Shown here piece by piece: positions 1-36,668 of a stretch of DNA of 36,668 nt. The translations under genes and the position numbers were made by a program. Every line of letters starts with the position of its first letter. The stretch's first letter is position 1. The stretch is from a virus: IMG/VR virus record IMGVR_UViG_3300008114_000136, positions 1 to 36,668 of that record; one strand, 5' to 3'. The notes below the pieces were generated by a model, which saw nothing but the letters and a program-made list of their open reading frames with translations, made no database searches and was not told where the DNA came from.

Positions 1-55
1 TGGCCGGACCCTGGCCGGACCCTGGCCGGACCCTAGCCGGACCCTAGCCGGACCC
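1..55. repeat. 11-bp tandem repeat array at the left edge
   Basis: Five back-to-back copies of an 11-base unit, three reading TGGCCGGACCC and then two reading TAGCCGGACCC. The array starts at the first base, so it may continue outside the window. The unit is not a multiple of three and, on the minus strand, supplies the stop codon of the last early gene. Related GGCCGGACC words occur singly near 2252 and 2466. It could be a slippage-expanded spacer, a protein-binding array, or an assembly-edge effect; function unknown. Confidence 0.85.
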
Positions 56-202
56 TGATTTCTTTTTCCGATACTTCCGTTTTTGCCTGCAAGCATTGCT
101 GCACGTTTCTGCCCGAGCCAATGCATGAAACACCGCGCCGCAGATGACGCAATGTTTGTCAGCCGTCTTCCTCATGCTTGCAAGTTGCTGCGCTGCGTTC
201 AT
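44..202 (-). CDS. small zinc-ribbon-like protein (52 aa)
   Basis: A 52-residue basic protein with a treble-clef or zinc-ribbon-like pattern: C18-x2-C21, then C34-x3-C38, followed by a strongly basic tail rich in Lys and Arg. Start chosen at 202 because ATG there overlaps the methyltransferase stop as ATGA, with a purine-rich GGTGGA upstream; an upstream in-frame start at 238 would overlap the methyltransferase more. It is the last gene of the early operon and ends within the left-edge tandem repeat. The pattern resembles DUF2256-type small zinc proteins, but I do not recognise a specific family. Role inferred only: nucleic-acid or protein binding. Confidence 0.65.
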   Translation of the reverse strand: MNAAQQLASMRKTADKHCVICGAVFHALARAETCSNACRQKRKYRKKKSGSG

Positions 203-1548
203 ATGGATTCCACCATTTGAATTCTTTTCCCGATCCAATTCATCACTGGGACTGCCATTGAGTTCCCAAGTGCCTTGTATCTAGGACCATCTGGGCATTG
301 GTCCGCGGTTTTGTTTCGCCATGGAATCATGGTGTAGTCATCTGGAAATCCCTGCAGGCGCTCGCACTCTGTTGGAGTGAGGCGGCGGACTTGCATCCCA
401 ATTCGCACTCCGGTCTGGATGTTTGAAGTATCGTTAGGCGCTTGTGCATTCAACGTCGGTGCGTACTCTCGCTCCCACGCATAGCTGTTGGCTTGTTCGC
501 TTGCAGTGAATGCCACTGCAATGCCAACACCGCCCTGCTTTCTGGTCACATCCGCCCCGGTGCAATCAAGCGTCCTCGACACGTCAATCGTGTTGACGTG
601 CGCAACGTCCTGCCCTGATTTGTCTCCTCCGCAATAACCCGGAGCTACGCTGAATGCCAGATATGTCTGCTGCTTCGCCCCCGGCTCAGCGGCTAACGCG
701 CCTGCCACATGAAGCGTGCGGACCTCGTCGCGCTGGTTCTGCGTGGGAATCAGCGTCTCCGTCTCCGCGTCCTGCCTGCCCATCCCCCCCGCGTTGAGGC
801 ATAGGCTTAGGGACGGCAAATATTCTGCCGGTGTAGGCGTCCTGTCCGTTGAGCCCCCCCCCATGTGAGCGCCATCTGTCAACGCGCCGACCGTTTGCGG
901 GATCAACCCGCCATCGCAGTCGAAGTCGGTGCCGAGCCCACCGCCTGCAGTGCTGCGCGCAGGGATGGTGGGAGCTGCTTTCCCCGTTTCTCGGCTCGGC
1001 GCAGGATTCCCTGACAAGCTGTGGCGCTCAAAAAGAACCGCTGCGGCACGTCGCCAGTCTCCAGCGTGTCCGACAACGAACACACGGCGGCGGCGCTGGG
1101 CCACTCCAAAGTATTGAGCGTCAAGAATTCGGTAGGCGAACCCATACCTGAGTTCTGCCAGCATTCCGAGGAAGGAGCCAAAGTCCCGTCCTCCGTTGCT
1201 CGACAAGACGCCGGGGACGTTCTCCCAAACCAGCCACTTGGGGCGTAGGCGTTGAGCAAGCGCACCGAACCCCAGCATGAGGTTGCCACGCGGGTCTGCC
1301 AGTCCTTTTCGGAGTCCTGCGACTGAGAAGGATTGGCAGGGAGTTCCTCCGACAAGAACATCGATTGCTGCATATTGGCCGGTCTCAATGGTAGTGAAGT
1401 CACCGTGCAGGGGGACCTCTGGGTAGTGGTGTGAAAGCACTGCGCGCGGAAACTTTTCAATCTCAGAAAAAAATGCTGGCTTCCATCCGAGCGGATGCCA
1501 TGCGGCAGTAGCGGCTTCAATGCCTGAGCAGACGCTGCCATAGATCAT
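199..1548 (-). CDS. C5 cytosine-specific DNA methyltransferase
   Basis: Transfers a methyl group from S-adenosylmethionine to C5 of cytosine in a specific DNA site. Of 449 residues, the N-terminus carries the SAM-binding motif I (GSVCSGIEAA, from residue 4), motif IV with catalytic Cys71 in GGTPCQS, motif VI ENV at 109-111, and motif VIII QRRRR at 151-155. A long variable target-recognition region (about 165-385) precedes C-terminal motifs IX and X (YKALGNSMAVPV). Length is normal for a complete Dcm-type enzyme. Start at 1548 overlaps the preceding stop as ATGA. No restriction endonuclease is adjacent, so it is probably an orphan enzyme protecting phage DNA from host restriction or altering regulation; the target site cannot be read from sequence. 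Confidence 0.95.
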   Translation of the reverse strand: MIYGSVCSGIEAATAAWHPLGWKPAFFSEIEKFPRAVLSHHYPEVPLHGDFTTIETGQYAAIDVLVGGTPCQSFSVAGLRKGLADPRGNLMLGFGALAQRLRPKWLVWENVPGVLSSNGGRDFGSFLGMLAELRYGFAYRILDAQYFGVAQRRRRVFVVGHAGDWRRAAAVLFERHSLSGNPAPSRETGKAAPTIPARSTAGGGLGTDFDCDGGLIPQTVGALTDGAHMGGGSTDRTPTPAEYLPSLSLCLNAGGMGRQDAETETLIPTQNQRDEVRTLHVAGALAAEPGAKQQTYLAFSVAPGYCGGDKSGQDVAHVNTIDVSRTLDCTGADVTRKQGGVGIAVAFTASEQANSYAWEREYAPTLNAQAPNDTSNIQTGVRIGMQVRRLTPTECERLQGFPDDYTMIPWRNKTADQCPDGPRYKALGNSMAVPVMNWIGKRIQMVESI

Positions 1549-2291
1549 GGCTTCACCTTCGGCTTAATCGCCGCATACAAATTCCGAATGATGGTCGAGC
1601 TTGTATCTCGATTCACAACCCGAACGGTCGGCACCAGCAGAAACTGGGTTTTCTTGATTTTGGTCTTATCGATCAGTAACCAGGCAGGCACGTAACGGTT
1701 GTTCTTCTTGATCAGGATCCACTGGATTCCTGCCCTACGCCCAGTGACCTTGAGCGTTTTGAATGCACTGGATGTCGAAACCCACACCCTGCGAACAACC
1801 CCGCCTCGTTTCAGTTCTCGGCGCACGCCGGATTGACGGTGTGATTCAACGCCAGCCTTGGCCTTCGGTGTCTGCACTACCGTGCCCAACAGGGCTTTCG
1901 GTTTCATCACATTGGGAATTAACGCCCGCCGATCAGGGAAGGTTGTCTTCCACGGGACCGCGACATGGGTGCCGGTTTCAGCGGTCTTGATCCCGCCGAA
2001 CTCCTGCCTGGTCATAAACGGTCGCCTTCCGCCCGAGTCAACGGAGTAAACCGCAGACCAGAGTCCGCTTTTGGTGGCGGTCTTCACGCGGATGCCTTGC
2101 GACACCCATGGGCGGCGGATGATGAAGCTTTTGGGCAGATCGGCCCGCACGGCACTCTGGGACTTCAGCGCGAGGTCGGTGAGCGACTTCGCGATAGCAA
2201 ACCGGAAGTTCGATGCACTCATTTTCTGATTGAAAGATGCCCGCGCTCGACGCATGGCCGGACCCAGATCCAATTTCATTTCAGCGGGCAT
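1545..2291 (-). CDS. basic phage protein, possibly gpZ/tail-completion-like
   Basis: A 248-residue, Lys/Arg-rich protein that I do not firmly recognise. The N-terminal third is helical in character (FRFAIAKSLTDLALKSQ), followed by beta-rich segments and many basic residues, with no signal peptide or membrane segment. The texture recalls phage minor tail/tail-completion proteins of the lambda gpZ type, and no Z gene is visible between the FII-like and U-like genes, so a displaced morphogenesis gene is possible. Start at 2291 is supported by GGAG seven bases upstream. It overlaps the upstream membrane gene by about ten bases and couples to the methyltransferase by ATGA. Function is uncertain. 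Confidence 0.7.
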   Translation of the reverse strand: MPAEMKLDLGPAMRRARASFNQKMSASNFRFAIAKSLTDLALKSQSAVRADLPKSFIIRRPWVSQGIRVKTATKSGLWSAVYSVDSGGRRPFMTRQEFGGIKTAETGTHVAVPWKTTFPDRRALIPNVMKPKALLGTVVQTPKAKAGVESHRQSGVRRELKRGGVVRRVWVSTSSAFKTLKVTGRRAGIQWILIKKNNRYVPAWLLIDKTKIKKTQFLLVPTVRVVNRDTSSTIIRNLYAAIKPKVKP

Positions 2292-2466
2292 TGCGGTTCT
2301 CCGGGTTGGGCATGATGACGCACTGGTACTGGTGGGTGATGCCGTTCGCGTCGATGTAGTGTTCGCCGCACCCCGCTGCCCACTCGATCAGGACAACCGC
2401 GAGCAGCACTCCAAGCAGCGCGAACAACAGCGTAGCGAAAACTTTCTCAGACAGGGACTCTTTCAT
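2281..2466 (-). CDS. small single-pass membrane protein (61 aa)
   Basis: A 61-residue protein: a charged N-terminus (MKESLSEK), one clear transmembrane helix at about residues 9-30 (FATLLFALLGVLLAVVLI), then a short polar tail with two cysteines. The start at 2466 is chosen over an in-frame start at 2499 because GAGG lies eight bases upstream. It is the first gene after the repeat-rich gap and overlaps the next gene. It could be a superinfection-exclusion or other inner-membrane accessory protein; nothing in the sequence fixes the role. Confidence 0.6.
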   Translation of the reverse strand: MKESLSEKVFATLLFALLGVLLAVVLIEWAAGCGEHYIDANGITHQYQCVIMPNPENRNAR

Positions 2467-2536
2467 GGCCGGACCTCGATGTGGATGATGCAATGACACA
2501 CTAGCACACCCGCAGACAGTGTCAAATCATTTGCTA

Positions 2537-2555
2537 ACGGTCAAAAAATGACCGT
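2537..2555. repeat. perfect inverted repeat, ACGGTCA arms
   Basis: ACGGTCA (2537-2543) and TGACCGT (2549-2555) flank an AAAAA loop. It runs straight into two CGTAAG copies spaced 11 bases apart. It could be a hairpin or a dimeric protein-binding site within the candidate origin. Confidence 0.7.
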
Positions 2556-2593
2556 AAGTAAAACGTAAGTTGCAAGTCATTGTTTTTAAAGGT

Positions 2594-2620
2594 CTCTTAC
2601 ACTACTTACACTTCTAACAG
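2594..2620 (+). repeat. iteron-like array A, three 9-bp repeats
   Basis: Three units with cores CTTAC (2596), CTTAC (2605) and CTAAC (2614) at an exact 9-base period. Related to array C on the same strand and, inverted, to array B. Followed immediately by the first TA tract. Confidence 0.7.
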
Positions 2621-2702
2621 TGATATATATATATATAAGGGGTTATGTTTGTGTGAGGTTATACTTTTGTGTGTGTGTGTTTCCTATATATATATTATGT
2701 TT

Positions 2703-2729
2703 CCGCGTTAGAAACGTAAGTACCGTTAG
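2703..2729 (-). repeat. iteron-like array B, three 9-bp repeats, inverted
   Basis: Cores GTTAG (2707), GTAAG (2716) and GTTAG (2725) at an exact 9-base period. The unit GCGTTAGAA is the exact reverse complement of TTCTAACGC in array C, so B and C face each other across about 25 bases. Confidence 0.75.
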
Positions 2730-2752
2730 ATCATTGATTCTAAAGGCGTTTT

Positions 2753-2779
2753 TTCTAACGCTTCTTACGCTTCTTACGC
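2753..2779 (+). repeat. iteron-like array C, three 9-bp repeats
   Basis: TTCTAACGC followed by two perfect TTCTTACGC units, cores at 2755, 2764 and 2773. This is the cleanest array. It ends about ten bases from the primase-helicase stop codon. Confidence 0.8.
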
Positions 2780-2789
2780 TTTTGTTCAC

Positions 2790-5162
2790 TCACAAGCGCA
2801 CCCATGTCGCTCTCGACTCTGATCCGGAGAACCCGAAATACTGAACTCCGGAAGCTCTCGCGTCGGGCAGGCGGCGCAGAATTTTTCCCCAGGACACGCT
2901 CCACGGGGTGGCTTTGAGCAGTCTGCGGATCCCGTCTGCCGTGTTTGAGATGTGGATTCCCCCATCCTCGACCCTGATCCCGATGCGTCCCAACGACCTC
3001 GATGCGAAGTCAGAATCGAACTGATTCGCCTTGATCTCATCAATCAGCTCACCGACTGTACGGTCACGCTGGCCGGTTCCCGTCTGGATTTTGATCTGCT
3101 GCTGTAGCAGATAGTCGATCAGGTTTTTCTCATCTGACTGCGACAAAACCTCGGACTTGGCATCGCCCCAATCGCGCTCTGCCACCCATGCCGCAGCCTC
3201 CTCAAACGTCACCAGATCATCACTGCGGAGCGACCATGCGCCGGCCAATAAGGTGCCGATTTGATCCCCGGCGCGCTGTTCACCCATGACCGCAGCGACT
3301 GCGCGCGCGAATACCCCGGCGTTTGCGCGAATCACACCAGAGAGCCGGATGGATCGAGCATAAAACCTCGCGATGAAGGAATCTGTCAGGAGGTGAGCTT
3401 CGGCAGCGAGCAGGGTTTCAAACGGTGTCACGCGGCGATCCTGGCGAAGCTCCACCACCGTCACGCGGCTCCGGTCGGACTGTTGCACCAGACTCGCGTT
3501 GATGGAGCTGAACGCGAAGCAAGATCGGATCTGGAAGGACTGTGCAGTGCCACTGACGGTGCCCTTGGCGATGCGGCCACCCGTCTCGCTCGATGACTGC
3601 CTGACCAGCGTCAGGATGCGCTGGAGGCGATCCTGCGACCGCTGGTCCTCGCCCTCGGCCTCATCGAACAGCACTGGTAGGGCATCATGCCGCAGACTCT
3701 GCCGGACCCCGGCTTCGGTGGTCTCACTAACAACAAACAGGCAGTTGTCTCCCAAAATTGGCCTGATGATCTGAGACATAACATGGGACTTGCCGGACCC
3801 CTTGGATCCAACCACCCAAACGTGCGGCCTCCAAGGAAGAACGCCCCCAACGTGCGCGAGGGCGCACCAACCCGCGATGTACAGCGAGTCCATGTCGGTG
3901 GCCCATGGCAGCATCGATACCAGATCCAGAAACGATGAGGCTTCCGCAACCGTGAGTGGAGAATCGATCTCGGCGCGCATGGGGATGGCGCGCTCGTACA
4001 CCCACCGACTCTGAATCGCAATGGGAGCCATGGGCGTCCGATCCACGTAAAGTCGGTCGCCGCAGTGTAGGACGATCCGATCATCGTCCCACCAGGCACC
4101 GCGACCTCGCAGTATCTCAGGGCTGAAAATACCCCGCCTCGCGCACATCCGCATCATGGTGTCGGCTGCCGTATCCCAATCGGTGCCGGTTTTGGCGGGG
4201 AACTCACGCTGCCAGTATTGTTGGGGAGCGATGGTGAACAGGTTCATCTTGGTATGCGCCGGACCTGTAAGCGCGATGACCTGTTGGGTTTCCAGGCTAA
4301 GGTAGTAATAGGTTCCTGCGTTAAACCCTAACGGTCGGAAAGGCGTCTCAGCGAACGCATCACTTTCGACGGCAGCATCAACAGTTCCAGCAGGATTCTG
4401 ATCGACATCACCAGGATCAAAATGGGGAGCGAGGCGGCACAGACCAGCAAGGTCAGTCCGAGAATTGCCAGCGGATAGCCAATCCGAGACATCGCCCTTC
4501 GCCGGCAGATCGGGCAGCGCAACGATGCGAATGGTTTTTGCGATGCCGTGGAGCATTCCGGCGACCAGATTTGCGTGATCAATTCCAGGTTGATCATTGT
4601 CTGGAAGGATGATGATGTTTCGATCTCGGAGTTCCACGCTATAGGCGGAATCCCACTTTCCTGCCCCGCCTGCGTTGCATGTCGCGACACAACCAATCGC
4701 AGCGAGGGCTTGGACATCTTTTTCACCTTCGACGATAAAAATGGCTTTTGATGGATCCGCAGACCGCACCGCAGGAAGATTGAAGAGTATGCGCTCGGAT
4801 TTTGGCACCGACCAAGACCATCCCCCGGCACCGTCTGGTCGCCGCTGCCGGAAGTCCTTTGGCTCGTACCTCACCACCTGGAAACGGATGGCACCTGTGT
4901 CAGGATCGATATAGTCGTAGGTCGCGCGGATCTCGCGTTTCGCCGGTTTCGGCTTCGACTCCCAGAGTCCGCGAGCCTTCAGAGTGTCTATGACCACCTC
5001 CTGCGAGCAACCGGCATGGCAGTGAACCAGCACCTTGCCTGCGGAGTCGCTTAGGCTGAGAGAAGGACTCTGATCATCGTGCGATGGGCAGAGAGCCACC
5101 CAACCCCCTCCGGACCCTGACCGTGCCTTGCCGAGAGCTTCGGCAATCCCCTGTGCGTCCAT
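2790..5162 (-). CDS. CHC2/Toprim DNA primase fused to a P-loop helicase domain
   Basis: Probably makes RNA primers and unwinds DNA for phage replication. In 790 residues the order is: zinc-binding CHC2 domain (C25, H28, C48, C52); Toprim fold with VEGEKD at about 144-149 and acidic PDNDQPG near 187-193; linker; C-terminal P-loop ATPase with Walker A GSKGSGKS at about 452-459 and Walker B-like VLFDEAEGED near 497-506. This matches phage and plasmid primase-helicases with a DUF927-like or D5-like C-terminus. The start at 5162 is chosen because GGAGGA lies just upstream; an in-frame TTG at 5183 is less likely. The iteron-rich gap lies directly behind the stop, which suggests that it or a partner initiates there. 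Confidence 0.93.
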   Translation of the reverse strand: MDAQGIAEALGKARSGSGGGWVALCPSHDDQSPSLSLSDSAGKVLVHCHAGCSQEVVIDTLKARGLWESKPKPAKREIRATYDYIDPDTGAIRFQVVRYEPKDFRQRRPDGAGGWSWSVPKSERILFNLPAVRSADPSKAIFIVEGEKDVQALAAIGCVATCNAGGAGKWDSAYSVELRDRNIIILPDNDQPGIDHANLVAGMLHGIAKTIRIVALPDLPAKGDVSDWLSAGNSRTDLAGLCRLAPHFDPGDVDQNPAGTVDAAVESDAFAETPFRPLGFNAGTYYYLSLETQQVIALTGPAHTKMNLFTIAPQQYWQREFPAKTGTDWDTAADTMMRMCARRGIFSPEILRGRGAWWDDDRIVLHCGDRLYVDRTPMAPIAIQSRWVYERAIPMRAEIDSPLTVAEASSFLDLVSMLPWATDMDSLYIAGWCALAHVGGVLPWRPHVWVVGSKGSGKSHVMSQIIRPILGDNCLFVVSETTEAGVRQSLRHDALPVLFDEAEGEDQRSQDRLQRILTLVRQSSSETGGRIAKGTVSGTAQSFQIRSCFAFSSINASLVQQSDRSRVTVVELRQDRRVTPFETLLAAEAHLLTDSFIARFYARSIRLSGVIRANAGVFARAVAAVMGEQRAGDQIGTLLAGAWSLRSDDLVTFEEAAAWVAERDWGDAKSEVLSQSDEKNLIDYLLQQQIKIQTGTGQRDRTVGELIDEIKANQFDSDFASRSLGRIGIRVEDGGIHISNTADGIRRLLKATPWSVSWGKILRRLPDARASGVQYFGFSGSESRATWVRL

Positions 5163-5194
5163 GAATCCTCCAAATTCTGGCAAGCCGATCCCGT

Positions 5195-5213
5195 GCCCGC
5201 CTGAGCGGGCTTT
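5195..5213. other. GC-rich hairpin in the 63-bp gap before the primase gene
   Basis: GCCCGC (5195-5200), loop CTGA, GCGGGC (5205-5210), followed on the plus strand by only three T residues. It lies between the XRE gene and the primase-helicase. In the direction of the operon there is no U tract, so it may be an mRNA processing or attenuation hairpin rather than a terminator. Confidence 0.4.
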
Positions 5214-5225
5214 CGATCATGTTGA

Positions 5226-5423
5226 TCAGGCTTGGTGTTTTTCGGCTAACTGGTGCAGCAGCACCAGCGTCGGGCCAGCGGCGGAAGTCCTGCCACTCTC
5301 CCAATTGTTCACCGTCTGCCTGGTGACAGCAAGCTGCATCGCAAACTGAGAGATGTTGAGATTCATCGCAGTGCGAATTGCGCGAACACGATCCCGGCAG
5401 ATTGGATCAAGGTTTTTTTCCAT
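5226..5423 (-). CDS. XRE/Cro-type helix-turn-helix regulator (65 aa)
   Basis: A single-domain DNA-binding protein of 65 residues. The helix-turn-helix spans about residues 25-46 (SQFAMQLAVTRQTVNNWESG), with the recognition helix TRQTVNNWESG typical of the XRE/HTH_3 family and close in feel to YiaG-type regulators. The start at 5423 is preferred because GGGGAAG lies just upstream. It sits inside the early operon directly before the primase-helicase rather than opposite another regulator, so it is more likely a Cro-like modulator of early genes than a classical lysogeny switch. Targets are unknown; the dyad at 9358-9387 is one candidate. Confidence 0.85.
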   Translation of the reverse strand: MEKNLDPICRDRVRAIRTAMNLNISQFAMQLAVTRQTVNNWESGRTSAAGPTLVLLHQLAEKHQA

Positions 5424-5571
5424 TGCGCTTCCCCAGGCATGACGCACACATCGTGCGCCTTGGTGTTTTTCGCTTGTCTGCAACGGGCCTCCTTATCCTG
5501 CACCCAGTGCAGAAGAAGGTGCCCAGTGCCAGTTCGTCTCCACGGCTGACATCATTTCTTATACGTGACAC
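5407..5571 (-). CDS. zinc-ribbon mini-protein with a GTG start (54 aa)
   Basis: A basic 54-residue protein with paired knuckles C21-x2-C24 and C42-x2-C45 and many Arg/Lys residues, as in nucleic-acid-binding zinc ribbons. I chose the GTG at 5571 because GAGG sits about six bases upstream; longer in-frame starts (5604 ATG, 5709) lack a good ribosome site and would run far into the upstream gene. It overlaps its upstream neighbour by 20 bases and the XRE gene by 17. Small phage proteins with a CTGC...CASC pattern exist, but I cannot name a function. Confidence 0.6.
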   Translation of the reverse strand: MSRIRNDVSRGDELALGTFFCTGCRIRRPVADKRKTPRRTMCASCLGKRNGKKP

Positions 5572-5788
5572 TTTTAGCCTCAAACAGCATGGAGTTGAAC
5601 ACATCCGGAGAAACCTTAGCGATTTCTTCCGAGATGATTGTGGACATGATGAGGATGTCGATTGGTGAACTTTGGAGTCTCTCCCAAAGGCAATCGGCAA
5701 TCCATTCACTTACCTCAATCACTTGTGGATCGTAGCCCTGAGCTGGACCACACGTAGGACACATCGAATCACCACACATACAAGGCAT
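5552..5788 (-). CDS. small cysteine-rich N-terminus protein (78 aa)
   Basis: A 78-residue protein with four N-terminal cysteines (C3, C5, C10, C13), a possible metal knuckle, followed by an acidic, mostly helical body. The start at 5788 has one of the best ribosome sites of the region, AGGAGGA about seven bases upstream. It overlaps the 29-codon ORF upstream only through the ribosome site (the TAG of that ORF lies in AGGAGG). No family recognised. Confidence 0.7.
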   Translation of the reverse strand: MPCMCGDSMCPTCGPAQGYDPQVIEVSEWIADCLWERLQSSPIDILIMSTIISEEIAKVSPDVFNSMLFEAKSVTYKK

Positions 5789-5800
5789 GACAGTCTCCTC

Positions 5801-5890
5801 CTATTCAATCACTATGGAAATTTCCGGATACGCGCACAGAGTCCACAACCAAATCATCATGGAGCCAAATAAAAAATCGACCAGTGTCAT
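5801..5890 (-). CDS. possible 29-aa hydrophobic micro-protein
   Basis: An ATG at 5890 overlaps the stop of the upstream zinc gene as ATGA. It opens a 29-codon frame encoding a mostly hydrophobic peptide (FLFGSMMIWLWTLCAYP) that could form a single membrane helix. Its TAG stop falls inside the AGGAGG ribosome site of the next gene. The perfect fit into the overlap ladder supports translation, but it is short and could be only a coupling device. Confidence 0.45.
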   Translation of the reverse strand: MTLVDFLFGSMMIWLWTLCAYPEISIVIE

Positions 5891-6051
5891 TTGAACCCCG
5901 CCCGTTTCTCATGGCATGACATGCACTTGATCCTGGGTTTTGTCTGGTAGAGATTTTCTGTTGACCGCTCGCGCGAACAGTAAACACAAAAAACGGTACG
6001 GACATTTTTGATGTATGCGCTCTGGACTTCTCTGCTCAATTTTTTGCTCAT
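5887..6051 (-). CDS. zinc-ribbon mini-protein (54 aa)
   Basis: A lysine-rich 54-residue protein beginning MSKKLSREVQ, with two CxxC knuckles (C22/C25 and C43/C46) separated by 17 residues, the classic spacing of a small zinc ribbon. The start at 6051 has an AAAGAG stretch about ten bases upstream. Its TGA overlaps the ATG of the next small frame (ATGA). It is too short for ordinary gene callers at 60 codons and easily missed. Function unknown; nucleic-acid or RNA-polymerase binding is a guess. Confidence 0.7.
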   Translation of the reverse strand: MSKKLSREVQSAYIKNVRTVFCVYCSRERSTENLYQTKPRIKCMSCHEKRAGFK

Positions 6052-6078
6052 GTTTTCTGCTCTTTGAACTGGAAAGTA

Positions 6079-6255
6079 TTACTTACCAGTTGCCCTCACC
6101 TTCTTTGAATTGTGGAGTTTGCAGATTGACTGTGCCCTTCTAGCTATCGTTGAGTGGTGTATGCACCAGTCGTTGTATTTGGTGAATGGCGAGCCTTTGG
6201 GGTGGCCCGCATTACTGTGGTACACACAGCCCTTGCAATGGGCTGACTTGGTCAT
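6079..6255 (-). CDS. Cys/His-rich mini-protein (58 aa)
   Basis: A basic 58-residue protein with potential metal ligands C7, C10, H13, C31, H33, H34 and C45 (CKGC, CIHH), not a canonical ribbon but consistent with one or two metal sites. The start at 6255 overlaps the upstream stop as ATGA and has AAGGGG about eight bases upstream; the longer frame starting at 6306 is not needed. No family recognised. Confidence 0.65.
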   Translation of the reverse strand: MTKSAHCKGCVYHSNAGHPKGSPFTKYNDWCIHHSTIARRAQSICKLHNSKKVRATGK

Positions 6256-6431
6256 GCGTCGCCCCTTGCGCGGATGGCGGCGGCGCAATGGCCGACATTC
6301 CACCAATCACACACTTTCGCGCACGCCTCGCGCTCTGCAGTGGCGACTAGTTCGCACAAGCGCCAAATAGCCTCCCCGGTCACAACAATCCCAGCCTCCC
6401 GCGCTATGCGGATGATGTCTTCGCGGTTCAT
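6252..6431 (-). CDS. small phage protein ending AIRARGDA, paralogue of its neighbour
   Basis: A 59-residue, mainly helical protein. Its C-terminal half (EREACAKVC ... CAAAIRARGDA) matches the upstream gene's EREQCASVC ... CARAIRARGDA, ending in the same eight residues and followed by the same ATGA junction. This suggests tandem duplication and divergence. Spaced cysteines may bind metal. The start at 6431 overlaps the previous stop as ATGA with GGGGTGA upstream. The ERExCAxVC...AIRARG pattern is common in small phage accessory proteins of unknown function. Confidence 0.75.
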   Translation of the reverse strand: MNREDIIRIAREAGIVVTGEAIWRLCELVATAEREACAKVCDWWNVGHCAAAIRARGDA

Positions 6432-6652
6432 GCGTCACCCCGTGCGCGAATTGCCCTAGCGCAATCCATGCATCCCTCGTTATATTCCAGCTCGCTCCAC
6501 GCAGCCGTAACTTGCTCACAAACTGAAGCACACTGTTCTCGCTCAATCTGGATCAGGCGCTCGGCGAACAACTGGAAGTGCGCCTCAATGCCCCAGCTTT
6601 GATAGCGCGGAGCAGTCTCAGCAATGAGAATCGCAATTTCATCGCGGGTCAT
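6428..6652 (-). CDS. small phage protein ending AIRARGDA
   Basis: A 74-residue helical protein, acidic at the N-terminus (MTRDEIAILIAE). The C-terminal half has the EREQCASVC...CARAIRARGDA signature shared with the next gene. GGGAG lies about eight bases upstream of the ATG at 6652, which overlaps the previous stop as ATGA. Proteins of this type are frequent in early regions of proteobacterial phages; the role is unknown. Confidence 0.75.
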   Translation of the reverse strand: MTRDEIAILIAETAPRYQSWGIEAHFQLFAERLIQIEREQCASVCEQVTAAWSELEYNEGCMDCARAIRARGDA

Positions 6653-6864
6653 TTCCGATCTCCCGCGATATACCTGTCGAAGTATTCCAGGCTTTGCTCA
6701 TTCGATGCTTCATACAGCAACTTTTTTCTCTCAAGGTGCCTTCGCGTAGTACAGACAACGCAGCTTTTGCTGCTCGTATACCGGACCACTCCTCCGCAGA
6801 TCCTACAAGGCTCGCTGGCGTATTTCCTGTGGCCGCGCTCTTTTGCATCCCGATATGAACTCAT
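6649..6864 (-). CDS. zinc-ribbon mini-protein (71 aa)
   Basis: A 71-residue protein with C20-x2-C23 and C35-x2-C38, a compact zinc ribbon (PCRICGGVVRYTSSKSCVVC), followed by a basic helix (TTRRHLERKK) and an acidic aromatic tail. The fold recalls HNH-type or ribosomal-type zinc knuckles, but no HNH catalytic histidines are visible, so I do not call a nuclease. ATGA overlaps join it to both neighbours. Function unknown. Confidence 0.75.
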   Translation of the reverse strand: MSSYRDAKERGHRKYASEPCRICGGVVRYTSSKSCVVCTTRRHLERKKLLYEASNEQSLEYFDRYIAGDRK

Positions 6865-7103
6865 TCGATGAACTCCAACAACAGTCTCAGTCTTGAGAGG
6901 AGTCGGTATTCATGGTCGCGATCCTCTTTCTCCAGACCGCGATGACAAATCCGCTCCTCCGTTCTTAGGATCGCCGCGCGCACCAACGAAGGTGAAGCGC
7001 ACTTCTCCAACTCATCTGAACTCAGCGATGGTTTTGGCCTGTTCAGACTGCCAGGTCTTCGACCCATGTTTGCCACCCTAGCGGAAAATGGTTTGTCATT
7101 CAA
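6861..7103 (-). CDS. small charged protein of unknown function (80 or 68 aa)
   Basis: A highly charged, mainly helical protein with a basic N-terminal half and an acidic/leucine-rich C-terminus (LLSRLRLLLEFIE) that could form a helical hairpin or coiled coil. Two starts compete: TTG at 7103, which overlaps the nuclease stop as TTGA and has AAGG six bases upstream, and ATG at 7067 with AGGGTGG upstream. The local pattern of four-base overlaps favours the TTG; ordinary codon preference favours the ATG. No domain recognised. Confidence 0.65.
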   Translation of the reverse strand: MNDKPFSARVANMGRRPGSLNRPKPSLSSDELEKCASPSLVRAAILRTEERICHRGLEKEDRDHEYRLLSRLRLLLEFIE

Positions 7104-7504
7104 CCCCTGCCTTCGACGCCTGCCAGAGCATCGTCCACCGACCTGGCTACGACAGCGATCCCGCCATCCGCAGCCAGAGCATCGATGAACGCTTGCTGTT
7201 CTTCGGACACTCTGCCGCGAGGCGTTTTGACCTCAATCGCCGTGAAAACCGCGATGTTCGATCCGACCATCTCTGGAGTAACCGTCACGCGCCGCCAGCC
7301 GATCAGATCGGCAGAACCTCGGCATAGGCCAGCCTGCAAGGGTCGAGGATTGTGGATCCACATCTCCTGCCCGCGCCGGTGTATCTCTCCGATCCACGCC
7401 TGTCCGACGTTGTTCCGGAACAGCGTGACAGTGCGTCCTAAGGCCAGCCTGATGCGTTGCAGCAGTTCAGACTCTGTCACCCGCACCGTTCTCCGAATCT
7501 GCAT
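7100..7504 (-). CDS. VRR-NUC family nuclease
   Basis: A 134-residue PD-(D/E)XK nuclease of the VRR-NUC type, as found stand-alone in phages and in FAN1. Visible signatures are GSAD with D66, the catalytic E91-V-K93 (AIEVKTPRGR), and Q103 in the following helix (EEQQAF). Such enzymes cut branched or flapped DNA, so the likely role is resolving recombination or replication intermediates. The gene lies between the SSB-like/zinc genes and the mini-gene ladder and overlaps the preceding zinc gene by 28 bases. The ATG at 7504 has GAGG about four bases upstream. Confidence 0.88.
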   Translation of the reverse strand: MQIRRTVRVTESELLQRIRLALGRTVTLFRNNVGQAWIGEIHRRGQEMWIHNPRPLQAGLCRGSADLIGWRRVTVTPEMVGSNIAVFTAIEVKTPRGRVSEEQQAFIDALAADGGIAVVARSVDDALAGVEGRG

Positions 7505-7656
7505 CCGGCCTCAAGGCAGGCATCGCAGAGAGCATATCGAGACAAGCTTCCATCAGGCTCGCGCCGAACCAGAACCGCATGATCATCCCCAGTGGAGATA
7601 TCTCGCCTGCATGATTCGCAGGAGGTGACCTCGGTAAACTCAGAACGGGATGTCAT
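7477..7656 (-). CDS. zinc-ribbon mini-protein (59 aa)
   Basis: A 59-residue protein with CxxC knuckles C13/C16 and C44/C47 plus later C52 and C58. The two knuckles are separated by a beta-like stretch (HAVLVRREPDGSLSRYAL), as in a rubredoxin-like ribbon. The ATG at 7656 lies within the 3' end of the SSB-like gene (17-base overlap); a longer in-frame start at 7698 would overlap more. The 3' end overlaps the nuclease start. Possible partner of either neighbour; function unknown. Confidence 0.65.
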   Translation of the reverse strand: MTSRSEFTEVTSCESCRRDISTGDDHAVLVRREPDGSLSRYALCDACLEAGCRFGERCG

Positions 7657-7909
7657 CGTCTTCTGCCCTCGGCGGTTGAGATGCCTGATGTTCAGCAACC
7701 GACTTCGGTTTGAACAGCGATACGATCAGAGAATCGCGGTCGGCGTTACCAGGGACTCCAGCCGGATTGAACGTCCGCTTCAGCATCAGGTAGGGGCCAT
7801 TGTCCCCCTCCATGACAACCCCGATGTTCTCGTATCGGTTTCTTTGAGTCCCAGTGTTGTCCGTGTATGACCCAGTTTTGACGGCTGCGTCGTAAAGTTT
7901 CTTCGCCAT
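7640..7909 (-). CDS. SSB-like phage protein with an acidic C-terminal tip
   Basis: An 89-residue protein. The beta-rich N-terminal part (GSYTDNTGTQRNRYENIGVV) resembles the small OB-fold-like phage and plasmid proteins often found near replication genes, and the C-terminus is acidic and ends in DDDIPF, almost the tip used by bacterial SSB to recruit partner proteins. I infer single-strand DNA binding or mimicry of the SSB tail. It has a strong ribosome site (AGGAGG about eight bases before ATG 7909) and lies directly downstream of the SF2 helicase, a plausible partner. Confidence 0.7.
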   Translation of the reverse strand: MAKKLYDAAVKTGSYTDNTGTQRNRYENIGVVMEGDNGPYLMLKRTFNPAGVPGNADRDSLIVSLFKPKSVAEHQASQPPRAEDDDIPF

Positions 7910-7920
7910 TCATTTTCCTC

Positions 7921-9297
7921 CTACCCAAATTTCCGCGAACGTGCGGCGTGAACATGATAAGCCCAAGCGCGAGGGTTCTTGTAGCGTCTCGCGATTGCAA
8001 GATTGATCAACTGATCCAGTGTTTTAGCTCCAGCTTGCTCGCGCTTTTTCTCGCGTTGCTCAAGGTTAGCAATCTCTTCCAGATCACCCTTCTTCTCATC
8101 AATTTTGCGAGATTGGATTTCCACTGGCTTTTGACAGACCGGACATTCCCGCAGTCGCGAGGAGAACGCAGCGAAACATTGTTTGCACTGCCTGACTGTG
8201 ACCGCGGGCGTTTCGCGTTCTGACTTTGGCTTTGGTTGAGAATCAAGCGACCAGGTTCTGATGTCTGCTGGCAGACCGTGTCGAAAGCAGTTTCCAGCAT
8301 GGTCAAGAATGATCGCTTCTGATTTGCCGGGATATGTCCTCAGCGCGCGCCCAACCTGTTGGAGGTAAAGCGATGTCGATTGAGTAGGTCGCAGCAGGAT
8401 TGCGGCTTCAATTGCCGGAGCGTCGAATCCTTCGCCAAACAGTTCGACGTTTGAGACCACCTTCACCTCGCCTGATTTGAATCTGGCAAGCGTGCGGTCA
8501 CGCTCCGATTTCTCGGTGGTGCCATCAAGATGCTCTGCGGTTACTCCAGCCTGTCTGAATGCCTCTACGATGTGATTGGAATGTTTGACAGACGCCGCGA
8601 ACACGATGGCGCGCTTTCCGGCGCACAGACGCTGGTAATGGGACACGGCGTCGCCAGTGATGGATGGGCGATCCATTGCATCAACAACGTCACTGGTCAC
8701 ATAGTCGCCCGCGCGAGTGGCTGCGCTCGACATGTCCGGTTGGGACGGCGCGAAGAGTCGGTATGGAGACAACATGCCCTCTGAGATCAACGATGCCGTC
8801 GTTGGCCCCTGTACCATCTCAGAAAACCATTCGCGCAAGCCGCGTCCATCGAGTCTCGTCGGAGTAGCAGTTAATCCGATATGCAGTGCGCCTGGAAACC
8901 TGCTGTAGATTTTTGACCAGGACTCTGACGCGATGTGGTGAGCCTCATCCCACATGATCAGGTCTGGCTCAGGAACGGATTCAATGCGCCTGGTCAACGT
9001 CTGGATCCCACAAATCTGCACTGGCGCGCGAGTCTGTGAGAATCCGGCAGAGATAATGCCGTGCTGAACGCCGACCGAATCGAACGTCCGGCTGGACTGC
9101 GTGATCAGCTCGCGACGATGAACAACGAACCAGCATGATCTGCCTCGCGTTGATGCTTGGGCCAGCATCCATGCCGCCATGACGGTTTTGCCAGCCCCTG
9201 TCGGTGCAACCATCAGAACGGCGCGATTGCCCCCGGCGATGCTGCGGCGCGCGGCATCGACCAGCGTTTTCTGATAGTCACGCAGTTCAAACGTCAT
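7921..9297 (-). CDS. SF2 DEAH-box helicase with a C-terminal zinc ribbon
   Basis: A 458-residue superfamily 2 helicase of the XPB/type-III-restriction (ResIII) kind. Motif I APTGAGKT is at 31-38, motif II DEAH at 117-120, motif III TATP at 143-146, and motif VI near QQVGRALR in the second RecA-like domain. After the helicase core comes a CKQC...CPVC zinc ribbon, then a charged tail. It probably remodels replication or recombination forks, using ATP. The ATG at 9297 is the first gene of the minus-strand early operon, facing the divergent control region; only a weak ribosome site is visible. Confidence 0.93.
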   Translation of the reverse strand: MTFELRDYQKTLVDAARRSIAGGNRAVLMVAPTGAGKTVMAAWMLAQASTRGRSCWFVVHRRELITQSSRTFDSVGVQHGIISAGFSQTRAPVQICGIQTLTRRIESVPEPDLIMWDEAHHIASESWSKIYSRFPGALHIGLTATPTRLDGRGLREWFSEMVQGPTTASLISEGMLSPYRLFAPSQPDMSSAATRAGDYVTSDVVDAMDRPSITGDAVSHYQRLCAGKRAIVFAASVKHSNHIVEAFRQAGVTAEHLDGTTEKSERDRTLARFKSGEVKVVSNVELFGEGFDAPAIEAAILLRPTQSTSLYLQQVGRALRTYPGKSEAIILDHAGNCFRHGLPADIRTWSLDSQPKPKSERETPAVTVRQCKQCFAAFSSRLRECPVCQKPVEIQSRKIDEKKGDLEEIANLEQREKKREQAGAKTLDQLINLAIARRYKNPRAWAYHVHAARSRKFG

Positions 9298-9414
9298 GTC
9301 AGGTCACGGTGCGTCACGGGCGTTGCAAGGAAGCGCAAAACGTGTTCTCATGGTATGGCAAATGGCTTTACCTTGAATGTCATTTGCGTGAACCACAATG
9401 TCTCAGGAGGACAT
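9298..9414. promoter_or_regulatory. divergent intergenic control region with operator-like dyad
   Basis: The only gap from which genes diverge: helicase leftwards, exonuclease rightwards, so it should hold both promoters. I see a dyad GCAAATG (9358-9364)/CATTTGC (9381-9387), centre spacing about two helical turns, and a direct repeat GTCACGG (9303 and 9313), ten bases apart. No strong consensus -35/-10 pair stands out on either strand. AGGAGG precedes the rightward ATG. The operator role is inferred. Confidence 0.5.
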
Positions 9415-10248
9415 ATGAAGCAGGGAATCCACACTGGCATCTCAAATGAGGAGTATCACGCGGGCAGCGCGATCTCCAAGAGCGGACTCGATCTGATTGC
9501 TCGATCTCCGCTGCACTACTGGGCGGCAAACCTCGATCCAAATCGGGAACCGCGCGAAGAAACCCCGGCAATGGCGTTTGGCACGGCAGTCCACACCGCG
9601 ATTTTGGAGCCGGAAACATATCGGGATCGTTATGTGGTGATGCCCAAAGTGGATCGCCGCACCAAGGAAGGCAAAGCGATTGCGGAAGCGTTTGAGGCTC
9701 AGGCCGCCGAAAACAACGCTCAACTCATCTCGCAAGTTGATGATGAAAAGATCGACCGCATCATGCACTCAGTCCACGATCATCCTGTTGCGAAGAAGCT
9801 TTTGGCGACAGGTATCGCTGAGGTCAGTGCGTATTGGACTGATTCTGAGACGGGTGTCGAATGCCGAGTGCGCCCCGATTGGCTGATTGCGGATCCGCTT
9901 GCCATCGTTGACGTTAAGACTACGCAGGATGGCAGCCTAGAAGGTTTCCGCGCTTCCTCTTGGAGGTGGCGCTATCACACACAGGCTGCGTTCTACCTTG
10001 ATGGCATTGCTGCTGCGACCGGAGAGAGACCAGACAGTTTCATGTTTTTGGTGGTAGAAAAGGACGCTCCCTTCGCAGTGTCTGTTTTCTACGCCGATCC
10101 CGAGTTTCTGATCGCTGGTCGAGAGGAATATCGACGCTGCCTCCGAATCTATGCGGAGTGTCTGGCCTCCGGAAAATGGCCGGGATACTCAACTGATATT
10201 CGCGCGGTCGGGCTTCCAAAGTGGGCGCTTGTCGGAGGTGCAGAATGA
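9415..10248 (+). CDS. RecB-type PD-(D/E)XK exonuclease (RecE/DUF3799-like)
   Basis: A 277-residue nuclease expected to resect double-stranded DNA for phage recombination. The RecB-family nuclease signature is complete: H60 (GTAVH), D155 (RPDWL), D166-V-K168 (VDVKT) and the Q190-x3-Y motif (HTQAAFYLD). It matches the phage exonuclease VIII-like/DUF3799 family. The start at 9415 is set by a near-perfect AGGAGG seven bases upstream; the frame is open further upstream, into the antisense of the helicase gene, but without a ribosome site. It is followed by the ATPase gene with an ATGA overlap, the usual exonuclease-recombinase pairing. Confidence 0.9.
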   Translation: MKQGIHTGISNEEYHAGSAISKSGLDLIARSPLHYWAANLDPNREPREETPAMAFGTAVHTAILEPETYRDRYVVMPKVDRRTKEGKAIAEAFEAQAAENNAQLISQVDDEKIDRIMHSVHDHPVAKKLLATGIAEVSAYWTDSETGVECRVRPDWLIADPLAIVDVKTTQDGSLEGFRASSWRWRYHTQAAFYLDGIAAATGERPDSFMFLVVEKDAPFAVSVFYADPEFLIAGREEYRRCLRIYAECLASGKWPGYSTDIRAVGLPKWALVGGAE

Positions 10249-11174
10249 GTACGCTCAAAATTCGGAAAGCGCAGCGAGAGGGCGCGCGAGTTCTGATTGG
10301 GTTGGCTGGCGTGTCAGGTTCTGGCAAGACCTACACCGCGCTCCAGGTTGCCTGCGGGCTGGCGCGCGGCAAAGCTAGCAAGGTGGGTATGCTTGATACT
10401 GAAAATCGCCGCGGCAGTCTGTACGCGGACATTCTGGGCGAACCGTTCCTGATCGGTGATTTGCTGCCCCCGTTTAGTCCGGAACGGTACGTTGCGGCTA
10501 TCCGCGAGTTTGCAGACGCTGGCGTGGATGTCTTGGTGGTGGACTCCATGTCACATGAGTGGGAAGGCACGGGAGGCTGCGAGGACATCGCGAACGCCGA
10601 GCGGAACTCAGTGGTAGGCTGGAAGCGGGCAAAGTTGCAGCACAAGGCCATGATGCAAGCTCTCCTGCAATGTCCAATGGATGTGATCGTCTGTTTGCGC
10701 GCTCGCGAGAAGGTCGATTTCTCTGATCCAAAAGCACCTCGCAGCCTCGGTGTTCAGCCGATCTGTGAGAAGAACTTTCTGTTTGAGATGACCGCGAGCT
10801 TGCTTATGGAAGCCTCTGGTGAAAAACAGACGGTGCTGAAATGCCCCGCCGATCTGGTGCCGATTTTGGGTCGAGGACATGGGTTTCTGGGTCAGCAAGA
10901 CGGCGCGGATCTGCGCGCTTGGATAGATGGGGCGAAGCCCGTGTCGGCGTCGATTACGCGGCACAGGAACGTCCTTGAGGCGGCCTGCGAACAGGGCACT
11001 GCTGCGTTGAGGGCAGCCTGGGAGGCCACACCCGCCTCGGTTAAGAAGACACTGGGGCAGGCAACGCTTGAGGCACTGAAAGCCTCTGCATCTGCCTTTG
11101 AAAAGTCCGGCAAACCGGATGCTCCGGAGTCTGTGAGCAAATTTGCAGTGGGTGGCGACGATGACGGGTTGTGA
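10245..11174 (+). CDS. Sak4-like RecA-fold ATPase (AAA_24), phage recombinase
   Basis: A 309-residue P-loop protein with Walker A GVSGSGKT at 22-29 and Walker B-like VDVLVVDSMS ending in D100-S101, plus a long C-terminal region ending in acidic GGDDDGL. This is the layout of phage AAA_24/Sak4 proteins, single-strand-annealing or RecA-related recombinases. It probably acts on the single strands made by the preceding exonuclease. The acidic tail resembles an SSB tip. Start by ATGA overlap, with GGAGGTG upstream. Phages with Sak4 commonly also encode an SSB, which fits the SSB-like gene at 7640-7909. Confidence 0.88.
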   Translation: MSTLKIRKAQREGARVLIGLAGVSGSGKTYTALQVACGLARGKASKVGMLDTENRRGSLYADILGEPFLIGDLLPPFSPERYVAAIREFADAGVDVLVVDSMSHEWEGTGGCEDIANAERNSVVGWKRAKLQHKAMMQALLQCPMDVIVCLRAREKVDFSDPKAPRSLGVQPICEKNFLFEMTASLLMEASGEKQTVLKCPADLVPILGRGHGFLGQQDGADLRAWIDGAKPVSASITRHRNVLEAACEQGTAALRAAWEATPASVKKTLGQATLEALKASASAFEKSGKPDAPESVSKFAVGGDDDGL

Positions 11175-11355
11175 GGTTTTGCTCACACCCCAGCAAGTAA
11201 GCGAACGCTACGCTGGATCCATTAGCGTTCGCACACTGGCAAATTGGCGAACGCAGGGAGACGGTCCAGCCTACGTGAAAATAGGCGCGAAGGTTTTGTA
11301 CCGAATGGCCGACATTGAATCTTGGGAGGCTCGCCGTCGCCGTCCAATCGTGTAG
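11161..11355 (+). CDS. HTH_17 / excisionase-like DNA-binding protein (64 aa)
   Basis: A 64-residue winged-helix protein: LLTPQQVSERY...SVRTLANWRTQG, then the wing (YVKIGAKVLYRMADIESWEARR). This is the helix_turn_helix (PF12728)/MerR-like layout shared by excisionases and AlpA-type regulators. The ATG at 11161 lies inside the 3' end of the ATPase gene (14-base overlap). As last gene of the plus-strand operon before a terminator it could be an excisionase, which would make the phage temperate, or a small regulator; no integrase is visible to decide. Confidence 0.8.
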   Translation: MTGCEVLLTPQQVSERYAGSISVRTLANWRTQGDGPAYVKIGAKVLYRMADIESWEARRRRPIV

Positions 11356-11391
11356 AATGCGCGTAACCGGCTGACAGTCCCGGTCACTTTG

Positions 11392-11416
11392 CCCCGCCTA
11401 GTGCGGGGTTTTTTTT
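11392..11416 (+). terminator. Rho-independent terminator of the recombination operon
   Basis: CCCCGC (11392-11397), five-base loop CTAGT, GCGGGG (11403-11408), followed by eight T residues. It ends plus-strand transcription 36 bases after the HTH gene and before the converging late operon. Confidence 0.93.
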
Positions 11417-11474
11417 GGGTGCCAGCGACCCCGACGCTCCAGCAGGAGGAGAACCTTCGCGCCGGGGCCGCTAG

Positions 11475-11630
11475 CTATTTTGGGAAACCGTTACGAAGCG
11501 TCATCGACAAAATGGCAGTCAACGCGAGTTGGGCAGCCTGGGCTGCATCAACGTCACCGACCAGGTACGAAGCCAGCGCACCAACGATGCCGAGGCTTCC
11601 CATCACGTAGGTCTTTTTTCCAGCCAGCAT
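11475..11630 (-). CDS. small hydrophobic lysis-cassette protein, holin-like (51 aa)
   Basis: A 51-residue protein with two hydrophobic stretches (about 9-23, VMGSLGIVGALASYL, and about 28-44, AAQAAQLALTAILSM) and short polar ends. Start at 11630 chosen for AAGGAG about eight bases upstream. It follows the endolysin closely as the last late gene. Size and position fit a small holin or antiholin, but the helices are weakly hydrophobic, so it could instead be another membrane accessory protein. Confidence 0.6.
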   Translation of the reverse strand: MLAGKKTYVMGSLGIVGALASYLVGDVDAAQAAQLALTAILSMTLRNGFPK

Positions 11631-11635
11631 GATTT

Positions 11636-12100
11636 CTACTCCTTCAGTGTTCTCAACCACTCTGCCACATCGAACGACGGGCACGCTTTCTTCCACTCGT
11701 AGTGATCTACGCGCCCGTTCCCGTCGAGATCCGCGTACCAATCCCGGTGTCCGCGCACGATGATGCCAGGCGCGATCTTTCGGTAGTGGCGCACCAATCC
11801 TGCCAACCCTTTGATCTGAGCCTCTGTGCGCGTGTCCTGTGGACGTTTCATATCAATGGACATGCCGCCCACATAGCAGATGCCAATGTTGCCGGTGTTG
11901 TGATTGGCAACGTGCGCGCCTCGCTCAGAATCTGGCAGTGTGCGATAGGCAAACCCGTCAATCTCAACTACCCAGTGATAGCTCACTTGATTGAACTTGG
12001 CTTGATCCCAGGCAGAAATTTGCTGGTGCGTCACCGCTCGACCGGCGGGTGTAGCGGCGCAGTGAATGGTCAGATATTTGATGGGGCCGAGGAGAGCCAT
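11636..12100 (-). CDS. N-acetylmuramoyl-L-alanine amidase endolysin (amidase_2)
   Basis: A 154-residue zinc amidase of the T7-lysozyme type that cuts the bond between muramic acid and the peptide stem of peptidoglycan at lysis. Predicted zinc ligands are H13 (TIHCAAT), H118 (RGHRDW) and C140 (KKACPSFD); Y41 and K138 match catalytic positions of T7 lysozyme. Between H118 and C140 there is a loop, D124-x-D126-x-N128-G-x-V-D132-x-x-E135, fitting the EF-hand calcium-binding pattern. There is no signal peptide, so a holin is needed. The start overlaps the preceding stop as TAATG. Confidence 0.93.
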   Translation of the reverse strand: MALLGPIKYLTIHCAATPAGRAVTHQQISAWDQAKFNQVSYHWVVEIDGFAYRTLPDSERGAHVANHNTGNIGICYVGGMSIDMKRPQDTRTEAQIKGLAGLVRHYRKIAPGIIVRGHRDWYADLDGNGRVDHYEWKKACPSFDVAEWLRTLKE

Positions 12101-12348
12101 TATCGAGGATTCTCGCGACGATCAACCTTGTGGGCTAGGACGGTTCGCAGATCGTTGAACTGCTTGTCGAGGTACTCGCGCAGGCTTTGGACCTCGGTCT
12201 TGTGATCTGACTGTTGGCGTTGCAGAAACTCTATTTCGGTTTCTGCCTTTGCAAGGCGTTCGCGCAACGAAACCCAAACAGAAATGCCACCGGCCAACAG
12301 AGTGACAAGCGCAATGATGGTGGCAGCCGTGTCACCAGTTATTGTCAT
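12100..12348 (-). CDS. N-terminal membrane helix plus coiled coil, i-spanin or holin candidate
   Basis: An 82-residue protein: a transmembrane helix at about 8-28 (AATIIALVTLLAGGISVWVSL) followed by a charged heptad-rich coiled coil to the end. This is the layout of an inner-membrane spanin (Rz-like, N-in), though shorter than lambda Rz. No nested outer-membrane lipoprotein (Rz1) frame was noticed. Alternatively it is a holin-associated protein. The start at 12348 has GGGGGAG upstream; translation is coupled to the endolysin. Confidence 0.65.
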   Translation of the reverse strand: MTITGDTAATIIALVTLLAGGISVWVSLRERLAKAETEIEFLQRQQSDHKTEVQSLREYLDKQFNDLRTVLAHKVDRRENPR

Positions 12349-12395
12349 GCCACTCCCCCAATGATAGATGGTCTGATTTTCACCACATTTCCATC

Positions 12396-12427
12396 ACCAT
12401 TCAATGGGATGAAAAATGGTTTTCATC
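12396..12427. other. two short inverted repeats between fibre and lysis genes
   Basis: CCATT-C-AATGG (12396-12406) and GATGAAAA/TTTTCATC (12408-12415 and 12420-12427, loop ATGG). They lie in the 77-base gap before the lysis cassette and overlap the stop of the fibre gene. They lack a GC-rich stem and U tract, so they are at most weak attenuators or mRNA-stabilising hairpins. Confidence 0.4.
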
Positions 12428-13340
12428 AGGAGATGACAACGTCAATCGATCTGCTGGCTACGTGAGTTCCAGATTGTGACGCGCCATTTCCGAGTGCCGC
12501 CCCGCCAACGGTAGCGGAAACCTGGAATGTGTTTGTGGTGGCTGAGATTACGAAGTATCGGGTGCCAGTTACTAGGCCAGATGGCAGCGCGCCGCTCGTT
12601 GTGAACGTGACTCCCTGCCCGTTTGAAAATCCATGTGAGGCAGATGTCCATGTGCATGGGTTTGCCGCGCTAGCAGTGGCGGCAACTGGTCCGCGCGCCC
12701 AGCTTGGCAATACTCCAGGCGGGCTAGCAATCACAAATCGACGCCTCGGACGATAGTAAACGGTGTGCGTTCCAGACTGCGTTCCGGATGTGGCGATTGC
12801 TGCACCACCTGACGTTGCCGCTACGTTGAACGTGTTGGTAGTTGAACCAACAACAAAATAAACCACCTCTGGCAGCAATCCTGTAGGGAGCGCGCCGGTT
12901 GTTCTGAACATCACCATAGATCCGTTTGTCAGCCCGTGCGTTGCGAGAGTGACAACGCCTGGCGTAGCTATGCTGATAGTGGGAGTGCCCGTGTTTGTAG
13001 ATGCGACCGTGCCGGGATCCGACAGCAGATATGAAACACCATCGAGTTTCAACTGGCTCGCCAATCCGGATGTGGTTGTCCACACCATGTCAAAATTGAT
13101 CCCGTATCCGCCGATTGAGGTTGTGTAGTACGAAATTTCCGCGATCTGGACTGATTGTCGGCTGGATGGCGTGATCACGCCGGAGCCTGGGTTGTAGAAG
13201 TGTCCGTATGCATCAACCGCGAAACCGTAGGCTGCATAAGTAAAAAACGAATAGAGTCCTCCCTGCCCGACCGACATTGCATGAGTGCTGGCTGGAAACC
13301 CAGAACCTCCACCGATCAACAGTCCAAGGATTCCTGTCAT
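12426..13340 (-). CDS. tail fibre/appendage protein with two HGL-type beta modules
   Basis: A 304-residue Ser/Thr/Gly-rich virion protein. After a hydrophobic Gly-rich N-terminus, the C-terminal two thirds hold two copies of a roughly 70-residue module with the signature HGLTNG, TTGALPTGL, TTNTF and SGTHT (one near 12760-12990, one near 12455-12660). Similar modules are often matched to the E1_FCCH family in phage structural proteins. The start at 13340 overlaps the upstream stop as TGATG, with GGAG seven bases upstream. Probably the distal part of a tail fibre that contacts the host surface. Confidence 0.75.
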   Translation of the reverse strand: MTGILGLLIGGGSGFPASTHAMSVGQGGLYSFFTYAAYGFAVDAYGHFYNPGSGVITPSSRQSVQIAEISYYTTSIGGYGINFDMVWTTTSGLASQLKLDGVSYLLSDPGTVASTNTGTPTISIATPGVVTLATHGLTNGSMVMFRTTGALPTGLLPEVVYFVVGSTTNTFNVAATSGGAAIATSGTQSGTHTVYYRPRRRFVIASPPGVLPSWARGPVAATASAANPCTWTSASHGFSNGQGVTFTTSGALPSGLVTGTRYFVISATTNTFQVSATVGGAALGNGASQSGTHVASRSIDVVIS

Positions 13341-14401
13341 CAGGTGACTCCGGATCCAGAGATTACCCAATCAGTGGTGCCGACCTTCAGAATGGTAGCA
13401 AGCCCCCAACCGGCTAAAGTTCTCGCTCCGGTGTTGGTGGTTCCTGCCTGTCTAAGGGTGTCGGTGGTGATCGCAATGTTCTGTGCGCTTGCGGAGTTAT
13501 TGAAGATGCCGATGGTGGTTCCAATCGGAAACGCAACTGTCGCGTTGGCGGGAATGGTTACTCCGCCAGTGGTGATTGAGATGTGCTTACCTCGATCACT
13601 CAGAACTAGTTGGTATGCCGCAGATCGCGCGTTTTGAGGCAGCTCACGGTAGCCAATTGCGTAGGCATTCAAAGACTCGTCTACAACGGTTGATGCGCTT
13701 GCAAGACCGCTGATGGTTTTGTTGGTAAGCGTGTCAACGGTATTCCAGCCGATCAGCGTTGTTGTTGCGTTGGGCAACAAAAGCGTTCCGGTTCCGGCTG
13801 AAGCAGTCAGTGTATTACCGTTGATCTTGATCACGTTTGGACCAGCGGTATCGATGGTCTTGTTGGTCAACGTGTTGGTAGATGCGGCAGTGATCACAGA
13901 GGATCCTGCGAGCTGGAGACCTACCGAGAAGTTTGCGGTGCCAACACTAAAAGTGGTGGTTCCAGTTGGAAGCGCGATAGTTGTACCGACAAAAGTTACG
14001 GTGTCCCCTACCGCATCCCCGAACGTGACGTTTCCAGTGAAATTGATTCCGCCCGAAAAAGTCAGGTTGCCACCAATCGCGGTAGCGTTGGCAAACGTCC
14101 ATGTGGCCGCGTTGACCGTGACGGTGTCAGCAGATGCATTACCGAGGGTGGTGTTTCCTGTGTTGGAAAACGATGTGCAAGTCACGCCTGTAAGCGCGTA
14201 GGTAGTTGCCAGTTCGCCCCAAGCAGTTCCGCTCCATTTCTGCCAGCGGTTGAGACCCGTATCCCATTTCACCGCACCAGTTGGCGGGGATGTAATGGTG
14301 CCGCTCGAAAACTGAATCGCGCAGTCTGTGTCGCGAGCAGTCGTTTCGGTCAGATAGTTTGCGTATGTCGATGTCAGAGTAGGTTTAGTCCAATCTGCCA
14401 T
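13340..14401 (-). CDS. tail fibre protein
   Basis: A 353-residue Thr/Asn/Gly-rich beta protein with repeated short strands (TNKTID, TNKTIS; TVTVNAATWTFANAT), typical of a trimeric fibre shaft, ending in a globular C-terminal part. Located directly after the J-type tail-tip gene, as side or central fibre genes usually are. The start at 14401 is one base after the J stop, with AAGAGG upstream. Probably assembles with J or the next fibre gene; receptor unknown. Confidence 0.75.
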   Translation of the reverse strand: MADWTKPTLTSTYANYLTETTARDTDCAIQFSSGTITSPPTGAVKWDTGLNRWQKWSGTAWGELATTYALTGVTCTSFSNTGNTTLGNASADTVTVNAATWTFANATAIGGNLTFSGGINFTGNVTFGDAVGDTVTFVGTTIALPTGTTTFSVGTANFSVGLQLAGSSVITAASTNTLTNKTIDTAGPNVIKINGNTLTASAGTGTLLLPNATTTLIGWNTVDTLTNKTISGLASASTVVDESLNAYAIGYRELPQNARSAAYQLVLSDRGKHISITTGGVTIPANATVAFPIGTTIGIFNNSASAQNIAITTDTLRQAGTTNTGARTLAGWGLATILKVGTTDWVISGSGVT

Positions 14402-14402
14402 A

Positions 14403-17400
14403 TCAGTAGCCTCTTGCTTGCCAGGAAACAGTGCCAGAAATCCGAACACCAGAACTATTGAAAAGAAGTACTTTGAAAGTGGTCGGGTTTGGCACGCTCA
14501 CAAAATCGTAAATCGCATATGCGGCTGCGGTGCCGCTGGCTGTTACTTGGATAGACGTTACCGATACAAACGACGCGCTGAACGTAACGGTAGTGCCGCC
14601 GACATCCGTACTGACTGCCGCTACTGAACCAAAGTCAGACTTTTGTTTGACATCGATGTTTACAGTGATCGACTTGAACTCGACTATGTCATCGCCACCA
14701 GCACCGGAAACATCGTAGCGGTAACGGATGTATCGGAACGCTGTCGCAAAGGCGCTTGCCGTACTTGCGTATTCAGTGTACGGCCCGATCAGTGTATGCG
14801 TGCCTGATTGAGTACCAGTGGTTGTGATTGCAGCCCCGCCGCTCGTCAGTGCAAGGTTGAAGGTGTTTGCCGCCGCCCCGACAACGTAATACGTTTTGTT
14901 CTGAACCAACCCTGTGGGAAGCGCACCAGTAGTTTTAAGCGTGATTGTCTGTCCGTTAGTAAGACCATGCGCGGTCTTGGTGAACACACCTGGGGCAGCG
15001 ATGGTGACAGTGAATGTGCCTGCCGCGTTTGCAACACCAAGCGTGCTTGTGACGGTTGAGGATCCAAAACCCTGCACGTAGACGGCATTGACCGTGACCC
15101 TTGCTGAAGACAACGTAGTTCCGTAGTCAATGACCTCTTCGTAACTGCCTGCCGTTCCTGTAGGCTGAATAAAATATGTGGATCCAGCGGTCACCTGATC
15201 TTGTGGAGTTGTCCACGCGCGAGAAGTGAAGTGCGTTTGAACGGTTTCGGTGGTGTCCACCGCCATCCAGAGGCTTCCTGCCGCTAAAGTTGCATTGGTC
15301 AAAGCGCCAGAAAATGTTGATGTCTGGTTGAGGAACAGTTGATAGTCGGGAGGCTGCGCCACCGTAGCAGACACGCTCGATTGCGCTCCCACGTTTCCAC
15401 CAATGTCTACGCCAGCGATCCAGTAGGTGTACGTTGCTGATGCCGTTTCAAATATGGTTGCGAACGTGCCACTGGAAATTCTTCCGACTACGGTTGCGCC
15501 TGCCCATGTAGATCCGCGCCGAATTTCAAAGTAGTCAATCGACAGTGTTGAAACAGGGGTGGTCCAACGCAGCAGGACGTTGTTATCGATGACCTGTGAA
15601 CTCAGCGTGACTGCGGCGGGAGCGGAAATGGTTGTGGTGACCGCAGCCTCGGTCAAAGAGTAATTCCCTGACGTATCGATAGCCCTGATCAGGTATGTCT
15701 GAGAAGATCCAAAAATTGCTCCTATCTTGTAACTGGATGCTCTTACCCGCGTGACCAGCGTTGAACTGGCCCAGGAAGCTCCCTCTCTGATTTCGTACTG
15801 GTCGAGATCGAGGTCAGCAACTGATTGCCAGCTCAGAACGATTCCGACCCATGGATCGACCGTCGCAGAAAAGCCAGTAACGTCGGCTGGAGGAGCGGTT
15901 TTCCCAAGCGTGTTGATCGTTGATGAAACGTAGTTTGCTGATGCCGTACCAAACACGCCGATGGCAGTGACTCGGACTTCGTATTTACCAATCGTTGTGT
16001 TCAGAATCTCAAAGTCGAGCGATCCGGTTTCATCGACAGTGAAGTTGTTGTCATTCAGACGCCACTCAACACGATAGCGTGTGGCGTTCGCCGCAGCAGG
16101 CCAGGTACAGGTTACTTTCGCTCGCACATCTGCCTGGTATCGGTAAAGGCTTTCTGAAAGCGTGACACCAGAGACAACATCCGGAATGGGAGACAGCGAG
16201 GAATACGTGCGCGGTTCAAGGACGATGTCGTTTTCGATGGCATCATACTTGTCGGGACGGTGCGACACGGCGACGATTTCATGCTCGCCGTTTTCGTTTT
16301 CGACCATCGACAGTACGCGGAACGTCTGAGCCTCAAGCGCGGGAGAAGATGCCACCCAAACCGCTGGAGATAACGGAAGCGGCGAGAGTGCGGTCTGTAA
16401 CGTGATCACATTGCCAGAGACTGAGCTAATCAGTTTCTGTTGAATGTTGCCGTCAGGGCCTATGACATAGAAATCACCACCACTGCTCACGCCGCCAACT
16501 GCGAGAGAGTCAACCGTGACAGTGGTCGATGTCGCCGAAATGATCCGGCCACCGAGACGATTTCCGGCTCGGAACTGATCGGCTACCTTGATCACATCAC
16601 CAGGTCGGCAGAATGCAGACTCCAAACCCGTTTTGAACGAAACAACTTCAGTCTCGTACCGCTCGGTGTACAGTAGCCACTTTCCAACACGGTGAGCCTG
16701 ACCGCGCGATGTGCAGCCGAATGCAACTATCTGGGTTTCAATGACACCGTAGCGCGCGATTCCAATGGTGTCCTCAACGTACTCGATTTTCTGTCGGTAC
16801 ATGTCATCAGGATCATTCCAAGTAACCAAGGCAACAGTGTGGCGAGCCTTTGCGCTAGTGCCCTGGTACTCAAAGTTTCCACCAATGACGTTTGCGTTGG
16901 TGAACAGGAATACGGGGTCTTTTGGAGCGTCTTGAACCGCAGTGACTACTCCGGTTCCCCAGTACACCATGCCCCGAAATGCGCTGGAGAAATCCTGCAA
17001 CAGTTTGAATGCTTCCTGCCGAGTGTTGATCCACATGTTGCATGAGAATCGCGGCTCGGTTCCGCCAAATCCATCATCGACGATTTCATCGCAATACTGG
17101 CCGATCTGATACAGCGACCATTTGTCGATCTGAGATGCATCGATGTACTTGCCGCATCCGTAGCGATCAGTAGTGAGCAGATCGTAAAAGCACCATGCCG
17201 GATTGTTGCTCCACGCAATTTGGAAAGTTCCGTTCCATGGACCGGAGTAAGACAACGATCCGTTTGCGTTCACTGTCGCATTCGACGGTATTCGGATCTT
17301 CAGCAATTTAACGTCATATCCGCGGCGCGGTATGGCTCGAAATTGCGATGCGTTGATCTTCAGAGCAATCAGTGCTGAGTTTGGATATCTCAGCTTCGCA

Positions 17401-18050
17401 TCAATCACCTGGGTGTAGGATTGAAAAAACGTCTTGTTGTTCAGTTGAGTCTGCGTCGAATCTGCCGTGATCCTTCGTACTCTGATGTCTCTCGAGGATC
17501 CTGTTGGCAGTGGGATCCGAAACTGCCGCTCGTATGCGCTTGCCGATTTTCCGTTGATGGTCTGATTGATCTTTGTGATCCATCCACCACCGTCGATCTG
17601 GATGTCGATTGCAAACTGAACAGATGTCCCTCCAAGGTTGCCCTCCGGAGACAGATACGTGAGCGCAGGAAACTGAACCGTCACAACCACACTGGAGATG
17701 TTTGGGTTGGTGATCGTTCGCACCACAGGGCCAGTGGAGACCTTCACCTCAACCGCGACTACGGTTTCATTGGCGACCTGGTCAAATCCCGCGATGGTGC
17801 TTTGCGTCTGCGTTCCGTTGACAGTCGAATACTGGACGCCCGTGAAATTCGCGGAGCCATCAGGGTTTTCGATTGGCACATCATCCAGATAAATGGACTT
17901 CAACCCATTTACCAATCCCTCAATCTCACCTTCACAGATCAGATCCAAGACCTGTGCATACGCAGTAGATTTGAGCGTGTCCGCTTGCTCTGTCAGGCCA
18001 CCGCCGGATCCGCCCGATTTTCCGCCACCAGATCCTGATATGACTTCCAT
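14403..18050 (-). CDS. J: tail tip / host-specificity protein, lambda J family
   Basis: The 1215-residue central tail-tip protein, which determines host range in lambda-like phages. The N-terminal half (LKSTAYAQVLDLICEGEIEGL; WVNTRQEAF-type region, here NMWINTRQEAFKLL) carries the conserved gpJ core. About residues 650-880 hold fibronectin-III-like domains, and a module with HGLTNG...TTGALPTGL...SGTHT (around 14790-15025) precedes the C-terminal receptor-side region. Length is close to lambda J (1132). Start overlaps the I-type stop as TGATG. Receptor specificity cannot be predicted from the C-terminus. Confidence 0.95.
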   Translation of the reverse strand: MEVISGSGGGKSGGSGGGLTEQADTLKSTAYAQVLDLICEGEIEGLVNGLKSIYLDDVPIENPDGSANFTGVQYSTVNGTQTQSTIAGFDQVANETVVAVEVKVSTGPVVRTITNPNISSVVVTVQFPALTYLSPEGNLGGTSVQFAIDIQIDGGGWITKINQTINGKSASAYERQFRIPLPTGSSRDIRVRRITADSTQTQLNNKTFFQSYTQVIDAKLRYPNSALIALKINASQFRAIPRRGYDVKLLKIRIPSNATVNANGSLSYSGPWNGTFQIAWSNNPAWCFYDLLTTDRYGCGKYIDASQIDKWSLYQIGQYCDEIVDDGFGGTEPRFSCNMWINTRQEAFKLLQDFSSAFRGMVYWGTGVVTAVQDAPKDPVFLFTNANVIGGNFEYQGTSAKARHTVALVTWNDPDDMYRQKIEYVEDTIGIARYGVIETQIVAFGCTSRGQAHRVGKWLLYTERYETEVVSFKTGLESAFCRPGDVIKVADQFRAGNRLGGRIISATSTTVTVDSLAVGGVSSGGDFYVIGPDGNIQQKLISSVSGNVITLQTALSPLPLSPAVWVASSPALEAQTFRVLSMVENENGEHEIVAVSHRPDKYDAIENDIVLEPRTYSSLSPIPDVVSGVTLSESLYRYQADVRAKVTCTWPAAANATRYRVEWRLNDNNFTVDETGSLDFEILNTTIGKYEVRVTAIGVFGTASANYVSSTINTLGKTAPPADVTGFSATVDPWVGIVLSWQSVADLDLDQYEIREGASWASSTLVTRVRASSYKIGAIFGSSQTYLIRAIDTSGNYSLTEAAVTTTISAPAAVTLSSQVIDNNVLLRWTTPVSTLSIDYFEIRRGSTWAGATVVGRISSGTFATIFETASATYTYWIAGVDIGGNVGAQSSVSATVAQPPDYQLFLNQTSTFSGALTNATLAAGSLWMAVDTTETVQTHFTSRAWTTPQDQVTAGSTYFIQPTGTAGSYEEVIDYGTTLSSARVTVNAVYVQGFGSSTVTSTLGVANAAGTFTVTIAAPGVFTKTAHGLTNGQTITLKTTGALPTGLVQNKTYYVVGAAANTFNLALTSGGAAITTTGTQSGTHTLIGPYTEYASTASAFATAFRYIRYRYDVSGAGGDDIVEFKSITVNIDVKQKSDFGSVAAVSTDVGGTTVTFSASFVSVTSIQVTASGTAAAYAIYDFVSVPNPTTFKVLLFNSSGVRISGTVSWQARGY

Positions 18051-18670
18051 CAGCGGAACCCGCCCATGAAGAAATCAATCGGGTAAACCGGATCAGGGGT
18101 TCCATCAATGCTAACCGCAGCACTGATCACGGCGCTACCGACGATCATGCGCCCGTAGCCCAACGGAACCGCACTGCCCTGTACAGTGGTGTTGATCGGC
18201 CCATCGAAATACTGGTTTTCCTTTTTCTCACCAGAGTCCCCCGATTTTGGGGTGGGTGCAAGCATTTGAGCTACACCTGACAAGGTAAGGCCAACACCTA
18301 TCCAGAACACGGTTGATGCAGAGAAAATCACAACCTCACCGGCCTTGATCACTGGGATCAATTCCGGCTGCATGATTGCGAGTGCAATCAGTGCTGCTCC
18401 AACGATGATTCGACCTACCTTTCCTCCACCGTGAATCACCGGGACAATGGAGAACTCACGGCTCATTGGGTACTTCAGTTCATCCTCGGTTATCTCAGCA
18501 TCGTCTACCAGGCACTGATAGCCCAAAACCGTTTCCTGCATCAAATGCTCTCTGAAGCCCCTGCAATTGGCACTTATCGCCCGAATCGCTTCCGCAGGAT
18601 CCCGAACATCCAGCTCATGGATGTATCCGAAACGCTTGCCAAGTTCACCATGAAGTCGGACGGTTCGCAT
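18050..18670 (-). CDS. I: tail tip assembly protein, lambda I family
   Basis: A 206-residue protein with an N-terminal ubiquitin/MoaD-like half (MRTVRLHGELGKRFG ... AIRAISANCRGFREHL) and a hydrophobic Gly/Ala-rich middle (about 90-140), both features of the gpI tail-assembly family. In lambda, I is needed for tip assembly but is not in the mature virion. It lies between K and J, as in lambda, overlapping K by 26 bases and J by the TGATG junction. Confidence 0.9.
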   Translation of the reverse strand: MRTVRLHGELGKRFGYIHELDVRDPAEAIRAISANCRGFREHLMQETVLGYQCLVDDAEITEDELKYPMSREFSIVPVIHGGGKVGRIIVGAALIALAIMQPELIPVIKAGEVVIFSASTVFWIGVGLTLSGVAQMLAPTPKSGDSGEKKENQYFDGPINTTVQGSAVPLGYGRMIVGSAVISAAVSIDGTPDPVYPIDFFMGGFR

Positions 18671-19370
18671 GTCTCACAATCCGGACAGTGTGCTTTTGAA
18701 TCCAGCCACCATAAACATCGCGGCTGGACAATCGGTTCTCGGCATGATGCAACACAAGACCTCCCCCGATCATCACACCAACGTGATTTGGAAAAGGCGA
18801 ATCCCCGGTTTGGCAGAGGATCACATCACCAATCTCAATTTTCGCACCATCTGGGATGTCGCGAAACCCTGCTGCATGGACGTTATCACCCAGGATGTCG
18901 ATCCCATCTTTCCAGAAGTTGGGCCACCGAGGAACAGAAATCAGTTCGATACCCCAGGTCCGCAAATACCAATCGCGAACCAGTGTCCAGCAGTCGAGCG
19001 CATTCCACGCATGAACCCTGCCTACCAGAGGCGCCTGGAATCCGCATGGAGCGATCTCAGACCATTCCGCTGTAGGCAGCCCCACTATGTGCCACCGCAC
19101 GCCTGTGGCCTCGCAGGAAGCCCTGTCAGCATCAGATGCTGTCGGAGGTAGATTGATGTGTGAGTGGAAAACTCCGACCACCTCTCCTGCTCGCTCGGCT
19201 TCCGCATAGTCGGTAGGAGACAGGATGAACTGGTCCGCAGCCAACATCGAGATGTTTCGGCATTTCCAAAACCGTTCTCGGCCCCGGACAACAACGATGA
19301 GACCGCAGGCTTCGCGCGGAAACTGCTCCTGTGCCCAGGCTAGTGCTGCTGCTCTGGTGTCATCGTTCAC
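18645..19370 (-). CDS. K: tail tip peptidase, lambda K family (JAMM + NlpC/P60)
   Basis: A 241-residue two-domain protein. The N-terminal JAMM/MPN metalloprotease fold has E20, H69-x-H71, P75 and S79-D80 (HSHINLPPTASDAD). The C-terminal NlpC/P60 domain has candidate nucleophile C127 (ALDCWTLV) and H196 (FPNHVGVM). In lambda-like phages K helps process or position tail-tip components and may open peptidoglycan during entry. The start is GTG at 19370, overlapping the L stop as GTGA; no in-frame ATG is nearby. Confidence 0.93.
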   Translation of the reverse strand: MNDDTRAAALAWAQEQFPREACGLIVVVRGRERFWKCRNISMLAADQFILSPTDYAEAERAGEVVGVFHSHINLPPTASDADRASCEATGVRWHIVGLPTAEWSEIAPCGFQAPLVGRVHAWNALDCWTLVRDWYLRTWGIELISVPRWPNFWKDGIDILGDNVHAAGFRDIPDGAKIEIGDVILCQTGDSPFPNHVGVMIGGGLVLHHAENRLSSRDVYGGWIQKHTVRIVRHANRPTSW

Positions 19371-20881
19371 AGTCGCAGCAGGCCCGCAGCCGGGAACCCA
19401 CCAAATGGAAGTTCACCGAATCCGAACCGCGCGCGGCAGGAAGACAACCTTTTACCGCAAACATCCGATGCGATGATCGTTGTCGGTTGATCGTTGGTGT
19501 CAAACAACTGGGTGATATCGAGCGTTCCAGATCCTGTAACGGTAGCGGCTACCGTGACCGTAAAGGTGCTGGACGTTGGAGCTGTCACCACCATGTATTG
19601 ACCATCTCCTGTTCCACCGGACAGATTTAGATAGACGGCATCTCCAACTGCCAGACCGTGATTGGTCACGGTAGCAGTAAGGGTGGTGCTGGTAATCGAA
19701 TATGTTCCTGATCCAAGAGAGTTGCCTGTCCAGTTGCACTCGGGGCCTTTGTAGGTCCAGGGGCAGTAATTCTGGATAACTTGTCGACGCGGCAGACCGA
19801 CACCTGTCAGATCGAGCGCGGCACTCAGTTCAAATTCAACCTCAATGCGGTTTTCATTGGCCTTCCGATCAACGTAGAAAACGTCCCGAGCGAACTCCGC
19901 AGTTGGGTCTGCCGTTGGATTTCTAGAAAACGATGATCCGAGAACTGGTTGATAGGTTGATGGTGGAGTGTTTGTTTCTACTTGTGGACCCCAAATATAG
20001 ACGCCAGATCCTACCTGACCGGCGTAACTTTGAGTCAATCCAGAAACCAATTGAATTCTTGCGTAAGGAATGTCCGTTCCTAACCCCAAATCAACAGTAA
20101 CGTAGCATCTCCACCAACCGTTTCCGGCATCAGTCATGCCAAATCCAAGCAACGTGCTTGTGATGGTTCCTGAGATTGTTCCATTTACAAGATCAAAACT
20201 AGCCCCAGTGCCAACTCCGGTTTTTGTTACAACCTGCAACCTAACATTCCGTTCAGCACGTTTTGCGTAACAACTAAACGTAACATCTGAACCTTCCGCT
20301 AGTGATCCTCCAAACAACTGTCTTATTGATCTTGTGACTGTGGCGGTGTCATTTTCAATAAGTTTGGCAACGTCGCTTGTGCCTAATGGCGAGTATTGCT
20401 CTGTTACGTTTTCAGTAACTGCAACAGATGAACTACCAAGCAACCAAACTGTATTAAGGCCGATGCTTTCTGTGTGGACAAGCAAATTTCGCTGAGTCTG
20501 GAAATTCACTTCATCCAAAAACTTCTGGAGAGTTCTGATGCGCGTGAACTTGCAACCGATAAGATCGTCATATGTCAGAACTAGCGCACTGATGGTGCCT
20601 AAAGCGTTTCCCACCGTGACTTTCGGGCGCGGAAGCTGGCCTTTACCGTTCCACTCAAAACCGGAAGCTTCGATTGGGAACGCTGAGTAAGTCTGGCCCG
20701 CCCAGACGATATCGTTGGTCAGTCCGTTTTTGCCAGAATGGAAACGGTAAATCTCTCCACCGATGTTGCTGGAGTCTAGCTCATACAACTCAATGATCGA
20801 TGATGGCGAGAGCTTCTGAATTTCGCCCGCGACAACATCGTTACCAAAGTTGTCGAGGAGCGCAGCCAGAATAATCAGCAT
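19367..20881 (-). CDS. L: tail tip iron-sulfur protein, lambda L family, with large insertions
   Basis: A 504-residue gpL homologue, about twice lambda L (232). The N-terminal ~130 residues are standard (ASGFEWNGKGQLPRPKVTVGN, FLDEVNFQ). A roughly 190-residue insertion follows (about 136-325, DNA 19909-20476), with the look of a beta jelly-roll carbohydrate-binding domain (GNGWWRCYVTV ... YIWGPQVE) and visibly AT-richer DNA. The four cysteines expected to bind [4Fe-4S] are present as C373-x8-C382 and C475-x6-C482, but a 70-residue HGL-type module lies between the pairs. No good ribosome site was seen before the ATG. Confidence 0.88.
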   Translation of the reverse strand: MLIILAALLDNFGNDVVAGEIQKLSPSSIIELYELDSSNIGGEIYRFHSGKNGLTNDIVWAGQTYSAFPIEASGFEWNGKGQLPRPKVTVGNALGTISALVLTYDDLIGCKFTRIRTLQKFLDEVNFQTQRNLLVHTESIGLNTVWLLGSSSVAVTENVTEQYSPLGTSDVAKLIENDTATVTRSIRQLFGGSLAEGSDVTFSCYAKRAERNVRLQVVTKTGVGTGASFDLVNGTISGTITSTLLGFGMTDAGNGWWRCYVTVDLGLGTDIPYARIQLVSGLTQSYAGQVGSGVYIWGPQVETNTPPSTYQPVLGSSFSRNPTADPTAEFARDVFYVDRKANENRIEVEFELSAALDLTGVGLPRRQVIQNYCPWTYKGPECNWTGNSLGSGTYSITSTTLTATVTNHGLAVGDAVYLNLSGGTGDGQYMVVTAPTSSTFTVTVAATVTGSGTLDITQLFDTNDQPTTIIASDVCGKRLSSCRARFGFGELPFGGFPAAGLLRL

Positions 20882-20887
20882 GACACA

Positions 20888-21748
20888 TCAACTGTAGAAC
20901 AGTTGACCGATGACATCGTTGGCTGCCAACACAGTGGTGTCAGCATCTGCCGCGGCCCCCGTAGTAGCCAACGCGATGCCAGCAGCATAGTGAACGCCAA
21001 TTGTGGTTGACCAGGTCACTGAGCTATTTGGCGGAATGGCGATAGTGTCAGTGATCGCAGTGGTGCCAACGGTGGGAGCAGCAGCACTGTTGTAGAGCTT
21101 CACGTACTTGTATGCAGCAGTTGTGTTTGAGAACTGCCACCCATACACGCGACCAGCAGTTGCCTTTACTGAGGTTGCGTTTGTTGTTGCCGCAGAAACC
21201 AATCGGAACCGCGACATTGCGTTCGTAGCGATTGTGCGAACAGCGTTAGACACATCACCGATAAGCGCGGCAGATGCAAGCAAGGCAGTAGACGGTATAA
21301 ATGGAGCAGGCTCAAACGGATTTGGACTTGGAGCCAAGATCCAGTTTGCGGTGCCGCTGGTGTATGCGGAACACCGAACTCTAAATTGGCTAAATCCTGA
21401 GATGTTTGCTCGCCAGGCGCGAGTTTGGTTTGTTAACGCGCCTGATGTAGTTTCACCTGTGTTACTGTCGCTCCGAACGGCAGTGATGAAAAACCAGTTT
21501 GTACTATCATTACTGACCTCAAAAGCGAAAGTGGCGACATAAGTTCCCACCACCATAAATGCGATGGAAGACGCATCCTCAAGGCCAGTTACGGTAAGCG
21601 ACGCTGCGCTGGCGAGAGATGCGGATGTCTGAGCGATAGGGTTGCCTAACGCGACCGTTTGAACATCAACCGTAGTCGCATTTTTGGTGCGAGTGTAGGT
21701 GTCGAGGACAACACTCTGTAGGGTTGTCGGAAGCGTGATGTTGCTCAT
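20888..21748 (-). CDS. accessory tail structural protein (unknown)
   Basis: A 286-residue Ala/Ser/Thr-rich beta protein with no family I can name. Its style (short hydrophilic strands, YKYVKLYNSAAAPTVGTTAI) is that of phage tail or baseplate accessory proteins, and it lies between M and L, where lambda has no gene. It resembles in composition, not obviously in sequence, the accessory virion genes at 28.7-31.7 kb. The start at 21748 overlaps the M stop as ATGA. Likely an extra tail-tip component. Confidence 0.7.
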   Translation of the reverse strand: MSNITLPTTLQSVVLDTYTRTKNATTVDVQTVALGNPIAQTSASLASAASLTVTGLEDASSIAFMVVGTYVATFAFEVSNDSTNWFFITAVRSDSNTGETTSGALTNQTRAWRANISGFSQFRVRCSAYTSGTANWILAPSPNPFEPAPFIPSTALLASAALIGDVSNAVRTIATNAMSRFRLVSAATTNATSVKATAGRVYGWQFSNTTAAYKYVKLYNSAAAPTVGTTAITDTIAIPPNSSVTWSTTIGVHYAAGIALATTGAAADADTTVLAANDVIGQLFYS

Positions 21749-22080
21749 GGTTCAAAGACCTGTTCAAACTTGCAAATGACCGTGTTCAGATTGTATCTGT
21801 TTTTGACTCGGTTCCATGATCGGCAGACATATTTTCCAGATATGCCGTTCACATCAACCCAATCAAACGCCAGAACGCCACCTTGTGACTCAAGGAACGT
21901 GATGATCGCTGTCGTTTCGGCATCTGTCCTGAGCGTGAACCTGAGATCCCACATCTTGGGGAGATTGTTGATTCCCGATCCCAGGCGTTGCTCGTAACCG
22001 TCTCCGAACTTCGCGGTGCGGACAACAGGCGTTACCTCAACAGAGGCGTCCCAATCTGCTGTGTAAGTGAAGGTTGCCAT
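21745..22080 (-). CDS. M: minor tail protein, lambda M family
   Basis: A 111-residue protein matching the gpM family (phage minor tail protein): FGDGYEQRLGSGINN, W-rich core (WDLRFTLRT) and conserved C-terminus (NRYNLNTVICKFEQVF). It acts with L, I and K in building the tail tip. Directly downstream of the tape measure gene, joined by TGATG, as in lambda (H-M-L-K-I-J order). Confidence 0.93.
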   Translation of the reverse strand: MATFTYTADWDASVEVTPVVRTAKFGDGYEQRLGSGINNLPKMWDLRFTLRTDAETTAIITFLESQGGVLAFDWVDVNGISGKYVCRSWNRVKNRYNLNTVICKFEQVFEP

Positions 22081-25000
22081 CAGGCCGCCAACAGGCCGCC
22101 AGGCCGCTTCTGAGCCAGAAGTTCCTGGCGAACGACGTTCGCGATTGCTTTGCCAAGATCCTTCGCTCCGGCTCCATCAGACTGCATCTTGCTTCCACCG
22201 TTTTCGACACTGACATTGACGGTGACATTCTGAGTGCCACCGCCAGCAGATTCAACGCCCAACCGGCCGTTCGACAAGCGTCTCAGAGGCATGATTGCCT
22301 CCGGGCCTGCCTCACCCATCACGCCCAACCCGCCGGAGTGTCTGAACGCTGTTGGCGAGGACACAACCCCACCAGAAGCAAAGCGTTGCAGTGTGCCGCC
22401 GGAAGAAAATGCTGCGCCATCCGCCGCAGGGAACCAACTCTGGCCTTTCATCCACGCCATTAGTGGAGCCATGATCGCCTGCTGAATGGCGATGCGAGCA
22501 AGATCAGAAATGATGGATCGTGCCAGATCGCTGAACGAAAGCTTGCCGGTCATAACAAAATTGACTAGGGCATCTTCTGCTCCTTGGAATGCCCGCGTGA
22601 AGGCGTTTTTCATCGCGCCAGCAACGTCTTGTATCTGGTCGAAGTACTCCTGTAGACCGGCTTTTGCTCCGACCATCCAATTACCCTGTGCAGCGTCCAG
22701 TTCGCTCAGAGCTTGATCAAAGTCCTTCATGGCTTGGGCGCGATCTTGTGCCAAATCTGCCATAAGATTCTGGAGATCCGAATTTGCCATCCCAGCCCGA
22801 ATCGCCTCGCGCCGCGCCGATTCGATTGCTTTATCGAGCGACTGTGCAAACTCTGCTCTCTCAACGTCTTTCTTGCCTCCACCCATGATCGCGATGCGTT
22901 GTTGTTGAACGTCTCTCACGCGATTGCTCGCGGATTCGCGAAAGCTTTCCCGCATCATTACCGACTTTCCGGCGGCAGCCAGGTCGTTGTATGACTGCGT
23001 CAGCCTGTCTGCCTCGCGCGCTCTATCAAGATATGCCTTCTTCTGGTCAGCAGTTGCGTTGCGGAACTCGCCTTCCGTAGTGTCGAATAGCGCCATTGCC
23101 TCACGGGATGAATCTACAGCTTCACCGTACTGGTTGAAGTACTGAATCTTGAACCGCAGCTTTGCAATGTCTTTGTCGAGAGAGGTGATCTCCTCACTCA
23201 TTTTTTTGGCTTCGTTAAGCCTCTCAATCGCTGCCGTGTATTTGTCTGTGAGTTGAGCTGCCGCCATCAAGTCTGCTTTTTCTTTTGCAGATGCTTGTGC
23301 GTACTTTCCTTGAGTGGTCTCGTACTCCATCAAGGCCGCCTGGGACTTGCCTACTGCATCTCCCATCGAACTCCAGTTGTCGATCTGGTTCTTCAGTTGG
23401 GCATTGGATGCTCCCATGGACTGAAGTTGTGAGGAAATCGAACTCGATAGGTTTTTAGCTTCAGTTGCGGCTTTGTTGCTTTGCTTTTGCGCTTCCTGAG
23501 CGTCATACAGAGCAAATGCTTGTTGTCTTACCCTTTCTGTGTATTCCGTTGCCTTAACAATTAAATTTCCATCTGCATCAAACGAAACCAATTTTGCTTC
23601 GTTAAGCTTTTCAATTGAAAAGCGATATCTTTCAGACATTCCTACCAACGCAGTCTGTAACTGCATCCCGCGAATTGCGCCTTGAGCTTCGGCAAATTTT
23701 GGGCCGTCCTTTACGGCACCACCAGTGCTTTCGTCAAAAAGCAAACCTAATGCTTGCGCGCGTGTCCTTTGTGCTTCGGTTAATTTTCCCGTAGCCATCG
23801 CTACGCCAAGTTGAGATTTTTCAAGTTCGCGCTGAGTTCCAATCAGCCTTGTGAACAATTCGTTTGTATCGCCAATGTAAGATTTTAGAGCGGGGTACTT
23901 TTCAGTAAGCTTTTCTATTGCCGCCTTGTACCCCAGGATGTCCGGCGCTCCGCTTGCAACAGATTGCTGAAATTGTCTTTGTGCTTCAGCTAACCCTTTT
24001 TCTGCTTCAGAACCATCCGCGCCGACACTTAATCCAGACCGTTGGGCTGTTACAGGAGAAAACAACGATTCTGCTTGTGAGCGGGCCTGAGCGGCAGCAA
24101 GTTCGTTGGTTTTTAGTGCCGCCACCGCTAACAGTCGATTGTGTTCAACCAACGCTCTATCTTGAGAAATAATTTTCCCAGTAGTCATGTCGATCACATT
24201 CGACATGCTTTGCTGCGATTCCGACAGCGCAGATGCTGCCTTTTCTGATTTGCTTGCTCCGCTTGCAAAATATCCAAACGCCAATGCGGCAGCAGTAATT
24301 GCCCACCCTACTGGTCCAGCCGACAATCCAAGTAATTTTGTGGCCGAATTCAAAGCTAAGGTAGCGTTAACAGCAAGCGTCGTTTTCAAACCGTAAAGGT
24401 TGATTGAAAATTGCAGCGCCCAAATTGCCGTGTTGAGAAAAGTTGCTGCCGCCGCTACTGCTCGAAAAATCAACAACGCGGACAACGCCTGTGCAAGCAT
24501 AACTACAGAGCGTTTCAAAAAATCTGCATTGTTTGTAAGCACCATAATTGCGCTAGAAGCAAAATCAAGCGCAGCCTTGATGGTGTCTACCGCTAGAACA
24601 GATGTCTTAAAGTCAAACCAAGCGTTTTTCAGTTTCCCCAAAGATTGCGCTGCGCTGTTTAACGTCGCCGGATCAATTCCGTCGCCAATTTTGCGAAGCG
24701 CAGTAAAAAACTGTTCCGCAGAAACCTTGCCTTCCTTCATTTGCTCCATCAAAGCTTTGGAGGACAGTCCAAGAGCAATCGCAACCTGCTCGCGAATACC
24801 TGCAAGGTTTTCCGCCAATTGACCGGAAAGTTCTTCGGTCATCAACTGGCCTTTTGATGAGACCTGGGCCAGCGCGTAGTAAACGCGGTTTGCTCCATCC
24901 GCAGACAATTTGTTTGCCAAGATGATTTTTGATGAGGCCTCGAGGTTCTTGTTTACCATCTCAGCGGTGTTGCCGCTCATCTTCAGCGCAGAGGTAAACC

Positions 25001-25352
25001 GAACAGCCGAACCAAGAGCCTCATCCTGAGCAATGCCAAGAGTCCTAAATGTCTTCCGCAACTGCTCAAGCTGAAGCGTAGACGCCGCGCCAAAACCTAT
25101 TGAAAGTTGTTTTTGGTAGGCATCAATCTGAATAGTGACGCGAGCAAATTCAGCGATTACGTTAGCAAGTGAAAATCCGGCCAATCCGCCCATAAGCGCG
25201 TTCATGGACCGGCTAAGTCCATTCATCTGCTTGTTGACGGTATCGGCGTTTTTGCCGATGGTGTTCAGCTTGCTGCCGAACCGATCAAAAGACTCAGTGC
25301 CGGTGACGCTGCCAGAGAGAATGGCTCTTACGTTAAAAACATCAAGAGCCAT
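22080..25352 (-). CDS. H: tape measure protein, lambda H/HK97 family
   Basis: A 1090-residue tail length ruler. The N-terminus has the tape-measure pattern (GTESFDRFGSKLNTIGK, MTEELSGQL, LSSKALMEQMKEGKVSAEQF); the middle has a hydrophobic segment, then long alpha-helical coiled-coil regions. The C-terminus carries the lambda gpH_C-type region (LSFSDLARSIISDLARIAIQQA). At about 1.5 A per residue the tail should be roughly 160 nm. The stretch near 23450-24650 is clearly AT-richer than the ends. The start overlaps the chaperone gene by 11 bases. Confidence 0.95.
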   Translation of the reverse strand: MALDVFNVRAILSGSVTGTESFDRFGSKLNTIGKNADTVNKQMNGLSRSMNALMGGLAGFSLANVIAEFARVTIQIDAYQKQLSIGFGAASTLQLEQLRKTFRTLGIAQDEALGSAVRFTSALKMSGNTAEMVNKNLEASSKIILANKLSADGANRVYYALAQVSSKGQLMTEELSGQLAENLAGIREQVAIALGLSSKALMEQMKEGKVSAEQFFTALRKIGDGIDPATLNSAAQSLGKLKNAWFDFKTSVLAVDTIKAALDFASSAIMVLTNNADFLKRSVVMLAQALSALLIFRAVAAAATFLNTAIWALQFSINLYGLKTTLAVNATLALNSATKLLGLSAGPVGWAITAAALAFGYFASGASKSEKAASALSESQQSMSNVIDMTTGKIISQDRALVEHNRLLAVAALKTNELAAAQARSQAESLFSPVTAQRSGLSVGADGSEAEKGLAEAQRQFQQSVASGAPDILGYKAAIEKLTEKYPALKSYIGDTNELFTRLIGTQRELEKSQLGVAMATGKLTEAQRTRAQALGLLFDESTGGAVKDGPKFAEAQGAIRGMQLQTALVGMSERYRFSIEKLNEAKLVSFDADGNLIVKATEYTERVRQQAFALYDAQEAQKQSNKAATEAKNLSSSISSQLQSMGASNAQLKNQIDNWSSMGDAVGKSQAALMEYETTQGKYAQASAKEKADLMAAAQLTDKYTAAIERLNEAKKMSEEITSLDKDIAKLRFKIQYFNQYGEAVDSSREAMALFDTTEGEFRNATADQKKAYLDRAREADRLTQSYNDLAAAGKSVMMRESFRESASNRVRDVQQQRIAIMGGGKKDVERAEFAQSLDKAIESARREAIRAGMANSDLQNLMADLAQDRAQAMKDFDQALSELDAAQGNWMVGAKAGLQEYFDQIQDVAGAMKNAFTRAFQGAEDALVNFVMTGKLSFSDLARSIISDLARIAIQQAIMAPLMAWMKGQSWFPAADGAAFSSGGTLQRFASGGVVSSPTAFRHSGGLGVMGEAGPEAIMPLRRLSNGRLGVESAGGGTQNVTVNVSVENGGSKMQSDGAGAKDLGKAIANVVRQELLAQKRPGGLLAA

Positions 25353-25731
25353 TGGCCTTATCCTCGCTGATGGCAGACAGTGCGGATCTCTCCATGACGA
25401 TGATGCAGTCCATCATCTCTTTTTGATCTTCCACCTCGTAGAGCTGGAACATCCACTTGGCTGCGACATAGTCCAACCCGATCAGTCCACCAAAACTGGT
25501 GCGCCATTGGGTTTGCAGTCGAAGCCACATCTCGACTGCGGGCCAGTTCTCATCCCAGACTTCAAAATCCTCTGAAGCCTGGGCTTTCTCCATCTCCCGA
25601 ATCACATCCTCGGGAGCGTTGAGTCTGCGGAGGTCATCGATTGCCTCACGCAGCGAGTCGCTGCCTCTGGCCCAGTAACGGGCAGCGTCCTCTAGTTTTT
25701 TCTCTTCGCACCAGACAGGGATTCCATCCAT
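25342..25731 (-). CDS. tail assembly chaperone frameshift extension (GT-type, DUF1799-like)
   Basis: The frame encodes the DUF1799-like domain (LQTQWRTSFGGLIGLDYVAAKWMFQLYEV). It is probably expressed by -1 frameshifting from the G-type gene at 25695-25701, giving a 215-residue fusion that continues LEDAARYWARG to the stop at 25342. The local ATG at 25731 has only a weak AAGG upstream, so independent translation is less likely. In lambda-like phages the minor GT product recruits tail tube protein and tape measure during assembly. Confidence 0.85.
   Translation of the reverse strand: MDGIPVWCEEKKLEDAARYWARGSDSLREAIDDLRRLNAPEDVIREMEKAQASEDFEVWDENWPAVEMWLRLQTQWRTSFGGLIGLDYVAAKWMFQLYEVEDQKEMMDCIIVMERSALSAISEDKANGS
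25692..25701 (-). promoter_or_regulatory. programmed -1 ribosomal frameshift site, A AAA AAC TAG
   Basis: On the minus strand the heptamer AAAAAAC (25701-25695) is exactly in the X XXY YYZ phase of the G-type frame and is followed immediately by its TAG stop (25694-25692). A -1 slip joins the GT-type frame at CTA GAG GAC. This is the standard tail-chaperone arrangement. Confidence 0.88.
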
Positions 25732-25988
25732 GCCTTGATGACCGCAGCGGCGACCAGTTGCAAACCGAGCAGATCCGCTTTGGCCTTTTCAGAATACGGA
25801 ATGTCTTCGCCATTTTCCGTAATGCCCTTCCAGCCGATCATCACCTCGCCTGCAACCTCCACATCTCGCAGTTGACCAGCAACTGCTTCAGACATGATTG
25901 ACTCAATGCGAGTCTGATTCAGCCTGCGGAATTCGGCATCGAAGGTGTGCTTCTCAAACCGTCCTCCATCCGCAGGCAGTTCCACCAC
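25692..25988 (-). CDS. tail assembly chaperone (lambda G-type)
   Basis: At least 98 residues from the GTG at 25988 (VELPADGGRFEKHTFDAEFRR ... KRKN), acting as the major tail-assembly chaperone between tail tube and tape-measure genes. The open frame continues upstream to a stop at 26036, and the residues encoded there (IKQTASYSWPVV) look like the usual family N-terminus, so the true start may lie upstream at a non-standard codon such as the ATC at 26021. The two GTG codons at 25985-25988 are the nearest conventional starts, but no ribosome site precedes them. Confidence 0.85.
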   Translation of the reverse strand: MVELPADGGRFEKHTFDAEFRRLNQTRIESIMSEAVAGQLRDVEVAGEVMIGWKGITENGEDIPYSEKAKADLLGLQLVAAAVIKAWMESLSGAKRKN

Positions 25989-26004
25989 AACCGGCCAGGA
26001 GTAA

Positions 26005-27153
26005 CTAGCCGTTTGTTTGATTGCAAATCCACATCATAACAATGCCGTCCATGTCCGAATAGGTCGGATTCTGGATGTCCACGGTGGTGTATGCACCGAT
26101 ATCGACAATGGATCCGGCAGTTGCTCCATGGACCAGCGACATTGATCCGTTGGTCGTTCCAAGTGCCGTAGCGAAAAAGTCTTTTGCATACTTGCCAGTG
26201 GAAATGGTCGGTGCTTCAAAAACAGTCGTTCCGGCAGCTTTCCTGTCGGTCAGGATGACGCTTTCTGAGTTGACCAGGTTACGGTGAACAACCTCGTTGT
26301 TGAGGTTTACAGAAAACTCAGACATCACCGCTGCAAGGCCAAAGAAACTGAAGCTAGGCGTGTTCCCATCATTCACCGCGGTCGGAGTCCGGAATCCCGT
26401 GTAGGTCGCAGACAGGTTAGTGGAATCGACCACCGCGCTGTAGACGCCGGTCATGGTAAATTTCGCTACCGGAAGCGACTTCGCATTTACGGTAAATTCT
26501 ACGTTGCCGCGCGCCCCGAGGATTTTGTGAAGCGGAGAACTCGATTGCACCGAATCTTGCAATTGAGCGTACATCGTCACCGATTCAAACGCAGAACTGA
26601 TGGGTCGATACGCAACGCCAGGGCCAATAGAATAGGCAGATGCCGCTGCGGGTGACGTTGCAAAGTTTGGGCTGACCGTTGCGATCTTCGTAGTGCCATC
26701 GTAGGCAACAATGGTCGAAGAGGATCCGGCGCCGGTGCCAGATGTAATAGACACCGGGAGTCCAACGTAAAGGTTGGTTACCGCGCTTGCGCCAGCAGCA
26801 AGCGTAATCGTGCTTACAGATCCCGCCTGGGCGGAACCAGTTACCGCTGCGGCAGTGACAGTCTCCGCAAGTCCGCAAGCGCGCAAGAGCGGTCCGTAAG
26901 CCGGAGCTATACCCGCCGTGCCCGAGGATTGAAGCTCAACCTCAAACGACAGACCGACCTTCTGAGCTGCAATGATCTGATCGTAGTTCCCGAAATATGG
27001 CCGAACCAGATCGCGCGAGACAATTTCAGCGTCGAGCGGTGTGATGTCCATGTTGCGAATCAACATGGCGTTCGCAGCCACAGGGCTGGAATCTACACCG
27101 TAGGTCGTTTCGATTTTTGCCAACAGGATTCGGCGGCGGGACAGAAGTGCCAT
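26005..27153 (-). CDS. major tail tube protein, with an inserted surface module
   Basis: A 382-residue tail tube subunit. The N-terminus (RRRILLAKIETTYGVDSSPVAANAMLI) and core (FEVELQSSGTAGIAPAYGPLLRACG, FTMTGVYSAVVD) fit the phage tail tube family. Residues about 99-175 form an inserted beta module (TITLAAGASAVTNLYVGLPV ... TSGTGAGSSSTIVAY) seen decorating tail tubes or other virion proteins. It forms hexameric rings around the tape measure. ATG 27153 with GAGGAG eight bases upstream. Confidence 0.88.
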   Translation of the reverse strand: MALLSRRRILLAKIETTYGVDSSPVAANAMLIRNMDITPLDAEIVSRDLVRPYFGNYDQIIAAQKVGLSFEVELQSSGTAGIAPAYGPLLRACGLAETVTAAAVTGSAQAGSVSTITLAAGASAVTNLYVGLPVSITSGTGAGSSSTIVAYDGTTKIATVSPNFATSPAAASAYSIGPGVAYRPISSAFESVTMYAQLQDSVQSSSPLHKILGARGNVEFTVNAKSLPVAKFTMTGVYSAVVDSTNLSATYTGFRTPTAVNDGNTPSFSFFGLAAVMSEFSVNLNNEVVHRNLVNSESVILTDRKAAGTTVFEAPTISTGKYAKDFFATALGTTNGSMSLVHGATAGSIVDIGAYTTVDIQNPTYSDMDGIVMMWICNQTNG

Positions 27154-27158
27154 TTGAG

Positions 27159-27311
27159 TTACTCCTCAACGGTAGGTTCGATTACGGTCGGATCAGGATT
27201 GGGGAGAACAACGTCTTCCGCAGCCTGGGTGCGCTCAACAAGCTCGCGCTCACCCGTTACGGGGTTGAGGATGTAGCTGCCGCCCATGTCCCAAAATTTG
27301 TCAACGCTCAT
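27159..27311 (-). CDS. small conserved-looking tail-region protein (50 aa)
   Basis: A 50-residue acidic protein (MSVDKFWDMGGSYILNPVTG...), too short for standard calling. It has a strong ribosome site (AGGAG, about seven bases before ATG 27311) and fits exactly between the tail terminator and tail tube genes. The C-terminal half is Pro/Glu/Val-rich and looks disordered. No function is known; its position suggests a tail or assembly role. Confidence 0.72.
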   Translation of the reverse strand: MSVDKFWDMGGSYILNPVTGERELVERTQAAEDVVLPNPDPTVIEPTVEE

Positions 27312-27314
27312 GGT

Positions 27315-27740
27315 TCACTCCTGCGTCAAATCTTGAAGAGCGGTGCGGTAAAGCACCATGAAGTCATAAGTGATCATTCCGGTTGGAACATCACTCTCAA
27401 CAAACTCCCATGCCGTCGATGTAGGCTGAACGTCATAGGCTAAACCGCCGAGCGTCAGATCCGCAGTCATCTTGGTATGGATCGCTTGCAGAATCGAATC
27501 TGCCGCCTGGTCAGGTATCGATGCCCGGACTATAACCGAGACGCGAACCGTGAGCATCCAATCAAGTTTGGGAATGACTGGCTGACTTGCCGAATCTTGC
27601 ACAGGCTCAACAATGACGGCAGGGGTTTCCCCGCGAGCCATAGGAGTAACTCTGCTGCGGTAAACAGGCGCGCCGATAGAGGGAGCAGACGCAAGTCTGG
27701 TCGCAATGTCGGCTAGGATCAATTCGCGCCTGGTTGTCAT
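27315..27740 (-). CDS. U: tail terminator, lambda U-like
   Basis: A 141-residue protein matching the tail terminator/minor tail U layout: N-terminal helix (RRELILADIATRLAS), PVYRSRVTPMARGETPAVIV, then LDWMLTVRVSVIVRA and a C-terminal strand-rich part. It caps the tail tube at its final length and later joins the head. It lies just upstream of the tail tube gene, as U does in lambda. Family assignment is by pattern only. Confidence 0.8.
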   Translation of the reverse strand: MTTRRELILADIATRLASAPSIGAPVYRSRVTPMARGETPAVIVEPVQDSASQPVIPKLDWMLTVRVSVIVRASIPDQAADSILQAIHTKMTADLTLGGLAYDVQPTSTAWEFVESDVPTGMITYDFMVLYRTALQDLTQE

Positions 27741-27746
27741 GGCATC

Positions 27747-28742
27747 TCAAAAGAATTGGAAAAATGAGGACTGTGACGCGGAGAAAAGCCCCGCAGAAGC
27801 AAGCAGTCCATCAGCACCTTCGATGATATTTGCCGACCCCTTGAGGGTCAACGTCGAGGAAAAGAGGATATTGTCGCCAGCCTCGGAAATTGCGACAGCG
27901 CCGCGATTTGGCAAAACCGAGATTGAACCTAGTGTGTCGGACGATTCCGTTATGCTCAGAAGGCCAGTAATCGGAATCGCGCCAAGATTAGATACTGCCG
28001 AGAGAGTGTCAGACGCCTCGGTTACACTAAAAACCCCGGTGATCGGGGCCGCCCCAAGACTTGATGCCGCTGAGAGACTGTCTGAAGCCTCCGTTACACT
28101 GAAAACTCCAGTGATCGGAGCCGCGCCGAGCGTTGAGACACTAGACAATGTGTCTGACGCCTCACTGATGGAACCCTGGCCGATTATTGCAAGCGAGGCG
28201 GATCCGGATGCCGTGTCGGCTGACTCGGTTGCAGCCAGGAACGCCGACAGCGTGATGCTCGATGCCGAAACAACCGTGTCAGACGCCTCTGTGGCGCTCA
28301 GCGACGCACTGATGTTCTGGCTGGAACTTCCTAGCGCACTCAGCGTGTCATCAGCCTCTGTGGCCGCCAGAGACGCTTGAATTGTGGTCGCAGAGGAACT
28401 GGTTACAGTGTCTGCCGACTCGGTCTGTGCAAGTGCAGCCGAAATGGCGACAGATGATGCAGATGCTACAGAGTCAAACGCTTCAGTCAGGCTAGCAGAG
28501 GCTTTGATCGCCAGGTTTAATGTCGATCCGACAGAGTCAGATGCTTCAGAAATGGCGGCAGAGGCATTAAGTGCTAGAGCAGATGATGCAGATACGGTGT
28601 CAGCAGACTCTGTGATCGTTGCCGCAGCAGAAATGAAAATCGCTGAAACGGATGCAACTGAATCTGAAGCTTCCGTTGCAGAAAGCGATCCGGAGATGCC
28701 GGATCCAGATGCTGCCGATTGTAGGAGCAGCAGCAGGGACAT
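27747..28742 (-). CDS. 14-repeat Ala/Ser/Thr-rich virion protein (unknown)
   Basis: A 331-residue protein made almost wholly of about 14 imperfect repeats of 20-24 residues, each with the core T/S-E-A/S-x-D-T/S-L/V-S-x-x-S-x-L. Two adjacent repeats are nearly identical (GVFSVTEASDSLSA and GVFSVTEASDTLSA). A short Leu-rich stretch (MSLLLLLQSAASGSG) precedes them. It could form a beta-solenoid or fibrous shaft. It is in the late operon between the lectin-like and U-type genes. Function unknown; the regular acidic TEASD positions may bind metal ions or pack in a stack. Confidence 0.75.
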   Translation of the reverse strand: MSLLLLLQSAASGSGISGSLSATEASDSVASVSAIFISAAATITESADTVSASSALALNASAAISEASDSVGSTLNLAIKASASLTEAFDSVASASSVAISAALAQTESADTVTSSSATTIQASLAATEADDTLSALGSSSQNISASLSATEASDTVVSASSITLSAFLAATESADTASGSASLAIIGQGSISEASDTLSSVSTLGAAPITGVFSVTEASDSLSAASSLGAAPITGVFSVTEASDTLSAVSNLGAIPITGLLSITESSDTLGSISVLPNRGAVAISEAGDNILFSSTLTLKGSANIIEGADGLLASAGLFSASQSSFFQFF

Positions 28743-28745
28743 GGA

Positions 28746-29555
28746 TTAGCGCCTGCGCGGATTGAAAGAATTTAAAGGGTCGTGCTGCGGGATCGGTCGG
28801 CGGTTCGCAGAAACAACGGCGTTCACAGTTGCCTGACGATTGTTTGTGATGATTGTTCCGCCGTTCCGCAGAGATATACCCATCGGGTTTACAAGATCAA
28901 GATCCCAGATTACGTGCGTGATGCCGTTGTTGGACTGAGTTCCGCTACCCAAAAACGTCGGAAACTGTCCCGCCCAAATTGGCAAGACCACTTGCTCAAA
29001 CGCTATTCGCTCAGAATCGACGCCGATTGATCCGTTTGTGTTGTCCAGAAATGCGTTTGCGGCGGTCCCCACAAAATAATCGAAACGACCGATGTCACCT
29101 TGAAACGCGACCGTTCCAGATGCTCCGACGTTTCCGACCGTTGGTATCGTGCTGCTTGTTGCGTTACCGCTTCCCGCCGCGGTCTGGTTTACAGTGACCG
29201 GGGTTGGAATGTTAGTACCAATTGAGCGCCAAACCTTCCAGTTTGTGACAGGCCCAGTGTTGAAGTTGTTCATTAAGAAGGCAATGAAATGCCACTCGCC
29301 CACTACTAGATTGAGACCACTCGTTGTGTGCTGAGTGTCCGTCGTGCGATCAAAAAAAAGATCAACTTCGCTTGTTGTGCTTGCTATCACTGCCCTGTGA
29401 CTTGTGCCAACGCTCCACAAACCACGCCCCGCCGTTAAGGTGGTCGGGAGCCACCAACCCGCGATCAGCCCCGATCGTTGAGTCGCGCCCCACGGGCTGA
29501 CGGATTCGGTCCACGTCAGGTCATCGCCAGTCGTTCCGCCGAACGTGTACGACAT
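28746..29555 (-). CDS. concanavalin/LamG-like virion protein
   Basis: A 269-residue protein whose strands and Trp-rich turns (LVVGEWHFIAFLMN, NWKVWRSIG, DIGRFDYFVG, FLDNTNG) fit a concanavalin-A-like/LamG sandwich. It probably sits on the virion surface and might bind glycans. The start at 29555 overlaps the previous stop as TGATG; the longer frame to 29660 is unnecessary. Assignment is by pattern and not tested. Confidence 0.72.
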   Translation of the reverse strand: MSYTFGGTTGDDLTWTESVSPWGATQRSGLIAGWWLPTTLTAGRGLWSVGTSHRAVIASTTSEVDLFFDRTTDTQHTTSGLNLVVGEWHFIAFLMNNFNTGPVTNWKVWRSIGTNIPTPVTVNQTAAGSGNATSSTIPTVGNVGASGTVAFQGDIGRFDYFVGTAANAFLDNTNGSIGVDSERIAFEQVVLPIWAGQFPTFLGSGTQSNNGITHVIWDLDLVNPMGISLRNGGTIITNNRQATVNAVVSANRRPIPQHDPLNSFNPRRR

Positions 29556-30484
29556 CAGTTGCGCTCGACATATACGACCAGTTGCAGCACCTCGCCCGAG
29601 GCGTTGGTGAAACCATTTCGCGTTATCAGCGTTGCATAAAGCGAGGTTCCGCCGGAGCAATAATATGGAACTGCGAGGTTGTAGGCTTGCGCTATGCGGC
29701 TTAAACCTAAGTCGTATGATCCCGCGAGCGGAATAACCGCAACAGACTCTAAAATATCCGCGTCAGCACTAAGACTGAACGGGTTGTTGTCTCCTGCAAG
29801 CGTTACCGTTGCATTGTCAAAAAATACAACGTCAAAAGACCCCATTGCGTCGTTGTAACCCTGCAAGCTGACACCCACTATGGTGCCGTTTCCGCCGCTG
29901 ATACGGGATGCGTTTGCCAGCGTGCAGAGCGTTCCGACTTGATCACCGGCAATGTATGCCGTAGTGCTGGTGCCCGAAACTGCAACGGAAATGCGCTGCA
30001 AATCCCGACGCGAAAGCGTATTCATGTTCCCGGTGGAGTCCACCGAGATTGCCGAGTAGTCGCCGTCAACGGTCGAGCCTGAGTTGTGGTTGCGAACGCC
30101 GAGAATCAGAACGCCCGTGTCGCCGTCCACGTGCGCGGTATCCAGCCCATTGGTGATGTCGCCGCGATTCCGATCCCAGGTAGTCCCATTGAACACGTAG
30201 TTGCGCGAGGAAGTGTGGAGTGAATTGACTCCGTTGTTTTCTGCGTCAGATTGCGCGCTATCAATCGCAATGTTTTGCGACCCATCACCGATGGTGACAG
30301 AACCTACCACTCGCGTGACGTCGACCTTGAGACCGTTGGCGGCAGTGACCGTTGCCACATCTGATGCGGTAGAAGGATCACCAATCACCATGACCTGGCG
30401 ATGCTCATCAACGCCAGCTCCAACCGTCCTGGTGTCGATTTTTGTGCCTGAGCCAGCGGTGATGCTTACATCTGAATCGGCCAT
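29555..30484 (-). CDS. accessory virion protein (unknown, 309 aa)
   Basis: A 309-residue, Gly/Ser/Asp-rich beta protein (SITAGSGTKIDTRTVGAGVD, VMVIGDPSTASDVA, DVVFFDNATVTLAGDNNPF). The N-terminal third, with GDPSTAS and QVMVIGD, is a pattern I associate with accessory structural proteins of siphoviruses. No catalytic motif. It lies in the insertion block between FII-like and U-like genes. Likely decoration or fibre component. Confidence 0.7.
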   Translation of the reverse strand: MADSDVSITAGSGTKIDTRTVGAGVDEHRQVMVIGDPSTASDVATVTAANGLKVDVTRVVGSVTIGDGSQNIAIDSAQSDAENNGVNSLHTSSRNYVFNGTTWDRNRGDITNGLDTAHVDGDTGVLILGVRNHNSGSTVDGDYSAISVDSTGNMNTLSRRDLQRISVAVSGTSTTAYIAGDQVGTLCTLANASRISGGNGTIVGVSLQGYNDAMGSFDVVFFDNATVTLAGDNNPFSLSADADILESVAVIPLAGSYDLGLSRIAQAYNLAVPYYCSGGTSLYATLITRNGFTNASGEVLQLVVYVERN

Positions 30485-30487
30485 GTT

Positions 30488-30895
30488 TTACGCATTCCCG
30501 GCAGTAAGCGTGAACGTCGTGACGGTGAATGACTGACCAACAGCAAAAACTGTGTTGTCCACCGTCATGTCACCACCACCACCAGTGGCAGTTACCGTGC
30601 CTTGGATGTGGCATGTGGTGCCGCCGGAATCGTAAATCCGGAAGTGCCCAGCCGTGCCAGCAGCATCAGCACTGGCATCTTGCCAGGTGCCAAGCAGTGT
30701 TTTGGTGCCGCCGCTTGCGGCGTTCATCCAATCGGATGGAAGGTTCACAGTTGCCAGAACAGTGCCAGAGTCTGCCGTCGCACAAGTAGCCGGAACGGTG
30801 CCAGAACGAATTCGCAGAATTGCAGACGTACCCGTAGCAGTTTCGACTGCATCAAGCTTCGCGTTGCGAACAGAAACAGAGTATTGCAGTGCCAT
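30488..30895 (-). CDS. accessory virion protein (unknown, 135 aa)
   Basis: A 135-residue beta-rich protein (VRNAKLDAVETATGTSAILRIRSG, GHFRIYDSGGTTCHIQGTV). Proteins of this type are common in siphovirus structural blocks and are usually annotated as hypothetical. No catalytic motif. It has a standalone ATG at 30895 and an eight-base gap to its upstream neighbour. Confidence 0.75.
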   Translation of the reverse strand: MALQYSVSVRNAKLDAVETATGTSAILRIRSGTVPATCATADSGTVLATVNLPSDWMNAASGGTKTLLGTWQDASADAAGTAGHFRIYDSGGTTCHIQGTVTATGGGGDMTVDNTVFAVGQSFTVTTFTLTAGNA

Positions 30896-30903
30896 TTTTC
30901 ACC

Positions 30904-31356
30904 TCAAGTTTGAGTGACTGCCGCCACCAGATACCATTTTATCCCGAATCCATCAAAGATGAACCCGAGGTGTGTTCGTTTTCCAGCCGTAGTAGATGTG
31001 GGGAGAGGAATTCCTCCTGCGGCATAAGCAGTTCCCCAGGACAAAGATCGAGCGGATCCGTTGTCGAGTATGCGAATGATCAATCGCTGCCCGTTAACCG
31101 GGGTTCCGGTTGGATTTGCAAAGGAAACTGCGGATGCCAATGCATCAATGCTGATGAAATCGAACTGATCAATATCGGGCGCGACGGTAGTGGCGGTAGT
31201 GATGGAACTGATTCGCAGGCCGCCCGCTGGCCCTTGAGGTCCAGTGGTGACCACTTGAACGGTAGATGGCTGCGCCGACGATTGAACGACAACCTGGTTT
31301 TCAGTGGTCGTTACGGAAACCGTTGCGACGGTTTGCGAAACCGTCACTGAACTCAT
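30904..31356 (-). CDS. accessory virion protein with a short collagen-like GPQGPAG motif
   Basis: A 150-residue protein beginning with Val/Thr-rich repeats (VTVSQTVATVSVTTTENQ), then a single GPQGPAG triplet run at residues of about 39-45, then a beta-rich C-terminus (GGLRISSITTATTVAP...). GXY triplets in phage fibres form short triple-helical joints. The start at 31356 overlaps the previous stop as ATGA. Probably a trimeric fibre or decoration protein. Confidence 0.72.
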   Translation of the reverse strand: MSSVTVSQTVATVSVTTTENQVVVQSSAQPSTVQVVTTGPQGPAGGLRISSITTATTVAPDIDQFDFISIDALASAVSFANPTGTPVNGQRLIIRILDNGSARSLSWGTAYAAGGIPLPTSTTAGKRTHLGFIFDGFGIKWYLVAAVTQT

Positions 31357-31688
31357 GTGGTATATCCGAGCGCCAGCGTTGCCGCGCCGCGCAGCCAGTA
31401 ATCCCGAGTTCCGTCTGGATTGGTAACCAGCAGATCCCACACGCCTGACGCGCCCAGCAGAGCGGTAACCGTATATGCCAGACTGAGTTTGAACTGCCCG
31501 TTGGGACGATCAACCCATGTGACAGTGAAGTCGGAAAGTTTTCTGCCCTTGCCTTCTGTCCACAGCTCCGCGTCTACCGTGTAGGAGTTCATGTTCAGAT
31601 TCACACCAGCGGAATCTTTGAACTGAAACTGCATGGAGAACGTCGCGTTTTGCGGAAGCTCAATATCGAGGCTGGCAGGAGTGATCAT
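31353..31688 (-). CDS. Ig-like accessory virion protein (BppU-N-like)
   Basis: A 111-residue all-beta protein (FSMQFQFKDSAGVNLNMNSYT, GVWDLLVTNPDGTRDYWLRG) resembling the N-terminal beta-sandwich of baseplate upper proteins (BppU type), which attach fibres to the virion. The DYWLRG end motif is frequent in such domains. The start at 31688 overlaps the FII-like stop as ATGA. It may anchor the following collagen-like and lectin-like proteins. Confidence 0.7.
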   Translation of the reverse strand: MITPASLDIELPQNATFSMQFQFKDSAGVNLNMNSYTVDAELWTEGKGRKLSDFTVTWVDRPNGQFKLSLAYTVTALLGASGVWDLLVTNPDGTRDYWLRGAATLALGYTT

Positions 31689-31963
31689 GTCTTGCTTACC
31701 AGTAGTTCGCAAAACAGACCATCGTCAATCATGCGGGCGTCGCGCACTGCATACGCAAGTCCACTGATCGTGAGCGCATCACCGTAGACAGGCATTCCCG
31801 CGCTCGGTGTTTTGATCGTGAGAATGTAGTTGTTCGTCAAAACCATTCCCTCCGCGACAACATTCGTTGGCGCATCAAAAATGCCTTTGACGGTCAACCC
31901 ACCGACAACAGCAGTGACACCAAAATCAGACAGGAACTGGTCGAGATCATTCAGCCCCAGCAT
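31685..31963 (-). CDS. head-tail joining protein, FII-like
   Basis: A 92-residue beta protein (TVKGIFDAPTNVVAEGM, LTIKTPSAGMPVYGDALTISG, YAVRDARMIDDGLFCELLV) matching the gpFII/Gifsy-2 head-tail connector pattern. It sits at the neck and joins tail to filled head. It follows the small FI-like gene and overlaps it by 17 bases. Family assignment is moderate. Confidence 0.72.
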   Translation of the reverse strand: MLGLNDLDQFLSDFGVTAVVGGLTVKGIFDAPTNVVAEGMVLTNNYILTIKTPSAGMPVYGDALTISGLAYAVRDARMIDDGLFCELLVSKT

Positions 31964-32120
31964 CTGCTGACTTCCGCTTTTTTGCAGGAGGTGGAACGGT
32001 TTCGATCATATGTGCGACCGCCGCGGCCTGCACATCATCCAGATCGATAACATCACCAGGCATGTGAATGACATCGCCAATTTTCGGATAGAAGTGTTCG
32101 CGGACGCGAAACTGCGCCAT
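31947..32120 (-). CDS. small FI-like/DUF7210-type protein (57 aa)
   Basis: A 57-residue protein (MAQFRVREHFYPKIGDVIHM ...) with a basic C-terminal tail (PPPAKKRKS). The KxGDVIxxPGDVIDLDD stretch resembles small proteins placed directly after the capsid gene in many phages. GAGGGGG lies about seven bases before the ATG at 32120, and the gene follows the terminator at 32132-32167. Role unknown; possibly a head-packaging accessory. Confidence 0.75.
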   Translation of the reverse strand: MAQFRVREHFYPKIGDVIHMPGDVIDLDDVQAAAVAHMIETVPPPAKKRKSADAGAE

Positions 32121-32131
32121 AAGGCCCCCTC

Positions 32132-32167
32132 AAAAGAAAAGGCGGCGCGGATGTTACTCCGCGCCGC
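32132..32167 (-). terminator. Rho-independent terminator directly behind the capsid gene
   Basis: On the minus strand the stem is GCGGCGCGGA (32167-32158 side) and TCCGCGCCGC, with a six-base loop, followed by CTTTTCTTTT. The stem is ten base pairs. It lies seven bases beyond the capsid stop, in the middle of the late operon. Confidence 0.88.
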
Positions 32168-32173
32168 TGATCA

Positions 32174-33931
32174 TCAGGTCGCGAGGATGTCGGTGATCGC
32201 TGCAAACGATTCGGGATGCCGAACTGCGATATCGCAGGTCTGCATGGCGCGAATGTCCACCGAGCCAGCGGTGTAGCCAGAACCGTAGGGGTTTGGCAGG
32301 ATTTCAAGACCGCCCCACATCCCAATGACCAACTGGCTGAAGTCGCCATAGAGCAACGCGGAGCAAACGGCGCCAGAAGTTCCCTTGACCAGGTTCGACG
32401 GCACCTGGTTACTGCGCGCACAGGGGAAACCGTTAAGGTTTCCAGCAGTGCCAAGCGTGCCATTGAAGCGGTCAGTGGTCCAAATGTAGTCGGCCTGAGC
32501 CGACTTCAGTTGTTTGAGGGCCGCGATGACTTTGGCGTTGGTCAGGTAATACATGTTGCCGCTCAAGGCGTTGGCAACATCCACTGCGCGCTCCAGCAGG
32601 AAAATTTGATCCAAGCCGGTGGTGCCGCTGGTCGCTGCGTTCACCAGTGCAGCACCGTTGGCACCCATTGCTACGGAGCCAATGCCGCTGGTGTTCAGAA
32701 TGCCACGCGGCTGGCCGGAAGCGCCGCTGCCGCTGATAGCAGCAGAATCGATTCCGAGAGCCATCACGCGCGCGAGGTCGTTACGCACGATGGTTTCGAC
32801 GACCAAGCCCGACAGCATCGTCGGACCCATCTGCATGATCATCGCCCGGTTGCGGAGAACCTCAATGAACGATGCCGCAAGCAGATCGGTGGCAACGGTA
32901 GCGCCGCCAGTGCCCGTGGCGCCAACCGCGTAACTTGCGCGCGTGTCCATACGCAGGTTCAGAGGCATGAAAAAGCCGTTCGTATCGCGACCGCTTTTCT
33001 GCGCCAGCGACCGCGAAACTTCCTGTTCCAGGCCAGCCTTGCTCCAATCGCCAGAACATGCGGCGTTGATTGCGCGCACGATGGAGTAGCGTTGTGCTTC
33101 GGAATCCGACATGTCAACAGTGCCGCTCTGAACGCCACCGCTCACCGGAACCTGTTTGGCCCCAGCAATTTCCAGAAAAGCTGCGCGGGCTTCCTCAAGC
33201 GAGCGATTGCCATCGATCAGGGAGGTCGCGAGATCGTCGCGTTGAAACTTGTCACCGAGAGCGCGGATCGAGGTGATGCGCGTGCGCTCGGCAGCGACTG
33301 CTTCGGCGCGCACCGCCGAAACGTCAACGGCAGGGGCCGGAACAGGTGCGTCGGACATGGTTTTTTCCTCAGAAATGGAAGGAGAAAGAGAACGTACAAC
33401 AACTTCGCGAGGATCCTGCGAGTCATCTCTGCCGATCCCAATGGTGGGGTCTGCCGGGATGCTGACACAGGACACTTCCATGGGAACCCACCTCGTTGCG
33501 GTGTAGGTTGGGACTCCCGAACGCTTTTCCTCGACCATGTCGAGAATGCGGTATCCAAAACTGACGTTGCGGATGATTCCCGCGCGAACGTCACTCAGAA
33601 TTTCTTGCGCTTTCTGCGATGTGCCAAATCGCACCGTCGCATAGCCGCGCTTGTCGCCGCCAATGCGCGCGTTTTCCACAACCCCGATGATTTGATTGGG
33701 ATCGTGATTCCACAACAGTGGAGCCGCGTCATTCAGCCTGCTGAGATCGGCGGCGCCTGCATCGTGAGACAGAACTTCATTTCCAAACCACCGCTCAACC
33801 GCAGTTTCGCTCGAAAACGAAAACTCCATCCGCGTATCGTCATCCACAGAAAGTTCTGCGGAAACCGCACGCTTCATCACTGGCAATGTCAATCTGGTCT
33901 GATCCATGTGGCGAATATCTCTTTTTTTCAC
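32174..33931 (-). CDS. HK97-type prohead protease fused to major capsid protein
   Basis: A 585-residue fusion. The N-terminal ~200 residues form the S78/HK97 gp4-type maturation protease with predicted triad H76 (LLWNHDP), S124 (NVSFGYR) and E152 (PMEVSCVSIPAD). A helical linker with scaffold-like heptads (about 200-280, AAERTRITSIRALGDKF) leads to the HK97-fold capsid protein (about 310-585, ending VDIRAMQTCDIAVRHPESFAAI). The protease should release the linker and capsid by self-cleavage. The start is GTG at 33931, directly after the portal stop; ATG at 33907 is the alternative. Confidence 0.93.
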   Translation of the reverse strand: MKKRDIRHMDQTRLTLPVMKRAVSAELSVDDDTRMEFSFSSETAVERWFGNEVLSHDAGAADLSRLNDAAPLLWNHDPNQIIGVVENARIGGDKRGYATVRFGTSQKAQEILSDVRAGIIRNVSFGYRILDMVEEKRSGVPTYTATRWVPMEVSCVSIPADPTIGIGRDDSQDPREVVVRSLSPSISEEKTMSDAPVPAPAVDVSAVRAEAVAAERTRITSIRALGDKFQRDDLATSLIDGNRSLEEARAAFLEIAGAKQVPVSGGVQSGTVDMSDSEAQRYSIVRAINAACSGDWSKAGLEQEVSRSLAQKSGRDTNGFFMPLNLRMDTRASYAVGATGTGGATVATDLLAASFIEVLRNRAMIMQMGPTMLSGLVVETIVRNDLARVMALGIDSAAISGSGASGQPRGILNTSGIGSVAMGANGAALVNAATSGTTGLDQIFLLERAVDVANALSGNMYYLTNAKVIAALKQLKSAQADYIWTTDRFNGTLGTAGNLNGFPCARSNQVPSNLVKGTSGAVCSALLYGDFSQLVIGMWGGLEILPNPYGSGYTAGSVDIRAMQTCDIAVRHPESFAAITDILAT

Positions 33932-35491
33932 TCAGGAGGCAACATCGCTTTCTGTTTCAGTCGAACCATTTTCCGCTTCCATTGCGTCATCTGGCGCGTC
34001 AGGAGAATCCTCAATTGGTGCGGGTTGCGCTTTTCCTGCGTTGTCCACAACCTCTGGATCGGTATCAAAAATCAATTCCAGCTCGTCGCACAACTCAACC
34101 TCGCGAGCGCGGGTTTCAAGCAATTCCTCAAGGTCACCACCGTTCTGCATAACGACATCACGCAGAGTCATAAAGCCTGCTCGTACAGCAGTCTTGTAGG
34201 CATTGATTTCCTTGTTTGGATCGACCCAAGCCCATCCGCGCGGAATCCACCGGACATCCTCGTAGCGATGCCGATCCAGTTCATAACCAGGAAGTGACAG
34301 CGTGTTCGACATGACTGCCATTTCGAGCCAGGCCTCAAACACTCGCTGATGAAATGACTCAATCATCCACGATTGAAGCGTGCGCCATGTGTCACGATCA
34401 TCCAGCAGAGCAAGCCTGCTGCTGGAGTAGTTGGATTGCGAGTAATCCTTCGACAGCGTCTCGTAAGACACGCCGACGCCCGCGCTCACGCCTCGCAGCA
34501 TGTAGCGCATGAAGGGATCGAGCAGTCCTGACGGTCGGGTCGGCGCAAACGGTACGAAACGCTCCCCTGGCGCAAGTGTCCGAATCTGTCCCGGCTCAAA
34601 ACTGCTGACCCGCTCACCGTTGACGATTTCCTCGCCCTCAAACTGCGGATCCGGAGTCTCAAGAAAGCCCATCTGACACGCGGATGCGCGAGCCGCGATG
34701 ACCTCGGCTTCCTCAAATCCCGTCATGTGACGCAGTCGGATCAACGCGCTTGCGAACCATGGCACCCCGCGCGTCTGGTCTGGTCTGTCCGTTCTGAACA
34801 GATGGATGACCTCTGCGGCTGGAACGCGAATCCGCGCCTGAGTAGCGGCTCTCCCACTGGTTGCTAAATCTCCTGGGTGCAGCTTCCAGAAGTGGTACGC
34901 GACAGGACGCTGCCATTCATCGACTTCAACGCCCATGCGGATAGTGTTGCCGGTGATGATGTCGCTGCCATTGAAGTTCTCATCAAGGTAGTCAGCCTCA
35001 ATGACCTCAAGTGAAAGCGGAATCGGTGATCGACCAAACGGTCTGCGGATCATCCGAACGAAAACTTCACCCGATTCGGCAGCAGAACGCACCAGAAGGC
35101 GCTCAATCTCCGAGAAGCACAGCTTGCCAGCAGTGTGGCAGCTATCTGCTCGACCCCAACGATTCCAGGCAGTCTCAATCGACTGATTGAGTGCGCTGTC
35201 GAGCTTTCCAGCCCCGCGCCCTCGGACCCGCGATACCTGAGACTGAACGCGAACACCCTGTCCGATCACGTTATTCTGGATCGCTCGCAGCGCGTTCGAC
35301 ACGTAATCGTTGTTGCGTGCGAGATCCCTGACGCGGTTTCGCAGCGTCTGAATCGCCATGCGCGACTCTGAATCCTGCGAGGTGCTGCTCGCGATCCAAT
35401 CGGACATAGTCCGACCCCAGGCCGCGCCAGCATAGGCTCGCTTAGGGTTCGCCGCAGGGCTTTTCTTGGAAAACGGCCAATACCATGCCAT
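33932..35491 (-). CDS. B: portal protein, lambda B-type
   Basis: A 519-residue portal of the lambda gpB/PF05136 family, close to lambda B in length. Conserved segments include RDLARNNDYVSNALRAIQNN, LEVIEADYLDENF, HLFRTDRPDQTRGVPWFASAL and GVSYETLSKDYSQSNYSS. It forms the dodecameric ring through which DNA is packaged and to which the neck binds. It lies between the joining-protein candidate and the protease-capsid fusion; the start overlaps the upstream stop as TGATG. Confidence 0.95.
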   Translation of the reverse strand: MAWYWPFSKKSPAANPKRAYAGAAWGRTMSDWIASSTSQDSESRMAIQTLRNRVRDLARNNDYVSNALRAIQNNVIGQGVRVQSQVSRVRGRGAGKLDSALNQSIETAWNRWGRADSCHTAGKLCFSEIERLLVRSAAESGEVFVRMIRRPFGRSPIPLSLEVIEADYLDENFNGSDIITGNTIRMGVEVDEWQRPVAYHFWKLHPGDLATSGRAATQARIRVPAAEVIHLFRTDRPDQTRGVPWFASALIRLRHMTGFEEAEVIAARASACQMGFLETPDPQFEGEEIVNGERVSSFEPGQIRTLAPGERFVPFAPTRPSGLLDPFMRYMLRGVSAGVGVSYETLSKDYSQSNYSSSRLALLDDRDTWRTLQSWMIESFHQRVFEAWLEMAVMSNTLSLPGYELDRHRYEDVRWIPRGWAWVDPNKEINAYKTAVRAGFMTLRDVVMQNGGDLEELLETRAREVELCDELELIFDTDPEVVDNAGKAQPAPIEDSPDAPDDAMEAENGSTETESDVAS

Positions 35492-36057
35492 CAGCGGAAT
35501 CTCACGTACATTTGTCGAGGATCCCCAAGACCGTTCGCGATGTTCTGCGCGGCCTTTTCCATGTAAACCTGACGCTTCAATGAGGACTCAAGCGTCAACA
35601 GCGCGGCCATGTCTTCTTTACGCAGCCTGCGCGTGCCAATGGTGTATTCGATTGCCGTTCCACCGGAAATGCGCGCTGAAATTTCCGCCTGCACCGCAGC
35701 CAGATCGATTTCAGTCTGAGTTCTGCCGTCAAATCCGGCGACCGCTGTCGCAAGGTTTTTGACGATGCGGAGACTTCCGCTGCCAATCGTAATGACTTGG
35801 GTGGCCTTGGTAACGGTTGCCTGCCAGAAGTAGTTCGCGCTTTGCGAGTCATTCATGGCTGCGGTCTGAGCCGCACTGAGCGTCGTTTCCCAGCCACTGC
35901 TGTAGGCAGTTGAGACAACGCTCAGGGTGGTCGGGCCGCCGAAATAATAGGTCAACGTCCAATCAGCAGACGATATGGCATTCCCCAGATTGTCCTGGGT
36001 TGAGATGTCACGCCATGTGACTGAGTTGCCTTGAACGATTTCGGCAGGGATTTCCAA
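35491..36057 (-). CDS. head-tail joining candidate (gpW position)
   Basis: A protein of about 188 residues between terminase and portal, the position of gpW in lambda. An Ig-like N-terminal part (PAEIVQGNSVTWRDIS, SADWTLTYYFGG) is joined to a helical C-terminus (IDLAAVQAEISARISGGT ... LESSLKRQVYMEKAAQNI). The start is doubtful: I favour TTG at 36057, four bases past the terminase stop with GGTGA upstream, giving MEIPAEIVQG; GTG at 36132 or 36108 would overlap terminase. Possibly gpW-like in its C-terminal half only. Confidence 0.62.
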   Translation of the reverse strand: MEIPAEIVQGNSVTWRDISTQDNLGNAISSADWTLTYYFGGPTTLSVVSTAYSSGWETTLSAAQTAAMNDSQSANYFWQATVTKATQVITIGSGSLRIVKNLATAVAGFDGRTQTEIDLAAVQAEISARISGGTAIEYTIGTRRLRKEDMAALLTLESSLKRQVYMEKAAQNIANGLGDPRQMYVRFR

Positions 36058-36061
36058 ATTT

Positions 36062-36668
36062 TCACCAGTTGGTGACAAACGATGATCTCGACTGAACGAT
36101 ACCGGCACGCTTGCTGTTTTGCAACGCCGCACCGGAGGAGGTCAAACGCTTTGGTGTCATTTTATTCTGCATCTGATCCCAAATGGTTTTCCGGTTATAG
36201 CGAAAATAGAGCGACTGCATTGCCGCCAAGGCATAGACAAAACAGTCCAGCGCCTCGTTGCGCGACCCAGATTTCTTCACCCACTCGCGAGTCGCATAGC
36301 CCCTCACATATCGCGTCCGGAGCTTTTCGGAGGTCAACTGATCGAAGTACTCAGTGTTGAGGGCGGCATGGAAGTGAACAAAACCGGCCCCAGGCTCAGT
36401 GAGCTTCAATCGAGAATATATGGTCGCCTTCGCAGTGTCAGTGCCGACAGGCCACACCTCGGCTCCGTTCTTCAGCGTCTGCTGCCGCCAGTTCAAATCC
36501 ACTTTGGTGGGCCTTCCGAGGATCGGCTTGTTTTTGAGAGACACGCCCTTGATAGCCATCACGTTCAAATTCTTATGCTCGCGCGCGAACGCATACACCT
36601 CATGCGTGAAGTGACCACCAGAATCGATACAGGTGGCCGCGATCTGAACGTCCTCGTAGTCCTCATGC
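36062..36668 (-). CDS. A: terminase large subunit, lambda A (GpA) family, C-terminal part
   Basis: Cut by the window edge; 201 C-terminal codons are visible, in an open frame through base 36668. The nuclease domain shows the family motif CIDSGGHFTHEVYAFAREH, where D is the expected metal-binding aspartate, then IKGVSLKNKPILGRP and the C-terminal RNEALDCFVYALAA segment. It is the ATPase/nuclease motor that cuts and packages concatemeric DNA. GTG at 36598 is internal, not the real start. The ATPase half and small subunit lie beyond the edge. Confidence 0.95.
   Translation of the reverse strand, partial: HEDYEDVQIAATCIDSGGHFTHEVYAFAREHKNLNVMAIKGVSLKNKPILGRPTKVDLNWRQQTLKNGAEVWPVGTDTAKATIYSRLKLTEPGAGFVHFHAALNTEYFDQLTSEKLRTRYVRGYATREWVKKSGSRNEALDCFVYALAAMQSLYFRYNRKTIWDQMQNKMTPKRLTSSGAALQNSKRAGIVQSRSSFVTNW

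Follow-up and report, generated by a model that had tools for sequence, protein, structure and literature searches.

The closest described relatives of the locus reported here are the Rep and Pri-Rep origins of PICIs and SaPIs. In PICIs, two sets of iterons flank an AT-rich region just 3′ of pri-rep, and both pri-rep and ori are needed for replication (PMC6092414). In SCCmec elements, Cch2, a D5-family helicase, uses its C-terminal domain to bind short direct repeats located downstream of the gene that encodes it (PMC7581432). The alpha protein of satellite phage P4, in which a Toprim-type primase is fused to a helicase, recognises the repeats of its origin (ori/crr) by a C-terminal DNA-binding domain (PMC4234260). 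The primase-helicase ORF904 of the archaeal plasmid pRN1 also has its origin just 3′ of its gene, in the form of a stem-loop (PMC4234260).

Here, a virus contig of 36,668 bp from IMG/VR was analysed (the window hereafter, meaning this whole stretch of DNA). We consider it highly probable that the gap at 2532-2780 is a phage replication origin, with the phage's own primase-helicase as the initiator that reads short repeat units by its C-terminal tail. The features of the region are as follows.

2530-2543/2549-2562: arms of the outer-left hairpin
2532-2540, + strand: outer-left unit, inverted, GCTAACGGT, with a GCTAACG core at 2533
2551-2559, - strand: outer-left unit, ACTTACGGT
2562-2570, - strand: outer-left unit, ACTTACGTT
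2573-2585, - strand: IHF-like site between array A and the outer-left units, AAACAATGACTTG, one mismatch
2595-2621, + strand: array A (inner-left), exact 9-base period, units 2595-2603 TCTTACACT, 2604-2612 ACTTACACT and 2613-2621 TCTAACAGT
2622-2703: 82-bp central tract rich in TA/TG, with a GC of 0.27 (flanks 0.42), candidate melting zone
2704-2730, - strand: array C (inner-right), exact 9-base period, units 2722-2730 TCTAACGGT, 2713-2721 ACTTACGTT and 2704-2712 TCTAACGCG
2727-2739, - strand: IHF-like site between arrays B and C, AATCAATGATCTA, one mismatch to WATCAANNNNTTR
2754-2780, + strand: array B (outer-right), exact 9-base period, units 2754-2762 TCTAACGCT, 2763-2771 TCTTACGCT and 2772-2780 TCTTACGCT
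2790..5183, - strand: primase-helicase gene (797 aa), PHROG DNA primase matches, weak Zn_ribbon_DnaG/Toprim, candidate initiator
2793..3011, - strand: codons of the C-terminal tail, residues 725-797, putative determinant of repeat-unit specificity

Twelve 9-bp units with the motif WCTWAC followed by G or A lie in the 290-nt gap past the 3′ end of the primase-helicase gene. They comprise three exact 9-bp triplets and three additional copies, and six of them lie on each side of the central tract. Array B ends at 2780, 9 nt from the stop codon of the gene at 2790. Three triplets are observed, whereas dinucleotide shuffling of the gap gave not even one in 20,000 trials and the rest of the 36.7-kb window has none; the motif used in this count was picked after inspection of the data, and the array test across genomes described below is motif-free. 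The longer word WCTWACGST occurs six times in the window (1.0 expected), and five of these copies are inside the gap. These results agree with a preliminary description of the DNA, in which three arrays of three repeats at an exact 9-base period had been noticed. The mutual inversion of arrays B and C that it reported is confirmed by their strands (+ and -, respectively), its further CGTAAG copies and hairpin correspond to the units at 2562-2570, 2551-2559 and 2532-2540 and to the arms listed above, and its TA/TG tracts between the arrays are those of 2622-2703. It had also placed a primase-helicase gene against the region, which holds with the precision that the region lies 3′ of the gene and not in front of it. 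The GC-skew profile that it proposed as a check has no inflection at the gap and lends no support to an origin. It was also seen that array A carries CTTACAC and the other arrays (2704-2780) CTTACG, and the same contrast is found in loci L155, L158 and L233; judging from these units, the arrays may differ in affinity.

The inverted arrangement also allows another explanation, in which a hairpin or cruciform formed by the arrays is the working element, as in pRN1. Single-strand folding gives a z of -3.0, with none of 200 shuffles as stable, and the pRN1 origin is a precedent for a stem-loop 3′ of a rep gene (PMC4234260). However, inverted repeat sets pair automatically, and the in-register order of units has only a slight advantage in pairing over other orders (22.5 against 21.1 of 27, in four loci). 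A hairpin also leaves the exact 9-bp periodicity, as well as the covariation with the protein tail described below, unexplained, so that we regard it as highly improbable that the stem-loop is the working element. The pRN1 origin itself differs from the window in its archaeal-type primase and in having a stem-loop of ~100 nt and no iterons; a pRN1-type origin was set aside for the window, where iterons are present and a hairpin is possible. An oriC-like origin with DnaA boxes was also rejected: the window has no exact TTATNCACA box, and boxes with one mismatch number 15 window-wide against 19 expected, none of them in 2500-2789.

Among siphophages, origins of the lambda O type are familiar; there the iterons, beside an AT-rich zone, are part of the initiator gene, and the helicase is that of the host, recruited by O. 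The window shares the siphophage iterons beside an AT-rich zone, but its initiator would itself be the helicase, and its units lie outside the primase-helicase coding sequence, in the adjoining non-coding gap, so that a lambda O-type origin was rejected.

The N-terminal part of the protein is a Zn/Toprim-like primase by PHROG and Pfam, with Toprim weak, and residues ~282-797 form a C-terminal half with the predicted fold of a D5/PriRep-like hexameric helicase. An AlphaFold (AF2) model of residues 282-797 has pLDDT 91 and pTM 0.84. Its Foldseek matches are the African swine fever PrimPol (AsfvPrimPol), SaPI PriRep1-dsDNA (7pds), mpox (MPXV) E5/vaccinia D5 and NrS-1. The matched group consists of ring-forming primase-helicases, and the model predicts a hexameric fold like those of D5 and SaPI PriRep1 for the helicase half. 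With its weak Toprim and D5/PriRep1-like helicase fold, the protein may resemble the P4-type fusion of Toprim to an SF3-type helicase. A search of PDB with the primase sequence gave no matches. The last 140 residues (2793-3212, - strand) were also modelled alone, with pLDDT 90. No PDB structure matched this model by Foldseek better than E 0.7, and only two proteins of a viral library did so at E < 0.001. The model is confident and consists of successive helix-helix-strand-strand units; because of this and the missing PDB match, the tail is not termed a winged helix of the kind used by P4 alpha, to which Foldseek gave no match. The iterons of P4 alpha also differ from the units of the window.

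The common element among related loci was found to be the helicase half (282-797), because the N-terminal primase parts vary among members (CHC2 zinc plus Toprim, Zn_Ribbon_Prim plus Toprim, or PriCT-2). This half is encoded in at least 555 IMG/VR stretches and in 115 stretches in bacterial genomes, and no Pfam model at the cut-off and no NCBIfam model matched it. Conservation of the repeats was analysed in 147 loci of distinct sequence by a motif-free search for three consecutive similar units; a near-identical contig, L002, is uninformative. A strict three-unit array within 500 nt 3′ of the stop codon was found in 37 of the 147 loci and in none of the shuffles, with a period of 9 in 25 of the 37. 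Counts in the coding stretch (2/151, with 5 in shuffles) and at 500-1500 nt downstream (8/140, with 6 in shuffles) were near shuffle levels. A looser test required that a single 7-mer occur nine or more times within 350 nt; 81/147 loci were positive against 45/1176 shuffles, and the same-strand spacing again peaks at 9. An array directly 3′ is thus detectable in only some one in four relatives by the strict test and one in two by the loose test; no array was found in the gaps examined of PHB04, ST4 and ZRG1. Only the strict test and the 350-nt region test were kept, since a plain count of the most repeated 7-mer and a variant based on pair spacing, both run over whole loci, are of little use outside intergenic DNA, where GC-rich coding sequence and palindromic k-mers score high. 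In a reverse search of IMG/VR, the exact 16-mer CTTACGCTTCTTACGC was found in 62 stretches; 13 of these encode the helicase half, and there the 16-mer repeat sits 11-80 bp past the helicase stop codon. A lack of conservation among relatives with the same primase had been named in advance as speaking against the reading as an origin; in many distant phages, the array architecture is found again with the same C-terminal module, whether adjoining it or farther away. The preliminary description did not recognise the repeat from any described phage; the repeat type is present, although unannotated, in Synechococcus phage S-H1, Pararheinheimera phage KLER1-1 and Bdellovibrio phage phi1422. Repeats of the same kind (CGTGACA or GCGTTACA) were also seen inside and just past the 3′ end of another gene (L029:1-2000, L025:2400-3000, L059:4200-4800, L061:1500-2100), whose product joins Toprim to a helicase half of a different, RecA/RepA-like kind. 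A second initiator family may have adopted this repeat type.

The layout of the candidate origin is also shared. Most arrayed loci have two groups of units around a centre with a median of ~87 bp, and the middle half of the protein-thinned set falls within 80-95 bp. The innermost units of the two sides are oppositely oriented in 51/71 loci, and 62/71 have a centre with a lower GC content. Perfect dyads are found in phage phi1422 (---+--|++-+++) and in locus L281 (+--+++|---++-). The arrangement of six plus six units is only suggestive, because the number of units per origin varies from 9 to 14. The most widely shared words of the whole region belong to a central TCTCTATATATATCTAT tract. These words lie on the primase coding strand, for example in L155, L158, L189 and L193, and runs of CA or CT occur in the centre of the window and of the cyanobacteria-like group; both are possibly a signal for priming or melting. 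A GAAACATA box beside the inner array, which appeared conserved by eye, was dropped, since no more than 3 of the 33 loci in a thinned set have it.

In some phages the module is found away from the gene. It lies ~1.6 kb downstream of the gene in MQ-4, upstream of it in Acjo_20, and 0.9-5 kb from it in L004, L245, L251 and L300. In Bordetella phage PBb001 the module is at ~1.4-1.8 kb of the record and the primase at 32-35 kb; this phage had seemed a counter-example, with the array missing 3′ of its primase, until its other gaps revealed the module. Therefore, as far as its positions tell, the module behaves as a separable DNA site and not as the untranslated tail of the gene. Its position directly 3′ of the gene in the window could suggest an RNA element of the 3′ untranslated region or a terminator of the primase transcript. 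This is barely credible when the module of other phages lies 0.9-5 kb off, upstream or many kilobases away; moreover, an Rfam scan gave no match except one far below the gathering score, and no terminator-like site was found in the gap. The units could also form an operator, through which a repressor of the phage, such as the 85-aa HTH protein (5226-5483), would regulate the genes downstream. Such an HTH_3 protein is encoded nearby, and the gap is 5′ of the next genes on the minus strand (2281-2499, 1545-2291). On the other hand, no promoter-like site was found in the gap, and the arrays follow the C-terminal module of the primase-helicase, at other positions in other phages. Twelve units around a near-constant centre would also be unusual for an operator. 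With the switches of repeats that track the primase tail, as described next, we consider an operator very unlikely.

For the origin reading, a further line of evidence comes from repeat switches. Within each genome the units change as a set, and the versions found are CTTACG, CTAACG, GTTAACG, GTTACC and TGCAAA. For example, the arrays of L159, L160 and L166 read GTTAACG and not CTTACG, while the helicase half of each shares 95-97% identity with that of L161. When seven proteins of one of these repeat types are compared with three of the other, residue sets are disjoint only at 732, 778, 779, 780, 781 and 789 (window numbering). In the cyanobacteria-like group, CTTACG/CTGACG was compared with CTAACG; of the 26 positions that discriminate, 13 are within the last 73 residues (Fisher p 4.5e-6, which treats positions as independent). 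In a third comparison, of TGCATA with TGCAAA, 12 of 42 are found there (p 0.0075). Residue 789 discriminates in all three class comparisons and residues 778-781 in two. When all pairs of 75% identity or more are compared, the divergence of the tail is 1.87 times that of the rest if the repeats differ and 1.04 times if they agree, where the pairs share ancestry, are not independent, and are on average more diverged if their repeats differ. A few pairs with the same repeat also have fast tails, such as the window and L155 (tail 0.32, rest 0.17). The covariation is strong but, because of the shared ancestry, the greater divergence of different-repeat pairs and these fast tails, not conclusive evidence that repeat switches track changes in the tail and that the tail would be the specificity determinant. 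It supports, at the level of sequence, a C-terminal domain that may recognise the units in the manner of PICIs and SaPIs. Together with the recurrence of the array architecture beside the same C-terminal module, this covariation of unit and tail supports the view of the preliminary description that the region is a replication origin.

Sites for the host protein IHF were found in many relatives. In 33 non-cyanobacterial origins the exact consensus WATCAANNNNTTR occurs ten times, where shuffles predict 0.4. In many loci a consensus site lies between the inner and outer arrays. Exact sites are also present in the displaced modules of L245, L251 and L300. In the window, the two sites with one mismatch each (2573-2585 and 2727-2739) occupy matching places in the two halves. 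None of 38 cyanobacterial or cyanobacteria-like origins has an exact site, which fits the fact that, to our knowledge, cyanobacteria are not known to possess IHF.

Similarity to the PICI and SaPI origins (SaPI5 PriRep1 and the E. coli PICIs) is thus found in several respects. These systems have a self-initiating primase-helicase, the origin lies directly 3′ of the rep or pri-rep gene, as in the window and recurrently in its relatives, and two sets of short iterons flank an AT-rich zone, as is also seen in the window (PMC6092414, PMC7581432). The predicted helicase fold of the window protein matches PriRep1 (7pds) as well. In contrast, the window phage has inverted arrays of 9-bp period in four blocks, a near-constant centre and IHF-like sites, its helicase half matches no Pfam or NCBIfam model, and its putative DNA-binding tail, as modelled, has no structural match in PDB. 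SCCmec Cch2 is likewise a D5-family helicase with repeats downstream of its own gene, but it has three 5-nt iterons and a separate primase, and its element is not a phage. The window does not represent a PICI, a satellite that relies on the virion proteins of a helper phage. Its own siphophage head, tail and terminase genes include those for portal, major head, head-tail joining, tape measure and tail proteins, with a fragment of the terminase at the end of the contig.

Arrays like iterons are also known from partition sites, so that the units might serve another protein at a partition or packaging locus. No partition gene was recognised among the proteins scanned, which were part of the genes. 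The terminase end of the contig is ~33 kb off, on a contig that may be incomplete or circularly permuted. Since specificity also tracks the primase-helicase, we take such a locus to be most improbable.

The computed results on the origin, namely the arrays, their conservation with the protein, the near-constant centre, the switches that track the tail, the IHF enrichment in relatives and the helicase fold, would fit the following scheme of binding, melting, double-ring loading and actual initiation, with an initiator like SaPI Rep. The primase-helicase would bind the 9-bp units by its C-terminal tail, and either flank of the TA/TG-rich centre, with its six units, would seed one helicase ring. 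The DNA between the inner and outer arrays would be bent by host IHF, and the centre of ~82 bp would melt. Two rings would then be loaded and would unwind the DNA outward, with the Toprim-type primase domain as the source of primers.

More tentatively, with somewhat less than even confidence, we propose that this is a widespread and undescribed class of phage origin. It would be defined by a self-loading primase-helicase, whose DNA-binding tail, of a fold absent from PDB, would read the 9-bp units so that two rings are loaded, and by about six such units on either side of a melting zone almost fixed in length. The whole repeat set would switch repeatedly with a few tail residues at ~778-790, giving origin 'dialects' that separate co-infecting replicons. 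In the open-access literature, no description of this origin family was found. The origin reading supplies an origin and an initiator, both open to test, for the many phages and prophages of proteobacteria, cyanobacteria, Verrucomicrobia and other hosts whose 'primase' is otherwise a name only. A layout of origins that was earlier stated to belong to PICIs alone is extended to genuine phages, and the contradiction is limited to the layout. Natural pairs of nearly identical proteins with switched repeats allow DNA specificity to be mapped directly, and make testable the general question of how an initiator changes its site while all copies of the site change together.

The remainder of the contig gave several minor observations. 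A near-identity search of GenBank phages with the first 25 kb of the window yielded matches only to a methyltransferase, in the C5 cytosine methyltransferase gene near the candidate origin (199-1548, - strand). At 7921-11174 there is a recombination-type cassette, in which an AAA_24 ATPase (10221-11174, + strand) adjoins a DUF3799 PD-(D/E)XK nuclease (9157-10248, + strand); these two genes are on the strand opposite to most genes, and a DEAD/ResIII helicase is at 7921-9297 (- strand). The left end of the contig carries about five tandem copies of an 11-bp repeat, CCTGGCCGGAC (1-55), and CCGGACC words recur later in the window, for example near 2465.
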